Shown here one piece after another: positions 1 to 39,047 of a DNA stretch of 39,047 nt (its first letter is position 1; every line of letters begins with the position of its first letter). The position numbers and the translations under genes were made by a program. Under the pieces are notes generated by a model. It made no database searches. It was not told the origin of the DNA and worked only from the letters and a program-made list of their open reading frames with translations. Source of the stretch: a virus; IMG/VR virus record IMGVR_UViG_3300042564_000263, positions 1 through 39,047 of that record; one strand, written 5' to 3'.

Positions 1-2509
1 TAGCGGAGAGGAAGCGATACTTGCCAATACCAACAGTGGCTACCAGCGTACCAGTAGCATAGTTGTCAGGGTTGGTAGCATCGGTAATCTTCCAAATCTC
101 GAAGGTACTCACACCAGCAGCTTGAATAGTCACAGAACTATCACCGTTACCGTCTTCAATCTCAGTAGTGATAACTTCGGTAGTGTCAGCAGTCAATGTA
201 GCAGGAGGAACCAAGACATGGGTTGCATACTTGGTGTCACCAGCCAGTGAGCTAGCTTTGATAAAGAAGGTAGTACTTGTTAAGCTGAATACGGTAGCAT
301 TGGTAGCTTTAACCTTGACGTTGTAGCCTGTGATCCACTCCAAAGAAGTACCTGAACGAGTAAGAATCTGACCTAACTTAATGAACTGCTCTGAGAGCCG
401 TGAATAAGCGATATAGTCATATACCTTGCTGTTAGTCTCCAGTGTGGTGTAACCTGCGACAGTAGCCTTGGTTGTCTGTGTGATACCTACGTCTTCAGCG
501 TATGCAGGGACATAGAACAACAAACCACCTGTGTTAGCTGCAAAGCTACCTGATTCACGCCGAGTGCCATACTTCTCAATAGCCCATGAATAAGTACCTG
601 AAGTACCCGGTGGGATATAGTAGCTGTATGTTCCCGCTGTGGTAACCTCCTGTTGGAAGTACTTGGTAACACCTGAAGCATCGTAGATGATCAGAGAGGA
701 ACCGACTTGTACGTTCTGGAACTGGAAGGTAGTCGATGTACCTGCGCTGGACTGGTAGACAACAAAGATATTACCTGTGTTTGTGATCGTCTGAGCACGG
801 AGTGTGGTCAGAGATGTTCCGGGGTTAATCGTACCGCTGTTGTTAATAGTCCAGCCTACATAGTAAGTCTGACCATTAGCTACAGTACATTCATTAGGTT
901 GTTGCAGGTTAGCAACTTGGTTCAGTTGATACTGATACGCATCGTACATCTGCTGGACTGTAATAGTGCCAGTGTTTGTTATCGTCTTGGTAGAGAAGTT
1001 AAATGAAACCCCTGTAATAGCCGCTGCGTTAGCAATCACCTTGTCGGTCGTTGGCAAACTTACATGAACGAATGTCGGTGTCGCTGCGCCGTTACCAATC
1101 AATGAGACTGTCGCGCTTTGCTTGTCGTAGCCGTACCGACTTGAGTAAACCACATGGGTTTCAGCACCCTTGGTCGTGCCTGTGCAGAAATAAGCATAAG
1201 TATTTTCGTTGGCACTGCTATTTGCCCAGTCCCACGCATAAACAAACTCACTTGTTGCAGCGCCGCTCACGGTTGCAACTGCTTGCTGCGTCAGGTCAAA
1301 AGTAATATCTGAGGTAATGCCTTTGGCACGAATACCCGCCACGTTTGCGCCTACGGGTTGATAGTACATATACCCGTTTGACAACAAATTACCCGCTGAG
1401 TCTTGCGCTCGAATGGTGATCTGCTTTGAAAATTCCAGCACGTTAAACCGACCGCTAACAGCAGCAGCCGAACGCCAAACAATGTTTGTGCCTAGCAAGT
1501 TGTTTTTGAGGCGTGTCCACGCTGAACCAAATAGAACAATTTGAGCGCCAGTGTAATAGGAAGCCAGAATGTAGGTGGTGACATAATTTTCAATAAGCAC
1601 CCTCGAAGCCACTGCCACCGATGCCAAGTTAATCTCCGGCCCGTCCGTGTCAACTGGTGTGTAACCAGCCAAACTAGTTTGAGGCACACCAAAGTTCAAC
1701 CACACACCAACATAAGTTTTTGTAGCCGTAAAGTTGATAGATGCAGTGGTGTTATCTTGACGCAAACGAGCCTGACCTGTGCCTGTACCGCGAGCGCAAA
1801 GAATCCAGCATATATCGCCTGAAGTGGTAATAGTTGAAAAGTTATTAAAGTCAGTGGTCAGCCAGTCAGCACCATAGCGAACGCAAGCGTCAATTATGGT
1901 GAACTTAGCCGGGTAAAGCACGTTGGTGCTTACCAGCTTCATAGCCTTGTTGCCGTTGTTTCCTTGCCAATCGAAGCCCGGATAAGGGAACGGTGCGTTT
2001 GCTGCTGCTGCTTTACGACCGTTGACGATAATTTCACCACCCGTTGCGCTTCCAATAACTTCAAATCTGTTTGCACAAGAACCATCATTGCGTAGTTGTG
2101 CAACCCTCGAATCTACTGTCAAAGTGCCTTGAATATATAAATCTTGACCGCCGACATCAAATATCCGATAGAGGTCGCCTCGGTTTGTGATTGTGAAACC
2201 TGTCGCAGCACCAAGGCTCAGGTTCATTGTGTCCGTGCCCGTCTGCGTAATACCCGTTTGACAAGTAAACGCTTGAGTTGTGAACGTGCCAAAGGCCGAA
2301 TCAACAGTTAAAGAGGTAGCAGAAGCGATAGCAGTAATAGTCTTGGTAACACCACCAACGGTGATAGTTCCACCCACCCGAGGGGAACCGGAAGCAGGTG
2401 CTGCGCCAATTGCAAAGGCAAACGCCGTACCTGTTCCTGTTACGGTTGTCGTGCCAGCGCATGAGACTGTGCCCACCCCTGCGACTGCTGCTGTTCGTGC
2501 GAAAGCCAT
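1..2509 (-). CDS. Large tail/adhesin-type structural protein, 3' end missing
   Basis: The reading frame is open on the minus strand from an ATG at 2509 to the left edge, giving at least 836 residues with no stop, so the C-terminus lies outside the window. The start follows an AAGGATGA-type ribosome site and its ATG overlaps the stop of the 47-residue gene upstream (TAATG). The protein is very rich in Thr, Ser, Ala, Gly and Asn, with short beta-type repeats and few charged residues, as in phage tail fibres, tailspikes and other virion surface proteins. The N-terminal ~100 residues are especially Gly/Thr/Ala-rich. I see no recognisable catalytic motif. Its place at the end of the portal/fibre block suggests a virion-surface protein, probably a host-contact or tail protein; that role is inference. 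Confidence 0.75.
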   Translation of the reverse strand, partial: MAFARTAAVAGVGTVSCAGTTTVTGTGTAFAFAIGAAPASGSPRVGGTITVGGVTKTITAIASATSLTVDSAFGTFTTQAFTCQTGITQTGTDTMNLSLGAATGFTITNRGDLYRIFDVGGQDLYIQGTLTVDSRVAQLRNDGSCANRFEVIGSATGGEIIVNGRKAAAANAPFPYPGFDWQGNNGNKAMKLVSTNVLYPAKFTIIDACVRYGADWLTTDFNNFSTITTSGDICWILCARGTGTGQARLRQDNTTASINFTATKTYVGVWLNFGVPQTSLAGYTPVDTDGPEINLASVAVASRVLIENYVTTYILASYYTGAQIVLFGSAWTRLKNNLLGTNIVWRSAAAVSGRFNVLEFSKQITIRAQDSAGNLLSNGYMYYQPVGANVAGIRAKGITSDITFDLTQQAVATVSGAATSEFVYAWDWANSSANENTYAYFCTGTTKGAETHVVYSSRYGYDKQSATVSLIGNGAATPTFVHVSLPTTDKVIANAAAITGVSFNFSTKTITNTGTITVQQMYDAYQYQLNQVANLQQPNECTVANGQTYYVGWTINNSGTINPGTSLTTLRAQTITNTGNIFVVYQSSAGTSTTFQFQNVQVGSSLIIYDASGVTKYFQQEVTTAGTYSYYIPPGTSGTYSWAIEKYGTRRESGSFAANTGGLLFYVPAYAEDVGITQTTKATVAGYTTLETNSKVYDYIAYSRLSEQFIKLGQILTRSGTSLEWITGYNVKVKATNATVFSLTSTTFFIKASSLAGDTKYATHVLVPPATLTADTTEVITTEIEDGNGDSSVTIQAAGVSTFEIWKITDATNPDNYATGTLVATVGIGKYRFLSA

Positions 2510-2652
2510 TATTCATCCTTCGGAGGTTCTTGGTCAGGAGGATTAGGCGGAGGAGGAGTCCTACCGTAATACCTACCGACCAATGCTAAAGCACCTATGC
2601 CAATAGCAGTAGGTACACCATAAATTAATACGTCAACAAGTATTGCAGCCAT
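2509..2652 (-). CDS. Small membrane protein with proline-rich tail (47 aa)
   Basis: A 47-residue frame from ATG 2652 to TAA 2509. A hydrophobic stretch (about residues 3-25, AILVDVLIYGVPTAIGIGAL) is followed by a basic turn (GRYYGR) and a tail of prolines and acids (TPPPPNPPDQEPPKDE). The start overlaps the upstream stop (TGATG) and is preceded by CGAGGTAG. Coupling on both sides supports a real gene. A single-pass membrane protein with a periplasmic or cytoplasmic Pro-rich tail next to other membrane genes fits a lysis accessory (holin or spanin-like) or a virion membrane component. No family was recognised. Confidence 0.6.
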   Translation of the reverse strand: MAAILVDVLIYGVPTAIGIGALALVGRYYGRTPPPPNPPDQEPPKDE

Positions 2653-2948
2653 CACGCTACCTCGTTGAACATAGCCTTTGTATCTGTTGCTACCAACTCA
2701 AGGCCAATACCTGCTGCTACGATAACGTAGGCTCCTTCAGGTGTTGCAAACCATGTGCTGTACTGGTCAATGCCGTTAAGCTCGAATGTGCTCTCACCTG
2801 CCCATGCACCACCAGCATCCAGCAAGGTATACTTGAAGATTACGTGGTCAAAGAGGTTATCCTGAATGGACACCACATTGAACTGAGTGGCTACCATGCG
2901 CTTACCGTTAGCAAAGGCTGGGTAAGGCTTAATCTGTGCTGTCTTCAT
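2652..2948 (-). CDS. Hypothetical protein (98 aa)
   Basis: A 98-residue soluble-looking protein starting MKTAQIKPYPAFANGKRM. It has alternating beta-type hydrophobics, one Gly/Ala/Trp turn (GGAWAGES) and a C-terminal hydrophobic segment (VIVAAGIGLELVATD), and no Cys pairs. It is tightly packed: its start overlaps the upstream membrane gene's stop by four bases (ATGA), and its stop overlaps the next start. This arrangement between membrane proteins and a large tail protein suggests a minor virion or tail-assembly protein. The function is unknown and no family was recognised. Confidence 0.65.
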   Translation of the reverse strand: MKTAQIKPYPAFANGKRMVATQFNVVSIQDNLFDHVIFKYTLLDAGGAWAGESTFELNGIDQYSTWFATPEGAYVIVAAGIGLELVATDTKAMFNEVA

Positions 2949-3247
2949 TGTTTGGCTCCCTTGCCATGAATAAAACTATAGTAATAAATCAAGATACACG
3001 CCCCGATGTCCTTTGTGATCCACATGGGGAAGTAATGGTCAACGGGGTAGCTACCGTGCTGTAAGAAGTGGAGAGAACGAATGACCTGAACCACCAATCC
3101 GAACACCATCGAGGCAAAGCCTACCTTCTGAACAATGTGTAGGCCAGAATCATGCTGAGTGAAGACATAGAAGAATGCTACAAAGACAGCAATCAACTCA
3201 ATCACCAACATACCAGCTAGCCACATGACGAGCATGGTATCAGTCAT
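2945..3247 (-). CDS. Small multi-pass membrane protein, possible lysis protein (100 aa)
   Basis: The protein begins with a long hydrophobic segment (about residues 4-29, including MLVIELIAVFVAFFYVF). It has a second around 40-56 (KVGFASMVFGLVVQVI) and a third around 79-91 (DIGACILIYYYSF), and ends in a short basic tail. Three hydrophobic segments in 100 residues fit a holin-like size and topology, but I cannot name the family. It is translationally coupled to the 142-residue membrane protein upstream (overlap 3244-3247) and to the 98-residue gene downstream. Confidence 0.6.
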   Translation of the reverse strand: MTDTMLVMWLAGMLVIELIAVFVAFFYVFTQHDSGLHIVQKVGFASMVFGLVVQVIRSLHFLQHGSYPVDHYFPMWITKDIGACILIYYYSFIHGKGAKQ

Positions 3248-3672
3248 AACTTATACTCACCAGCACGTTTCCGTCGAACTGTCTTCTTTGCGGGAACTGC
3301 CGGAGCCTCAGGCGCTGCTGGAGCAGGAGCCTTACCGCGAATCTCCTGAGCAACTTCCAAGATGTCCTTACCCTGACGCTTATCGAAGAAGTTAGCAACC
3401 CAACTGATGATAGCCACAGCGGAGATACCGATAGCACCCCCCAAAGCAAGAGCTGTATTGGCGTCATTAGGGTTCATACCGAGGTAGATAGCCAATGCAC
3501 CACCGAAGATAACACCTGAACCTACCGAGATACCGCCTATGATCGCTCCGGCAGCTACAGGTGTGTACTGCTTGAATCGCTCAGGTTTCCAGAAGAATGA
3601 GAGCACTAAACCCCCGAATAAAGCTGAAATACCGTAGTAAATCTTAGCCACAATGAATGATACTACTTCCAT
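3244..3672 (-). CDS. Putative holin-like membrane protein (142 aa)
   Basis: This protein has three hydrophobic segments: about residues 4-27, 39-64 (TPVAAGAIIGGISVGSGVIFG) and 74-94 (ALALGGAIGISAVAIISWVAN). A cytoplasmic-type tail follows, rich in Ala/Pro and then very basic (KKTVRRKRAGEYKL). Three membrane spans followed by a charged tail is the layout of class I holins, which make inner-membrane holes to time lysis. A second holin-type gene sits beside the endolysin at 26498-27333, so this one could instead be an antiholin, a superinfection protein or a virion membrane protein. The call rests on topology and size, not on a sequence signature. Confidence 0.5.
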   Translation of the reverse strand: MEVVSFIVAKIYYGISALFGGLVLSFFWKPERFKQYTPVAAGAIIGGISVGSGVIFGGALAIYLGMNPNDANTALALGGAIGISAVAIISWVANFFDKRQGKDILEVAQEIRGKAPAPAAPEAPAVPAKKTVRRKRAGEYKL

Positions 3673-3693
3673 GACTGTCCCTGATAGTGTTTA

Positions 3694-4467
3694 TTATGAA
3701 TATACGAAGGTTACAAGGTCACCGTTAGCGTCATAGCTGAAGGTTTTAACCAAGTCGATGCCTTCTGGAGTACTTCCTGACAATGTGAGGCTAATCAAGT
3801 CACCGTTAGCGTCATACGCCAAGGTCTTAATTATCCCGTTCAGATAAGTGATGGTAACCAAGTCACCGTTAGCGTCATAAGCCAAAGTACCGCCAGCAGA
3901 AGCTAAGTTCTTACTGACAGTCTCGAAGGTGTTGTAGATGAAGGTCTGTTTAAGCTCTTCAGTGCTGTAACCAGCCCATGAGGAGACAGAAACATTTGTG
4001 TTGCTCCCTGTACCAGCCTCTAAAAGAGGCCCTGTATCGATTTCTCGACCATCGGAGAGCACACAAACTAAACTTCCATCGGCAGCGACATAGACATCAA
4101 CGATGGATACACCGTCTTTGCCATCTACACCGTCTACACCATCTTTACCGTTGATTCCATCACGACCATCAAGGCCATCACGTCCATCTTTACCAATCTT
4201 ACCGTCTTTACCGTCCCTTCCCATAGGCCCCGGCTGCCTGACGTAGCTGTAAACCTCTTTCAAGGCATTATCTACATCAGTTTTGTGGTCATTAATGGTC
4301 TGGGCGATGACTTCAACGGCTGCTTCGTAGGTATCTAGCTCTTCTTGTACCTGTTTAGCCTGCTTACGAAGCTGGATAGAGGTCTCAACTTGAGCCAAAA
4401 GTGCTAATTGTTCATCTTCTGACAGATCACCAGCAGCAATCCGTTCAATGAGACCTACTGTATCCAT
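3694..4467 (-). CDS. Collagen-like fibre protein with YDANGDL repeats
   Basis: This 257-residue protein has three parts. Residues 1-78 are acidic, helical and probably coiled coil. Residues 80-119 are an unbroken collagen-type run of Gly-X-Y triplets (GPM GRD GKD GKI and so on, about 13 triplets). The C-terminal head includes three copies of a YDANGDL motif near residues 197-204, 218-225 and 245-252. Collagen-like stretches in phage proteins form trimeric stalks, and the repeats suggest a compact beta repeat that may bind ions or a receptor. It lies directly downstream of portal with abutting coordinates, so it is probably a head or tail fibre. Receptor binding is inference. Confidence 0.75.
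   Translation of the reverse strand: MDTVGLIERIAAGDLSEDEQLALLAQVETSIQLRKQAKQVQEELDTYEAAVEVIAQTINDHKTDVDNALKEVYSYVRQPGPMGRDGKDGKIGKDGRDGLDGRDGINGKDGVDGVDGKDGVSIVDVYVAADGSLVCVLSDGREIDTGPLLEAGTGSNTNVSVSSWAGYSTEELKQTFIYNTFETVSKNLASAGGTLAYDANGDLVTITYLNGIIKTLAYDANGDLISLTLSGSTPEGIDLVKTFSYDANGDLVTFVYS
3718..3879 (-). repeat. Three copies of an 18-bp coding direct repeat
   Basis: The 18-mer GTCACCGTTAGCGTCATA (plus-strand sense) occurs at 3718-3735, 3799-3816 and 3862-3879. All three copies encode the YDANGDL motif of the fibre head. The bases are identical across synonymous positions, which points to recent duplication or gene conversion rather than only protein-level conservation. Confidence 0.85.
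4111..4230 (-). repeat. Collagen-type Gly-X-Y coding repeat
   Basis: This segment encodes residues 80-119 of the fibre protein as consecutive Gly-X-Y triplets, mostly G-K/R/V-D. At the DNA level it is a degenerate 9-base periodicity. Such repeats are prone to slippage and so to length variation between relatives. Confidence 0.8.
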
Positions 4468-6504
4468 TTAAACTCCTGTTGTAGCTTTGTTTAACGAGGC
4501 TGAGAGCTTGGTAACGAAGTCAGCTTGAGTCTTTTGTCTGTTGGCATCCATCTGCATCATGGTAATCTTCTCGTTAGAGTTGATTTCCTTCTCCTTCAGT
4601 GCCAAATCAGCCAGCTTCAAGCGTCGTTCAAAGTCCTTGGTCTCATTATCCTCGTTGAGGTTGTTGGACAAGGCAGCAATTACCTTAGCTTTAGCCAGAT
4701 CAGGTGTTGCAGCAGCTTCAGCTTGAGCCTTTTGAGCCTCAGCTTGGGTCTTCTGCACCTCAGCGGTCTTAGCAGCCATATCAAGCTGTTGTGCTTGCTG
4801 TTGCATCTGTTGCTGTTCAGGGTTAGGCTGACTCATCTGATCCAAGGCTGCAATCAATTCGTTGCGGTTGCTCAAGGAACTGTTACCCAAGATACCCTTA
4901 AGGATCAGAGGCAACACAGGAGTGTCTGGGCCTAATGTCTGTAACAAGGCAATGAACTGCTGTTGTTCGAACTCACGAGCCAAGATACCCAAAGTAGCTG
5001 TAGGCATGAACTTCACATCCACAGAAGGGTAACGCTCAGGGTCAAACTGCATATAGCGCCAAGCAGCTTTGTTGATGAACGGGATCAGGAAGTCCTCTTG
5101 GAAGTTCGTCAAGGTACGCTTGTACTTCTTGATGATACCTGCCATAGCCATAGACATACCACCTGCACCTGCGTCACGAGGAGCTGCTGAAGGCATACCA
5201 GCCGAATCAACAGTACCTGTAGCTTGCAAGAGCAATCGTTCGTAGTTCTGAGAAGCCTGTACCGATGAGGCATCAGGAGTACCGAACTTAATCGGCATCA
5301 TAATCTGATTAGGATCACCGTTGGTCAGGAACGCCTTACCGGGCTTAACTTCAAACTTAGCACCACGAGGTAAGCGAGTAGCGTCCAGAGCGATCATAGG
5401 CACTGCTGTCAGTGCTCGAGCATCACTGTCCATACGCAGGCTACCATCGATAGCTTTCTGCATGTTGTAGGCTTTCTCAGCCGTACCACGACCCCACACA
5501 CGACCGGGAACTGTGTCATCCTGATACAGCATCACAGGACGATCCTTCATCATGTAAGGATTGGCCTCAGCCTTCAGGAGCTTACCCTTGTTAGCGATAA
5601 CAATGATAGCTTCCACCAAGTCAGCGTAGTCATCAGCCAGAGAGTCTTCAGGGAACAGGTCTACAACCTCTTGGCCTTCACTGTTCTCCAACTGCTCCAA
5701 GTACTCACGAGGAACTAAGCCGTAGTAGGTCAGGAGACGTACACGACCATCTTGGAAGTGAACAATCTCATCGGTAGGCTCTAAGTCATCATCAGGAGCA
5801 TCCAGACCTAAGTCAACCTTGCGGTAGATACCCTTTTCCATACCTTCTACGACCTTGTGTACCGAGACAAACTTCTCAATAGCACAGCCCATAGAGTCAT
5901 CCAACGATGTAGCGTTAGGATCAATCAGGAAGTTCTTAGGGTTAACAGGTACGAGCTTAACAGCGATACGGTCAGTCTCAACCACACCAATAGCTGCTTG
6001 ACCTTGTACGCCGGGGATAGCCTGAGTAGCTGGAGCGTACTCCTTCTCAGTCTTAACGGCAATCTCACCGATACCTGTACCGTAGATTTCAGCCATCAAC
6101 TCGATCTGGTCAATAGCCTTCTTAATCTTGTCACGGTTGAAGTCTTCCATCAACTGGTTCTTCAACTGTTCAACGTCTAAGGGAGAACCGTTAACATCCT
6201 TGATGTCATCCTCAATATCGAACCACTCACCTTGGCCGAAAATGGCCTCCATAATTTCAGCATGGCGGGTCTCAATGGCTTGCTGTGTAGCTGGAGAGAT
6301 GATACGGCTACGCTCACTCTCACGAGTCTTGTCTTCGGCAGCCCACTGACCACGGAAGATACGCTCATATTCTAACCACAGATCAAGGTAGTTCTGGTCT
6401 CGGTAGTCACGCCACCTGTCAGTGTGTTCAACAACCCAACTAACCAACTCTTCGTCGGACTCGGTAGGTTCGTCGTACTGACTATCCTCAACTTTATCGT
6501 TCAT
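4468..6504 (-). CDS. Portal protein (head-tail connector)
   Basis: The product is 678 residues, the size usual for podoviral portals. The N-terminus is acidic and then helical (WVVEHTDRWRDYRDQNYLDL). A central region carries AVKLVPVNPKNFLIDPNA and the conserved-looking stretch VPGRVWGRGTAEKAYNMQK, followed by GGMSMAMAGIIKKYKRTL. These are typical of dodecameric portals, where they form wing and stem. The C-terminus (about residues 560-650) is a long Gln/Ala/Lys coiled coil (QQQMQQQAQQLDMAAK). In the virion it would form the ring through which terminase packages DNA and to which the tail attaches. Its place right after the large terminase gene is the standard order. The exact portal subfamily was not determined. 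Confidence 0.88.
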   Translation of the reverse strand: MNDKVEDSQYDEPTESDEELVSWVVEHTDRWRDYRDQNYLDLWLEYERIFRGQWAAEDKTRESERSRIISPATQQAIETRHAEIMEAIFGQGEWFDIEDDIKDVNGSPLDVEQLKNQLMEDFNRDKIKKAIDQIELMAEIYGTGIGEIAVKTEKEYAPATQAIPGVQGQAAIGVVETDRIAVKLVPVNPKNFLIDPNATSLDDSMGCAIEKFVSVHKVVEGMEKGIYRKVDLGLDAPDDDLEPTDEIVHFQDGRVRLLTYYGLVPREYLEQLENSEGQEVVDLFPEDSLADDYADLVEAIIVIANKGKLLKAEANPYMMKDRPVMLYQDDTVPGRVWGRGTAEKAYNMQKAIDGSLRMDSDARALTAVPMIALDATRLPRGAKFEVKPGKAFLTNGDPNQIMMPIKFGTPDASSVQASQNYERLLLQATGTVDSAGMPSAAPRDAGAGGMSMAMAGIIKKYKRTLTNFQEDFLIPFINKAAWRYMQFDPERYPSVDVKFMPTATLGILAREFEQQQFIALLQTLGPDTPVLPLILKGILGNSSLSNRNELIAALDQMSQPNPEQQQMQQQAQQLDMAAKTAEVQKTQAEAQKAQAEAAATPDLAKAKVIAALSNNLNEDNETKDFERRLKLADLALKEKEINSNEKITMMQMDANRQKTQADFVTKLSASLNKATTGV

Positions 6505-6507
6505 ATG

Positions 6508-7767
6508 TCAATATCCTGTTAAAATGTCCATTGGTTCAAAGTCGTCCATCTCGTAATCTTGGTTGTAATTACTGACGGCAAGTTGATCCACATAGGAGAG
6601 AGCATCTACTAGGTCATCATGGAGACCTGCTGTTGGAAACATACTGATCTGATCCCATGCTTCCTGCCAGTTCTCATCCTCGTTAAAGTGAATACGACCA
6701 TGCTCAAAACGACCTTGTAAAGCCCAAGCAATACGGTCTTGTTTACGTTTGTTACCGTGGGTCAAGTCTGTGATATGGGCATAAGTATTGTTCTTACGCA
6801 TCAAGTCATTCAGGAAAGGCAGAACAGCATTCTTCAATGCTCCTCGTTCAATACCCACAGCGGTAGGCTGATATTCCTTAATAGCTACTAAAATCTTAGC
6901 TGCTGTCTCTTTAATATCCCACCGACCATGCAAAATCTCTTTAACCCACCATTCGCCCTCATCGGCAACCTTCACGATGGCAATAGCTGATTCATCCAGC
7001 CTAGACTTAACAGCACCGGGATTCTTACCCACTTCTTCAAAACCAGCTAAGTCGATGGCGATAACGTAAGACCCGTATTGAGGTTCCTTACCTTTCTTCA
7101 GCCATTCTTCCTTGAAGATTTCCTGACCTGCGTTGTTGAAGTTAGCCTCAAATTCCTGTCTAAAGACAAAAGAGCTAAGCGTCTTCCTAGCTTCTTCAAT
7201 CTCCTCAGGAGGGATTGTGGGATTGTCTTTGGTGGTTAAATGCCAAGACTTCCATTCAGGGTTAGTGCCTTCTTTACCTAACTTGAACCACTCGTAGAAA
7301 TGATTTCTACCGTCGGGTGTTGAGATAATTACAGCTTCACCTTTCAAGTCAGCCAGAGCAGGTCGAATAATCTTAGTAAAGACTTCTTCCGGGACAAACG
7401 CTGCTTCGTCTACAACTGCAAAATGAAGCTTTAAGCCTCGCAAAGCATCTTTGTTCTCGCCGGAGCGAATATGAATCTTACGACCTGTAACCAAAGTCAC
7501 ATCCATCTGGTTAACGTGAGCAGCTTTGATAACCTCTCGTCCTTGCTCTAAAAGAGCATCCCAAGCGATCTGACGGGCTTGTCCCAGTGTGGGAGCCACA
7601 TAAAGCACAGCAGAGCCTTCTGGAGCTTCCAAAGCCTTAGCAAGCAGCATCTTGATGGCTAGGTTTGATTTACCACATCGGCGGCCTGCCGCGATAACCT
7701 TGAACCGGCTAGGGTCTTGCCAACATTCGATCTGCCACGGTAAAAGAGACCAGTCCAAATTAGCCAT
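6508..7767 (-). CDS. terL: Terminase large subunit (packaging ATPase-nuclease)
   Basis: This 419-residue protein has both terminase domains. ATPase: Walker A GRRCGKS at residues 28-34, Walker B HFAVVDE at 115-121, and coupling motif AVIISTPDGRNHF near 145-157. Nuclease: the acidic cluster of an RNase H fold, with D239 in YVIAIDLAG, E307 in VGIERGA and the DD/D group in GLHDDLVDAL at about 381-390. It translocates DNA into proheads through the portal and cuts the concatemer. Its start shares a base with the stop of the small-subunit candidate, and portal follows after 3 bases. Confidence 0.95.
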   Translation of the reverse strand: MANLDWSLLPWQIECWQDPSRFKVIAAGRRCGKSNLAIKMLLAKALEAPEGSAVLYVAPTLGQARQIAWDALLEQGREVIKAAHVNQMDVTLVTGRKIHIRSGENKDALRGLKLHFAVVDEAAFVPEEVFTKIIRPALADLKGEAVIISTPDGRNHFYEWFKLGKEGTNPEWKSWHLTTKDNPTIPPEEIEEARKTLSSFVFRQEFEANFNNAGQEIFKEEWLKKGKEPQYGSYVIAIDLAGFEEVGKNPGAVKSRLDESAIAIVKVADEGEWWVKEILHGRWDIKETAAKILVAIKEYQPTAVGIERGALKNAVLPFLNDLMRKNNTYAHITDLTHGNKRKQDRIAWALQGRFEHGRIHFNEDENWQEAWDQISMFPTAGLHDDLVDALSYVDQLAVSNYNQDYEMDDFEPMDILTGY

Positions 7768-8162
7768 TATTCTGCATCCTTAAAGTCTACATCCATGACA
7801 TCGTCAGTAGTCTCAATCTTGGGGGCACCCATAGACGAGATATTAATTGAGATTTGTGGCATACCACCACCAGCATTCTTAGCTGCATCGAACATAGACA
7901 CAGGCAAGATACGATCAACGGCTAACTTCATAGCAGCCATCTGTCCGGGATGTCCATCGGTCATGGCAATCTCTACCATCTTGTCTAGGATACGACTACC
8001 GCCCGTAGCCAGTAATCGTTCCTTGAACTCTTGCAACCGAGCAGCGTCACCAGCGGGACGACCTACCTTACCTTTTGTACGGTCTTTAACGGCCTGTAAG
8101 TCGGTCTTAGGAGGTCTACCCTTACCACGTAGCTTAGGTGCTACAACTGTCTCTGTTGTCAT
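7767..8162 (-). CDS. terS: Probable terminase small subunit
   Basis: This 131-residue protein lies immediately upstream of the large terminase. The N-terminus has two basic, AT-hook-like segments (LRGKGRPPKTD near residues 11-21 and KVGRPAGD near 32-39). A helical middle (GGSRILDKMVEIAMTDGHPGQMAAMKLAVDRILP) and an acidic tail ending DVMDVDFKDAE follow. DNA recognition by an N-terminal basic region and contact with the large subunit by the tail fit a packaging-initiation protein. The position is the main argument, since I see no diagnostic motif. Its ribosome site (AAGGAAGCCA) and start lie inside the end of the HNH gene (29-base overlap), which ties its translation to that gene. Confidence 0.65.
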   Translation of the reverse strand: MTTETVVAPKLRGKGRPPKTDLQAVKDRTKGKVGRPAGDAARLQEFKERLLATGGSRILDKMVEIAMTDGHPGQMAAMKLAVDRILPVSMFDAAKNAGGGMPQISINISSMGAPKIETTDDVMDVDFKDAE

Positions 8163-9006
8163 TGGCTTCCTTTTTCATTCTCTGGTGCTTATTGGCCTCA
8201 TGGTGTATTTTGACGTTTTTCTTTGTACATTCCACACACCAACTAGATCGACCGTCTTTCGCTCTGTTGTTTATATAGAAATCCGTAACAGGTTTTTCTT
8301 CGCCACAGTGGCTGCATTTCTTAACACCCACAGTGGTTCTTTTCTGTTCAAGATAAGAAGCAACAATATCTGCCTTACGTATCTGCTCCTCTTGTCGTTT
8401 CTTGAGCAGCCGTGCTTCGATACCGTTAAACACCTCTTCAAAGTCCAGCTCCATGAACTCAGCAATTAGTCGATGCTCATCTGCTGTTCCGTCATTCTTA
8501 ATCCGGTTTGCTCTCCAAGAGATGATCATTACATTGTCTTTGTTGTATCCTTCACCTGCGCGTACCTGATCAAAAGTAGGAGAATTCTCCTTACGACCAG
8601 AACCAGAGTAGTCCAAAGGAATACCAAGGATAGGACAATTGTCAGGCCACACAACATCATCGAACTCAAGACTAAAAGGAGTCCCGTTAGCAGCAGCTGA
8701 GGCCTTTTTAGCCATGTATTTCTTATAAGCCAAAGACCACTTGTCCGAACCTTTGTCCTCTGCGCCAAAATAACCAGCCTTTGCGCTTATTCTTGAAAAG
8801 ACCTCTTGCTCGGAATACTCTGCTTGTTTTTCTTTCCAAGTTTCCCACAGACCTAACTTCTTGATACGTTGACGAACACGCTCACGGCTAACAGAATACC
8901 CAATAGCTTCTAGGTCTTTTTGAATTCCAACTTGAGTCTTCATCTGAAGGATACCCTCAGTGATGACCTTCTTAATTTGTGCTTGCTTTTCTTTACTAAG
9001 TTTCAT
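8134..9006 (-). CDS. HNH/His-Me-type endonuclease with C-terminal zinc ribbon
   Basis: This 290-residue protein has three parts. Residues ~1-60 contain an HTH-like DNA-binding stretch (GYSVSRERVRQRIKKLG). The middle, ~119-175, carries CPILGIPLDYSG, then SPTFDQV and GYNKDNVMIISWRANRIKND. This is the pattern of phage His-Me finger endonucleases of the type D-R/Q-x...GY...NV...S...N..K. Residues ~233-262 form a zinc ribbon (CSHC...CVEC). Such genes are often free-standing homing endonucleases. It sits directly beside terminase, a common homing target, and overlaps the small-subunit start by 29 bases. The first catalytic His is replaced by Asp, as in this subfamily. Activity is not shown. Confidence 0.75.
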   Translation of the reverse strand: MKLSKEKQAQIKKVITEGILQMKTQVGIQKDLEAIGYSVSRERVRQRIKKLGLWETWKEKQAEYSEQEVFSRISAKAGYFGAEDKGSDKWSLAYKKYMAKKASAAANGTPFSLEFDDVVWPDNCPILGIPLDYSGSGRKENSPTFDQVRAGEGYNKDNVMIISWRANRIKNDGTADEHRLIAEFMELDFEEVFNGIEARLLKKRQEEQIRKADIVASYLEQKRTTVGVKKCSHCGEEKPVTDFYINNRAKDGRSSWCVECTKKNVKIHHEANKHQRMKKEANDNRDSCST

Positions 9007-9419
9007 TTGCTGTCCTTCTTCATGTTACGGCGTTCCTTGCACAACTTAGCGTTGCACTTACGACATTCCGGGTAGTAACCTGTGTAAGTCCCCTTTTTGA
9101 GACCAAACTCAGCTACATCCTTAATTTCGTGGCAGTGTGAGCATTCTTTCAAACCCTCGTCAAGTAGACGATCAATCTCTGCTTTTCGGGTTGCTACCTT
9201 CTTGGTAGCTTCCTTCTTCTTACCCCGAGAAGAGGTAGGCTCAAAGTTTGGGCTTGCTTCAGTTAAAGCTCGTTCTGCTTCTAGGAACTCCTGCACATGG
9301 CAGGTACGACAAACAAAAGAAAACCCATCGACATCATGCAGTTTTGACCGAATGAAGTTGTTCTTGTTTACTTCTTTTGTCTTCAAACACTTAGGACATT
9401 GCTTATCACTCATAGACAC
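9003..9419 (-). CDS. Protein with two zinc ribbons (138 aa)
   Basis: There are two Cys4 ribbons, CPKC...CRTC near residues 8-40 and CSHC...CRKC near 92-119, joined by a basic-acidic helical linker (SSRGKKKEATKKVATRKAEI). The second ribbon (KECSHCHEIKDVAEF) closely resembles the ribbon at the C-terminus of the adjacent endonuclease (KKCSHCGEEKPVTDF), so the two genes share a domain. It overlaps the endonuclease by four bases (ATGA) and is the first gene after the leftward promoter. It probably binds DNA or RNA, perhaps as a late regulator or a targeting partner for the nuclease. That role is inference. Confidence 0.7.
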   Translation of the reverse strand: MSMSDKQCPKCLKTKEVNKNNFIRSKLHDVDGFSFVCRTCHVQEFLEAERALTEASPNFEPTSSRGKKKEATKKVATRKAEIDRLLDEGLKECSHCHEIKDVAEFGLKKGTYTGYYPECRKCNAKLCKERRNMKKDSK

Positions 9420-9443
9420 TCCTTGTTGGTAGGTTACACCTTT

Positions 9444-9471
9444 ATTGTACCATACTTTTAGGGACTGTCAA
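9444..9471 (-). promoter_or_regulatory. Leftward late promoter, TTGACA-N16-TACAAT
   Basis: On the minus strand TTGACA (9471-9466) and TACAAT (9449-9444) are separated by 16 bp. TGG just before the -10 makes an extended -10 element. Transcription would begin about 25 bases before the start codon at 9419 and read zinc ribbon, endonuclease, terminase, portal and fibre. The -35 is a perfect sigma-70 match and the -10 has five of six bases. Confidence 0.8.
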
Positions 9472-9545
9472 CAGATAAGACAAAATCTTTCTTAAAGAAC
9501 TTTAAAGGTAACGTCTAAGTTAAGAACTTACTAAGTTAATTACTA

Positions 9546-9567
9546 TAAGTAACTGTTAGTAGGTTAT
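9546..9567 (-). repeat. 22-bp dispersed repeat, copy 1
   Basis: Read on the minus strand, this element is ATAACCTACTAACAGTTACTTA at one base per position (22 bases, positions 9567 to 9546). It matches the plus-strand element at 12969-12990 at 21 of 22 positions. It lies about 75 bases upstream of the leftward promoter. Further similarity nearby (TAGACGTTA and TAACGCAT) suggests a longer diverged repeat. Confidence 0.75.
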
Positions 9568-9784
9568 TCATATAGTTCTTAATGCGTTAGGTCTTTAAAG
9601 TACATAGTCTATACCTTAATGATAACATGACTTTTATCCGTCGTCTATAGTTGTAACAATGTTTTTACATCTTTTTTATTTGTTACACGTTTAAGTTCCT
9701 TTAACATTCCCCTTCTAGGGTGTCCGTGATCCCCTATCCTGACCTCTACAGACTACATTTATTGATATGTATACTTATGATTGT

Positions 9785-10003
9785 CTAACCTACCTTGTTT
9801 TCTTTGTAGATCAAGCACTTAACTGCCTCTTTTTTAAGCACTCTTCTGTCCCCAATTAAGTCTATTTTCACCTTTTTGTGAACTTTGTAGGCTCCCACAA
9901 AAGTATTTACATAGTAGTACCCCTCCCCCCTGTCTTTGCTGCACTGCAACATGGCTCTAATGACTCGATGGTCAGTAAGATAGTAAGTACACTTAGTAGT
10001 CAC
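9785..10003 (-). CDS. Possible small basic protein (72 aa), doubtful
   Basis: The frame opens with GTG at 10003 and encodes a basic, Tyr/Lys-rich protein (GEGYYYVNTFVGAYKVHKKV) of believable composition, but there is no clear ribosome site before the GTG. An internal ATG (residue 18) is an alternative start. It lies between the origin-type repeats and the leftward promoter, pointing away from the early genes. It uses AGG, AGA and GGG codons, which are uncommon in its neighbours. It could be a chance frame in the control region. Confidence 0.3.
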   Translation of the reverse strand: MTTKCTYYLTDHRVIRAMLQCSKDRGEGYYYVNTFVGAYKVHKKVKIDLIGDRRVLKKEAVKCLIYKENKVG

Positions 10004-10030
10004 AGGCTATACTGGTCAGTCACATAGTAA

Positions 10031-10078
10031 ACACTATAGGTAGTGTCTAGACTAGGGTGGACACACTATAGGTAGTGT
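10031..10078. repeat. Paired 16-bp palindromic elements
   Basis: The 16-mer ACACTATAGGTAGTGT occurs at 10031-10046 and 10063-10078, starts 32 bp apart. Each is an inverted repeat (ACACTA / TAGTGT, 4-base centre). Outside the 16-mer the flanks differ, so the palindrome itself is the conserved unit, as expected for an operator bound by a dimer. The core CACTATAGG also resembles the start region of a T7 promoter, but no phage RNA polymerase gene is visible. Confidence 0.75.
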
Positions 10079-10122
10079 AGTACTTTAGTGACTGGCCTGA
10101 GTGAGGGATGATGTAGGTGCCT

Positions 10123-10164
10123 ACAACGTATACTTAACAGTCACAATGTATACTTAACAGTCAC
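10123..10164. repeat. 20-bp tandem repeat (two copies)
   Basis: The unit ACAAYGTATACTTAACAGTC occurs twice in tandem (10123-10142 and 10143-10162), differing at one base, and the next two bases (AC) continue the match. Each copy ends in AGTCAC, the short motif found six times in this area. Its position just upstream of the DnaA boxes fits origin iterons. Confidence 0.75.
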
Positions 10165-10217
10165 GTCACAGACTATCCAGTCACTATGTTACCAGCAATT
10201 ATCCAAGCAGGGTAAAG

Positions 10218-10296
10218 TTATCCACAGCACTGCAAAGTCCATACCTAAGTTATCCACACCTTGTTAGTCTTATATAAGAGTCAGAACTGTGGATAA
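10218..10296. other. Probable replication origin: three perfect DnaA boxes
   Basis: The consensus DnaA box TTATCCACA occurs at 10218-10226 and 10250-10258 on the plus strand, and as TGTGGATAA at 10288-10296 on the minus strand. Two are 32 bp apart and the third faces them across an AT-rich stretch (CTTATATAAGAG, about 10269-10280) that could unwind. Tandem repeats lie 60-95 bp upstream. Three perfect 9-mers within 79 bp of non-coding DNA are not expected by chance. The inference is that host DnaA helps load the phage primase-helicase here. Confidence 0.75.
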
Positions 10297-10363
10297 GTAG
10301 TACTACTGGTGTTGATAAGAGTTGCCAAGGGGTAAGGCAGGGCAAGGGTCGATCGTGGCTTGT

Positions 10364-10381
10364 AAGGCCTTTAAAGGCCTT
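10364..10381. repeat. 18-bp perfect palindrome AAGGCCTTTAAAGGCCTT
   Basis: A perfect dyad with no spacer lies between the DnaA boxes and the LexA-type boxes. In RNA it would fold poorly without a loop, so a DNA-bound dimer site or a cruciform near the origin is more likely than a terminator. Confidence 0.7.
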
Positions 10382-10401
10382 CCGGAGGATTCAGCATAAA
10401 A

Positions 10402-10421
10402 TACTGTGTTTATATACAGTG
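10402..10421. promoter_or_regulatory. LexA (SOS) box-like dyad 1
   Basis: TACTGTGTTTATATACAGTG contains the CTGT-N8-ACAG core. It matches the Escherichia coli LexA consensus TACTGTATATATATACAGTA at 17 of 20 positions. It lies 72 bp upstream of the early -35 element. The binding protein could be host LexA or an unknown repressor with the same half-site. Confidence 0.65.
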
Positions 10422-10438
10422 TCACTTGTGCCTTGGCA

Positions 10439-10458
10439 TACTGTATATGTACACAGTA
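10439..10458. promoter_or_regulatory. LexA (SOS) box-like dyad 2
   Basis: TACTGTATATGTACACAGTA matches the E. coli LexA consensus at 18 of 20 positions, including both CTGT/ACAG half-sites and the outer TA pairs. Its centre is 37 bp from that of dyad 1 and its edge is 35 bp upstream of the early -35 element. I found no good core promoter overlapping it directly, so any repression would act from upstream or on an unrecognised promoter. Confidence 0.7.
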
Positions 10459-10492
10459 GGGAAAGCACCTAGAAAATAGTTGGTTAAAGTAG

Positions 10493-10520
10493 TTGACATC
10501 TGCGTCCTGTGTGATACAGT
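10493..10520 (+). promoter_or_regulatory. Rightward early promoter, TTGACA-N16-TACAGT
   Basis: TTGACA at 10493-10498 and TACAGT at 10515-10520 are 16 bp apart, with TGA just before the -10 (extended -10). Transcription should start near 10527, which rules out the ATG at 10527 as a normal start for the first gene. The bases CTGT-N5-ACAG overlap the -10, a shortened version of the LexA-type dyads upstream. This promoter would drive the small early genes and possibly replication genes. Confidence 0.8.
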
Positions 10521-10571
10521 ACATTCATGGAGTCGGGCAATCGTGCGCGACCCTCAACCAAGGAAAACATC

Positions 10572-10751
10572 ATGACACACCAGTACATCATCACAGGCGA
10601 AGATTTTGTTGACCGTTCAATTCCTGAATCGGCCTTTACGTTTCCTTATGTGCTTTGCGCTGAGTCTATGTCTCAGGCGCGTGAACTGTTCTATACGATC
10701 TTTCCTTCGTGCAACATTGTCACCTGCCTTGTGCGTGAATGTAACGCCTGA
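10572..10751 (+). CDS. Hypothetical early protein (59 aa)
   Basis: This is the first gene of the rightward unit. The start at 10572 was chosen because AAGGA lies seven bases upstream, whereas the in-frame ATG at 10527 coincides with the predicted transcription start. The protein (MTHQYIITGEDFVDRSIPES...) is small, mixed alpha/beta and contains three Cys, two of them near the C-terminus. No family was recognised. First genes in phage early units are often host-takeover or anti-defence proteins; this is position-based inference only. Confidence 0.6.
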   Translation: MTHQYIITGEDFVDRSIPESAFTFPYVLCAESMSQARELFYTIFPSCNIVTCLVRECNA

Positions 10752-10763
10752 CAGTGCAGCCTG

Positions 10764-10781
10764 AAGCCCGTAACAGGGCTT
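10764..10781 (+). other. Small intercistronic RNA hairpin
   Basis: AAGCCC and GGGCTT (10764-10769, 10776-10781) pair around a GTAACA loop just after the first early gene. There is no U-run, so it is not a clear intrinsic terminator. It could be a processing or mRNA-stability hairpin between the first and second early genes. Confidence 0.35.
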
Positions 10782-10818
10782 TGGAGTGTACTTTCACACT
10801 AACCACCAAGGACACACC

Positions 10819-10950
10819 ATGAAACACAGTCAACACACAGAGACCTACACAGTAGAGCCTCAAGAATCCAAACTCGAAGCAATGGTTATAGCTGTCTCGT
10901 GTATCGCTTGCTTCGCCTTTGTAGGTGTCTTGCTTGCTTGGCGTGGGTAA
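10819..10950 (+). CDS. Small single-pass membrane protein (43 aa)
   Basis: A 43-residue frame with AAGGA eight bases before its ATG. The N-terminal half is polar (MKHSQHTETYTVEPQESKLE). The C-terminal half is one membrane span (AMVIAVSCIACFAFVGVLLA) ending WRG. It is too short for automatic gene callers, but the ribosome site, topology and packing support it. A membrane protein this early could alter the host envelope or exclude other phages; this is unproven. Confidence 0.55.
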   Translation: MKHSQHTETYTVEPQESKLEAMVIAVSCIACFAFVGVLLAWRG

Positions 10951-11056
10951 CATAAGTGACAGTTTAGACTGCTGTGGTGTGACAGACTACAGTGGCCTAC
11001 ATTGACAGTAGGAAATCCCGCCGATGATGTATCGGTAACAATATTGGAGTAATCTC

Positions 11057-11401
11057 ATGGCAATCGTTCAAACACTCAGCAAATCATCCTTCATCGATGC
11101 TTTCACACATTCATCACGCAAAGATCAATTCTCCTATGAGGCACTGGAAGCAATCTTTGACTATTTGGAAGACTACAGCAACGATACAGGCGAGAATGTA
11201 GAGTTGGACATCGTGGCAATCTGCTGCGAGTGGTCTGAGGCTCACTGGTCTGACATTGCCCGTGATTACTCTATCGATCTTAATGACCACGCAGACGATA
11301 CAGATGACGATGAGCGCATCCAAACAGTCTATGAGTTCATCTCTGAGAACACTACAGCGATTGACTTGGGTAATGGTAGCTTTGTCTTTGTCCAATTCTG
11401 A
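11057..11401 (+). CDS. Acidic early protein (114 aa), possible DNA mimic
   Basis: The start follows a GGAG site (TTGGAGTAATCTCATG). The protein is strikingly acidic, with clusters such as FDYLEDYSNDTGENVELD and NDHADDTDDDER, and few basic residues outside the first 25. It resembles a phage-hypothetical type beginning with a 'sf.daF...gR.dqFSYeaLealFdYLE' pattern that I recall without a function. Small, very acidic early proteins include DNA mimics such as T7 Ocr, which block restriction enzymes; applying that here is inference. Confidence 0.7.
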   Translation: MAIVQTLSKSSFIDAFTHSSRKDQFSYEALEAIFDYLEDYSNDTGENVELDIVAICCEWSEAHWSDIARDYSIDLNDHADDTDDDERIQTVYEFISENTTAIDLGNGSFVFVQF

Positions 11402-11411
11402 GAGGTCTACC

Positions 11412-11627
11412 ATGCCTAGATATGAAGTCCAATTCAGAACATCCGGCATAGTGGCCTTTAGTGCCACTGAGCGAGCCATCTGCCAGCACTGGTTCGAGTG
11501 CAACAATTACGGGCCAGATCAGGCCTATACAGACCCTCAGACAGGTGAGATTGTCCCTGATCGATGGGTCAGAGGTGAAGATCTGGGTTTGTTTGTCGTT
11601 AAACGTGTCAATAAAGGGAGTATGTAA
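11412..11627 (+). CDS. Hypothetical protein (71 aa)
   Basis: The start at 11412 has AGAGG just upstream and lies 10 bases after the previous stop. The protein (MPRYEVQFRTSGIVAFSATE...) begins with a beta strand, then a helix with Cys and Trp (ICQHWFECNNY), and a polar loop (GPDQAYTDPQTGEIVPDRW). It is soluble and of mixed charge. The family was not recognised; packing and codon use support a real gene. Confidence 0.6.
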   Translation: MPRYEVQFRTSGIVAFSATERAICQHWFECNNYGPDQAYTDPQTGEIVPDRWVRGEDLGLFVVKRVNKGSM

Positions 11628-11629
11628 TC

Positions 11630-11731
11630 ATGGAAGTATTGTTCCACTTGGTCCTGATAGGACTTTTCTGTTTCTTTGGTGGCTGGATGGGCTTTATTGC
11701 CTACCTGTTGCTCATGCTGGTGGTGAAATAA
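11630..11731 (+). CDS. Tiny membrane protein (33 aa)
   Basis: The start codon at 11630 is two bases after the previous stop, with GGGAG some ten bases upstream. Nearly the whole product is hydrophobic (FHLVLIGLFCFFGGWMGFIA), ending LVVK. A Gly-Gly-Trp kink in the middle could allow two short helices. The next gene starts two bases after its stop, so three small genes (11412-11892) read as one coupled set. The function is unknown. Confidence 0.5.
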   Translation: MEVLFHLVLIGLFCFFGGWMGFIAYLLLMLVVK

Positions 11732-11733
11732 CT

Positions 11734-11892
11734 ATGAATACTAATAAGAAACTATCAGAAGTAACACTTGTTGATTCTGTTATCATCGGTGTGACTGCCT
11801 ATTTAGGCTATCAAGCCTTAGTTCACTTTGGCTGGTGGGCCTTGGGTTTTTATGTCTTGTGGGTCGTTGTTCAGACCACACTGGAGGACTGA
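11734..11892 (+). CDS. Small membrane protein (52 aa)
   Basis: The start lies two bases after the 33-residue membrane gene. The N-terminus is polar (MNTNKKLSEVTLVDS), followed by two hydrophobic segments (VIIGVTAYLGYQAL and FGWWALGFYVLWVVVQ) and an acidic end (TTLED). It is probably a two-span inner-membrane protein that may act with its neighbour. No family was recognised. Confidence 0.55.
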   Translation: MNTNKKLSEVTLVDSVIIGVTAYLGYQALVHFGWWALGFYVLWVVVQTTLED

Positions 11893-11895
11893 ACC

Positions 11896-11988
11896 ATGTG
11901 GCCCTTCCCTGCTTTCCCTAATCCACTCGATACAGGCCATAAAAAGCCTAAGTTTAACCCTAACAACCATGAGGAGTCACCTTTGTGA
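11896..11988 (+). CDS. Proline-rich mini-protein (30 aa)
   Basis: A 30-residue frame begins 3 bases after the previous stop (CTGGAGGACTGAACCATG, with GGAGG as ribosome site). The product is rich in Pro, Asn and Lys (MWPFPAFPNPLDTGHKKPKF). It is flanked by coupled genes on both sides. It is small enough that it could instead be a leader for the next gene. Confidence 0.4.
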   Translation: MWPFPAFPNPLDTGHKKPKFNPNNHEESPL

Positions 11989-12002
11989 CTGAAAGGAACG
12001 AT

Positions 12003-12236
12003 ATGAGCAACGATACAAACACAGGTGGACCAGCGTTTCCAGCATTGGCACGATATTCCCGGTCTGCACAGCTTGAAAGTGCCTTACAGCAAGACGGCAT
12101 GACCCTGCGAGACTACTTTGCAGCCAAAGCAATGCAAGGTCTGCTGTCTGATTCAGAGGTATCAGGAACACCTGAAGAATTCTCTACTAGGGCATATAAC
12201 GTAGCCGATGCAATGATTAAAGCGAGGAACCAATGA
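12003..12236 (+). CDS. Conserved phage hypothetical protein (77 aa)
   Basis: The start at 12003 is preferred over an in-frame GTG at 11985 because of the AAGGA site just upstream. The sequence has a GGPAFP motif near the N-terminus, then GMTLRDYFAAKAMQGLL and a C-terminal AYNVADAMIKAR. I recall this layout from small proteins in many phages and prophages of Gram-negative bacteria. No function is known to me. Its stop overlaps the next start (ATGA). Confidence 0.75.
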   Translation: MSNDTNTGGPAFPALARYSRSAQLESALQQDGMTLRDYFAAKAMQGLLSDSEVSGTPEEFSTRAYNVADAMIKARNQ

Positions 12237-12481
12237 CTAAGATCAAACAATTCAGCTACACAATCAAAGGCTTTGAATGGTATGGCCTCTGTGAGATTCA
12301 ATCCATTGAGTCCCTGCCCTTGATCGTTCGTTGCACTGACCTGTATCTTGAAGGATACAGAGATGATAACCCTCCTGACATGAGGGACATTGTAGACTAT
12401 CAGATCATTCTGGACATTGAAGACATGGTAAGACTGGAGGCTGAGAATCCGCAGGGTTCGAACGGAGATGAGAATGTTTAA
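12233..12481 (+). CDS. Hypothetical acidic protein (82 aa)
   Basis: The protein is coupled by a four-base overlap to the gene before it. It starts with beta-type sequence (IKQFSYTIKGFEWYGLCEIQ) and has an acidic second half (GYRDDNPPDMRDIVDYQII). It is soluble with no Cys pairs or nucleotide motif. No family was recognised. Confidence 0.65.
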   Translation: MTKIKQFSYTIKGFEWYGLCEIQSIESLPLIVRCTDLYLEGYRDDNPPDMRDIVDYQIILDIEDMVRLEAENPQGSNGDENV

Positions 12482-12560
12482 GGTCAATCATTGGACAGTC
12501 TTGGGGCTGGTGTTTGTAGCTTACTTACTGGCAGGATATTATGATCAAATGGCTTATTGA
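12474..12560 (+). CDS. Tiny membrane protein (28 aa)
   Basis: The frame overlaps the end of the previous gene by eight bases and has CGGAG seven bases before ATG 12474. It encodes one hydrophobic helix (VLGLVFVAYLLAGYY). An ATG at 12468 would add two residues but sits directly against the ribosome site. Single-helix mini-proteins recur in this early block. Confidence 0.45.
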   Translation: MFKVNHWTVLGLVFVAYLLAGYYDQMAY

Positions 12561-12600
12561 ACTAATCTTACCTTCACGAAAGCCTCTAGGAAGCGTTTAA
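12541..12600 (+). CDS. Possible 19-residue peptide
   Basis: ATG 12541 follows AGGATATT and encodes MIKWLIELILPSRKPLGSV, an amphipathic or membrane-type helix. It overlaps the previous mini-gene in another frame and ends inside a 14-bp palindrome. It is too short to judge on composition and may be chance. Confidence 0.25.
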   Translation: MIKWLIELILPSRKPLGSV

Positions 12601-12605
12601 ACGCT
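12592..12605. repeat. 14-bp palindrome AGCGTTTAAACGCT
   Basis: A perfect dyad without spacer lies between the mini-gene cluster and the zinc-ribbon gene at 12669. It has no U-run and may be a protein-binding site. It is similar in design to the palindromes at 10364-10381 and 13042-13059. Confidence 0.5.
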
Positions 12606-12668
12606 CAGGAAGGCCATCAATTTAACCGTCTAAGGGCAATGCCTACCTAGACACTGAAAGGAGCTTAT

Positions 12669-12905
12669 ATGACCCGCTGTGTAATCTGTGATAGAAACTT
12701 GAAAGATCATGAGGCAGTACGCCGTCATGCCATGACCAATGAATTCCTAGACATCTGTGATGGTTGTCTGAGGGAGATTCCGGGACTGCCTACAAAGTCC
12801 CCTGCCGGCATGATCCAAGACAGTGATCCTTTTGAAGACACTGAAGGGAGTGATGGTGTAGGTATTGAGACTGTTACAAACTGTTACACATTAGATGATG
12901 ACTGA
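12669..12905 (+). CDS. Zinc-ribbon protein (78 aa)
   Basis: The N-terminal half has a Cys4 site, CVICDRNL at residues 4-7 and CDGC at 30-33, separated by a basic helix (KDHEAVRRHAMTNEF). The remainder is acidic and probably disordered (DSDPFEDTEGSDG, ending TLDDD). A ribosome site AAAGGAG precedes the start. Small zinc proteins with acidic tails may contact nucleic acid or host polymerase. A regulator is a reasonable guess, not a demonstrated role. It is the last gene before a new promoter. Confidence 0.65.
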   Translation: MTRCVICDRNLKDHEAVRRHAMTNEFLDICDGCLREIPGLPTKSPAGMIQDSDPFEDTEGSDGVGIETVTNCYTLDDD

Positions 12906-12908
12906 CCA

Positions 12909-12936
12909 TTGACAGTTAGACAACCAATGATACAAT
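12909..12936 (+). promoter_or_regulatory. Rightward promoter, TTGACA-N16-TACAAT
   Basis: TTGACA at 12909-12914 and TACAAT at 12931-12936 are separated by 16 bp, with TGA directly before the -10. The predicted start lies in CTATAGGAC around 12943. It would boost transcription of the replication genes beyond the small early block. The architecture is identical to the promoters at 10493 and 9471. Confidence 0.8.
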
Positions 12937-12968
12937 TACTCTATAGGACTAGGACATTACATCTATGT

Positions 12969-12990
12969 ATAACCTATTAACAGTTACTTA
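12969..12990 (+). repeat. 22-bp dispersed repeat, copy 2
   Basis: This element matches the reverse complement of 9546-9567 at 21 of 22 positions. It lies about 33 bases downstream of the 12909-12936 promoter, in the transcribed leader, whereas copy 1 is upstream of the late promoter. Confidence 0.75.
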
Positions 12991-13041
12991 ACTAAGTACT
13001 TATAACATAGACGTTAACGCATAGAAGAGATGTCTAAGACC

Positions 13042-13059
13042 TATAGAGTACTCTATAGT
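13042..13059. repeat. 18-bp perfect palindrome CTATAGAGTACTCTATAG
   Basis: A perfect dyad in the leader, with half-site CTATAGAGT. The CTATAG core also occurs near the transcription start (about 12941-12946) and inside the paired palindromes at 10031-10078, so it may be one binding motif used in several places. Confidence 0.65.
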
Positions 13060-13127
13060 TTATATATGAGTGCAAGAATTGTGTCTGTTTTCCCTAGAAG
13101 TTATGTCTCTTAAACAAGGTGGATGAT

Positions 13128-13307
13128 ATGAATGATGTTCTGATCGATGACTATGAGGAATGTGGACAGATGGATGATGTCTTACAGTTTGAATGCTGGT
13201 ATCATTCCGTTATGGATGATGTCGCTAGTCTTATACGTGCCAATGGCTACGATAAGGTGATGCTGGACATCATGTCTGCTGTTAACAGGATGGAGAACAA
13301 GGTATGA
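13128..13307 (+). CDS. Acidic hypothetical protein (59 aa)
   Basis: Start ATG 13128 was chosen over an in-frame GTG at 13119 because AAGGTGG then serves as the ribosome site. The protein is acidic and helical (MNDVLIDDYEECGQMDDVLQ), with three Asp/Glu-rich turns and a helical end (VMLDIMSAVNRMEN). It is the first gene after the promoter at 12909. No family was recognised. Confidence 0.6.
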   Translation: MNDVLIDDYEECGQMDDVLQFECWYHSVMDDVASLIRANGYDKVMLDIMSAVNRMENKV

Positions 13308-13360
13308 TTGTCTCCCTGTTTATTGGTGTCTTGACTTTAATTAAGGTGGTGTTGAAATGA
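13304..13360 (+). CDS. Possible 18-residue membrane peptide
   Basis: ATG 13304 overlaps the previous stop (ATGA) and encodes MIVSLFIGVLTLIKVVLK, a single hydrophobic helix. Its own stop overlaps the next start (ATGA). The double coupling is the only argument for translation; it could act only to carry ribosomes to the next gene. Confidence 0.35.
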   Translation: MIVSLFIGVLTLIKVVLK

Positions 13361-13635
13361 AAGATAACCCTTTTAGTTTGGTCGTAAACGTAGAGAATGC
13401 TAAGTGTGTCGTTGAGTTTGATGTCATTGGTGACAGTGAGATCAACTACGAGACATGGGAAGTTTTCTTTAACAAGAACTTTAAAGGTGACTTAAAGCAG
13501 GTTTTACCACCTGAAACATGGGTACAGGTCAATGATTTGATCCATGACAAGACTTGGGAGTCCATTGAAGACCAGATCAAGGCACAATGGAAGGATGTAG
13601 AGGAACAACAGAGGTCATATGATGAACAATACTGA
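13357..13635 (+). CDS. Hypothetical protein (92 aa)
   Basis: The start has AAGGTGG eleven bases upstream. The protein is mixed alpha/beta: strands in residues 5-45 (SLVVNVENAKCVVEFDVIG), then a Trp-rich helical acidic C-terminus (TWESIEDQIKAQWKDVEEQQ). It is soluble and overlaps the following gene by 17 bases in another frame. No function was recognised. Confidence 0.65.
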   Translation: MKDNPFSLVVNVENAKCVVEFDVIGDSEINYETWEVFFNKNFKGDLKQVLPPETWVQVNDLIHDKTWESIEDQIKAQWKDVEEQQRSYDEQY

Positions 13636-13960
13636 TACTTTGAAATTGGCGCTGGAGGCACTGGAATCATGCAGTGGCGCACCTCATTGGGAAGAATTGC
13701 AACTAACAGTCACCGCCATCAAGCAAGCCCTTGCAGCACAGCCAGCACCTACTGTGCAAAGCGCAGAGCGCGGGGAGCCTGTGGAGTGGATTGATTCCGT
13801 GATGGAGCAAGCCCAAGTTTTTGCTTCGGCGTGGTCACTTGTAGGCAGTCGGTTTGATTTTGGCAGCGGGTTTGAAGAAGCAGAGCAAGCAGAAGCCGAA
13901 CTCCGAGCCATGCTAGCCACCCCACCCGCAGCCCACGGCATCACGAAAGGCCAGCCATGA
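13619..13960 (+). CDS. GC-richer hypothetical protein (113 aa)
   Basis: The sequence starts MMNNTDTLKLALEALESC and contains an ITAIKQALA-type helix followed by a Pro/Ala-rich linker (AAQPAPTVQSAERGEPVEW). I associate this layout with small proteins of Burkholderiales phages and prophages. The DNA is visibly richer in GC and uses GCC/GCA/GCG Ala codons more than its neighbours, so it was probably acquired from another phage or the host. It overlaps primase-helicase by four bases. The function is unknown. Confidence 0.65.
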   Translation: MMNNTDTLKLALEALESCSGAPHWEELQLTVTAIKQALAAQPAPTVQSAERGEPVEWIDSVMEQAQVFASAWSLVGSRFDFGSGFEEAEQAEAELRAMLATPPAAHGITKGQP

Positions 13961-15564
13961 CATCCAAGTTCCTTCGTCATATAGCCTGTGAGCACTGTGG
14001 AAGCACTGATGCCAACAGCCTGTATGACGATGGTCACACCCACTGCTTTGCTTGTAATACTACAGAGCACGAAGGTGCTTATGATGAACGAACAGTAATG
14101 ATGGATGCTATTGCACCCAAGAAAGTTAGTATGGAAATCAACGCTACGCTGAAAGGCACTTGTAAATCAATACCTGATCGAGGAATCAGTCAGGCAACCT
14201 GTGAGAAATACGGAGTAACGACCGATGGAGACAAACACTTTTATCCTTACACTGACTCAGACGGAGTTAGAGTGGCTGTTAAGCAGCGCAGTGTTCCTAC
14301 AAAGCAATTCTCCATCGCAGGAGACTTCAAAGGAGCCACTCTATTCGGTCAGTCTATCTTTCACGCCGGAGGAAAAGCTATCACCATCACAGAAGGCGAG
14401 CTTGACGCTCTCGCAGCTTTCCAGATGCAAGGGTCTCTTTACCCTACAGTGAGCATCCGTAACGGTGCTAACGCTGCTCTGAAGGACTGTAAAGCACAGT
14501 ATGAGTGGATCAATAGCTTCGACTCAGTGGTTATCTGCTTCGATGCTGATGAACCGGGTAAGAAGGCAGCTAAGGAAGTGGCTGAACTGTTCGGTAACAA
14601 AGCCAAGATCATGCAGTATAAAGATGGTTACAAGGATGCTTGTGAGTACCTGATTGCAGGGGCTACCAAGGAGTTTGTTAACGCATGGTGGAGAGCTAGT
14701 CCTTATGTTCCTGATGGTATTGTGAATGCTGCTGATCTCTGGGAGGAAATCTCCAAGCCAGAGCCGATTGCAGAGGCACAGTACCCTTGGGCAGGCTTGA
14801 ATAAGCTCTTGTACGGTATCCGACCTGCTGAATTGATTACGGTTACCGCAGGCAGTGGTTTGGGTAAGAGTCAATTCTTGCGTGAGATACTGTATAATCT
14901 GCTGAAAACTACAACATGGAATATCGGAGGTCTCTTCTTGGAGGAATCTACCCGTAAGACAGCCCGTAGTATCATGTCATTGCACGCTAACAAACTGTTA
15001 CACTTGCCTGATACACCGACAACTGAGCAGGAATTGAAGGAGGCTTTTGATGCTACTCTTGGCAGTAACCGTGTCTTTCTGTTTGACCACTTTGGTTCTT
15101 CTGATGTGGAAAACATTGCCAACCGTGTACGTTACATGGCTAAGGCGTGTGATTGTCGTGTTGTGTTTCTCGACCACCTATCTATCGTTATCTCTGGTCA
15201 AGATACCGGAGATGAGCGAAAGGCGATTGATGCTATGATGACCAAGCTACGGACACTGGTACAGGAACTGAACATCACCTTGATCTGTGTGAGTCACTTG
15301 AAACGACCACAGGGCAACCAAGGCCATGAGGATGGTGGTAGTGTGTCTCTGTCTCAGTTGCGAGGCTCAGGTGCTATCGCACAGTTGAGCGATGCTGTGA
15401 TCACGTTGGAGCGTAATAGCATGGCTGAGAATGAGAGTGACAGGCACTTGACAAAGGTTGCAGTGGCTAAGAATCGCTTTTCAGGGGACACAGGACCAGC
15501 TTGTGCGCTTAAGTACAATGCCTACACAGGGCGAATGACAGAAGTAAAGGAGGAAGCATTATGA
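13957..15564 (+). CDS. Primase-helicase (T7 gp4-like)
   Basis: This 535-residue replicative protein has all expected parts. The zinc-binding domain has C11/C14 and C30/C33 (CEHC...CFAC). The Toprim domain has E146 (TITEGELDAL) and D196/D198 (VVICFDADEP). The RecA-like helicase has Walker A TAGSGLGKS around residues 297-305, catalytic Glu in GLFLEES near 325-331, Walker B VVFLDH around 402-407, and a late QLRGSGAIAQLSDAV motif. The zinc domain selects primer sites, Toprim makes RNA primers and the helicase unwinds as a ring. It is shorter than T7 gp4 (566). The start overlaps the previous stop (ATGA). Confidence 0.95.
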   Translation: MTSKFLRHIACEHCGSTDANSLYDDGHTHCFACNTTEHEGAYDERTVMMDAIAPKKVSMEINATLKGTCKSIPDRGISQATCEKYGVTTDGDKHFYPYTDSDGVRVAVKQRSVPTKQFSIAGDFKGATLFGQSIFHAGGKAITITEGELDALAAFQMQGSLYPTVSIRNGANAALKDCKAQYEWINSFDSVVICFDADEPGKKAAKEVAELFGNKAKIMQYKDGYKDACEYLIAGATKEFVNAWWRASPYVPDGIVNAADLWEEISKPEPIAEAQYPWAGLNKLLYGIRPAELITVTAGSGLGKSQFLREILYNLLKTTTWNIGGLFLEESTRKTARSIMSLHANKLLHLPDTPTTEQELKEAFDATLGSNRVFLFDHFGSSDVENIANRVRYMAKACDCRVVFLDHLSIVISGQDTGDERKAIDAMMTKLRTLVQELNITLICVSHLKRPQGNQGHEDGGSVSLSQLRGSGAIAQLSDAVITLERNSMAENESDRHLTKVAVAKNRFSGDTGPACALKYNAYTGRMTEVKEEAL

Positions 15565-15809
15565 GAACCCCAATCGACATGGCCCGTGAGGCTGGCTTCA
15601 TGCTGAGAGCCGAATCTGTAAAAGGACAAAGCGATTGGTGGGAATGTTTTGACGAAGCAATTGAAAAACTTGTTGCCCTTGCCCGTGCTGATGAGCGTAA
15701 GAGCATACAAGCAGAGAGCGAAGCCGACAAAGTAATCATTGAGTACCACGAAGCAACAATCAAGCGGCTGGAGGCAGAACTTAAAGCAAGGGGAACACAT
15801 GACAATTGA
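15561..15809 (+). CDS. Hypothetical helical protein (82 aa)
   Basis: A short helical protein (MRTPIDMAREAGFMLRAE...) with a central LVALARADERKS segment. That segment is familiar from small proteins of Burkholderiales phages. A charged C-terminal helix (IIEYHEATIKRLEAELKARG) may form a coiled coil. Composition is a little GC-richer than the flanking replication genes. It is coupled to primase-helicase by a four-base overlap. The function is unknown. Confidence 0.65.
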   Translation: MRTPIDMAREAGFMLRAESVKGQSDWWECFDEAIEKLVALARADERKSIQAESEADKVIIEYHEATIKRLEAELKARGTHDN

Positions 15810-15948
15810 GCACCTAATCGTAGGAGCCACTGGAGTAGGTTACTTGGTGGTAGGTGTGCTACAATGGAGCAAGGGAGAAATCTCTAACGGGATGATCTGG
15901 ACAGGCTATGCCTTTGCTCAGATTGGACTTTGGTTGAATATCAAGTGA
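15799..15948 (+). CDS. Small two-span membrane protein (49 aa)
   Basis: ATG 15799 has AAGGGGA just upstream and overlaps the previous stop. There are two hydrophobic segments, LIVGATGVGYLVVGVLQW and GMIWTGYAFAQIGLWL, joined by a short polar loop (SKGEISN). It is a membrane protein inside the replication block. A role in anchoring replication or in exclusion would be guesswork. Confidence 0.55.
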   Translation: MTIEHLIVGATGVGYLVVGVLQWSKGEISNGMIWTGYAFAQIGLWLNIK

Positions 15949-15959
15949 GGAAGAAGATC

Positions 15960-16181
15960 ATGCCTGACATTTCAATGTGTAACGACTACTCATGTCCTAA
16001 GTTTGACAAGTGCTACCGAGCACAGGCTAAACCTAGTGAGTATCGACAGAGTTACTTTATGAACTCTCCTCGTGACAAAGATGGATGTAATTACTTTTGG
16101 CCTCTGGAAGAAACAAATGAGAATAGTTCTAGATTGCGAAACAAACCTAGCACACGACAAGATACACCTAGTCGTGACTAA
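15960..16181 (+). CDS. Cysteine-containing hypothetical protein (73 aa)
   Basis: Start ATG 15960 was chosen for the GAGGAAGAAG site upstream; an in-frame TTG at 15930 lacks one. The N-terminus carries MPDISMCNDYSCPKFDKCYR and a further Cys in DGCNYFWP, consistent with a small metal or disulfide site. The pattern is familiar from other phage proteins. The C-terminus is polar and disordered and overlaps the DNA polymerase start by 65 bases in another frame. Confidence 0.65.
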   Translation: MPDISMCNDYSCPKFDKCYRAQAKPSEYRQSYFMNSPRDKDGCNYFWPLEETNENSSRLRNKPSTRQDTPSRD

Positions 16182-17829
16182 AGACATTGACACTGGAGAA
16201 GTAATCACATGGAGAAATCCAACTGGCCTAAACGACTATCTAAGCAAGGTTACTCAGTTGATAGCACACAATGGAATCGGATTCGATTTCAGAGTTTTGA
16301 ACAACTGCTGGAAGACGAGGATAGGTTTGAAGAGCGTCTTCGACACGTTGATAGTAAGTCGTCTACTCGATCCAAGCAGGGAGACAGGACACAGCCTCGA
16401 AGCGTGGGGCAACACTCTGGGGTTCCACAAGATTGACTACTCTGCTGTATGGCAGTGGATGATGGACAGAAAGGAAGCGTATGCCGGAGAGTCTTTTGAC
16501 AGCCCTATTGATAGTCTTCTTGAGCATTACTGCATTAGGGACGTTGAAGTTACTGCTAAGTTGTATCATCGGCTTATCAGTGATGTGGCTGAGAAACAGT
16601 TTAGCCAAGAGAGTATCGACCTCGAACACCAAGTAGCAGCTATCATTGCTCAACAAGAAAGGAATGGGTTTAAACTTGATCAAATCTTTGCTACCTGCTT
16701 ACTTACTGACATCAAGTCAAAAGTGGCAGGAATATATGAACGAATGCAGGAACGATGGCCTCCAGTTACCCTTGAGCGATTCTCTGACAAAACAGGAAAG
16801 CGACTCAAGGACAGCGTGGTTACTTTCAATCCGGGAAGCAGACAACAGATCGGAGAACGACTGAAGGAACTCGGGTGGAAGCCTAAGGAGTTTACCGATA
16901 ATGGACAACCAAAGGTAGATGAGACTATCTTGGCTAACATTAAGATACCTGAGGCTCAAGTCATTGCTGAGTATCTGATGCTGAACAAGAGGATCAGTCA
17001 GATCGAGTCATGGATGGACGCTGTAGGTAAGGACGGTAGGGTTCACGGTAGGGTTATTACTAACGGTGCTGTTACTGGCAGGATGACTCACAGTAGCCCT
17101 AACATGGCTCAGATTCCAAACAGTAGCTCCATTTATGGGCCTGAATGTCGGGAATGCTGGACTGTAGAGGATGGTAATGTGTTGGTAGGTTGCGATGCTT
17201 CAGGTTTGGAGCTTCGTATGTTGGCTCACTATATGAAGGATGAAGATTATGTCAGAACAGTCACTGAAGGAAGCTCTAAAGATGGTACAGACGTGCATAC
17301 AGTTAATCAGAGAGCAGCGGGGCTTTCTACAAGAGACAATGCTAAAACATTTATCTATGCATTTTTGTATGGAGCAGGAGATGCAAAGATTGGAAGTATT
17401 GTCGGAGGAACTGCTAAAGTCGGTAAAGAACTTAAATCAAAGTTCCTCTCCCAAACACCAGCCCTCGCAAAGCTCATCGAAAGAGTCGGAAAGCAAGCGG
17501 CGAAGGGTTGGGTCCCGGGACTTGATGGGAGGCGTATTTGGGTTCGATCAGAGCACGCTGCCCTCAATTCGTTACTCCAAGGTGCAGGGGCAATCGTGAT
17601 GAAGAAGGCTTTGGTCTTGTTTAACGATAAGATCAAGGCTAACAAGTGGCCTGTGAAGCTAGTTGCTAATGTCCACGATGAGTTTCAATTCGAGTGCCCT
17701 CAAAGTATCGCTGAAGATGCTGGAAAGGCTGCTAGAATGTCAATCATTGAGGCAGGAGTGTGCTACAATCTACGTTGTCCACTGGACGGGGAGTACAAGA
17801 TTGGAAGAAATTGGCGTGAAACTCACTAA
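16117..17829 (+). CDS. DNA polymerase, family A (T7 gp5-like)
   Basis: The start at 16117 is used because GGAAGAAACAA precedes it and the exonuclease domain then begins at once (MRIVLDCETN); 570 residues. Proofreading: D6/E8, D57 (HNGIGFDF) and D142 (CIRDVEVTAK). Polymerase: motif A GCDASGLELR (D360), motif B STRDNAKTFIYAFLYG (R406, K410, Y414), motif C VHDEFQFE (H520-E522). Motif B is almost identical to T7, including the Tyr that sets nucleotide discrimination. It is shorter than T7 gp5 (704), with compact thumb and linker regions. It replicates phage DNA with primase-helicase and SSB. Whether it uses host thioredoxin is unknown. Confidence 0.95.
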   Translation: MRIVLDCETNLAHDKIHLVVTKDIDTGEVITWRNPTGLNDYLSKVTQLIAHNGIGFDFRVLNNCWKTRIGLKSVFDTLIVSRLLDPSRETGHSLEAWGNTLGFHKIDYSAVWQWMMDRKEAYAGESFDSPIDSLLEHYCIRDVEVTAKLYHRLISDVAEKQFSQESIDLEHQVAAIIAQQERNGFKLDQIFATCLLTDIKSKVAGIYERMQERWPPVTLERFSDKTGKRLKDSVVTFNPGSRQQIGERLKELGWKPKEFTDNGQPKVDETILANIKIPEAQVIAEYLMLNKRISQIESWMDAVGKDGRVHGRVITNGAVTGRMTHSSPNMAQIPNSSSIYGPECRECWTVEDGNVLVGCDASGLELRMLAHYMKDEDYVRTVTEGSSKDGTDVHTVNQRAAGLSTRDNAKTFIYAFLYGAGDAKIGSIVGGTAKVGKELKSKFLSQTPALAKLIERVGKQAAKGWVPGLDGRRIWVRSEHAALNSLLQGAGAIVMKKALVLFNDKIKANKWPVKLVANVHDEFQFECPQSIAEDAGKAARMSIIEAGVCYNLRCPLDGEYKIGRNWRETH

Positions 17830-17845
17830 TATTTGCAAATAGTTG

Positions 17846-17873
17846 TTGACATTGCTCCAACATCGGATACAAT
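17846..17873 (+). promoter_or_regulatory. Promoter of the tRNA, TTGACA-N16-TACAAT
   Basis: TTGACA at 17846-17851 and TACAAT at 17868-17873 are 16 bp apart, without an extended TG. The first base of the tRNA (17882) is nine bases after the last base of the -10, so transcription may begin at or within two bases of the mature 5' end. SSB and downstream genes would be co-transcribed. Confidence 0.75.
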
Positions 17874-17881
17874 AGATATAT

Positions 17882-17966
17882 GGGCCTATGGTGAAATCGG
17901 TAGACACAGGAGACTTAAAATCTCCCGCTGCAAAGCGTACCTGTTCGAGTCAGGTTAGGCCCACCA
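17882..17966 (+). tRNA. tRNA-Leu (anticodon UAA)
   Basis: A complete 85-base cloverleaf. The acceptor stem GGGCCTA / TAGGCCC is followed by an A discriminator, and CCA is encoded. The anticodon stem GGAGA / TCTCC encloses loop CTTAAAA, giving anticodon TAA. A long variable arm (CGCT-GCAA-AGCG) is typical of leucine tRNAs, and the T arm is CCTGTTCGAGTCAGG. It reads UUA and, by wobble, UUG. UUA is rare in GC-rich hosts, so the phage may carry this tRNA to support its lower-GC genes. Confidence 0.95.
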
Positions 17967-18067
17967 AACACGGCCTTAACTGCTATGGGGTTCTTCTAGG
18001 TTAGACAATCAGTGACAGCTTGGAGAGACAAGCACTTTATAAACTCTGAATTGAAGGAAATTAAATC

Positions 18068-18484
18068 ATGGATAACAAACCAGTCAAGGTAGCAGGCGAA
18101 CTCTTCTGGGCTAACTGGATGAAAGAGTTCAACACAAAGTTCAATGAGGACAACACCAAGTACGAATGTACCGTTGGTATGCTCTCAGACAAGGCTTGTG
18201 AGGCTCTGAAGGAACTCGGTATTGTCATCAAGAACAAACCTGAGATGGGTAACTACATCGTTGGTAAGAGTAAGTTCTTGTTTGAGCCTGTGGACGCTGA
18301 AGGTAATCCTGTAGCTATCGAGAAGATTGGTAACGGTACTAAGGTGACAGCTCTGGTGGGTTCGTATAAGCATAAAATGTCGTCGAAATACGGTGCAGCG
18401 CCTAGCATTAGTAAAATTATTGTAACCGATCTTGTGGTTTATGGCGGTAGTGTTGAAGGTAATGACGATGATGACATCCTTTAA
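18068..18484 (+). CDS. Single-stranded DNA-binding protein (gp2.5-like)
   Basis: This 138-residue protein sits between DNA polymerase and exonuclease. It has an OB-type strand pattern (TKYECTVGMLS, YIVGKSKFLFEPVD, GNGTKVTALVGSY) and a strongly acidic C-terminal tail (EGNDDDDIL). Acidic tails are the hallmark of T7 gp2.5 and bacterial SSBs, where they recruit polymerase and helicase. T7 gp2.5 ends in Phe; here Ile-Leu close the tail. The ribosome site GAAGGAAATTAAATC precedes the ATG. The call combines tail, size and position. Confidence 0.75.
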   Translation: MDNKPVKVAGELFWANWMKEFNTKFNEDNTKYECTVGMLSDKACEALKELGIVIKNKPEMGNYIVGKSKFLFEPVDAEGNPVAIEKIGNGTKVTALVGSYKHKMSSKYGAAPSISKIIVTDLVVYGGSVEGNDDDDIL

Positions 18485-18932
18485 CAAGGTGTCGGTAGAG
18501 GAGCTTCGGCTCCTTTATCGTTACGATGAAGAAACAGGTAAACTATTCTATGTCGCTTCTGATAAGGAAGTAGGCTATGATAACGGGTTCGGATATCTTC
18601 GAACAAGTATCAAGAACAAGAAAATAGTTGTACACCGTCTCATCTGGCTCTTGCAATATGGTTATCTCCCTGATAAGGATTTAGACCACATCAACGGAAA
18701 CAGAAAAGACAACAGGCTTGTGAATCTTCGGTTAGCTACTCGTGCTGAAAACTTACAGAATCAGACGACAGCTAAAGGTTTTCACTGGTCGCGTGTTGCC
18801 AACAGGTGGTGTGCTTCTATGCGAGATAACTACAAGAAGATTCATCTTGGTTATTTTGATACTGAACTAGACGCGAGGGCTGCTTATATGTCTGCTAAGA
18901 GAGAACGGCATCCTTTTGCTTTTACGACATGA
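18468..18932 (+). CDS. HNH homing endonuclease with AP2-like domain
   Basis: The start was set at the tandem ATGs 18468/18471, inside the end of SSB. The N-terminal part contains a strand-rich segment and the HNH core: VVHRLIWLLQYGYLP, then DLDHINGNRKDNRLVNLRLAT with catalytic His in LDHING and the two Asn. The C-terminus (GFHWSRVANRWCASM ... HLGYFDTELDARAAY) is an AP2-type DNA-binding domain, common in phage homing nucleases. Overlapping SSB on one side and exonuclease on the other, it looks like a free-standing mobile intruder in the replication operon. Confidence 0.88.
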   Translation: MMTSFNKVSVEELRLLYRYDEETGKLFYVASDKEVGYDNGFGYLRTSIKNKKIVVHRLIWLLQYGYLPDKDLDHINGNRKDNRLVNLRLATRAENLQNQTTAKGFHWSRVANRWCASMRDNYKKIHLGYFDTELDARAAYMSAKRERHPFAFTT

Positions 18933-19675
18933 AAGCAGAGCCTAAGATTGCACTAGTAGATGCTGACTTTCTTGTCTACCGTATTGGCTTCAGTACGGAG
19001 GATGAGCCAGTCGGCATCGCTAAGGCACGATTAACGGAATGGTTAGAAGACTTTATCTATATCAATCTCAAGGCTGATCACTATCTAGCTTGGATTTCAG
19101 GTAAATCTAACTTCCGTTATGACATTGCCAAGACAGTGCCCTACAAAGGTAACCGTAAGGATGCAGTGAAGCCTAAGCACTACGATGCCCTGCGGGAGCA
19201 CTTAGTCAAGCGTCACGATGCTATTCTAACGGTTGGTGAGGAAGCTGATGATACCGTAGCCATTGACTCCACTAAGCTCTTGGATGAGTGCTGGATCGTG
19301 CATGTGGATAAGGACTTGGATCAGCTTCAAGGATGGCACTACAACCCTGTGAAGGATGAGAGATACTATGTCGATGAGTTTACAGCGTACAAGTCGTTTG
19401 CAACGCAACTTCTCACTGGAGATAGGACTGACAATATCCCGTGCTTGGCGGGAATTGGCCCTAAAAAGGCTGAAAAAGCTCTTAAAGACGCGAAGACTCA
19501 AGAAGAGTTATTGGAAAGAGCGTGGGCCGAGTATGAAAAACTTGGACATACGATGGAGTATTTTACAGAACAGGGTCAACTTCTATGGTTAAGACGTTAT
19601 GAAGGACAAATATGGCAAGTTCCAAGCAAGTTGCAATTAAGCATGGCTGGCGCAGCGGACTCGAAGAAAGAGTAG
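18929..19675 (+). CDS. 5'-3' exonuclease (T7 gp6 / FEN-like)
   Basis: This 248-residue enzyme has the FEN acid cluster: D11/D13 (LVDADFLVY), EEADD at 104-108, D127/D129 (HVDKDLDQL), and D165/D168 (LLTGDRTDNI). A helix-three-turn DNA-binding motif follows (CLAGIGPKKAEKAL, about 172-185). It would degrade host DNA to nucleotides, remove RNA primers and help recombination. It is shorter than T7 gp6 (300). It is coupled to the HNH gene by four bases, and the endonuclease I gene starts 64 bases before its end. Confidence 0.92.
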   Translation: MKAEPKIALVDADFLVYRIGFSTEDEPVGIAKARLTEWLEDFIYINLKADHYLAWISGKSNFRYDIAKTVPYKGNRKDAVKPKHYDALREHLVKRHDAILTVGEEADDTVAIDSTKLLDECWIVHVDKDLDQLQGWHYNPVKDERYYVDEFTAYKSFATQLLTGDRTDNIPCLAGIGPKKAEKALKDAKTQEELLERAWAEYEKLGHTMEYFTEQGQLLWLRRYEGQIWQVPSKLQLSMAGAADSKKE

Positions 19676-20007
19676 CTGAACAACTGGATCAGTTAGGTGT
19701 AGAATACACGTATGAGAAGCTCAAGTTGAAGTACATTCGACCTGCTTCTGAGCACGTATACACACCTGACTTTGTTCTCCCTAATGGTATCATTGTGGAG
19801 ACTAAGGGAAGATTCTTAGCTGCTGATCGCCAGAAGCACATCTTGGTTAAGAGACATAATCCAGAGTTAGATATTAGGTTTGTATTCAGTAATTCCAATG
19901 CTAAGATCAGCAAAGCGTCTAAGACAACGTATGCTATGTGGTGTAGGAAGAACGGATACAAGTTTGCTGACAAGACTATTCCCGAGGAGTGGGTAAATGA
20001 GAGTTGA
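19612..20007 (+). CDS. Endonuclease I, Holliday-junction resolvase (T7 gp3-like)
   Basis: This 131-residue protein aligns by eye with T7 endonuclease I. E18 (RSGLEER), D53 (VYTPDFVL), E63 and K65 (IVETKG) occupy the catalytic E20, D55, E65, K67 of T7 with a constant shift of two. A basic C-terminus follows. It resolves branched replication and recombination intermediates and breaks down host DNA. An AAGGAC site lies before ATG 19612 inside the exonuclease gene, so the 64-base overlap appears genuine. Confidence 0.93.
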   Translation: MASSKQVAIKHGWRSGLEERVAEQLDQLGVEYTYEKLKLKYIRPASEHVYTPDFVLPNGIIVETKGRFLAADRQKHILVKRHNPELDIRFVFSNSNAKISKASKTTYAMWCRKNGYKFADKTIPEEWVNES

Positions 20008-20167
20008 AAAGATTAAGGACAACGATGATGGCACTGTCAGTTATTCCTTTGACTTGACAGAGGAGGAAGCTGAGTCCCTGCTTCGTCACGGTATCCTAGA
20101 GGCTATCAAAGCAGGTATTCGTGAAGGTGATAAACTCAAGGTAGAGGGTGAAGATGTCGGTAGTTAA
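19997..20167 (+). CDS. Small acidic protein (56 aa)
   Basis: ATG 19997 lies in the last codons of endonuclease I (overlap 11 bases). The protein is MRVEKIKDNDDGTVSYSFDL..., with a strand pair followed by a helix (EEEAESLLRHGILEAIKAGI) and an acidic end. I recall similar short proteins next to phage nucleases, without a function. It overlaps the ThyX start by 14 bases. Dense coupling supports expression. Confidence 0.65.
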   Translation: MRVEKIKDNDDGTVSYSFDLTEEEAESLLRHGILEAIKAGIREGDKLKVEGEDVGS

Positions 20168-20789
20168 AACAGTATGGTCAACCCCTAATGGTGAAGACCT
20201 GATTGCGTACATGGCTCGGGTGTCCGCACCTGAGAACCAAGACAACAAAGAGACAGCACCTAGGCTTATCAAGTATCTGATCAAGCATAAGCACTGGAGT
20301 CCTCTGGAAATGGTGAACGTATGTATGGAGATTAACACTACACGAGATATAGCTCGGCAGATTCTCCGTCATCGTAGCTTCTCCTTCCAAGAGTTCTCAC
20401 AGCGTTATGCAGTGGCTCAGGACTTCGAGTTCTCAGATGTACGTATGCAGGACACTAAGAATCGACAGAATAGCTTAGAGACTGATGATGACTATCTGAA
20501 GAACTGGTGGAATGCTGCTCAACTTCGTGTACAATGTGAAGCTGAGTTGGTCTATAAGAGAGCCTTGGAGAAAGGTATCGCTAAGGAAGTAGCTCGTAAG
20601 CTGTTACCTGAAGGATTGACTATGAGTAAGATGTACATGAACGGTACACTGCGTAGCTGGCTTCACTATGTGGATATTCGCTGTGATGCGGCTACGCAGA
20701 AGGAACATCGAGAGGTAGCGGATATGTGTAAGGCTGAGTTAACTAAACTGTTCCCTAATGTGATGGAGGCAATGAATGAATCTAAATGA
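20154..20789 (+). CDS. thyX: Flavin-dependent thymidylate synthase ThyX
   Basis: The signature RHRxxSxxxxSxRY is present as RHRSFSFQEFSQRY at residues 72-85. ThyX makes dTMP from dUMP using FAD, NADPH and methylene-tetrahydrofolate. Other family features are visible: HKHWSPLEM near 45-53 and a C-terminal LRSWLHYVDIRCD substrate-binding region. ATG 20154 is preferred over GTG 20148 because the GAGGG site is then correctly spaced. Length (211) is usual for phage ThyX. With RNR, the MazG-like protein and nucleases it forms a nucleotide-supply set. Confidence 0.95.
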   Translation: MSVVKTVWSTPNGEDLIAYMARVSAPENQDNKETAPRLIKYLIKHKHWSPLEMVNVCMEINTTRDIARQILRHRSFSFQEFSQRYAVAQDFEFSDVRMQDTKNRQNSLETDDDYLKNWWNAAQLRVQCEAELVYKRALEKGIAKEVARKLLPEGLTMSKMYMNGTLRSWLHYVDIRCDAATQKEHREVADMCKAELTKLFPNVMEAMNESK

Positions 20790-21084
20790 GTATCAAGAAC
20801 TAGCGTTTAAGACAGCACTAGAGTCAGCTAAGAACCCTGCTTACATGGTAGCTAACCTCACCTCTGAAGCCGGTGAAGTTGCAGGTAAGTATGCCAAGTG
20901 GATTCGTGATGGTGTCTTGGATGAGGTAGGTATGCAGAAGGAAGTAGGTGATGTCCTGTGGCAGATTGCTGGTCTGTCTACAGTGATGGGTTGGAGCTTG
21001 GCTGACTTGGCTAGCCAGAACTTACGTAAACTTGCAGCACGACAAACAAACAATACCTTGAGTGGTGAAGGAGATGAGCGATGA
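20776..21084 (+). CDS. MazG-like nucleotide pyrophosphohydrolase
   Basis: This 102-residue all-helical protein carries the MazG-type metal motifs LTSEAGEVAGKYAKW (about residues 28-42) and KEVGDVLWQIAGL (about 56-68), with acids spaced E-x2-E...E-x2-D. Members hydrolyse non-canonical or excess NTPs and, in phages, are proposed to alter host nucleotide signalling. Length fits the minimal single-domain form. It overlaps the end of thyX by 14 bases and the next gene by four. Confidence 0.85.
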   Translation: MNLNEYQELAFKTALESAKNPAYMVANLTSEAGEVAGKYAKWIRDGVLDEVGMQKEVGDVLWQIAGLSTVMGWSLADLASQNLRKLAARQTNNTLSGEGDER

Positions 21085-21356
21085 CCAATAAATATGATGT
21101 TATGCAGTCCTATGGTTTCACCTATACAGACTGCGAAGGCAAAGTACACATTAAGGCAATCAACACACCCGGAGCTACTTGGCACGAGTGTATGGATGAC
21201 TATGTGAAGTTCTTGGAGTCAGTGTTTGGCTATGCTATCAAGCATCAGGTACGCTTGGAACAGCCTAAGTGGTTGGATGCGATGTATGAATATCATTCTG
21301 ACTATATTGATCCTTGGACTGGTGAGTACTTCGTTAAAGAGGATGAAGAGGAATGA
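21081..21356 (+). CDS. Hypothetical acidic protein (91 aa)
   Basis: An aromatic-rich acidic protein (MTNKYDVMQSYGFTYTDCEG...) with a GATWHECMDDYVKFLE helix, a PKWLDAMYEYHSDYIDPWTG segment and an acidic end. No motif was recognised. It is four-base coupled to both neighbours (MazG-like and metallophosphoesterase), so it is probably co-expressed with nucleotide-metabolism genes. Confidence 0.65.
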   Translation: MTNKYDVMQSYGFTYTDCEGKVHIKAINTPGATWHECMDDYVKFLESVFGYAIKHQVRLEQPKWLDAMYEYHSDYIDPWTGEYFVKEDEEE

Positions 21357-22123
21357 GGATTCTCTGTATTCCAGACACACAATGTAAACCAGATAGTCCT
21401 ACCGAGCACCTTGAATGGGCAGGTAAGGCTATCTGTGAATACAAACCTGATGTGGTTGTTCACCTAGGAGACCATTGGGACTTTCCTAGCTTGAGCAGCC
21501 ACGACAAGGCTGGTAGCAAGTACTTTGAAGGTAAACGCTACCTAGCTGATGTTGAGGCTGGTAACAAAGGTATGGATATACTGTTAGCTCCGTTGAAGGC
21601 AATGCAGAAGACTCAGAAGGAGACCAAGCACAAGGTGTATAAACCTCGTATGGTGTTCCTTCGCGGTAATCACGAACATCGACTCTCACGAGCTGTGCAG
21701 AATAATCCAATGCTTGAGGGGCTAATGACCTATGAGCACTTAAACTTGAAAGATTGGGAAGTACATGAGTTCTTATATCCAGTATTTATGGCCGGTGTGG
21801 GCTTTAGCCATTATTGGCCTGTTGGCGCTATGGGGCGTCCCGCTAGTTCTGCTTCTGCGCTGGTTAACAAACTTCATATGAGTTGTGTCGCAGGACACCA
21901 ACAGGGTAAACAGATTGCATACGGTAAGCGTGCTGACGGGAAGCCTATCTGTGGTCTTATTACTGGTAGTTATTACCTACATGATGAAGACTATATGGAT
22001 CAACTGAGTAACCGCCACTGGCGAGGCTTGGTTGTGTTAAACGATGTTAAAGATGGTAGCTTCGATGAGATGTTTCTGTCTATTGAATACCTAGGGAGGA
22101 AGTACGGTGGAAAACAAGTGTAA
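21353..22123 (+). CDS. Calcineurin-like metallophosphoesterase
   Basis: This 256-residue protein has the metallophosphoesterase motifs in order: IPDTQ (residues 6-10), HLGDHWD (37-43), LRGNHEHR (103-110) and a late GHQQG His. The first motif has Gln where most members have His (D-x-Q for D-x-H), which may alter metal binding. Related phage proteins occur in SIO1-like phages; substrates are unknown, with phosphodiesterase or nuclease activity expected. The next gene starts 17 bases before its end. Confidence 0.88.
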   Translation: MRILCIPDTQCKPDSPTEHLEWAGKAICEYKPDVVVHLGDHWDFPSLSSHDKAGSKYFEGKRYLADVEAGNKGMDILLAPLKAMQKTQKETKHKVYKPRMVFLRGNHEHRLSRAVQNNPMLEGLMTYEHLNLKDWEVHEFLYPVFMAGVGFSHYWPVGAMGRPASSASALVNKLHMSCVAGHQQGKQIAYGKRADGKPICGLITGSYYLHDEDYMDQLSNRHWRGLVVLNDVKDGSFDEMFLSIEYLGRKYGGKQV

Positions 22124-22559
22124 CAGTTGCTTCTATGCTTTAATGGATCGTGACTTGGAAGCCCCTTGCATTACCTGCACAGGCTACTCTAACTATGTGA
22201 AAGGAAATGTGTATATGACTAGTCATGCCTCTAAGCCTCTCAAAGAAGCTATTGATGATTGGTTCAAAGGTGCTAATGGAGTTACTCAAGAGGACTTCTG
22301 GTACGACACGGTGAATAAACCTAAGCACTATATGCTATTCGAGGAAGAAGGTATTGAGGTCAGGGATGTCATTGAGAAGCTCTTGGGTAAACTGACCAAG
22401 AACAGTAAAGGCTTTACCTTTTCGCATCAGTGCGCTTCAGACTACGTACAGATGATGCAATACTTGATGCGCTTCATGGACAAGAACGGTGTTGAGGACT
22501 TGAAGAAGGCTCGATGGTACTTAGACAAACTGATCGATAGCTATGAATCTGACGTTTGA
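22107..22559 (+). CDS. DUF3310-type protein with N-terminal zinc site
   Basis: The start is GTG at 22107, with GGAGGAA six bases upstream. The N-terminal part has CNSC...CITC (residues 5-24), a Cys4 zinc site. The C-terminal half carries the DUF3310 pattern VNKPKHYMLF...GIEVRDVIE...CASDYVQMMQYLMRF...DLKKARWYLDKLI. DUF3310 proteins have been called nucleotide-kinase-like (SaV), but the activity is not established. It lies among nucleotide-metabolism genes. Confidence 0.78.
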   Translation: MENKCNSCFYALMDRDLEAPCITCTGYSNYVKGNVYMTSHASKPLKEAIDDWFKGANGVTQEDFWYDTVNKPKHYMLFEEEGIEVRDVIEKLLGKLTKNSKGFTFSHQCASDYVQMMQYLMRFMDKNGVEDLKKARWYLDKLIDSYESDV

Positions 22560-22698
22560 AGAACTTAAAGAGAAGCTTCAACGAGTTGATGAAGTCACAC
22601 TGCTGGAGCTGTTAGACATCCACAGTGATGACATCATCGAGCGCTTTGAAGATTACATTGAAGAGAAGCAAGAACAACTAACTAAGGAAATTTACTGA
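22543..22698 (+). CDS. Small helical protein (51 aa)
   Basis: ATG 22543 overlaps the DUF3310 gene by 17 bases. The 51-residue product is a charged amphipathic helix throughout (MNLTFEELKEKLQRVDEVTL, then LLDIHSDDIIERFEDYIEEK). I recall such a 'LLEiL.i.sedlVerF.d.Iee' pattern as a conserved short phage protein without a known role. Too short for default gene calling but well supported by pattern. Confidence 0.65.
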   Translation: MNLTFEELKEKLQRVDEVTLLELLDIHSDDIIERFEDYIEEKQEQLTKEIY

Positions 22699-22702
22699 TG
22701 CT

Positions 22703-23113
22703 ATGCCACATGCTGATCCTGAAGTAAAGAAACAGTACTTTAAAGAGTACTACCGTAAACGGAAGGCTGAACTAGACCAGTACAAGAAAGAATGGATTGC
22801 ACAGAATCCGGACAAACCTACTGAGTACAGCAAGAAGTATAATGATAAGACCAAGACTAAACGTAGTGAGTACCAAAGGAAGCACCTGTATGGTTTGTCT
22901 CCTGAAGACCTTGCACGTATGGTTGACGAGCAGAACAACGAGTGTGCTCTGTGCTTTAGGAGTTTTGAGGAAGCTAAGATATTCGTAGATCATTGCCATT
23001 CAACAGGTAACGTGCGTGGTCTACTTTGTCCTTCCTGCAACACTGCTTTGGGACTTATCAAAGATGACACTGGATGGCTCAATCGAGCTAAGACATATTT
23101 AACGGAGAAATAA
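22703..23113 (+). CDS. Endonuclease VII-family HNH nuclease
   Basis: The N-terminal half is very basic and helical (KEYYRKRKAELDQYKKEW). The catalytic half has the endonuclease VII pattern: YGLSPEDLARM, zinc Cys C81/C84 (CALC), FVDHCHSTGNVRGLLCPSCNTALG with D96-H97-H99 and C109/C112, then DD and YL. T4 endonuclease VII resolves junctions, but small versions like this often act as homing endonucleases. It stands just upstream of RNR, a frequent homing target, and shares one base with its start. Confidence 0.88.
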   Translation: MPHADPEVKKQYFKEYYRKRKAELDQYKKEWIAQNPDKPTEYSKKYNDKTKTKRSEYQRKHLYGLSPEDLARMVDEQNNECALCFRSFEEAKIFVDHCHSTGNVRGLLCPSCNTALGLIKDDTGWLNRAKTYLTEK

Positions 23114-25029
23114 TGACAGAATACACAACACCTTTCAGCTCAGTCGGCTACCTAACATACAAGCGTACCTATGCTCGTCGGTTGGATGAACATAACCCAG
23201 ATAGCGCAACAGAAGAATTTGAGGATACAGTTAACCGAGTTGTTAACGCTTCTAATACACAGTTGAAGGTCGGCTTTAACGACGATGAGAAGCAACGACT
23301 GAAACGATACTTGATGGAGTTGAAAGGAACTGTAGCAGGCCGCTTCCTGTGGCAGCTAGGTACAGATACAGTCAATAAACTTGGTGGTGCTAGTCTCCAG
23401 AACTGCGCCTTCAAGGTTGTTGATCAACCCGTAGAGCCTTTCACTTGGGCAATGGATTTGTTGATGCTCGGCTCAGGTGTGGGCTACAATATTCAGAAAG
23501 CTAATGTTGATAAGATTCCTCCAGTCAATGTGGATTTTAAGTGTCCTACTCGCAGCGATGTTCCTGATGCTGATTTTGTCGTTCCTGATTCTCGTGAAGG
23601 ATGGGTTTCCTTACTTGGTAAGACGCTTAAATCTGCTTTCTTGGCTCACGAGTCTGGTAAACAAACTTTCACCTACTCGACGCAGTTGATTCGTTCTAAA
23701 GGTGCTTTGATCAAAGGCTTTGGCGGCACAGCTAGTGGCCCTGAAGACTTGGTGTGGGGTATCGGTAAGATCGGAGAGATTCTGGAGAAACGAGCAGGTA
23801 AGAAGGTACGTCCTGTCGACTGCTTGGACATCATGAACATTATTGGTGCTATTGTGGTTGCAGGTAACGTGCGCCGCAGTGCTCAGATTGCTATTGGAGA
23901 CCCAGACGATGTGGAATATCTACTTGCTAAACGATGGGACTTGGGTAATATCCCAAGCTGGAGAGCCATGTCCAACAACAGCGTTGTTTGTCACGACATT
24001 GGAGACCTTCATGACTTCTTCTGGGATGGATACGAAGGAAAAGGAGAGCCTTATGGCCTTATTAACCTTAAACTTTCCCGTAAGGTTGGAAGGTTGGGTG
24101 AAACCGAATACCCTGATCCCGATGTCCAAGGTTACAATCCTTGTGCGGAGCAGAGCTTGGCTGATGGCGAAACTTGTTGCCTTGCAGAGGTGTACCTCCC
24201 AAATCTTGAATCTAAAGAGGAGATGATTGATGTTTGCAAGTTGCTATATCGTGTTAACAAGCATTCGCTTGCGTTACCATTCCATCTTAAGATCACTGAA
24301 GATATTGTCCATAAGAATATGCGTATGGGCATTGGTGTTACAGGTGTGCTTCAAGCTACGGAAGAGCAGAAAGGATGGTTGGAAGATGTTTACAAAGAAC
24401 TCCGAAAGTTCGACAAGCAGTACTCTAAAGACAACGGGTTCCCTGAGTCTGTAAAGATTACTACTGTCAAGCCTTCAGGAACTTTGAGTCTGCTTCCCGG
24501 TGTTACTCCCGGCTGTCATCCTGCTTATGCTCGGTACATGATTCGACGTATCCGTATCAGTGCTAACCATGCATTGGTGCAGACCTGCCGTGAGCATGGC
24601 TATCCCGTGGAATATCAGCAGAACTTTGATGGTACTGAGGATCACAGCACTGTGGTAGTATCGTTCCCTTTCCGACATCCAGATCATGCTGTGTTGGCTA
24701 AGGACATGACAGCTATCGCCCAGCTTGAGACTGTTAAGTGGTTGCAGGAAGTGTGGAGTGATAACTCTGTGTCTTGTACTGTGTACTATCGTAAAGAGGA
24801 ACTTCCTGAGATTCGTAAGTATCTCAGGAAGAACTATAAGAACAACCATAAGAGTTTGTCATTCTTGCTTCACAATGAGCATGGATTCAAACAGGCTCCT
24901 TTGGAAGAAATTACCAAGGAGCAGTATGATGAACTTGTTGCTAAGACACGCCTAATCACAGCTATCAGTAGCTTGGATATTGGTTTGGATGACAATGAGT
25001 GCGCTACAGGGGCTTGCCCAATTCGTTAA
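23113..25029 (+). CDS. Class II (B12-dependent) ribonucleoside-triphosphate reductase
   Basis: A monomeric 638-residue reductase. Counterparts of the Lactobacillus leichmannii RTPR residues (C119, C408, E410, C419, C731, C736) are present: C98 (LQNCAF), C344 and E346 (YNPCAEQ), C355 (11 residues after C344, as 419 is after 408), and C630/C635 (ECATGACPIR, same five-residue spacing). It reduces NTPs to dNTPs with adenosylcobalamin, needing no small subunit or oxygen. B12 must come from the host, which makes this the defining gene of cobavirus-type phages. It is slightly shorter than L. leichmannii RTPR (739). A terminator follows. Confidence 0.92.
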   Translation: MTEYTTPFSSVGYLTYKRTYARRLDEHNPDSATEEFEDTVNRVVNASNTQLKVGFNDDEKQRLKRYLMELKGTVAGRFLWQLGTDTVNKLGGASLQNCAFKVVDQPVEPFTWAMDLLMLGSGVGYNIQKANVDKIPPVNVDFKCPTRSDVPDADFVVPDSREGWVSLLGKTLKSAFLAHESGKQTFTYSTQLIRSKGALIKGFGGTASGPEDLVWGIGKIGEILEKRAGKKVRPVDCLDIMNIIGAIVVAGNVRRSAQIAIGDPDDVEYLLAKRWDLGNIPSWRAMSNNSVVCHDIGDLHDFFWDGYEGKGEPYGLINLKLSRKVGRLGETEYPDPDVQGYNPCAEQSLADGETCCLAEVYLPNLESKEEMIDVCKLLYRVNKHSLALPFHLKITEDIVHKNMRMGIGVTGVLQATEEQKGWLEDVYKELRKFDKQYSKDNGFPESVKITTVKPSGTLSLLPGVTPGCHPAYARYMIRRIRISANHALVQTCREHGYPVEYQQNFDGTEDHSTVVVSFPFRHPDHAVLAKDMTAIAQLETVKWLQEVWSDNSVSCTVYYRKEELPEIRKYLRKNYKNNHKSLSFLLHNEHGFKQAPLEEITKEQYDELVAKTRLITAISSLDIGLDDNECATGACPIR

Positions 25030-25037
25030 GTAACAAA

Positions 25038-25065
25038 GGAGCCTCTTTAGGGAGGCTTCTGTTTT
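25038..25065 (+). terminator. Intrinsic terminator after RNR
   Basis: GGAGCCTC and GAGGCTTC pair (eight base pairs, one G-T) around TTTAGG, followed by TGTTTT. It lies between RNR and phoH and may give partial read-through into phoH, for which I see no separate promoter. Confidence 0.7.
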
Positions 25066-25081
25066 GATAAAGGGAGAACTA

Positions 25082-25831
25082 ATGGCAAGTAAACAGATTA
25101 TGAACAGAGCTATCCCTGCAAAGGAATTAACTCCTCGTGAGAAGGTAAACAATAGCTTGAAGTTGAAGCTGGATGACATGACTGTTATCAAGCCTAAGAC
25201 TGAGAAGCAGATGGACTTCTTCGAGGCATACCAAGCCTCTAACTACTTCATGGCTTTGCACGGTGTAGCTGGTACAGGTAAGACATACATTGCCTTGTAC
25301 AAAGCCTTGGAAGAGGCTATGGATCGTAACAATCCCTTCAACAAGGTGACTATTATCCGTAGTAGTGTCCAGAGCCGTGACATGGGCTTCTTACCCGGCG
25401 ATGCAGATGAGAAGATGGAGGTGTACATTCAACCTTATCGACAGATCTGTAGTGACCTGTTCAAGCGTAAGGATGCTTGGGATCGGCTGGTCGAGCAAGG
25501 ACATATTGAGTTTGTGTCTACCTCGTTCATTCGAGGTACTACTTTCAGTAACAGTATCATTGTTGTGGATGAGGTGCAAAACATGACCTTTGAAGAGCTT
25601 GATACCATCATTACCCGTGTTGGTGACAAGTCTAAGATCATCTTCTGCGGGGATTACAGGCAGACTGATTTGAAGAAGAAGGATGACAAGTCAGGTATCT
25701 TGAAGTTCTTTGACATTGCAGGCTTGATGAAAGAGTTTGTACGTATCGAGTTCTACATTGATGACATTGTTCGTAGCTCTTTGGTTAAGAACTATATTAT
25801 TGCCCGTGTAAAATATGAGGATGGTGTATGA
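25082..25831 (+). CDS. phoH: PhoH-like ATPase
   Basis: ATG 25082 is chosen because GGGAG precedes it; an in-frame TTG at 25064 falls in the terminator tail. The 249-residue protein has Walker A GVAGTGKT at 61-68, IIRSSVQSRDMGFLPG near 90-105, Walker B IIVVDEVQNM at 158-167 and a late GDYRQTDLKKKDDKSG. PhoH-like proteins are P-loop ATPases related to helicase cores, common in marine and freshwater phages. The link to phosphate starvation is uncertain and an RNA-related role is proposed. It is coupled by four bases to the ClpP-like gene. Confidence 0.92.
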   Translation: MASKQIMNRAIPAKELTPREKVNNSLKLKLDDMTVIKPKTEKQMDFFEAYQASNYFMALHGVAGTGKTYIALYKALEEAMDRNNPFNKVTIIRSSVQSRDMGFLPGDADEKMEVYIQPYRQICSDLFKRKDAWDRLVEQGHIEFVSTSFIRGTTFSNSIIVVDEVQNMTFEELDTIITRVGDKSKIIFCGDYRQTDLKKKDDKSGILKFFDIAGLMKEFVRIEFYIDDIVRSSLVKNYIIARVKYEDGV

Positions 25832-26451
25832 GTAAAGCTAACAACGACGAAGAAATCTTGATGATGATGCCCGAGCAGAAAGGTCTTATCCGTACCATCT
25901 CTCAGCAGATGAATACTCACTTGGTATTCTTGGATGAAGATATTACTTCTCCGGGAAACTACCGTGATGTTATTCACTGTTTGGCTACATGTGGTGAGAA
26001 TGACAATGTTAACATCTTGATTAACAGTTCAGGTGGACGTACCGACAGTGCGTGGGCTATTATCGAGGCTATGAAGGGTTGCCGTGGAGATGTCTCGGTG
26101 ACCGTCTTAGGTGCAGCCTATTCAGCAGCTTCTATGATTGCTTGTATGGCAGATGAGTGCTACATAGCTGACAGTGCGGAATTCATGCTGCACACAGCTC
26201 ATTATGGTTCCATTGGTACTGTTCCAAATGTGCAGGGACAAACGGAATTTGCTACGAGGCAGATCAACAAACTGTTAGATAAAGCTTATACAGGGTTCCT
26301 GACTCCTAAGGAGCTGGAGGAGTTAAAGAATGGAAAAGAATTCTGGTATGACTCTGAGGAGGCAGGTAAGCGAATGACTCGTCGTTATAAATATCTCAGT
26401 GGATTGAGTAAACCGCCTAAGGTTAAGAAGGTGAAGGAAACTGAAGAGTAA
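25828..26451 (+). CDS. ClpP-like serine protease
   Basis: This 207-residue protein has ClpP-fold motifs: INSSGG (65-70, compare ClpP INSPGG, the oxyanion loop), AASM at 100-103 with nucleophile S102, and MLH with H122. ClpP-like phage proteins usually act as head-maturation proteases beside portal and capsid. Here the gene ends the early operon, far from capsid, coupled to phoH. The C-terminus is basic then acidic (KPPKVKKVKETEE). It could process the head, but position suggests an early role such as degrading host proteins or joining host Clp ATPases. Confidence 0.88.
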   Translation: MSKANNDEEILMMMPEQKGLIRTISQQMNTHLVFLDEDITSPGNYRDVIHCLATCGENDNVNILINSSGGRTDSAWAIIEAMKGCRGDVSVTVLGAAYSAASMIACMADECYIADSAEFMLHTAHYGSIGTVPNVQGQTEFATRQINKLLDKAYTGFLTPKELEELKNGKEFWYDSEEAGKRMTRRYKYLSGLSKPPKVKKVKETEE

Positions 26452-26457
26452 ATGAAA

Positions 26458-26489
26458 AAGCCCGTATGAGCGTCAACTCATACGGGCTT
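26458..26489. terminator. Bidirectional terminator between convergent operons
   Basis: A perfect 13-bp stem, AAGCCCGTATGAG / CTCATACGGGCTT, encloses loop CGTCAA. It is followed by CTTTGTTT on the plus strand and by a TTTTTCATT run on the minus strand. It stops the early rightward operon after the ClpP-like gene and the leftward structural operon after the holin. Confidence 0.95.
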
Positions 26490-26497
26490 CTTTGTTT

Positions 26498-26953
26498 CTA
26501 CTGCATGTCTTTCAATCGCTGGATTTCTCCGCCTTTGTCCTTAGAACCTTGTGAGCTACCTCGGTGGAAGTTAAGTACCGTTCCACACATTGTAATCAAA
26601 GAACCTAAAGCCATGTAGACCAGCTCCTTGTTCTGTTCAGGTACACCCACCATGAAGGCGAACCAAGCAAGGAAGATAGTAGCTGTTACAATACCTAAGT
26701 CTAAAGCATAAGCTGTGTTCTTAGCTAACCATGAAGCATTGTCCGACTCTTGAACCTTAGCGTTCATGTCTCGGGCACTGTCAGTATTAGCGTTGTTCAG
26801 CTCTATCAGTTTGGTCTCGTTAGCCATCTTAGCTAATTCCCCATCCTGAGCCATTTGTGCTAGCTTCAGTTGAGCCTCTGCCTTTTGAGCAGGGTCAGGG
26901 ATTAGTTTGTCGATAAGCTTACCGCCGATTCCGAGTAATGATTCAAGTATCAT
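26498..26953 (-). CDS. Holin, 3TM (gene-transfer-release) type
   Basis: The 151-residue protein begins with an amphipathic helix (MILESLLGIGGKLIDKLIPD), a polar Ala/Glu/Lys helix, and two clear membrane spans, ALDLGIVTATIFLAWFAFMV and ELVYMALGSLITMCGTVLNF. It ends in a polar tail (HRGSSQGSKDKGGEI). This matches the 3TM holin family. It would open the inner membrane to release the endolysin encoded directly upstream (four-base overlap). It is the last gene of the leftward operon. Confidence 0.85.
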   Translation of the reverse strand: MILESLLGIGGKLIDKLIPDPAQKAEAQLKLAQMAQDGELAKMANETKLIELNNANTDSARDMNAKVQESDNASWLAKNTAYALDLGIVTATIFLAWFAFMVGVPEQNKELVYMALGSLITMCGTVLNFHRGSSQGSKDKGGEIQRLKDMQ

Positions 26954-27333
26954 ACGTATTTACTCCTATGTAGCTCAAGGTGTGGGTAATCTTTGAAAGA
27001 TATCCAATCACCTCCGGATACGATTGGTATATCGAAACCTTTAGCGATAGCCTTGATATGGTTAATCACAGGGATGAAGTGTTCAGCTTTCCATGAGATT
27101 TCACCATCTACGAACACCGCTATGTCTACAGCATGACCTGTAATATGTCGGCTATTCATGGTTTGAGACTTACCCGAATCGAACAATACTTTTTGTCTTT
27201 CCTTTGTACGAAGTCCCTCTGTAATTGAAAAATCAAGTGGGCTATTTTTGATAGCCTCCTCTATGACTTTTACTAGGTCAGGATGGACTCCTTTGAGTCT
27301 GTCCTTGCTACGTTGGCTTAGTGCGAATGTCAT
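26950..27333 (-). CDS. Endolysin, L-alanyl-D-glutamate peptidase (M15)
   Basis: This 127-residue peptidase has the M15 zinc site: H63 in SRHITGHAVDI with D70, and H118 in the late PHLEL motif. ITEGLRTKERQ near 37-47 is also typical. Size and motifs resemble T5 endolysin, which cleaves the L-Ala-D-Glu bond in the peptidoglycan stem. No signal peptide is seen, so it relies on the holin for export. It is four-base coupled to the holin and to the internal virion protein upstream. Confidence 0.92.
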   Translation of the reverse strand: MTFALSQRSKDRLKGVHPDLVKVIEEAIKNSPLDFSITEGLRTKERQKVLFDSGKSQTMNSRHITGHAVDIAVFVDGEISWKAEHFIPVINHIKAIAKGFDIPIVSGGDWISFKDYPHLELHRSKYV

Positions 27334-28841
27334 GGTGATAACCCCATAGTTCCTCCGAAGAGGCCTTGATATTTATAGTTAGGAACATCTCTAGCAGTGC
27401 CTGAAGCGATAGATCGTGTCAATGCTTCAACCTGCCTACGCTTAGCAACACTTTGTAAAGCATCTGCTGCCATACCACTACCAGCCAGAGAAGCTCCGAT
27501 AATAGGATCATATACCAAAGCACCGCCAGTAGTTCCGGCAGACAGTTGACTTCTACGGGGGTCAAATCGAGCTACGATAGACAAGAAAGTATCAACCGGG
27601 CCTCCATTGATAGTAGCCTTCATTGCATTTACTTCAGCTTCTGAGAACAGGTTTCTTTTATTCTTATTGGCCAAGATATTCTCAAGTTGGGTTCTAATCA
27701 ATTCAGCTTCAGACTTCTTTGGGTTATTAGCACGGGCTTCCGCAACATCGAAAGCATCCTGCACTACTTGAGCTTTACTTGATGCTCTCCAGTCCTTACG
27801 AGCAGACATAACAGACTGAACCGCTGTGTCTAAACCACCTTTACCAGCGATAATGTCACGACCTGTGAGACTATTCAAATACTCATCGACACCGTTAACC
27901 ATCTCTTTACCAAGACGACGAGTGTTAGCATCATTATCGTTAGACAAGTTAGTAGCAATAGAGCGAAGTTTCTCAAGTTTAGCAAAAGGTACACGCTCAG
28001 TACCGATTATTTCCTCAAAGGTTTCAAGAGCATTAGCAATCTTAGTATCTGTTTTGGGAATGTAGTTCTTATCAGATAAGTTGTTACGGATATTAGCAAC
28101 CATATCCAGAGCACTCTTAGGCTTGACAGTTACACCTTGTTCATCCATCTTGGCATAGTTAGCAGCAGCTCTAGCTTTAATTTCAGGAATGGACAGGTTG
28201 TTAACCTTAGGCTCAAAGGCTCCACCTGCTTTACCAGCAGCGCCACCAGCAACCAAAGAAGAGCCTAAACCTACCGCTGTACCAAGTAAAGGATTACCTG
28301 TAATGTCAGTAGTCAACTCAGCAGCAGGTTCTGCCACAGCACCACCAGCGGCAGCAGCAGGTAAGCTGCGAGATAACTGACCTGCCATACTAGGAGCCAG
28401 TTTAGATAAACTAGCCTGCCCTGTAAGACCTGAGATACCACCTTGAGTAAACTTCTCTGCTGTTGTCTCAGGAGCAGGAGCTACTTGGGAAAGCATTGCT
28501 GCTTGCTCTTTTGAGGCATAAGGCAAACGAGACTCTGAACCAACAAGGTTAGCACCTAGGTTATAGACACCAGCACCAAAGTCCAAGACTGCTGTAGCAG
28601 GTGCAGTAAAGGCTTCGTACAAAGTACGTCCTGTCATTGCTGCCTGTCGTCCTGCCTCTTGCGCCAATGTACGCGGTTGCTGGATGTCCGACCTACGAGG
28701 ATCATTCTCCATCGTAGTGCGTCCACCACCTGTAGGTGTGGCTGCCTCACCCATGTAAGTTTTGATTTTAGACAGGGCCTGCTCTTTGGATAAACCATCA
28801 GCAAGTTCAAACTGCTGTCCTTTGTACTCGTAAATAGGCAT
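27330..28841 (-). CDS. Internal virion / DNA-ejection protein (503 aa)
   Basis: The N-terminus MPIYEYKGQQFELADGLSKE resembles the short beta-type start seen in several podoviral internal or ejection proteins. The middle is Ala/Gly-rich and partly hydrophobic (GTAVGLGSSLVAGGAAGKAGG), as expected of a protein that inserts in or crosses the host envelope on ejection. The rest is helical and charged. It is the third of three large genes in the place of T7 gp14-16. No lytic transglycosylase motif was found. The role is inferred from composition and position. Confidence 0.65.
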   Translation of the reverse strand: MPIYEYKGQQFELADGLSKEQALSKIKTYMGEAATPTGGGRTTMENDPRRSDIQQPRTLAQEAGRQAAMTGRTLYEAFTAPATAVLDFGAGVYNLGANLVGSESRLPYASKEQAAMLSQVAPAPETTAEKFTQGGISGLTGQASLSKLAPSMAGQLSRSLPAAAAGGAVAEPAAELTTDITGNPLLGTAVGLGSSLVAGGAAGKAGGAFEPKVNNLSIPEIKARAAANYAKMDEQGVTVKPKSALDMVANIRNNLSDKNYIPKTDTKIANALETFEEIIGTERVPFAKLEKLRSIATNLSNDNDANTRRLGKEMVNGVDEYLNSLTGRDIIAGKGGLDTAVQSVMSARKDWRASSKAQVVQDAFDVAEARANNPKKSEAELIRTQLENILANKNKRNLFSEAEVNAMKATINGGPVDTFLSIVARFDPRRSQLSAGTTGGALVYDPIIGASLAGSGMAADALQSVAKRRQVEALTRSIASGTARDVPNYKYQGLFGGTMGLSP

Positions 28842-28844
28842 AAT

Positions 28845-30053
28845 TTAATCCAGTTTAATAACCGTTTGGCCTTGTGAGGAACCTTCATAGTAAGAACCAA
28901 CACCTTGAGACTTACGGCGAGACTCCAAACGACCTTTAGTTTTGTCTTGAGAAGACTGTAATGCCTTCTGGTAACGTGTCAGAGCTTCGTAAGTAGCTTG
29001 TGTATCGTTGCTACCATAAGCTGCAATGAGAGCCTTGGCAAAGCGCAACACGTCCTTATCTGTCTGAACACCCTTCTCAGCACTAACTTGCAGGTTAACA
29101 GCAGTGTCAACGGCAGACTTCAAACCTTCATAGGCACGGGCTTCAGGAGTAGAGTTACCGGCAGCTAACTGAGCCTGATACTTCAGATTCTTCAAAGGGC
29201 CTAACTCAAGTTGACGCTTACCTGTTTTCTCATCAGGAGTCAAAGAAGCGATAGCAGGAGACAAAGCTTGGAGCTGACCTGTGTAAGCATCAATAGCCTC
29301 TAAGTCCTTACCTTCTTCTTTCTGCAAGCTAGGAGGTAAAGACTTATTGCCTTGCTGTCCTTGTTTCAGGGAAGCAGTAAGTTGGGCGATCTGACGACTA
29401 GCATCAGCCCTCAACTGTGCAATCTGAAGTTGTGTAGCTCCTCTTTCCTTGGCTGCTTCAATTGTGGCAGCAGCCTGAATCTTAGCAGCTTCGATCTTAG
29501 CATCAGCAGTATCTTTACGGGCTTGTGTTGTCTGAATACTGGTCATGATCTTATCAGGATCGCCATACTTACGAACAACCTGCAAATACTGTTCTTCTGT
29601 AGCATCTGGGCCTAAAGCAGTTAATTCCTTACGAAGTTTCTCTTCCTGAGCAGTGGTCAGTTCTACTTTCTTCTGTTCAGCCGCAGCTTTACCTGTCTGA
29701 GCCACACGGAGTTGTGCTTGACGGGCTTGATCCATAACCTGCATCGCCTCTTGACCAAAACCCTGACTACCTAAAGTCTGTGCAAGTTTCACCAAGCCCT
29801 CAGGAGTTGTGGTATCTGCTTGCTGCAACAACGCTTGACGTTGTGTAGCCTTCTGTAACACAGGGTCTTGAGCACCCAACAAACCAGCACCGGCATCACC
29901 TAAGCGACTACCGGCAGTGTAGAAGGCCATCTGAGCAGCCTGTTGAGGATCAAGCTTAGCGAATTGCAAAGCCCTCGCTTGAAGCTCATTGTCACGTTGT
30001 CGTTGGATAGACTCAGGAGTCATACCGAATAAACTATTCATTACATCAGCCAT
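28845..30053 (-). CDS. Internal virion protein, coiled-coil rich (402 aa)
   Basis: The protein is almost entirely helical, Gln/Ala/Lys/Glu-rich and without Cys. It begins MADVMNSLFGMTPESIQRQR, and a long coiled coil at about 150-235 includes TIEAAKERGATQLQIAQLRA. This resembles core-stack or ejection proteins in podovirus heads. The gap to the previous gene is ten bases and it shares the operon with structural genes on both sides. No enzyme motif was found. Function is assigned by composition and position. Confidence 0.65.
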   Translation of the reverse strand: MADVMNSLFGMTPESIQRQRDNELQARALQFAKLDPQQAAQMAFYTAGSRLGDAGAGLLGAQDPVLQKATQRQALLQQADTTTPEGLVKLAQTLGSQGFGQEAMQVMDQARQAQLRVAQTGKAAAEQKKVELTTAQEEKLRKELTALGPDATEEQYLQVVRKYGDPDKIMTSIQTTQARKDTADAKIEAAKIQAAATIEAAKERGATQLQIAQLRADASRQIAQLTASLKQGQQGNKSLPPSLQKEEGKDLEAIDAYTGQLQALSPAIASLTPDEKTGKRQLELGPLKNLKYQAQLAAGNSTPEARAYEGLKSAVDTAVNLQVSAEKGVQTDKDVLRFAKALIAAYGSNDTQATYEALTRYQKALQSSQDKTKGRLESRRKSQGVGSYYEGSSQGQTVIKLD

Positions 30054-30063
30054 TATCTATCCT

Positions 30064-31038
30064 TTAAATGTAAGCGCCGTAGTCTTGGTTACCGAAAGCA
30101 TTCCCCGTACCAAAACCACCGCCATAGCCAGTGCCTTGAGGACTGAACAGACCTGCTAAGCTGTTGGTAAACTGAGAGTTGCTGCCTAAGCCTTGCAGAG
30201 CAGAACCGAAAGGACTGTATCCAGTAGCTTGTTGCATTGTACGAGCAGCGTTAGTGCCTCCTTGTAACAGAGTGTTACCTACGTTAGCGCCTGCTGTTGC
30301 AGAACGACCACCCAACTGAGCACCAATGTCCAGAGGACTCTGACCAAGTTTCTCCAACTCAGAAGCCAAACCAATCTGTGTCTGAATTGGGCTATAACCC
30401 GAGGTAGCAATCTTAGCACCCTCACCGAACAGACCTGCACCGAACTGAGTCTGAGCACGTCCTTGAGCCATGGCATCAGCAGACAACTGTAAGTCTTGCT
30501 GCATCAAGGCATTGTAGTAAGCTTGTTGCTCAGGGTTAGCGTTACCCAAGTTACCACCTTGAGCTGTACTCAGACCACCTCGGCCTGTGTTGAACAGGTT
30601 CTGAGTGATCTTGGACTGAGCCATGTCTCGGCTAGGCTGCAACAGTTGCTGCTGCTTTGCCATCCAGTCAGCCGCTGTCTGCTCAGGGGAAGTACCTAAG
30701 TACTGCTGACCTAAGTTGAACAGTGACTGAGCACCTTGCAAGCCTTGAGCACCTAAGCCTGCACCGCCAGCACTAGCCTGAGCTAGGAACTGATCACGTA
30801 AGGTTGCAATGTCAGGAGCTACGTTGTAACCTGCTGACTCAAGATAACCTTGGTCATTCATCTTGAAGTTAGAGGAACCGAAGCGGGATGTAACACCCAC
30901 TGGACGGAACTTCTGAGCTTCAGCAGCAATACGAGCTGCTTCGAGTTGAGCATTAGCGGATGTCTGAGCAGCATCTTCTGCTGCGTCTCCTGACATCATA
31001 CCACCTAATAGACTAGCACCAGCAGCAATCCACGGCAT
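30064..31038 (-). CDS. Internal virion protein, Gly/Gln/Ala-rich (324 aa)
   Basis: The N-terminus (MPWIAAGASLLGGMMSGDAA) is a short hydrophobic Gly-rich helix followed by an Ala-rich helix. This is a start shared by podoviral DNA-transfer proteins, where it may help form the ejection channel. The rest is low-complexity, rich in Gly, Gln, Ala and Asn (GGLSTAQGGNLGNANPEQQA), and ends in Gly/Phe/Tyr repeats. It is the first of the three ejection-type genes. No catalytic motif was seen. Confidence 0.65.
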   Translation of the reverse strand: MPWIAAGASLLGGMMSGDAAEDAAQTSANAQLEAARIAAEAQKFRPVGVTSRFGSSNFKMNDQGYLESAGYNVAPDIATLRDQFLAQASAGGAGLGAQGLQGAQSLFNLGQQYLGTSPEQTAADWMAKQQQLLQPSRDMAQSKITQNLFNTGRGGLSTAQGGNLGNANPEQQAYYNALMQQDLQLSADAMAQGRAQTQFGAGLFGEGAKIATSGYSPIQTQIGLASELEKLGQSPLDIGAQLGGRSATAGANVGNTLLQGGTNAARTMQQATGYSPFGSALQGLGSNSQFTNSLAGLFSPQGTGYGGGFGTGNAFGNQDYGAYI

Positions 31039-31039
31039 A

Positions 31040-31366
31040 TTAAGCCTCTACTTTCTTATGTTCTTTGATTAAAACTTGATCTACTTTATTCACGTCAGTT
31101 TCCTCAGTTTGATGAATACAGAACCATGTAGAGTCTTCTAAGGCTACAATGACATGGTTCACATTCTTCACAATATTGATACAAGCAGGGGCTGTATATT
31201 CTTCTACTTTATCGTCATCCAGTAAGACTTTAACCTTACCTTGAGCTAAGATACTCAGGTGGTCATAGTTATGCTGATGCTGACAAGCCATAGCACCTTT
31301 AGGGATAAACATCTGCTTGGCGTATAAGCCTTCGCTAAAGTGGTGTTCTATCATGCTGTCAGGCAT
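31040..31366 (-). CDS. Small cupin-domain protein (108 aa)
   Basis: A single cupin barrel: FIPKGAMACQHQHNYDHLSI carries the first metal motif (His-x-His with a later His). Strands GKVKVLLDDDKVEEYTAP and CINIVKNVNHVIVALED follow, with a second His. Cupins bind metals and sugars or act as enzymes. This one lies between tail-fibre and internal protein genes, so it may be a virion component or modify one. The stop is followed one base later by the next gene. Confidence 0.8.
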   Translation of the reverse strand: MPDSMIEHHFSEGLYAKQMFIPKGAMACQHQHNYDHLSILAQGKVKVLLDDDKVEEYTAPACINIVKNVNHVIVALEDSTWFCIHQTEETDVNKVDQVLIKEHKKVEA

Positions 31367-32071
31367 TTATGCCGTCCGCTTCCACATCGCCACTGTGATG
31401 TACGGCTGGAGGTTAGCGTTAGTGCCACTGGAGCCTGTTGAGTTAACAGTGTGTGTGTGGTCAGGAATACTTAAAGAAGCGGTATAATAACCACCTTCAC
31501 CTGCCGACCCTTGTGTTCTATTTCCTAAGGAATCAGACAGAGAGAAAACACCTCCACTGTTCTTAAAAACACCAAAATCACCGCCACGGCCTGCTTGTAA
31601 AGTACCGCTAGCTGAACCAGCAGATGAGGTACTATGCGTATGGCTTACAACAACAGCATCCTTACTACCACCAGTCTCTTCCAAAGCATCGAACAAAGTA
31701 TCACTACCATTCAAACCTACCATCACTCGGCCTGCACCGAAGGCTGTCCAAGTACCAAAACCAAGCAGCGTCGCGGGGTTGGTCGTCACGCCTGCGTTGA
31801 TGTAGATAGAGCCTACAGGATACAGAGACTGTAACGCTGTAGTCACAAAAGCTGTAGTGGCAATCTGTGAGGTGTTAGTGCCTGCCGCTGCTGTAGGTGC
31901 TGTAGGAGTACCTGTCAGAGCAGTATCAACACCGTTAGACTTGGTAGCAATAGCTGCTGCAATGTTGTTGAACTCAATATCAATCTCTGTTCCTTTAACA
32001 ATCTTTAAAGGATTGCCTGAAGCCAGAGCATCTTTACTCGCAAAGGATGTGCTTTTAACGTAGTCTGTCAT
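31367..32071 (-). CDS. Collar-type short tail fibre (T4 gp12-like tip)
   Basis: The middle has the phage tail-collar pattern YPVGSIYINA...LLGFGTWTAFGAGRVMVGLN. It is followed by HxH-type metal motifs (VVSHTHS and IPDHTHTV) and the end LQPYITVAMWKRTA. In T4 gp12 and gp37 such HxH clusters bind iron along trimeric tips that contact receptors. The N-terminal 90 residues carry a trimerisation-type TAPTAAAGTNTSQIATTAF region. It is probably a receptor-binding fibre. Its start touches the stop of the tail tube protein. Confidence 0.85.
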   Translation of the reverse strand: MTDYVKSTSFASKDALASGNPLKIVKGTEIDIEFNNIAAAIATKSNGVDTALTGTPTAPTAAAGTNTSQIATTAFVTTALQSLYPVGSIYINAGVTTNPATLLGFGTWTAFGAGRVMVGLNGSDTLFDALEETGGSKDAVVVSHTHSTSSAGSASGTLQAGRGGDFGVFKNSGGVFSLSDSLGNRTQGSAGEGGYYTASLSIPDHTHTVNSTGSSGTNANLQPYITVAMWKRTA

Positions 32072-33624
32072 TATATAATCTTCCCGTTCTTAGCTTGAAT
32101 CTCGATCTTCTGGATACTCAAAGGAGAACCATTAATATCAGCTTCGTAGCCTGTTTGAATAACCTTACCAGCACCTGTAGGATAAGCTATCAGTGTCTGT
32201 AATGAGATACCATCAGAATACTCAGCAGTGGTGTTATACTCAGCTATGTTGTATTCAGAGATACCTTGTGTTGGAATCTTACTTGTTTGAGAGTAATAGT
32301 TCTCTTTAAAGTCATATCCCCACTTCATAGTCACATATTGGTTAGTACCCCCAATAACCACAATAGAGAGTTTCTTCAAGATTGAGGTAACTGAGGTAGC
32401 TCCTAAGTCAGTATGGTTGGTGAAATACAGCATGCGGTAGCTGAGTTCATTGTCCTGATGTCCGTAGTACTTACCTACATAGCCTTCCTTGCCAATCAAT
32501 AAGTCACGGTTACGCAGGTAGCAAAAGCTCTTAGGTTGGATACTGTCCCAAGTTGTAACCCTAGCAGAACCATCTTGAAGCATAGCCTTCATGTCGAAGC
32601 AGTAGACTGTCTTCAGAAGAGGTAATGTCAGTAAGTAGAAGGACTCATAAGGACTGTAAATAGCTCGAACAAGACTCAAGTTCTCACCTGCCACAGCACC
32701 CATCAAGTCATTACGTACGTTCTTAGACAAGTCCCTGAAAGGAGCTGACTTCTCTTGGATGGTACGTAGGACACTTCGAACACCTGTATCCGATAGGAAG
32801 ATGATGTCTGAGCCTGTGTTCTGGATACTGTCACGAGCGATACAGCCAATACCTGTCACTGCATCGGAAAGCTTAAACGTACCCACAGTAACCACATCTT
32901 GAGCACCTGAGTACACCAAGATATTGTTCTTACCGAAGATGAATAAGAATCCGTTGTGAGAGGCCAAGCCTGTTACGTTATCAGCACCGTTAGGCCACAC
33001 AGAGGTAACATCTAATGAGCCTGTAGAACCACCTGACCACTTGTGACCAGCTAGAATATCAGACCAATAGACAACAGCTTTCTCAGAGGTTGTGTCTGCT
33101 ATCCACAAGCGACCATAAGCAGACAGAACAATGTTGCCTGCTGGTGGTGTGCCTGATGAGCCAGTCTTCTCCGAGACTCTACGATACGTTGTAGTACTGA
33201 CATCAGGGTCGAACACTAAGGGATCATGTCCACCTTGGAACAGATACAAGTGTTCATTCAGACAGGCAATCTGCCAGTTGTTAGCTGTGATGGATGGAGC
33301 AGTTCCCCCACCACCGTAGGTCAACTGAGTAAGTGTATTGCCTACCAGCTTGAATATCTTGTTGTTACCTGTACAGATAGTGTACTCAGAACCGTTATCG
33401 GTAACCAACTGACCGATAGCTGTGATGTCAGCAGAGCCTAGAGCACCACTGGCAGTATTAACCTTAGTCCATCCCTTACGAGCACCTACACGACCGTACT
33501 GATCAATGACACAGTTGGTAGCGTTAAGAGCAAAGCCTGATGCCAGATCAAGTGAGCTGTCCTGAGTGTTCAGGCCATAGAAGCCCGGCGCAGTGATAGC
33601 GAATGTTTGGATGGTTTGTGCCAT
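32071..33624 (-). CDS. Tail tubular protein B-like (tail nozzle)
   Basis: This 517-residue protein is rich in beta strands with repeating blades (LVTDNGSEYTICTGNNKIFK, IACLNEHLYLFQGGHDPLVF, GLASHNGFLFIFGKNNILVY), a beta-propeller layout as in T7 gp12 or P22 gp10. It begins after gp11-like adaptor with abutting coordinates, the T7 order. It would form the nozzle through which DNA leaves. Sequence similarity to T7 gp12 itself is not obvious by eye; the call rests on fold-like repeats and position. Confidence 0.75.
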   Translation of the reverse strand: MAQTIQTFAITAPGFYGLNTQDSSLDLASGFALNATNCVIDQYGRVGARKGWTKVNTASGALGSADITAIGQLVTDNGSEYTICTGNNKIFKLVGNTLTQLTYGGGGTAPSITANNWQIACLNEHLYLFQGGHDPLVFDPDVSTTTYRRVSEKTGSSGTPPAGNIVLSAYGRLWIADTTSEKAVVYWSDILAGHKWSGGSTGSLDVTSVWPNGADNVTGLASHNGFLFIFGKNNILVYSGAQDVVTVGTFKLSDAVTGIGCIARDSIQNTGSDIIFLSDTGVRSVLRTIQEKSAPFRDLSKNVRNDLMGAVAGENLSLVRAIYSPYESFYLLTLPLLKTVYCFDMKAMLQDGSARVTTWDSIQPKSFCYLRNRDLLIGKEGYVGKYYGHQDNELSYRMLYFTNHTDLGATSVTSILKKLSIVVIGGTNQYVTMKWGYDFKENYYSQTSKIPTQGISEYNIAEYNTTAEYSDGISLQTLIAYPTGAGKVIQTGYEADINGSPLSIQKIEIQAKNGKII

Positions 33625-34278
33625 TTACACAGCCTCCCAAGTCTCTTCCTCGATGTACCGTGAAGATTCAATAGCGATATAGTCAGACAAGGAAGCCTTG
33701 TACAGAGCATACGCTTCTGAGCTAGGTAAACCACCGTCCTCACCACGTTCAACCACTGCACGAGCAAAGGCTCCTAACACTACAGGCTCTTTAGGAGCAA
33801 GCATTGTGTCTGAGTCACCTTTGAGTTCATCTTGTGGGATGTACAGGTTAAAGTACAAGCTTAAGTTAGCTTCAGGAACAGGATAGAAGTCTACCTTTGT
33901 ATCTCCAGTGGTGTGAACACCGTTGAAGTTGTAATACATAGGTCTACCGGGATTCATGTTATTGAGCAGATAAGCAGACATAGCTTTAGTGCTCAGCACC
34001 TTAATCTCAGACTTATTGGTCATGTCCTGAGCATCGATAACCTTGAAGCGACCACCTGTACCAGTCAAGACATAACCATAAGTATTGGCTATTGTCTCAA
34101 TGATCAAAGTGTCTGTAAGAGCATTCCAGTTATAGGCATCCTCTACTTGTCGCTTGGCATCATTAACCAGCCTACCAACAAGTTTAGATAATACGTTTTC
34201 CTGAACGGTAGTTACTTCTGGTTCACGCATACGCACCAGAATGTCATTAACAAGTTCTAAATATGTTGGCAGTGCCAT
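33625..34278 (-). CDS. Tail tubular protein A-like (head-tail adaptor)
   Basis: This 217-residue protein starts MALPTYLELVNDILVRMREP and has a helical bundle (KLVGRLVNDAKRQVEDAYNW) with strand inserts (VDFYPVPEANLSLYFNLYIP). This layout is familiar for T7 gp11-like gatekeepers that join portal to tail nozzle. Length is close to T7 gp11 (196). It directly precedes the nozzle protein. The late acidic helix ends ESSRYIEEETWEAV. Confidence 0.8.
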   Translation of the reverse strand: MALPTYLELVNDILVRMREPEVTTVQENVLSKLVGRLVNDAKRQVEDAYNWNALTDTLIIETIANTYGYVLTGTGGRFKVIDAQDMTNKSEIKVLSTKAMSAYLLNNMNPGRPMYYNFNGVHTTGDTKVDFYPVPEANLSLYFNLYIPQDELKGDSDTMLAPKEPVVLGAFARAVVERGEDGGLPSSEAYALYKASLSDYIAIESSRYIEEETWEAV

Positions 34279-34280
34279 GA

Positions 34281-34355
34281 TTATTTCGCCTTCTTCTTGT
34301 CTTTATTCTTCTTGGTACGACTACCACGTTCAGGCATTGGTGTTTTGTAAGACAT
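34281..34355 (-). CDS. Tiny very basic peptide (24 aa)
   Basis: ATG 34355 has AAGGAA seven bases upstream and encodes 24 residues with eleven Lys/Arg (MSYKTPMPERGSRTKKNKDK then KKAK). It ends three bases before the tail adaptor start. Size and charge suggest a nucleic-acid or virion-binding peptide, or a leader that couples translation to the adaptor gene. Good ribosome site, but very short. Confidence 0.5.
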   Translation of the reverse strand: MSYKTPMPERGSRTKKNKDKKKAK

Positions 34356-34375
34356 TATAATTCCTTAATAGTAAA

Positions 34376-34720
34376 TTAAACATGATCACCAGAGGGATCA
34401 AGAGGGTCCAGCACAGGCTCGAAGAACTTAACCACTGCTAACCTGTAGCCTGTTGACTCTTTGTGATGCCGCTTCAGGCGACTGGTCACGGTCCACTCTT
34501 GCGGCACCTCCAGCAAGATGATCGTCATCACGAACCAGTTAACCAGCAAGTCTAAGATCAAGCCGATTACCAGAGTAGGGTAGCCAAAGACCTTACCCAA
34601 GGCAGTCAGCTTGCCCATGTCTCGTACACGCTTGATGTTCATCACTGCGGCATAGAACACATATAATCCGTAGGTAATAGCCAGAGATACACCGATGTAG
34701 ATTAAGACATTAACCAGCAT
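34376..34720 (-). CDS. Membrane protein of unknown role (114 aa)
   Basis: There are two or more spans: MLVNVLIYIGVSLAITYGLY with continuation VFYAAVMN, and FGYPTLVIGLILDLLVNWFV with MTIILLEVP. Between them is a basic loop (NIKRVRDMGK). The polar C-terminus (about 80-114) includes SRLKRHHKESTGYRL. A similar small membrane protein is common among tail genes of podoviruses, with no proven function. It overlaps the previous gene by 11 bases. Confidence 0.65.
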   Translation of the reverse strand: MLVNVLIYIGVSLAITYGLYVFYAAVMNIKRVRDMGKLTALGKVFGYPTLVIGLILDLLVNWFVMTIILLEVPQEWTVTSRLKRHHKESTGYRLAVVKFFEPVLDPLDPSGDHV

Positions 34721-34928
34721 CAGGTGTCTCCGCAGGCAGTGGCGTGTCAGCTCCGATTGGAGCGTTGCCTTCGGCCAGCAGGGGAGTATTCCCTGCGTCC
34801 AGCCATTTCAGGTACTCGGTTGCCGTCACAAGGCAGGACTCTTGACGACCGTCAGGCCACTCACGCCATACAACTTGGATTGACTGGTCTTCCTGCAACG
34901 GTAAAAGTTTCCAAACTGGCGTAGTCAT
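34710..34928 (-). CDS. Hypothetical protein after tail fibre (72 aa)
   Basis: A soluble protein (MTTPVWKLLPLQEDQSIQVV...) with WREWPDGRQESCLVTATEYLKW and a Pro/Ala-rich tail (NAPIGADTPLPAETPDAG). The DNA is richer in GC than its neighbours, like the distal part of the tail fibre just upstream, so the two may have arrived together. Small genes in this place sometimes encode fibre chaperones; that is a guess. Confidence 0.6.
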   Translation of the reverse strand: MTTPVWKLLPLQEDQSIQVVWREWPDGRQESCLVTATEYLKWLDAGNTPLLAEGNAPIGADTPLPAETPDAG

Positions 34929-36568
34929 AATTCACATCCTGTAAATTGAATTTGTGCCGATGCGCTTACTGAATACAGATAAGACCCTGCGTTAGCAGTA
35001 GCACCTGTTGTCGCAACTTGAACAGCACAAGCATCAATTGAGCTAGACTCAAACGTAATTGCGCTTGGGGCCGTGCCTGCACCGCCAAAAGAAAAATGAG
35101 ATGCGCTGCTTACAGTTACACCTGTTGGGGGAACTCTCGGGTTAACCTTTAAGGAATACACTGCTCGAATAACCGTAGAACTTGCGACAAAAGCAGAACA
35201 AACTGGTTGATTAGAAGCAGATGTTGCGCTATAGCAAGGCAGATACCGCTGGCACATAATCAACTCACGCCCGTAGTCCCTGCGCTCAAATGGGGTTGCT
35301 ACGCTGCCAGCTTCAAGCTGCACGCCTGTGATGTAGAAGGTGGCTCCGTTTGTGCCGACTACGCTGGTGGCGCCTGTGGCTGAGATAAAGTTTGAGCCTG
35401 CCCATGCACCTGCTGTCCCGCTAAATGTGGAACCAACACCTAGCCCAAATCGAACCACAATCCCCGCGCTGTTGTCAGTCGCCCAAGTTCCTGTTGTATC
35501 GCCTGCAATGGTCACAGTTTTCTGTTCCCAAGTGTTTGCCGCGCTAATCGTATAACTGAATGGGTAGCTCCTTGTACCAGCTCCGTTTGTTAAAGCTCCA
35601 CCAAAAGCCCCAGTCAAACTTGAACGAACCCAAAAAGATACTGTGGCTGTTTGTGCGCCAGCAGCGCCCCACCCTAGGTCAGAAACATTGAAACCTTCAA
35701 TAGGTTGGTCGATAAAAGCGTATTGACCTGCGGCAAGAGAAGCATCCGCCGTCGTTGTAGTAAAGATCAACGATTTTGTAAATCCAGCAGGGACTGTTGA
35801 TGATTGCTGTACTGTAAATACGCCATCACTTACGTTTGATGCTCTCCATCTATCTAATGTAAATGGTGCAGTTGGGCTAGTCACTGTCACACTCGCCCCA
35901 GCATTACGCTGGTCAATCCGCATGTCACCGTTGATGATGCGGTTGCGGAAGCCAAAGCCTTCATTACTTGTCAAGAACGTAGCACGATTACTGGACATAC
36001 CAGCTAAGGTAGTCAGTTCTGTGTCTGCTGCTTGCTTAGTCGCCAGTGAAGCATCTACCTCAGTCTTGGTATAAGCATTGGTAATGCCGTAACCAGCAAT
36101 AGTGGTAGGTGTACCAGTAATCTTACTCCAAGCCAGTGATGTTAACCATGAAGGGTTAGCATATGTGTTGGTGTTATAGACAATGTTAGCAGGGTTGACT
36201 ACAGCAGCACTAGCAGCAGCCTCAGAAGCACTTGTAGCTGCATTCAAGGCATGGTACTTAGCTGAATACTCACCACCAGCTACCGGGCCAGAGGTCTTTG
36301 TAGCCCAATCCTGAGCAGACTCAGCAGCAGCAATAGCATTAGCTTCAGCAGCTTCTGCATTAGTCTCAGCTAACTCTGCGTTGGTCTCAGCAGTCTCAGC
36401 GTTAGTCTCAGCTAGTTCAGCATTGGTCTCCGCAGCCAGAGCAGCATCACGAGCAGCTTCAGCAGCTTCTTTAGCAGCTTGTGTCTGTACTAAGAATTCT
36501 TGGAATTCGGTAGTATCTACTTCAGAGGAAGCAGAACCTGTGCCTCCGGGGCCGCGCCAGATGGTCAT
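34925..36568 (-). CDS. Tail fibre protein with heptad stalk
   Basis: This 547-residue fibre has several parts. Residues 1-25 are a short Gly-rich attachment (MTIWRGPGGTGSASSEVDTT). Residues 30-85 form an Ala/Glu coiled coil with five near-identical heptads (AETNAEL-type). A hinge follows (AWSKITGTPTTIAGYGITNA). Then comes a carbohydrate-binding-type region starting NRIINGDMRIDQRNAGASVT and ending FERRDYGRELIMCQRYLPCY, a pair of motifs frequent in phage fibres. The C-terminus is a Ser/Thr/Ala-rich beta tip. It probably mediates adsorption. The distal half is GC-richer, a sign of exchange. Confidence 0.85.
   Translation of the reverse strand: MTIWRGPGGTGSASSEVDTTEFQEFLVQTQAAKEAAEAARDAALAAETNAELAETNAETAETNAELAETNAEAAEANAIAAAESAQDWATKTSGPVAGGEYSAKYHALNAATSASEAAASAAVVNPANIVYNTNTYANPSWLTSLAWSKITGTPTTIAGYGITNAYTKTEVDASLATKQAADTELTTLAGMSSNRATFLTSNEGFGFRNRIINGDMRIDQRNAGASVTVTSPTAPFTLDRWRASNVSDGVFTVQQSSTVPAGFTKSLIFTTTTADASLAAGQYAFIDQPIEGFNVSDLGWGAAGAQTATVSFWVRSSLTGAFGGALTNGAGTRSYPFSYTISAANTWEQKTVTIAGDTTGTWATDNSAGIVVRFGLGVGSTFSGTAGAWAGSNFISATGATSVVGTNGATFYITGVQLEAGSVATPFERRDYGRELIMCQRYLPCYSATSASNQPVCSAFVASSTVIRAVYSLKVNPRVPPTGVTVSSASHFSFGGAGTAPSAITFESSSIDACAVQVATTGATANAGSYLYSVSASAQIQFTGCEL
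36329..36433 (-). repeat. Heptad coding repeat in tail fibre
   Basis: Five 21-base units encode AETNAEL, AETNAET, AETNAEL, AETNAEA and AEANAIA. The units are similar at DNA level, so stalk length can change by slippage in whole heptads without breaking the coiled coil. Confidence 0.8.
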
Positions 36569-36572
36569 ACAA

Positions 36573-36749
36573 TTATTCCTCGGTAGAGATTGCTTTACGT
36601 TTCTTAGGTGCTGCTTCTTCAGCAGCGGGTTCTTCCAGCGGAGCGTCTAGCACTTCGGTGTATTCATTGTGTTTACGCATTACTTCGGCATCACTCTCGT
36701 TATTAAACTCAACGATATTGCCTGTATGTACACATTTAAATTTAGCCAT
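36573..36749 (-). CDS. Small protein between capsid and tail fibre (58 aa)
   Basis: Start ATG 36749 was chosen because AAAGGAG lies upstream; the frame extends to 36821 but that part overlaps the terminator. The protein begins MAKFKCVHTGNIVEFNNESD, a strand-turn pattern, followed by a helix and an acidic-to-basic tail (EEPAAEEAAPKKRKA). Such small genes beside capsid may encode head decoration or fibre-attachment proteins; the role is unknown. Confidence 0.6.
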   Translation of the reverse strand: MAKFKCVHTGNIVEFNNESDAEVMRKHNEYTEVLDAPLEEPAAEEAAPKKRKAISTEE

Positions 36750-36799
36750 GTTGATAATTCTCCTTTGTGTAATACTCAAGGAACGAGTACTATAGAAAG

Positions 36800-36819
36800 G
36801 AGACCCCCGAAGGGGCCTC
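36800..36819 (-). terminator. UUCG-capped terminator after the capsid gene
   Basis: On the minus strand GAGGCCCC and GGGGTCTC pair (one G-T) around the extra-stable tetraloop TTCG, followed by CTTTCTAT. It lies 30 bases after the capsid stop. Partial stopping here would make far more capsid mRNA than tail mRNA. The U-run is imperfect, in line with partial termination. Confidence 0.75.
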
Positions 36820-36848
36820 ACTTAGTTACCTACTATTAAGCAGTACGC

Positions 36849-37772
36849 TTACGCTGGCACAGCCAAGGCAACAGCCGAGAAGTCACGCAGTTCAGCAGCA
36901 CCGAACAGAGTGTCAGCAGTCAACAATGTACCCAAGTACTCTTGTTTGTACTGCGACTGAGTGCGAACACCCTTCTGCTCAACGAACACTGCGAAGTCAC
37001 GGTGACCCATCAGTGCGATACGGGTAGCAGTGGAACCGCTAGTGGTATCAGCGTTGGTGGTGACATACACGGGGATACCGTACACGTTACCAATTTCACC
37101 TGTACGGATGGTGTTACCACGACCGGCTTCACCAACGAAGGCTTGCTCGGTAAAGCGGTTGATACCCATCAAGGTGTTACGTGTGGAAGGAGGAACGATC
37201 AGGAAACGACCATCCATAGGCACATCGTTGTCGTCCAGACGCTGAATGGTGCGGCGGATAGCAGCATCAGTCAAAGCACCAACGCCAGTGTTAGCACCAG
37301 CCACATAAGCGGTAGTACCATCAGCACCAGACAGAGCGCCGGAGTAAGCGGAAGTACCGCCACCACCGTTAACGCTACGGCCCAGTTCCAAGATGAAGCT
37401 GTCCACTTTACGAGCCAAGGCATAGCCCATGTCATCAGTGTAGAACTGACGCATAGAAGCCAGAGCTTGTGCTTCCACGATGTCTTCGATCAGAACAGAG
37501 GCTTCCCAGTGTTGGTTGATCTGCACCAGAGTCTCGGTAGCAGTGTCAGTGTTGAGCACCACTTGAGTCTGAGCAACCTTCTGGTTAGCCGACATACGAC
37601 CGGGTTTAGGCAAGTGGACGGTATCGCCCTTCTTACCAACGAAGTTCATCTTCTTGATGAGGTTAGCTGCGACCAAGTTCTTCTTGTATGTGGCGATAAT
37701 TTCGTCAGACCATACTTCGGGGATAAACTTGTCAGCAGTTGTAATTGTTTGATGTCCAGTACCTAAAGGCAT
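36849..37772 (-). CDS. Major capsid protein
   Basis: ATG 37772 was chosen for the GGAG site six bases before it; an in-frame TTG at 37784 lacks one. The 307-residue protein has typical coat features: N-terminal KFIPEVWSDEIIATYKKNLV, a long spine helix around FYTDDMGYALARKVDSFILE, and the A-domain segment GRFLIVPPSTRNTLMGINRF followed by IGNVYGIPVYVTTNAD. The end is FGAAELRDFSAVALAVPA. An HK97-type fold is expected. It follows the scaffold gene and precedes a strong hairpin. Confidence 0.88.
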   Translation of the reverse strand: MPLGTGHQTITTADKFIPEVWSDEIIATYKKNLVAANLIKKMNFVGKKGDTVHLPKPGRMSANQKVAQTQVVLNTDTATETLVQINQHWEASVLIEDIVEAQALASMRQFYTDDMGYALARKVDSFILELGRSVNGGGGTSAYSGALSGADGTTAYVAGANTGVGALTDAAIRRTIQRLDDNDVPMDGRFLIVPPSTRNTLMGINRFTEQAFVGEAGRGNTIRTGEIGNVYGIPVYVTTNADTTSGSTATRIALMGHRDFAVFVEQKGVRTQSQYKQEYLGTLLTADTLFGAAELRDFSAVALAVPA

Positions 37773-37807
37773 AATATACTCCAATAATTTCTAAATTGAT
37801 TAATAGT

Positions 37808-38587
37808 TCACTTGACTCGACCATCCGCATAAGCACTCATAATTTCAGGTTGGAGTTGCTCATAACGATCAGGGTCGGTCATCTTAAGACGGATTAAATC
37901 CGCACGACGATATACTTTCTTTGTAACTTCGCCAGAACCACCTGTATCAACACCAGCGGCTCGTAGAGCTTGTGCCTTCTGTTGCTTACCTGCATCCTGT
38001 ACGTTGTTAGAACGAACCTGTTTAATTTCTTTATATGTGCTCAAGAGTTCATCAGCGGAACTGAAGTCAAACTCGGCATCAGCCTTGGTATACAGACTCA
38101 TACGCACGGGACTAGCTTTAACCCACTCCTGAAATCCAGTATCGTTGGCAATAGTGCCAAAGTCAGGATGTTTGCTTGCTAGCTGTTGTGCTGTCTTCAT
38201 CCGTTTAAATTCAAGGTTGGCTTGTTTAGCCTCCAGAACAGCGGGATTGTTCTCAATTGCACGTTTAATTGAATCTTGAGGGTTCTCAAAGAAATCAACT
38301 TCGGGCGCACTTTCAACTTCTGGTTGCTTATCGCTTTCGAGTTGCCGTTTCAACAACTGGTCAGCCAATGACCGAACTTCATGTACCTCCTGTGCTTGCC
38401 TACCAATCATCTTCTCAGCTTCTTGGTGCATCTTAACAATGTCAGTTAATGACTTGTCTTTATACTTATCAGGAATTACACTCTCAATAACTTCTTGAAT
38501 TTGTCCCTTATCAGGGGTTTCATCCGTTACTTGATCAATGGTATCGTCAGTGTTGTTATCAAACGATTCGTCTTCAATAATTGCCAT
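37808..38587 (-). CDS. Scaffolding protein
   Basis: Start ATG 38587 follows AGGAGAAAG; a GTG at 38608 is less likely. The 259-residue protein is acidic at the N-terminus (EDESFDNNTDDTIDQVTDET) and helical in the middle (MHQEAEKMIGRQAQEVHEVR). It ends in a short basic helix (TKKVYRRADLIRLK), the usual coat-binding end of scaffolds. It lies just upstream of the capsid gene, the standard order. Scaffolds guide prohead assembly and then leave. Confidence 0.82.
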   Translation of the reverse strand: MAIIEDESFDNNTDDTIDQVTDETPDKGQIQEVIESVIPDKYKDKSLTDIVKMHQEAEKMIGRQAQEVHEVRSLADQLLKRQLESDKQPEVESAPEVDFFENPQDSIKRAIENNPAVLEAKQANLEFKRMKTAQQLASKHPDFGTIANDTGFQEWVKASPVRMSLYTKADAEFDFSSADELLSTYKEIKQVRSNNVQDAGKQQKAQALRAAGVDTGGSGEVTKKVYRRADLIRLKMTDPDRYEQLQPEIMSAYADGRVK

Positions 38588-38614
38588 ATTGTCTTTCTCC
38601 TGTCTCACGTAGAG

Positions 38615-38643
38615 ATTATAGGACTATGAAATGTGAATGCCTA
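38615..38643 (-). promoter_or_regulatory. Possible promoter before scaffold gene
   Basis: On the minus strand a perfect TATAAT (38620-38615) lies 17 bp after TAGGCA (38643-38638; four of six bases). It would start transcription about 20 bases before the scaffold ribosome site, in the 88-base gap after the zinc-ribbon gene. The -35 is weak and the spacing differs from the other four promoters, so it is only a candidate. Confidence 0.4.
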
Positions 38644-38675
38644 AGCATTTACCCGTTAATACTGTGATTGGATGG

Positions 38676-38906
38676 TTACTCGGAGTTCTTACTCACTTGA
38701 GCCATCTTCTCACTTCTCTTTCGTTCCCATGAGTGGTATGCACCGGGGAAAGCACCTGTGATGCCTTCCAAGTTACACCTCACACTGGAAACTATTCTTG
38801 TCGATGGTTTACCACAGGCTCTGCAAGAGAGTTCCCTGACAGTATCATCAACCAATGCCTCTGATATGTGACCATCTTCACACTTGAACTCGTACATTCT
38901 CCTCAT
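38676..38906 (-). CDS. FmdB-type zinc ribbon protein (76 aa)
   Basis: The sequence MRRMYEFKCEDGHISEALVD then CRACGKPSTRIVS fits the FmdB-like zinc ribbon (YEF.C..GH......C..CG). The C-terminus contains FPGAYHSWERKRSEKMAQ, close to a common ending in phage versions found beside head genes. An in-frame ATG at 38897 is an alternative start, but its ribosome site would be too close. The start overlaps the previous stop (ATGA). The role is unknown, possibly in late regulation or head assembly. Confidence 0.72.
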   Translation of the reverse strand: MRRMYEFKCEDGHISEALVDDTVRELSCRACGKPSTRIVSSVRCNLEGITGAFPGAYHSWERKRSEKMAQVSKNSE

Positions 38907-39047
38907 TGCTGAGTTCCTTGTACCAAATCATTGTAAATATCTTCACAAGTCTGTCGGCGATTAAGAATTAAATCTAGAATGTCCAACTGTCCTAGTCGGT
39001 AGTTCAATGATTGTTCGTCTTTCACAGTGCGAACATTAACTAGATTC
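38903..39047 (-). CDS. Hypothetical protein, 5' end missing
   Basis: The open frame on the minus strand enters from the right edge and ends with TGA at 38905-38903. At least 48 residues are visible (NLVNVRTVKDEQSLNYRLGQ, then LDILDLILNRRQTCEDIYND). The start lies outside the window. It is helical and Leu/Asp-rich. The four-base overlap with the FmdB-like gene supports a real gene. No family was recognised. Confidence 0.6.
   Translation of the reverse strand, partial: NLVNVRTVKDEQSLNYRLGQLDILDLILNRRQTCEDIYNDLVQGTQQ

Follow-up and report, generated by a model that had tools for sequence, protein, structure and literature searches.

Across the sampled phage genomes, a gene for a ClpP-like protein lies next to phoH far more often than expected by chance. 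The stretch of DNA in which we analysed this pair (the window) comprises 39,047 bases of a virus record, corresponding to a genome of podovirus size (39 kb). With moderate confidence, we propose that the ClpP-like protein is an in-cell peptidase without a role in the head, which would be motor-free or guided by an adaptor and co-transcribed with an RNA-acting PhoH; here, we infer its activity, ring assembly, timing and substrates.

The phoH-clpP locus and its conservation

The + strand of the window contains a replication operon that encodes a primase-helicase, a family A DNA polymerase, an exonuclease, endonuclease I, Thy1, MazG, a phosphoesterase, endonuclease VII and a ribonucleotide reductase. 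Its last two genes are phoH and, in the final position, clpP. The phoH gene (25082..25831, + strand) encodes a PhoH-family ATPase of 249 aa that is SF1-like and carries the Walker A motif GVAGTGKT (PF02562, 3.3e-47; PHROG 170, 7.8e-82; best PDB match 3b85, 2.4e-26). The PhoH ATPase domain is common to this protein, to the Corynebacterium PhoH (PDB 3b85) and to PhoH2, whereas the N-terminal PIN domain of PhoH2 is absent from the window protein. The clpP-like gene (25828..26451, + strand) encodes a ClpP-fold serine peptidase of 207 aa (PF00574, CLP_protease, 1.3e-15), which is assigned to PHROG 1827, annotated as 'ATP-dependent protease' in the category other. The stop of phoH and the start of clpP overlap by the four bases ATGA (25828..25831, + strand). 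A preliminary description of this DNA had placed the ClpP-like gene after phoH at the end of an operon, with a four-base coupling and about 10 kb from the capsid gene, and we find the same arrangement. The capsid gene (36849-37784) is located on the opposite strand at a distance of 10.4 kb from clpP.

A strong, bidirectional hairpin that resembles a terminator (26455..26492) separates the + operon from the convergent lysis/structural operon, and a strong hairpin was found 3' of clpP in 69 of 85 relatives. Another terminator-like hairpin (25037..25060, + strand) follows the reductase gene and precedes phoH; it is not conserved and is peculiar to the window genome. Since the relatives lack it, read-through into phoH is likely, and we did not retain the idea of a separate phoH-clpP transcript that starts behind this hairpin. 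It is only the position in the operon that suggests an early reading of the two genes. When compared to relatives, the median dN/dS is about 0.09 for clpP, where synonymous sites are near saturation, and about 0.05 for phoH. Both genes are thus under purifying selection. Elsewhere in the window, nuclease genes of the HNH or endonuclease VII type are dispersed (22703-23113, 18432-18932 and 8134-9419), and a protein of collagen-like repeats that also has an RHS-type repeat (3694-4467, - strand) adjoins the portal gene.

To estimate the conservation of the pair, viral contigs were scanned with single proteins; no stretch of the alignment was conserved enough for an alignment-based scan. Among 98 unique IMG/VR relatives, 93 had an informative upstream flank, and phoH was found directly upstream of clpP in 92 of these. 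The two genes overlap or are separated by at most 60 nt in 70 of the 92 unique loci, and in the other 22 loci 160-870 nt are inserted, in several cases as an HNH-type gene. Precisely at the junction of phoH and clpP, insertions of HNH-type and other small ORFs recur (loci L087, L104, L136, L149 and L037).

In the sampled isolate records, a PhoH above the cut-off was detected in 18 of 19. For 14 of the 18, clpP follows downstream in equal orientation at a distance of at most 1.5 kb, compared to a chance expectation of about 0.7% per genome; these counts refer to sampled hits in non-independent records that represent about eight lineages of different morphotype. The genes are linked in ICP1, Barba, KIL1, Vequintavirinae, Acinetobacter and Curvibacter phages as well as in the window podovirus, with T5-like and N4-like genomes as unlinked exceptions, where phoH and clpP are 10-30 kb apart. 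Conservation of the pair across phages had been proposed as a test in the preliminary description, with an unconserved pairing as evidence against its reading. As the pairing is conserved, this objection falls away. In the Vibrio phages K470 and RYC, the PhoH partner is about 461 aa long and PhoH2-like, with a PIN-like N-terminal extension (L061, 618-2006; L071, 1334-2719). Both genes are listed in phage papers (PMC5964084, PMC6715854), and we found no published analysis of the pair itself among the open-access papers searched.

Fold, active site and family of the ClpP-like protein

A single-chain AlphaFold model of the ClpP-like protein, based on 25 aligned viral sequences, has a mean pLDDT of 82 and a pTM of 0.73. 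It matches 1,020 PDB entries at E<=0.001, and all among the matches listed are ClpP. Against several bacterial ClpPs, we observed Z scores of about 19 and an rmsd of 2.4 over 153 residues. Judged by this model, the protein has a genuine ClpP fold, including a handle helix that is of near-normal length.

The S-S-G-G loop, which had been described as intact, consists of S67, S68, G69 and G70. Its oxyanion-loop glycines Gly69-Gly70 (codons at 26032..26037, + strand) are invariant in 21 diverse and 86 close sequences. The catalytic residues had been given as Ser102 and His122. The histidine (codon at 26191..26193, + strand) is invariant in the diverse and the close-relative alignments and is retained, whereas Ser102 as nucleophile is ruled out by the alignment, in which position 102 varies between S, T, C and G. 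The predicted nucleophile is Ser99 (codon at 26122..26124, + strand), because it corresponds to E. coli Ser97 and does not vary; this was observed in alignments with solved ClpPs, with 86 close relatives, and with a set of 18 diverse phage relatives plus E. coli ClpP. Together with Ser99 and His122, the glycines G69, G70 and G127 are invariant across lineages that share 20-35% identity. From the alignment with a solved ClpP, Glu171 (codon at 26338..26340, + strand) is predicted as the third residue of the triad, a position that is occupied by Asp in cellular ClpP (E. coli Asp171). Of 86 close relatives, 85 have glutamate there; distant relatives have D or E with a few cases of Q or N. The replacement of Asp by Glu could reduce peptidase activity and counts, with the Q or N of some relatives, against the reading as an active peptidase.

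The best PHROG match of the protein is PHROG 1827 (1.7e-47), followed by head proteases at 3.2e-29. A search for close relatives in bacterial genomes found none, and PADLOC did not match the ClpP-like protein, while its matches to PhoH were helicase-domain cross-matches only. The ClpP-like protein belongs to PHROG 1827, a known phage family that has been little studied, and it is related by descent to the clan of ClpP-type head proteases. With tblastn, relatives from PHROG 1827 were found as ICP1 ORF211, Barba19A gp081, KIL1 gp31 and gp41 of the T5-like phage Spc35. They share the same set of motifs, and most of those sampled have a PhoH gene just upstream; however, their genomes are 75-160 kb in size compared to 39 kb for the window genome, and the proteins of ICP1, CR8 and RYC have a C-terminal extension that the window protein lacks. 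When compared to bacterial ClpP (MEROPS S14), the fold, the Ser and His, the Gly-Gly oxyanion loop and a handle-like helix are shared, whereas the phage protein has Glu in place of the triad Asp and a polar docking pocket, and is encoded in a genome without a Clp ATPase.

Head maturation and the host Clp system

The similarity to head proteases raises the question whether the ClpP-like protein is a head maturation protease that is encoded apart from the capsid, which we consider quite unlikely. Many head proteases are found among its sequence relatives (PHROG 1684, 94 and 2976; NF045542), in other phages annotated head proteases of ClpP fold adjoin capsid or terminase genes, and no other protease of the S49 or S78 type was found in the window genome. 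In addition, the cyanophage Mic1 transcribes a Clp protease late, in one cluster with its structural genes (PMC11237433), which would count against a function outside the head if that protease is homologous to the window protein. ClpP-related head proteases (NF045542; PHROG 94, 133 and 1684) belong to the same clan and show the second-best sequence similarity to the window protein. However, the window gene is neither located beside portal or capsid genes nor fused to a scaffold, and its best NCBIfam match, NF045542 ('head maturation protease, ClpP-related'), reaches 73.7 bits and is thus below the cut-off of 120.

Furthermore, the capsid of the window genome is of a type that probably does not need such a protease. 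The solved relatives of this capsid include T7-like and cyanophage capsids, and the phages A-4L, Pf-WMP3, HTVC011P and P-SCSP2 have the same capsid family but no ClpP. The window capsid has a short N-arm like the capsids of these four phages and no N-terminal pro-domain, and a separate gene occupies the scaffold position beside it. Five relatives that encode the ClpP-like protein carry another head-type protease: three are T5-like, with an S78 prohead protease, and the other two, Barba19A and an Acinetobacter record, have an S49 protease, which in Barba19A is found between portal and capsid. In the close relatives examined, clpP follows reductase or replication genes and is away from the head genes. 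The authors of the Barba study likewise placed the CLP_protease beside phoH in a host-interaction module, with a second peptidase among the head genes (PMC6715854), and most of the identified virion proteins of the Campylobacter phage IBB_35 showed no processing according to its authors, although it encodes a ClpP (PMC3322345). The lack of ClpP in phages with the same capsid, the missing pro-domain, the separate proteases and the NCBIfam score thus make a head role unlikely, and the ClpP-like protein probably plays no part in shell assembly.

A protein that acts inside the cell might instead dock to host ClpX or ClpA, or combine with host ClpP in mixed double rings, and thereby redirect or poison host ClpXP. 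The full ClpP fold with its handle helix is consistent with this, and other phages do subvert host Clp: SPO1 modulates ClpCP via an adaptor-like protein (PMC6873191), and jumbo phages carry ClpS adaptors (PMC7824862). A search for Clp ATPases (PF10431), for which the control was positive, found none in the window record and 24 other genomes; an ATPase of the host may be used instead. The E. coli ClpP residues Y60, Y62, F82, I90, F112 and L114, which are among those that form the hydrophobic pocket for the IGF loop of the ATPase, correspond to Y60N, Y62L, F82G, I90T, F112Y and L114A in the window protein, and these positions are mostly polar across the family. With a polar pocket throughout the family, canonical docking of host Clp ATPases on the phage ring via the IGF loop appears unlikely from the alignment. 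Mixed rings with host ClpP are conceivable, and we rate an action through the host Clp system as a whole as unlikely. The preliminary description had suggested a partnership with host Clp ATPases, which in its usual form is not favoured by these residues.

PhoH as possible partner and the proposed function

The preliminary description had further suggested that the ClpP-like protein may act with PhoH, the two being an ATPase-protease pair. In such a machine, PhoH would serve as the unfoldase, and the conserved adjacency and order of the genes together with their frequent translational overlap would fit this. We nevertheless find it very unlikely. PhoH is an ATPase of the RNA-helicase type and not an AAA+ unfoldase, and the two genes can be separated, be it by the HNH genes or small ORFs in 22 of the 92 unique loci or by the 10-30 kb in T5-like and N4-like genomes. 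A clade without phoH also has an intact clpP; its contigs reach 34.6 kb and are possibly incomplete. The P. aeruginosa phage SW_PA2862_14_24 has kept clpP but has no full PhoH. In a sub-clade (L157, L159, L160 and L161), phoH is absent and clpP directly follows the ribonucleotide reductase gene, which represents a natural deletion of phoH. Moreover, the PhoH of Barba5S is only 32% identical to that of Barba19A, whereas the adjoining ClpP is identical over the aligned part. The swapped phoH segment ends exactly at the junction to clpP (L176, 1746-3238 in Barba5S; L062, 2704-4226 in Barba19A). Across 15 phages, the protein distances of PhoH and ClpP show no positive correlation (rho -0.23). PhoH is thus probably not the motor of the ClpP-like peptidase.

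The exchange of PhoH alleles independently of clpP and the uncorrelated distances could also be explained if phoH and clpP were mere neighbours without functional relation that are co-inherited in a mobile block of replication and metabolism genes. The homing-type HNH genes in and around the pair are in line with this explanation. However, the same-order adjacency occurs in about eight sampled lineages of different morphotypes, and an exchanged PhoH is still found at the same spot beside clpP. We therefore regard mere co-inheritance as somewhat unlikely. This constant position of a swapped PhoH speaks for a common pathway more than for a common complex.

The reading that we prefer is that of a non-head peptidase that acts in the infected cell. 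A serine peptidase with the predicted triad Ser99-His122-Glu171 would be expressed from the operon for replication and host takeover, where it is translationally coupled to phoH. It would most likely assemble into a ClpP-like ring chamber, which may degrade or trim peptides or unstructured proteins of the host or the phage and might do so motor-free or with the help of a non-canonical adaptor. As its partner in the operon, PhoH would act at the same stage of infection, such that RNA and protein turnover would occur together during takeover. An action of the peptidase on host proteins is possible, and a review suggests that phage ClpP may target host proteins (PMC7824862).

The pair resembles a takeover cassette that has received little study, rather than a new type of machine. 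A broader and more speculative reading, which we hold to be improbable at present, is that phoH-clpP is a widespread two-gene takeover cassette in which RNA remodelling by PhoH and a motor-free or adaptor-driven ClpP chamber would reshape the host transcriptome and proteome early in infection; ClpP proteins with a Glu triad and without a docking pocket would then constitute a distinct functional class. In many phages, ClpP-like genes carry the label 'ATP-dependent protease' or 'head maturation protease', and neither label suits the PHROG 1827 branch well because there is no ATPase, no docking pocket and no head module. In this branch, clpP recurs beside phoH, which is a common auxiliary gene of phages. 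With model relatives among ICP1, T5-like, Pseudomonas and Rheinheimera phages, both genes are directly testable.
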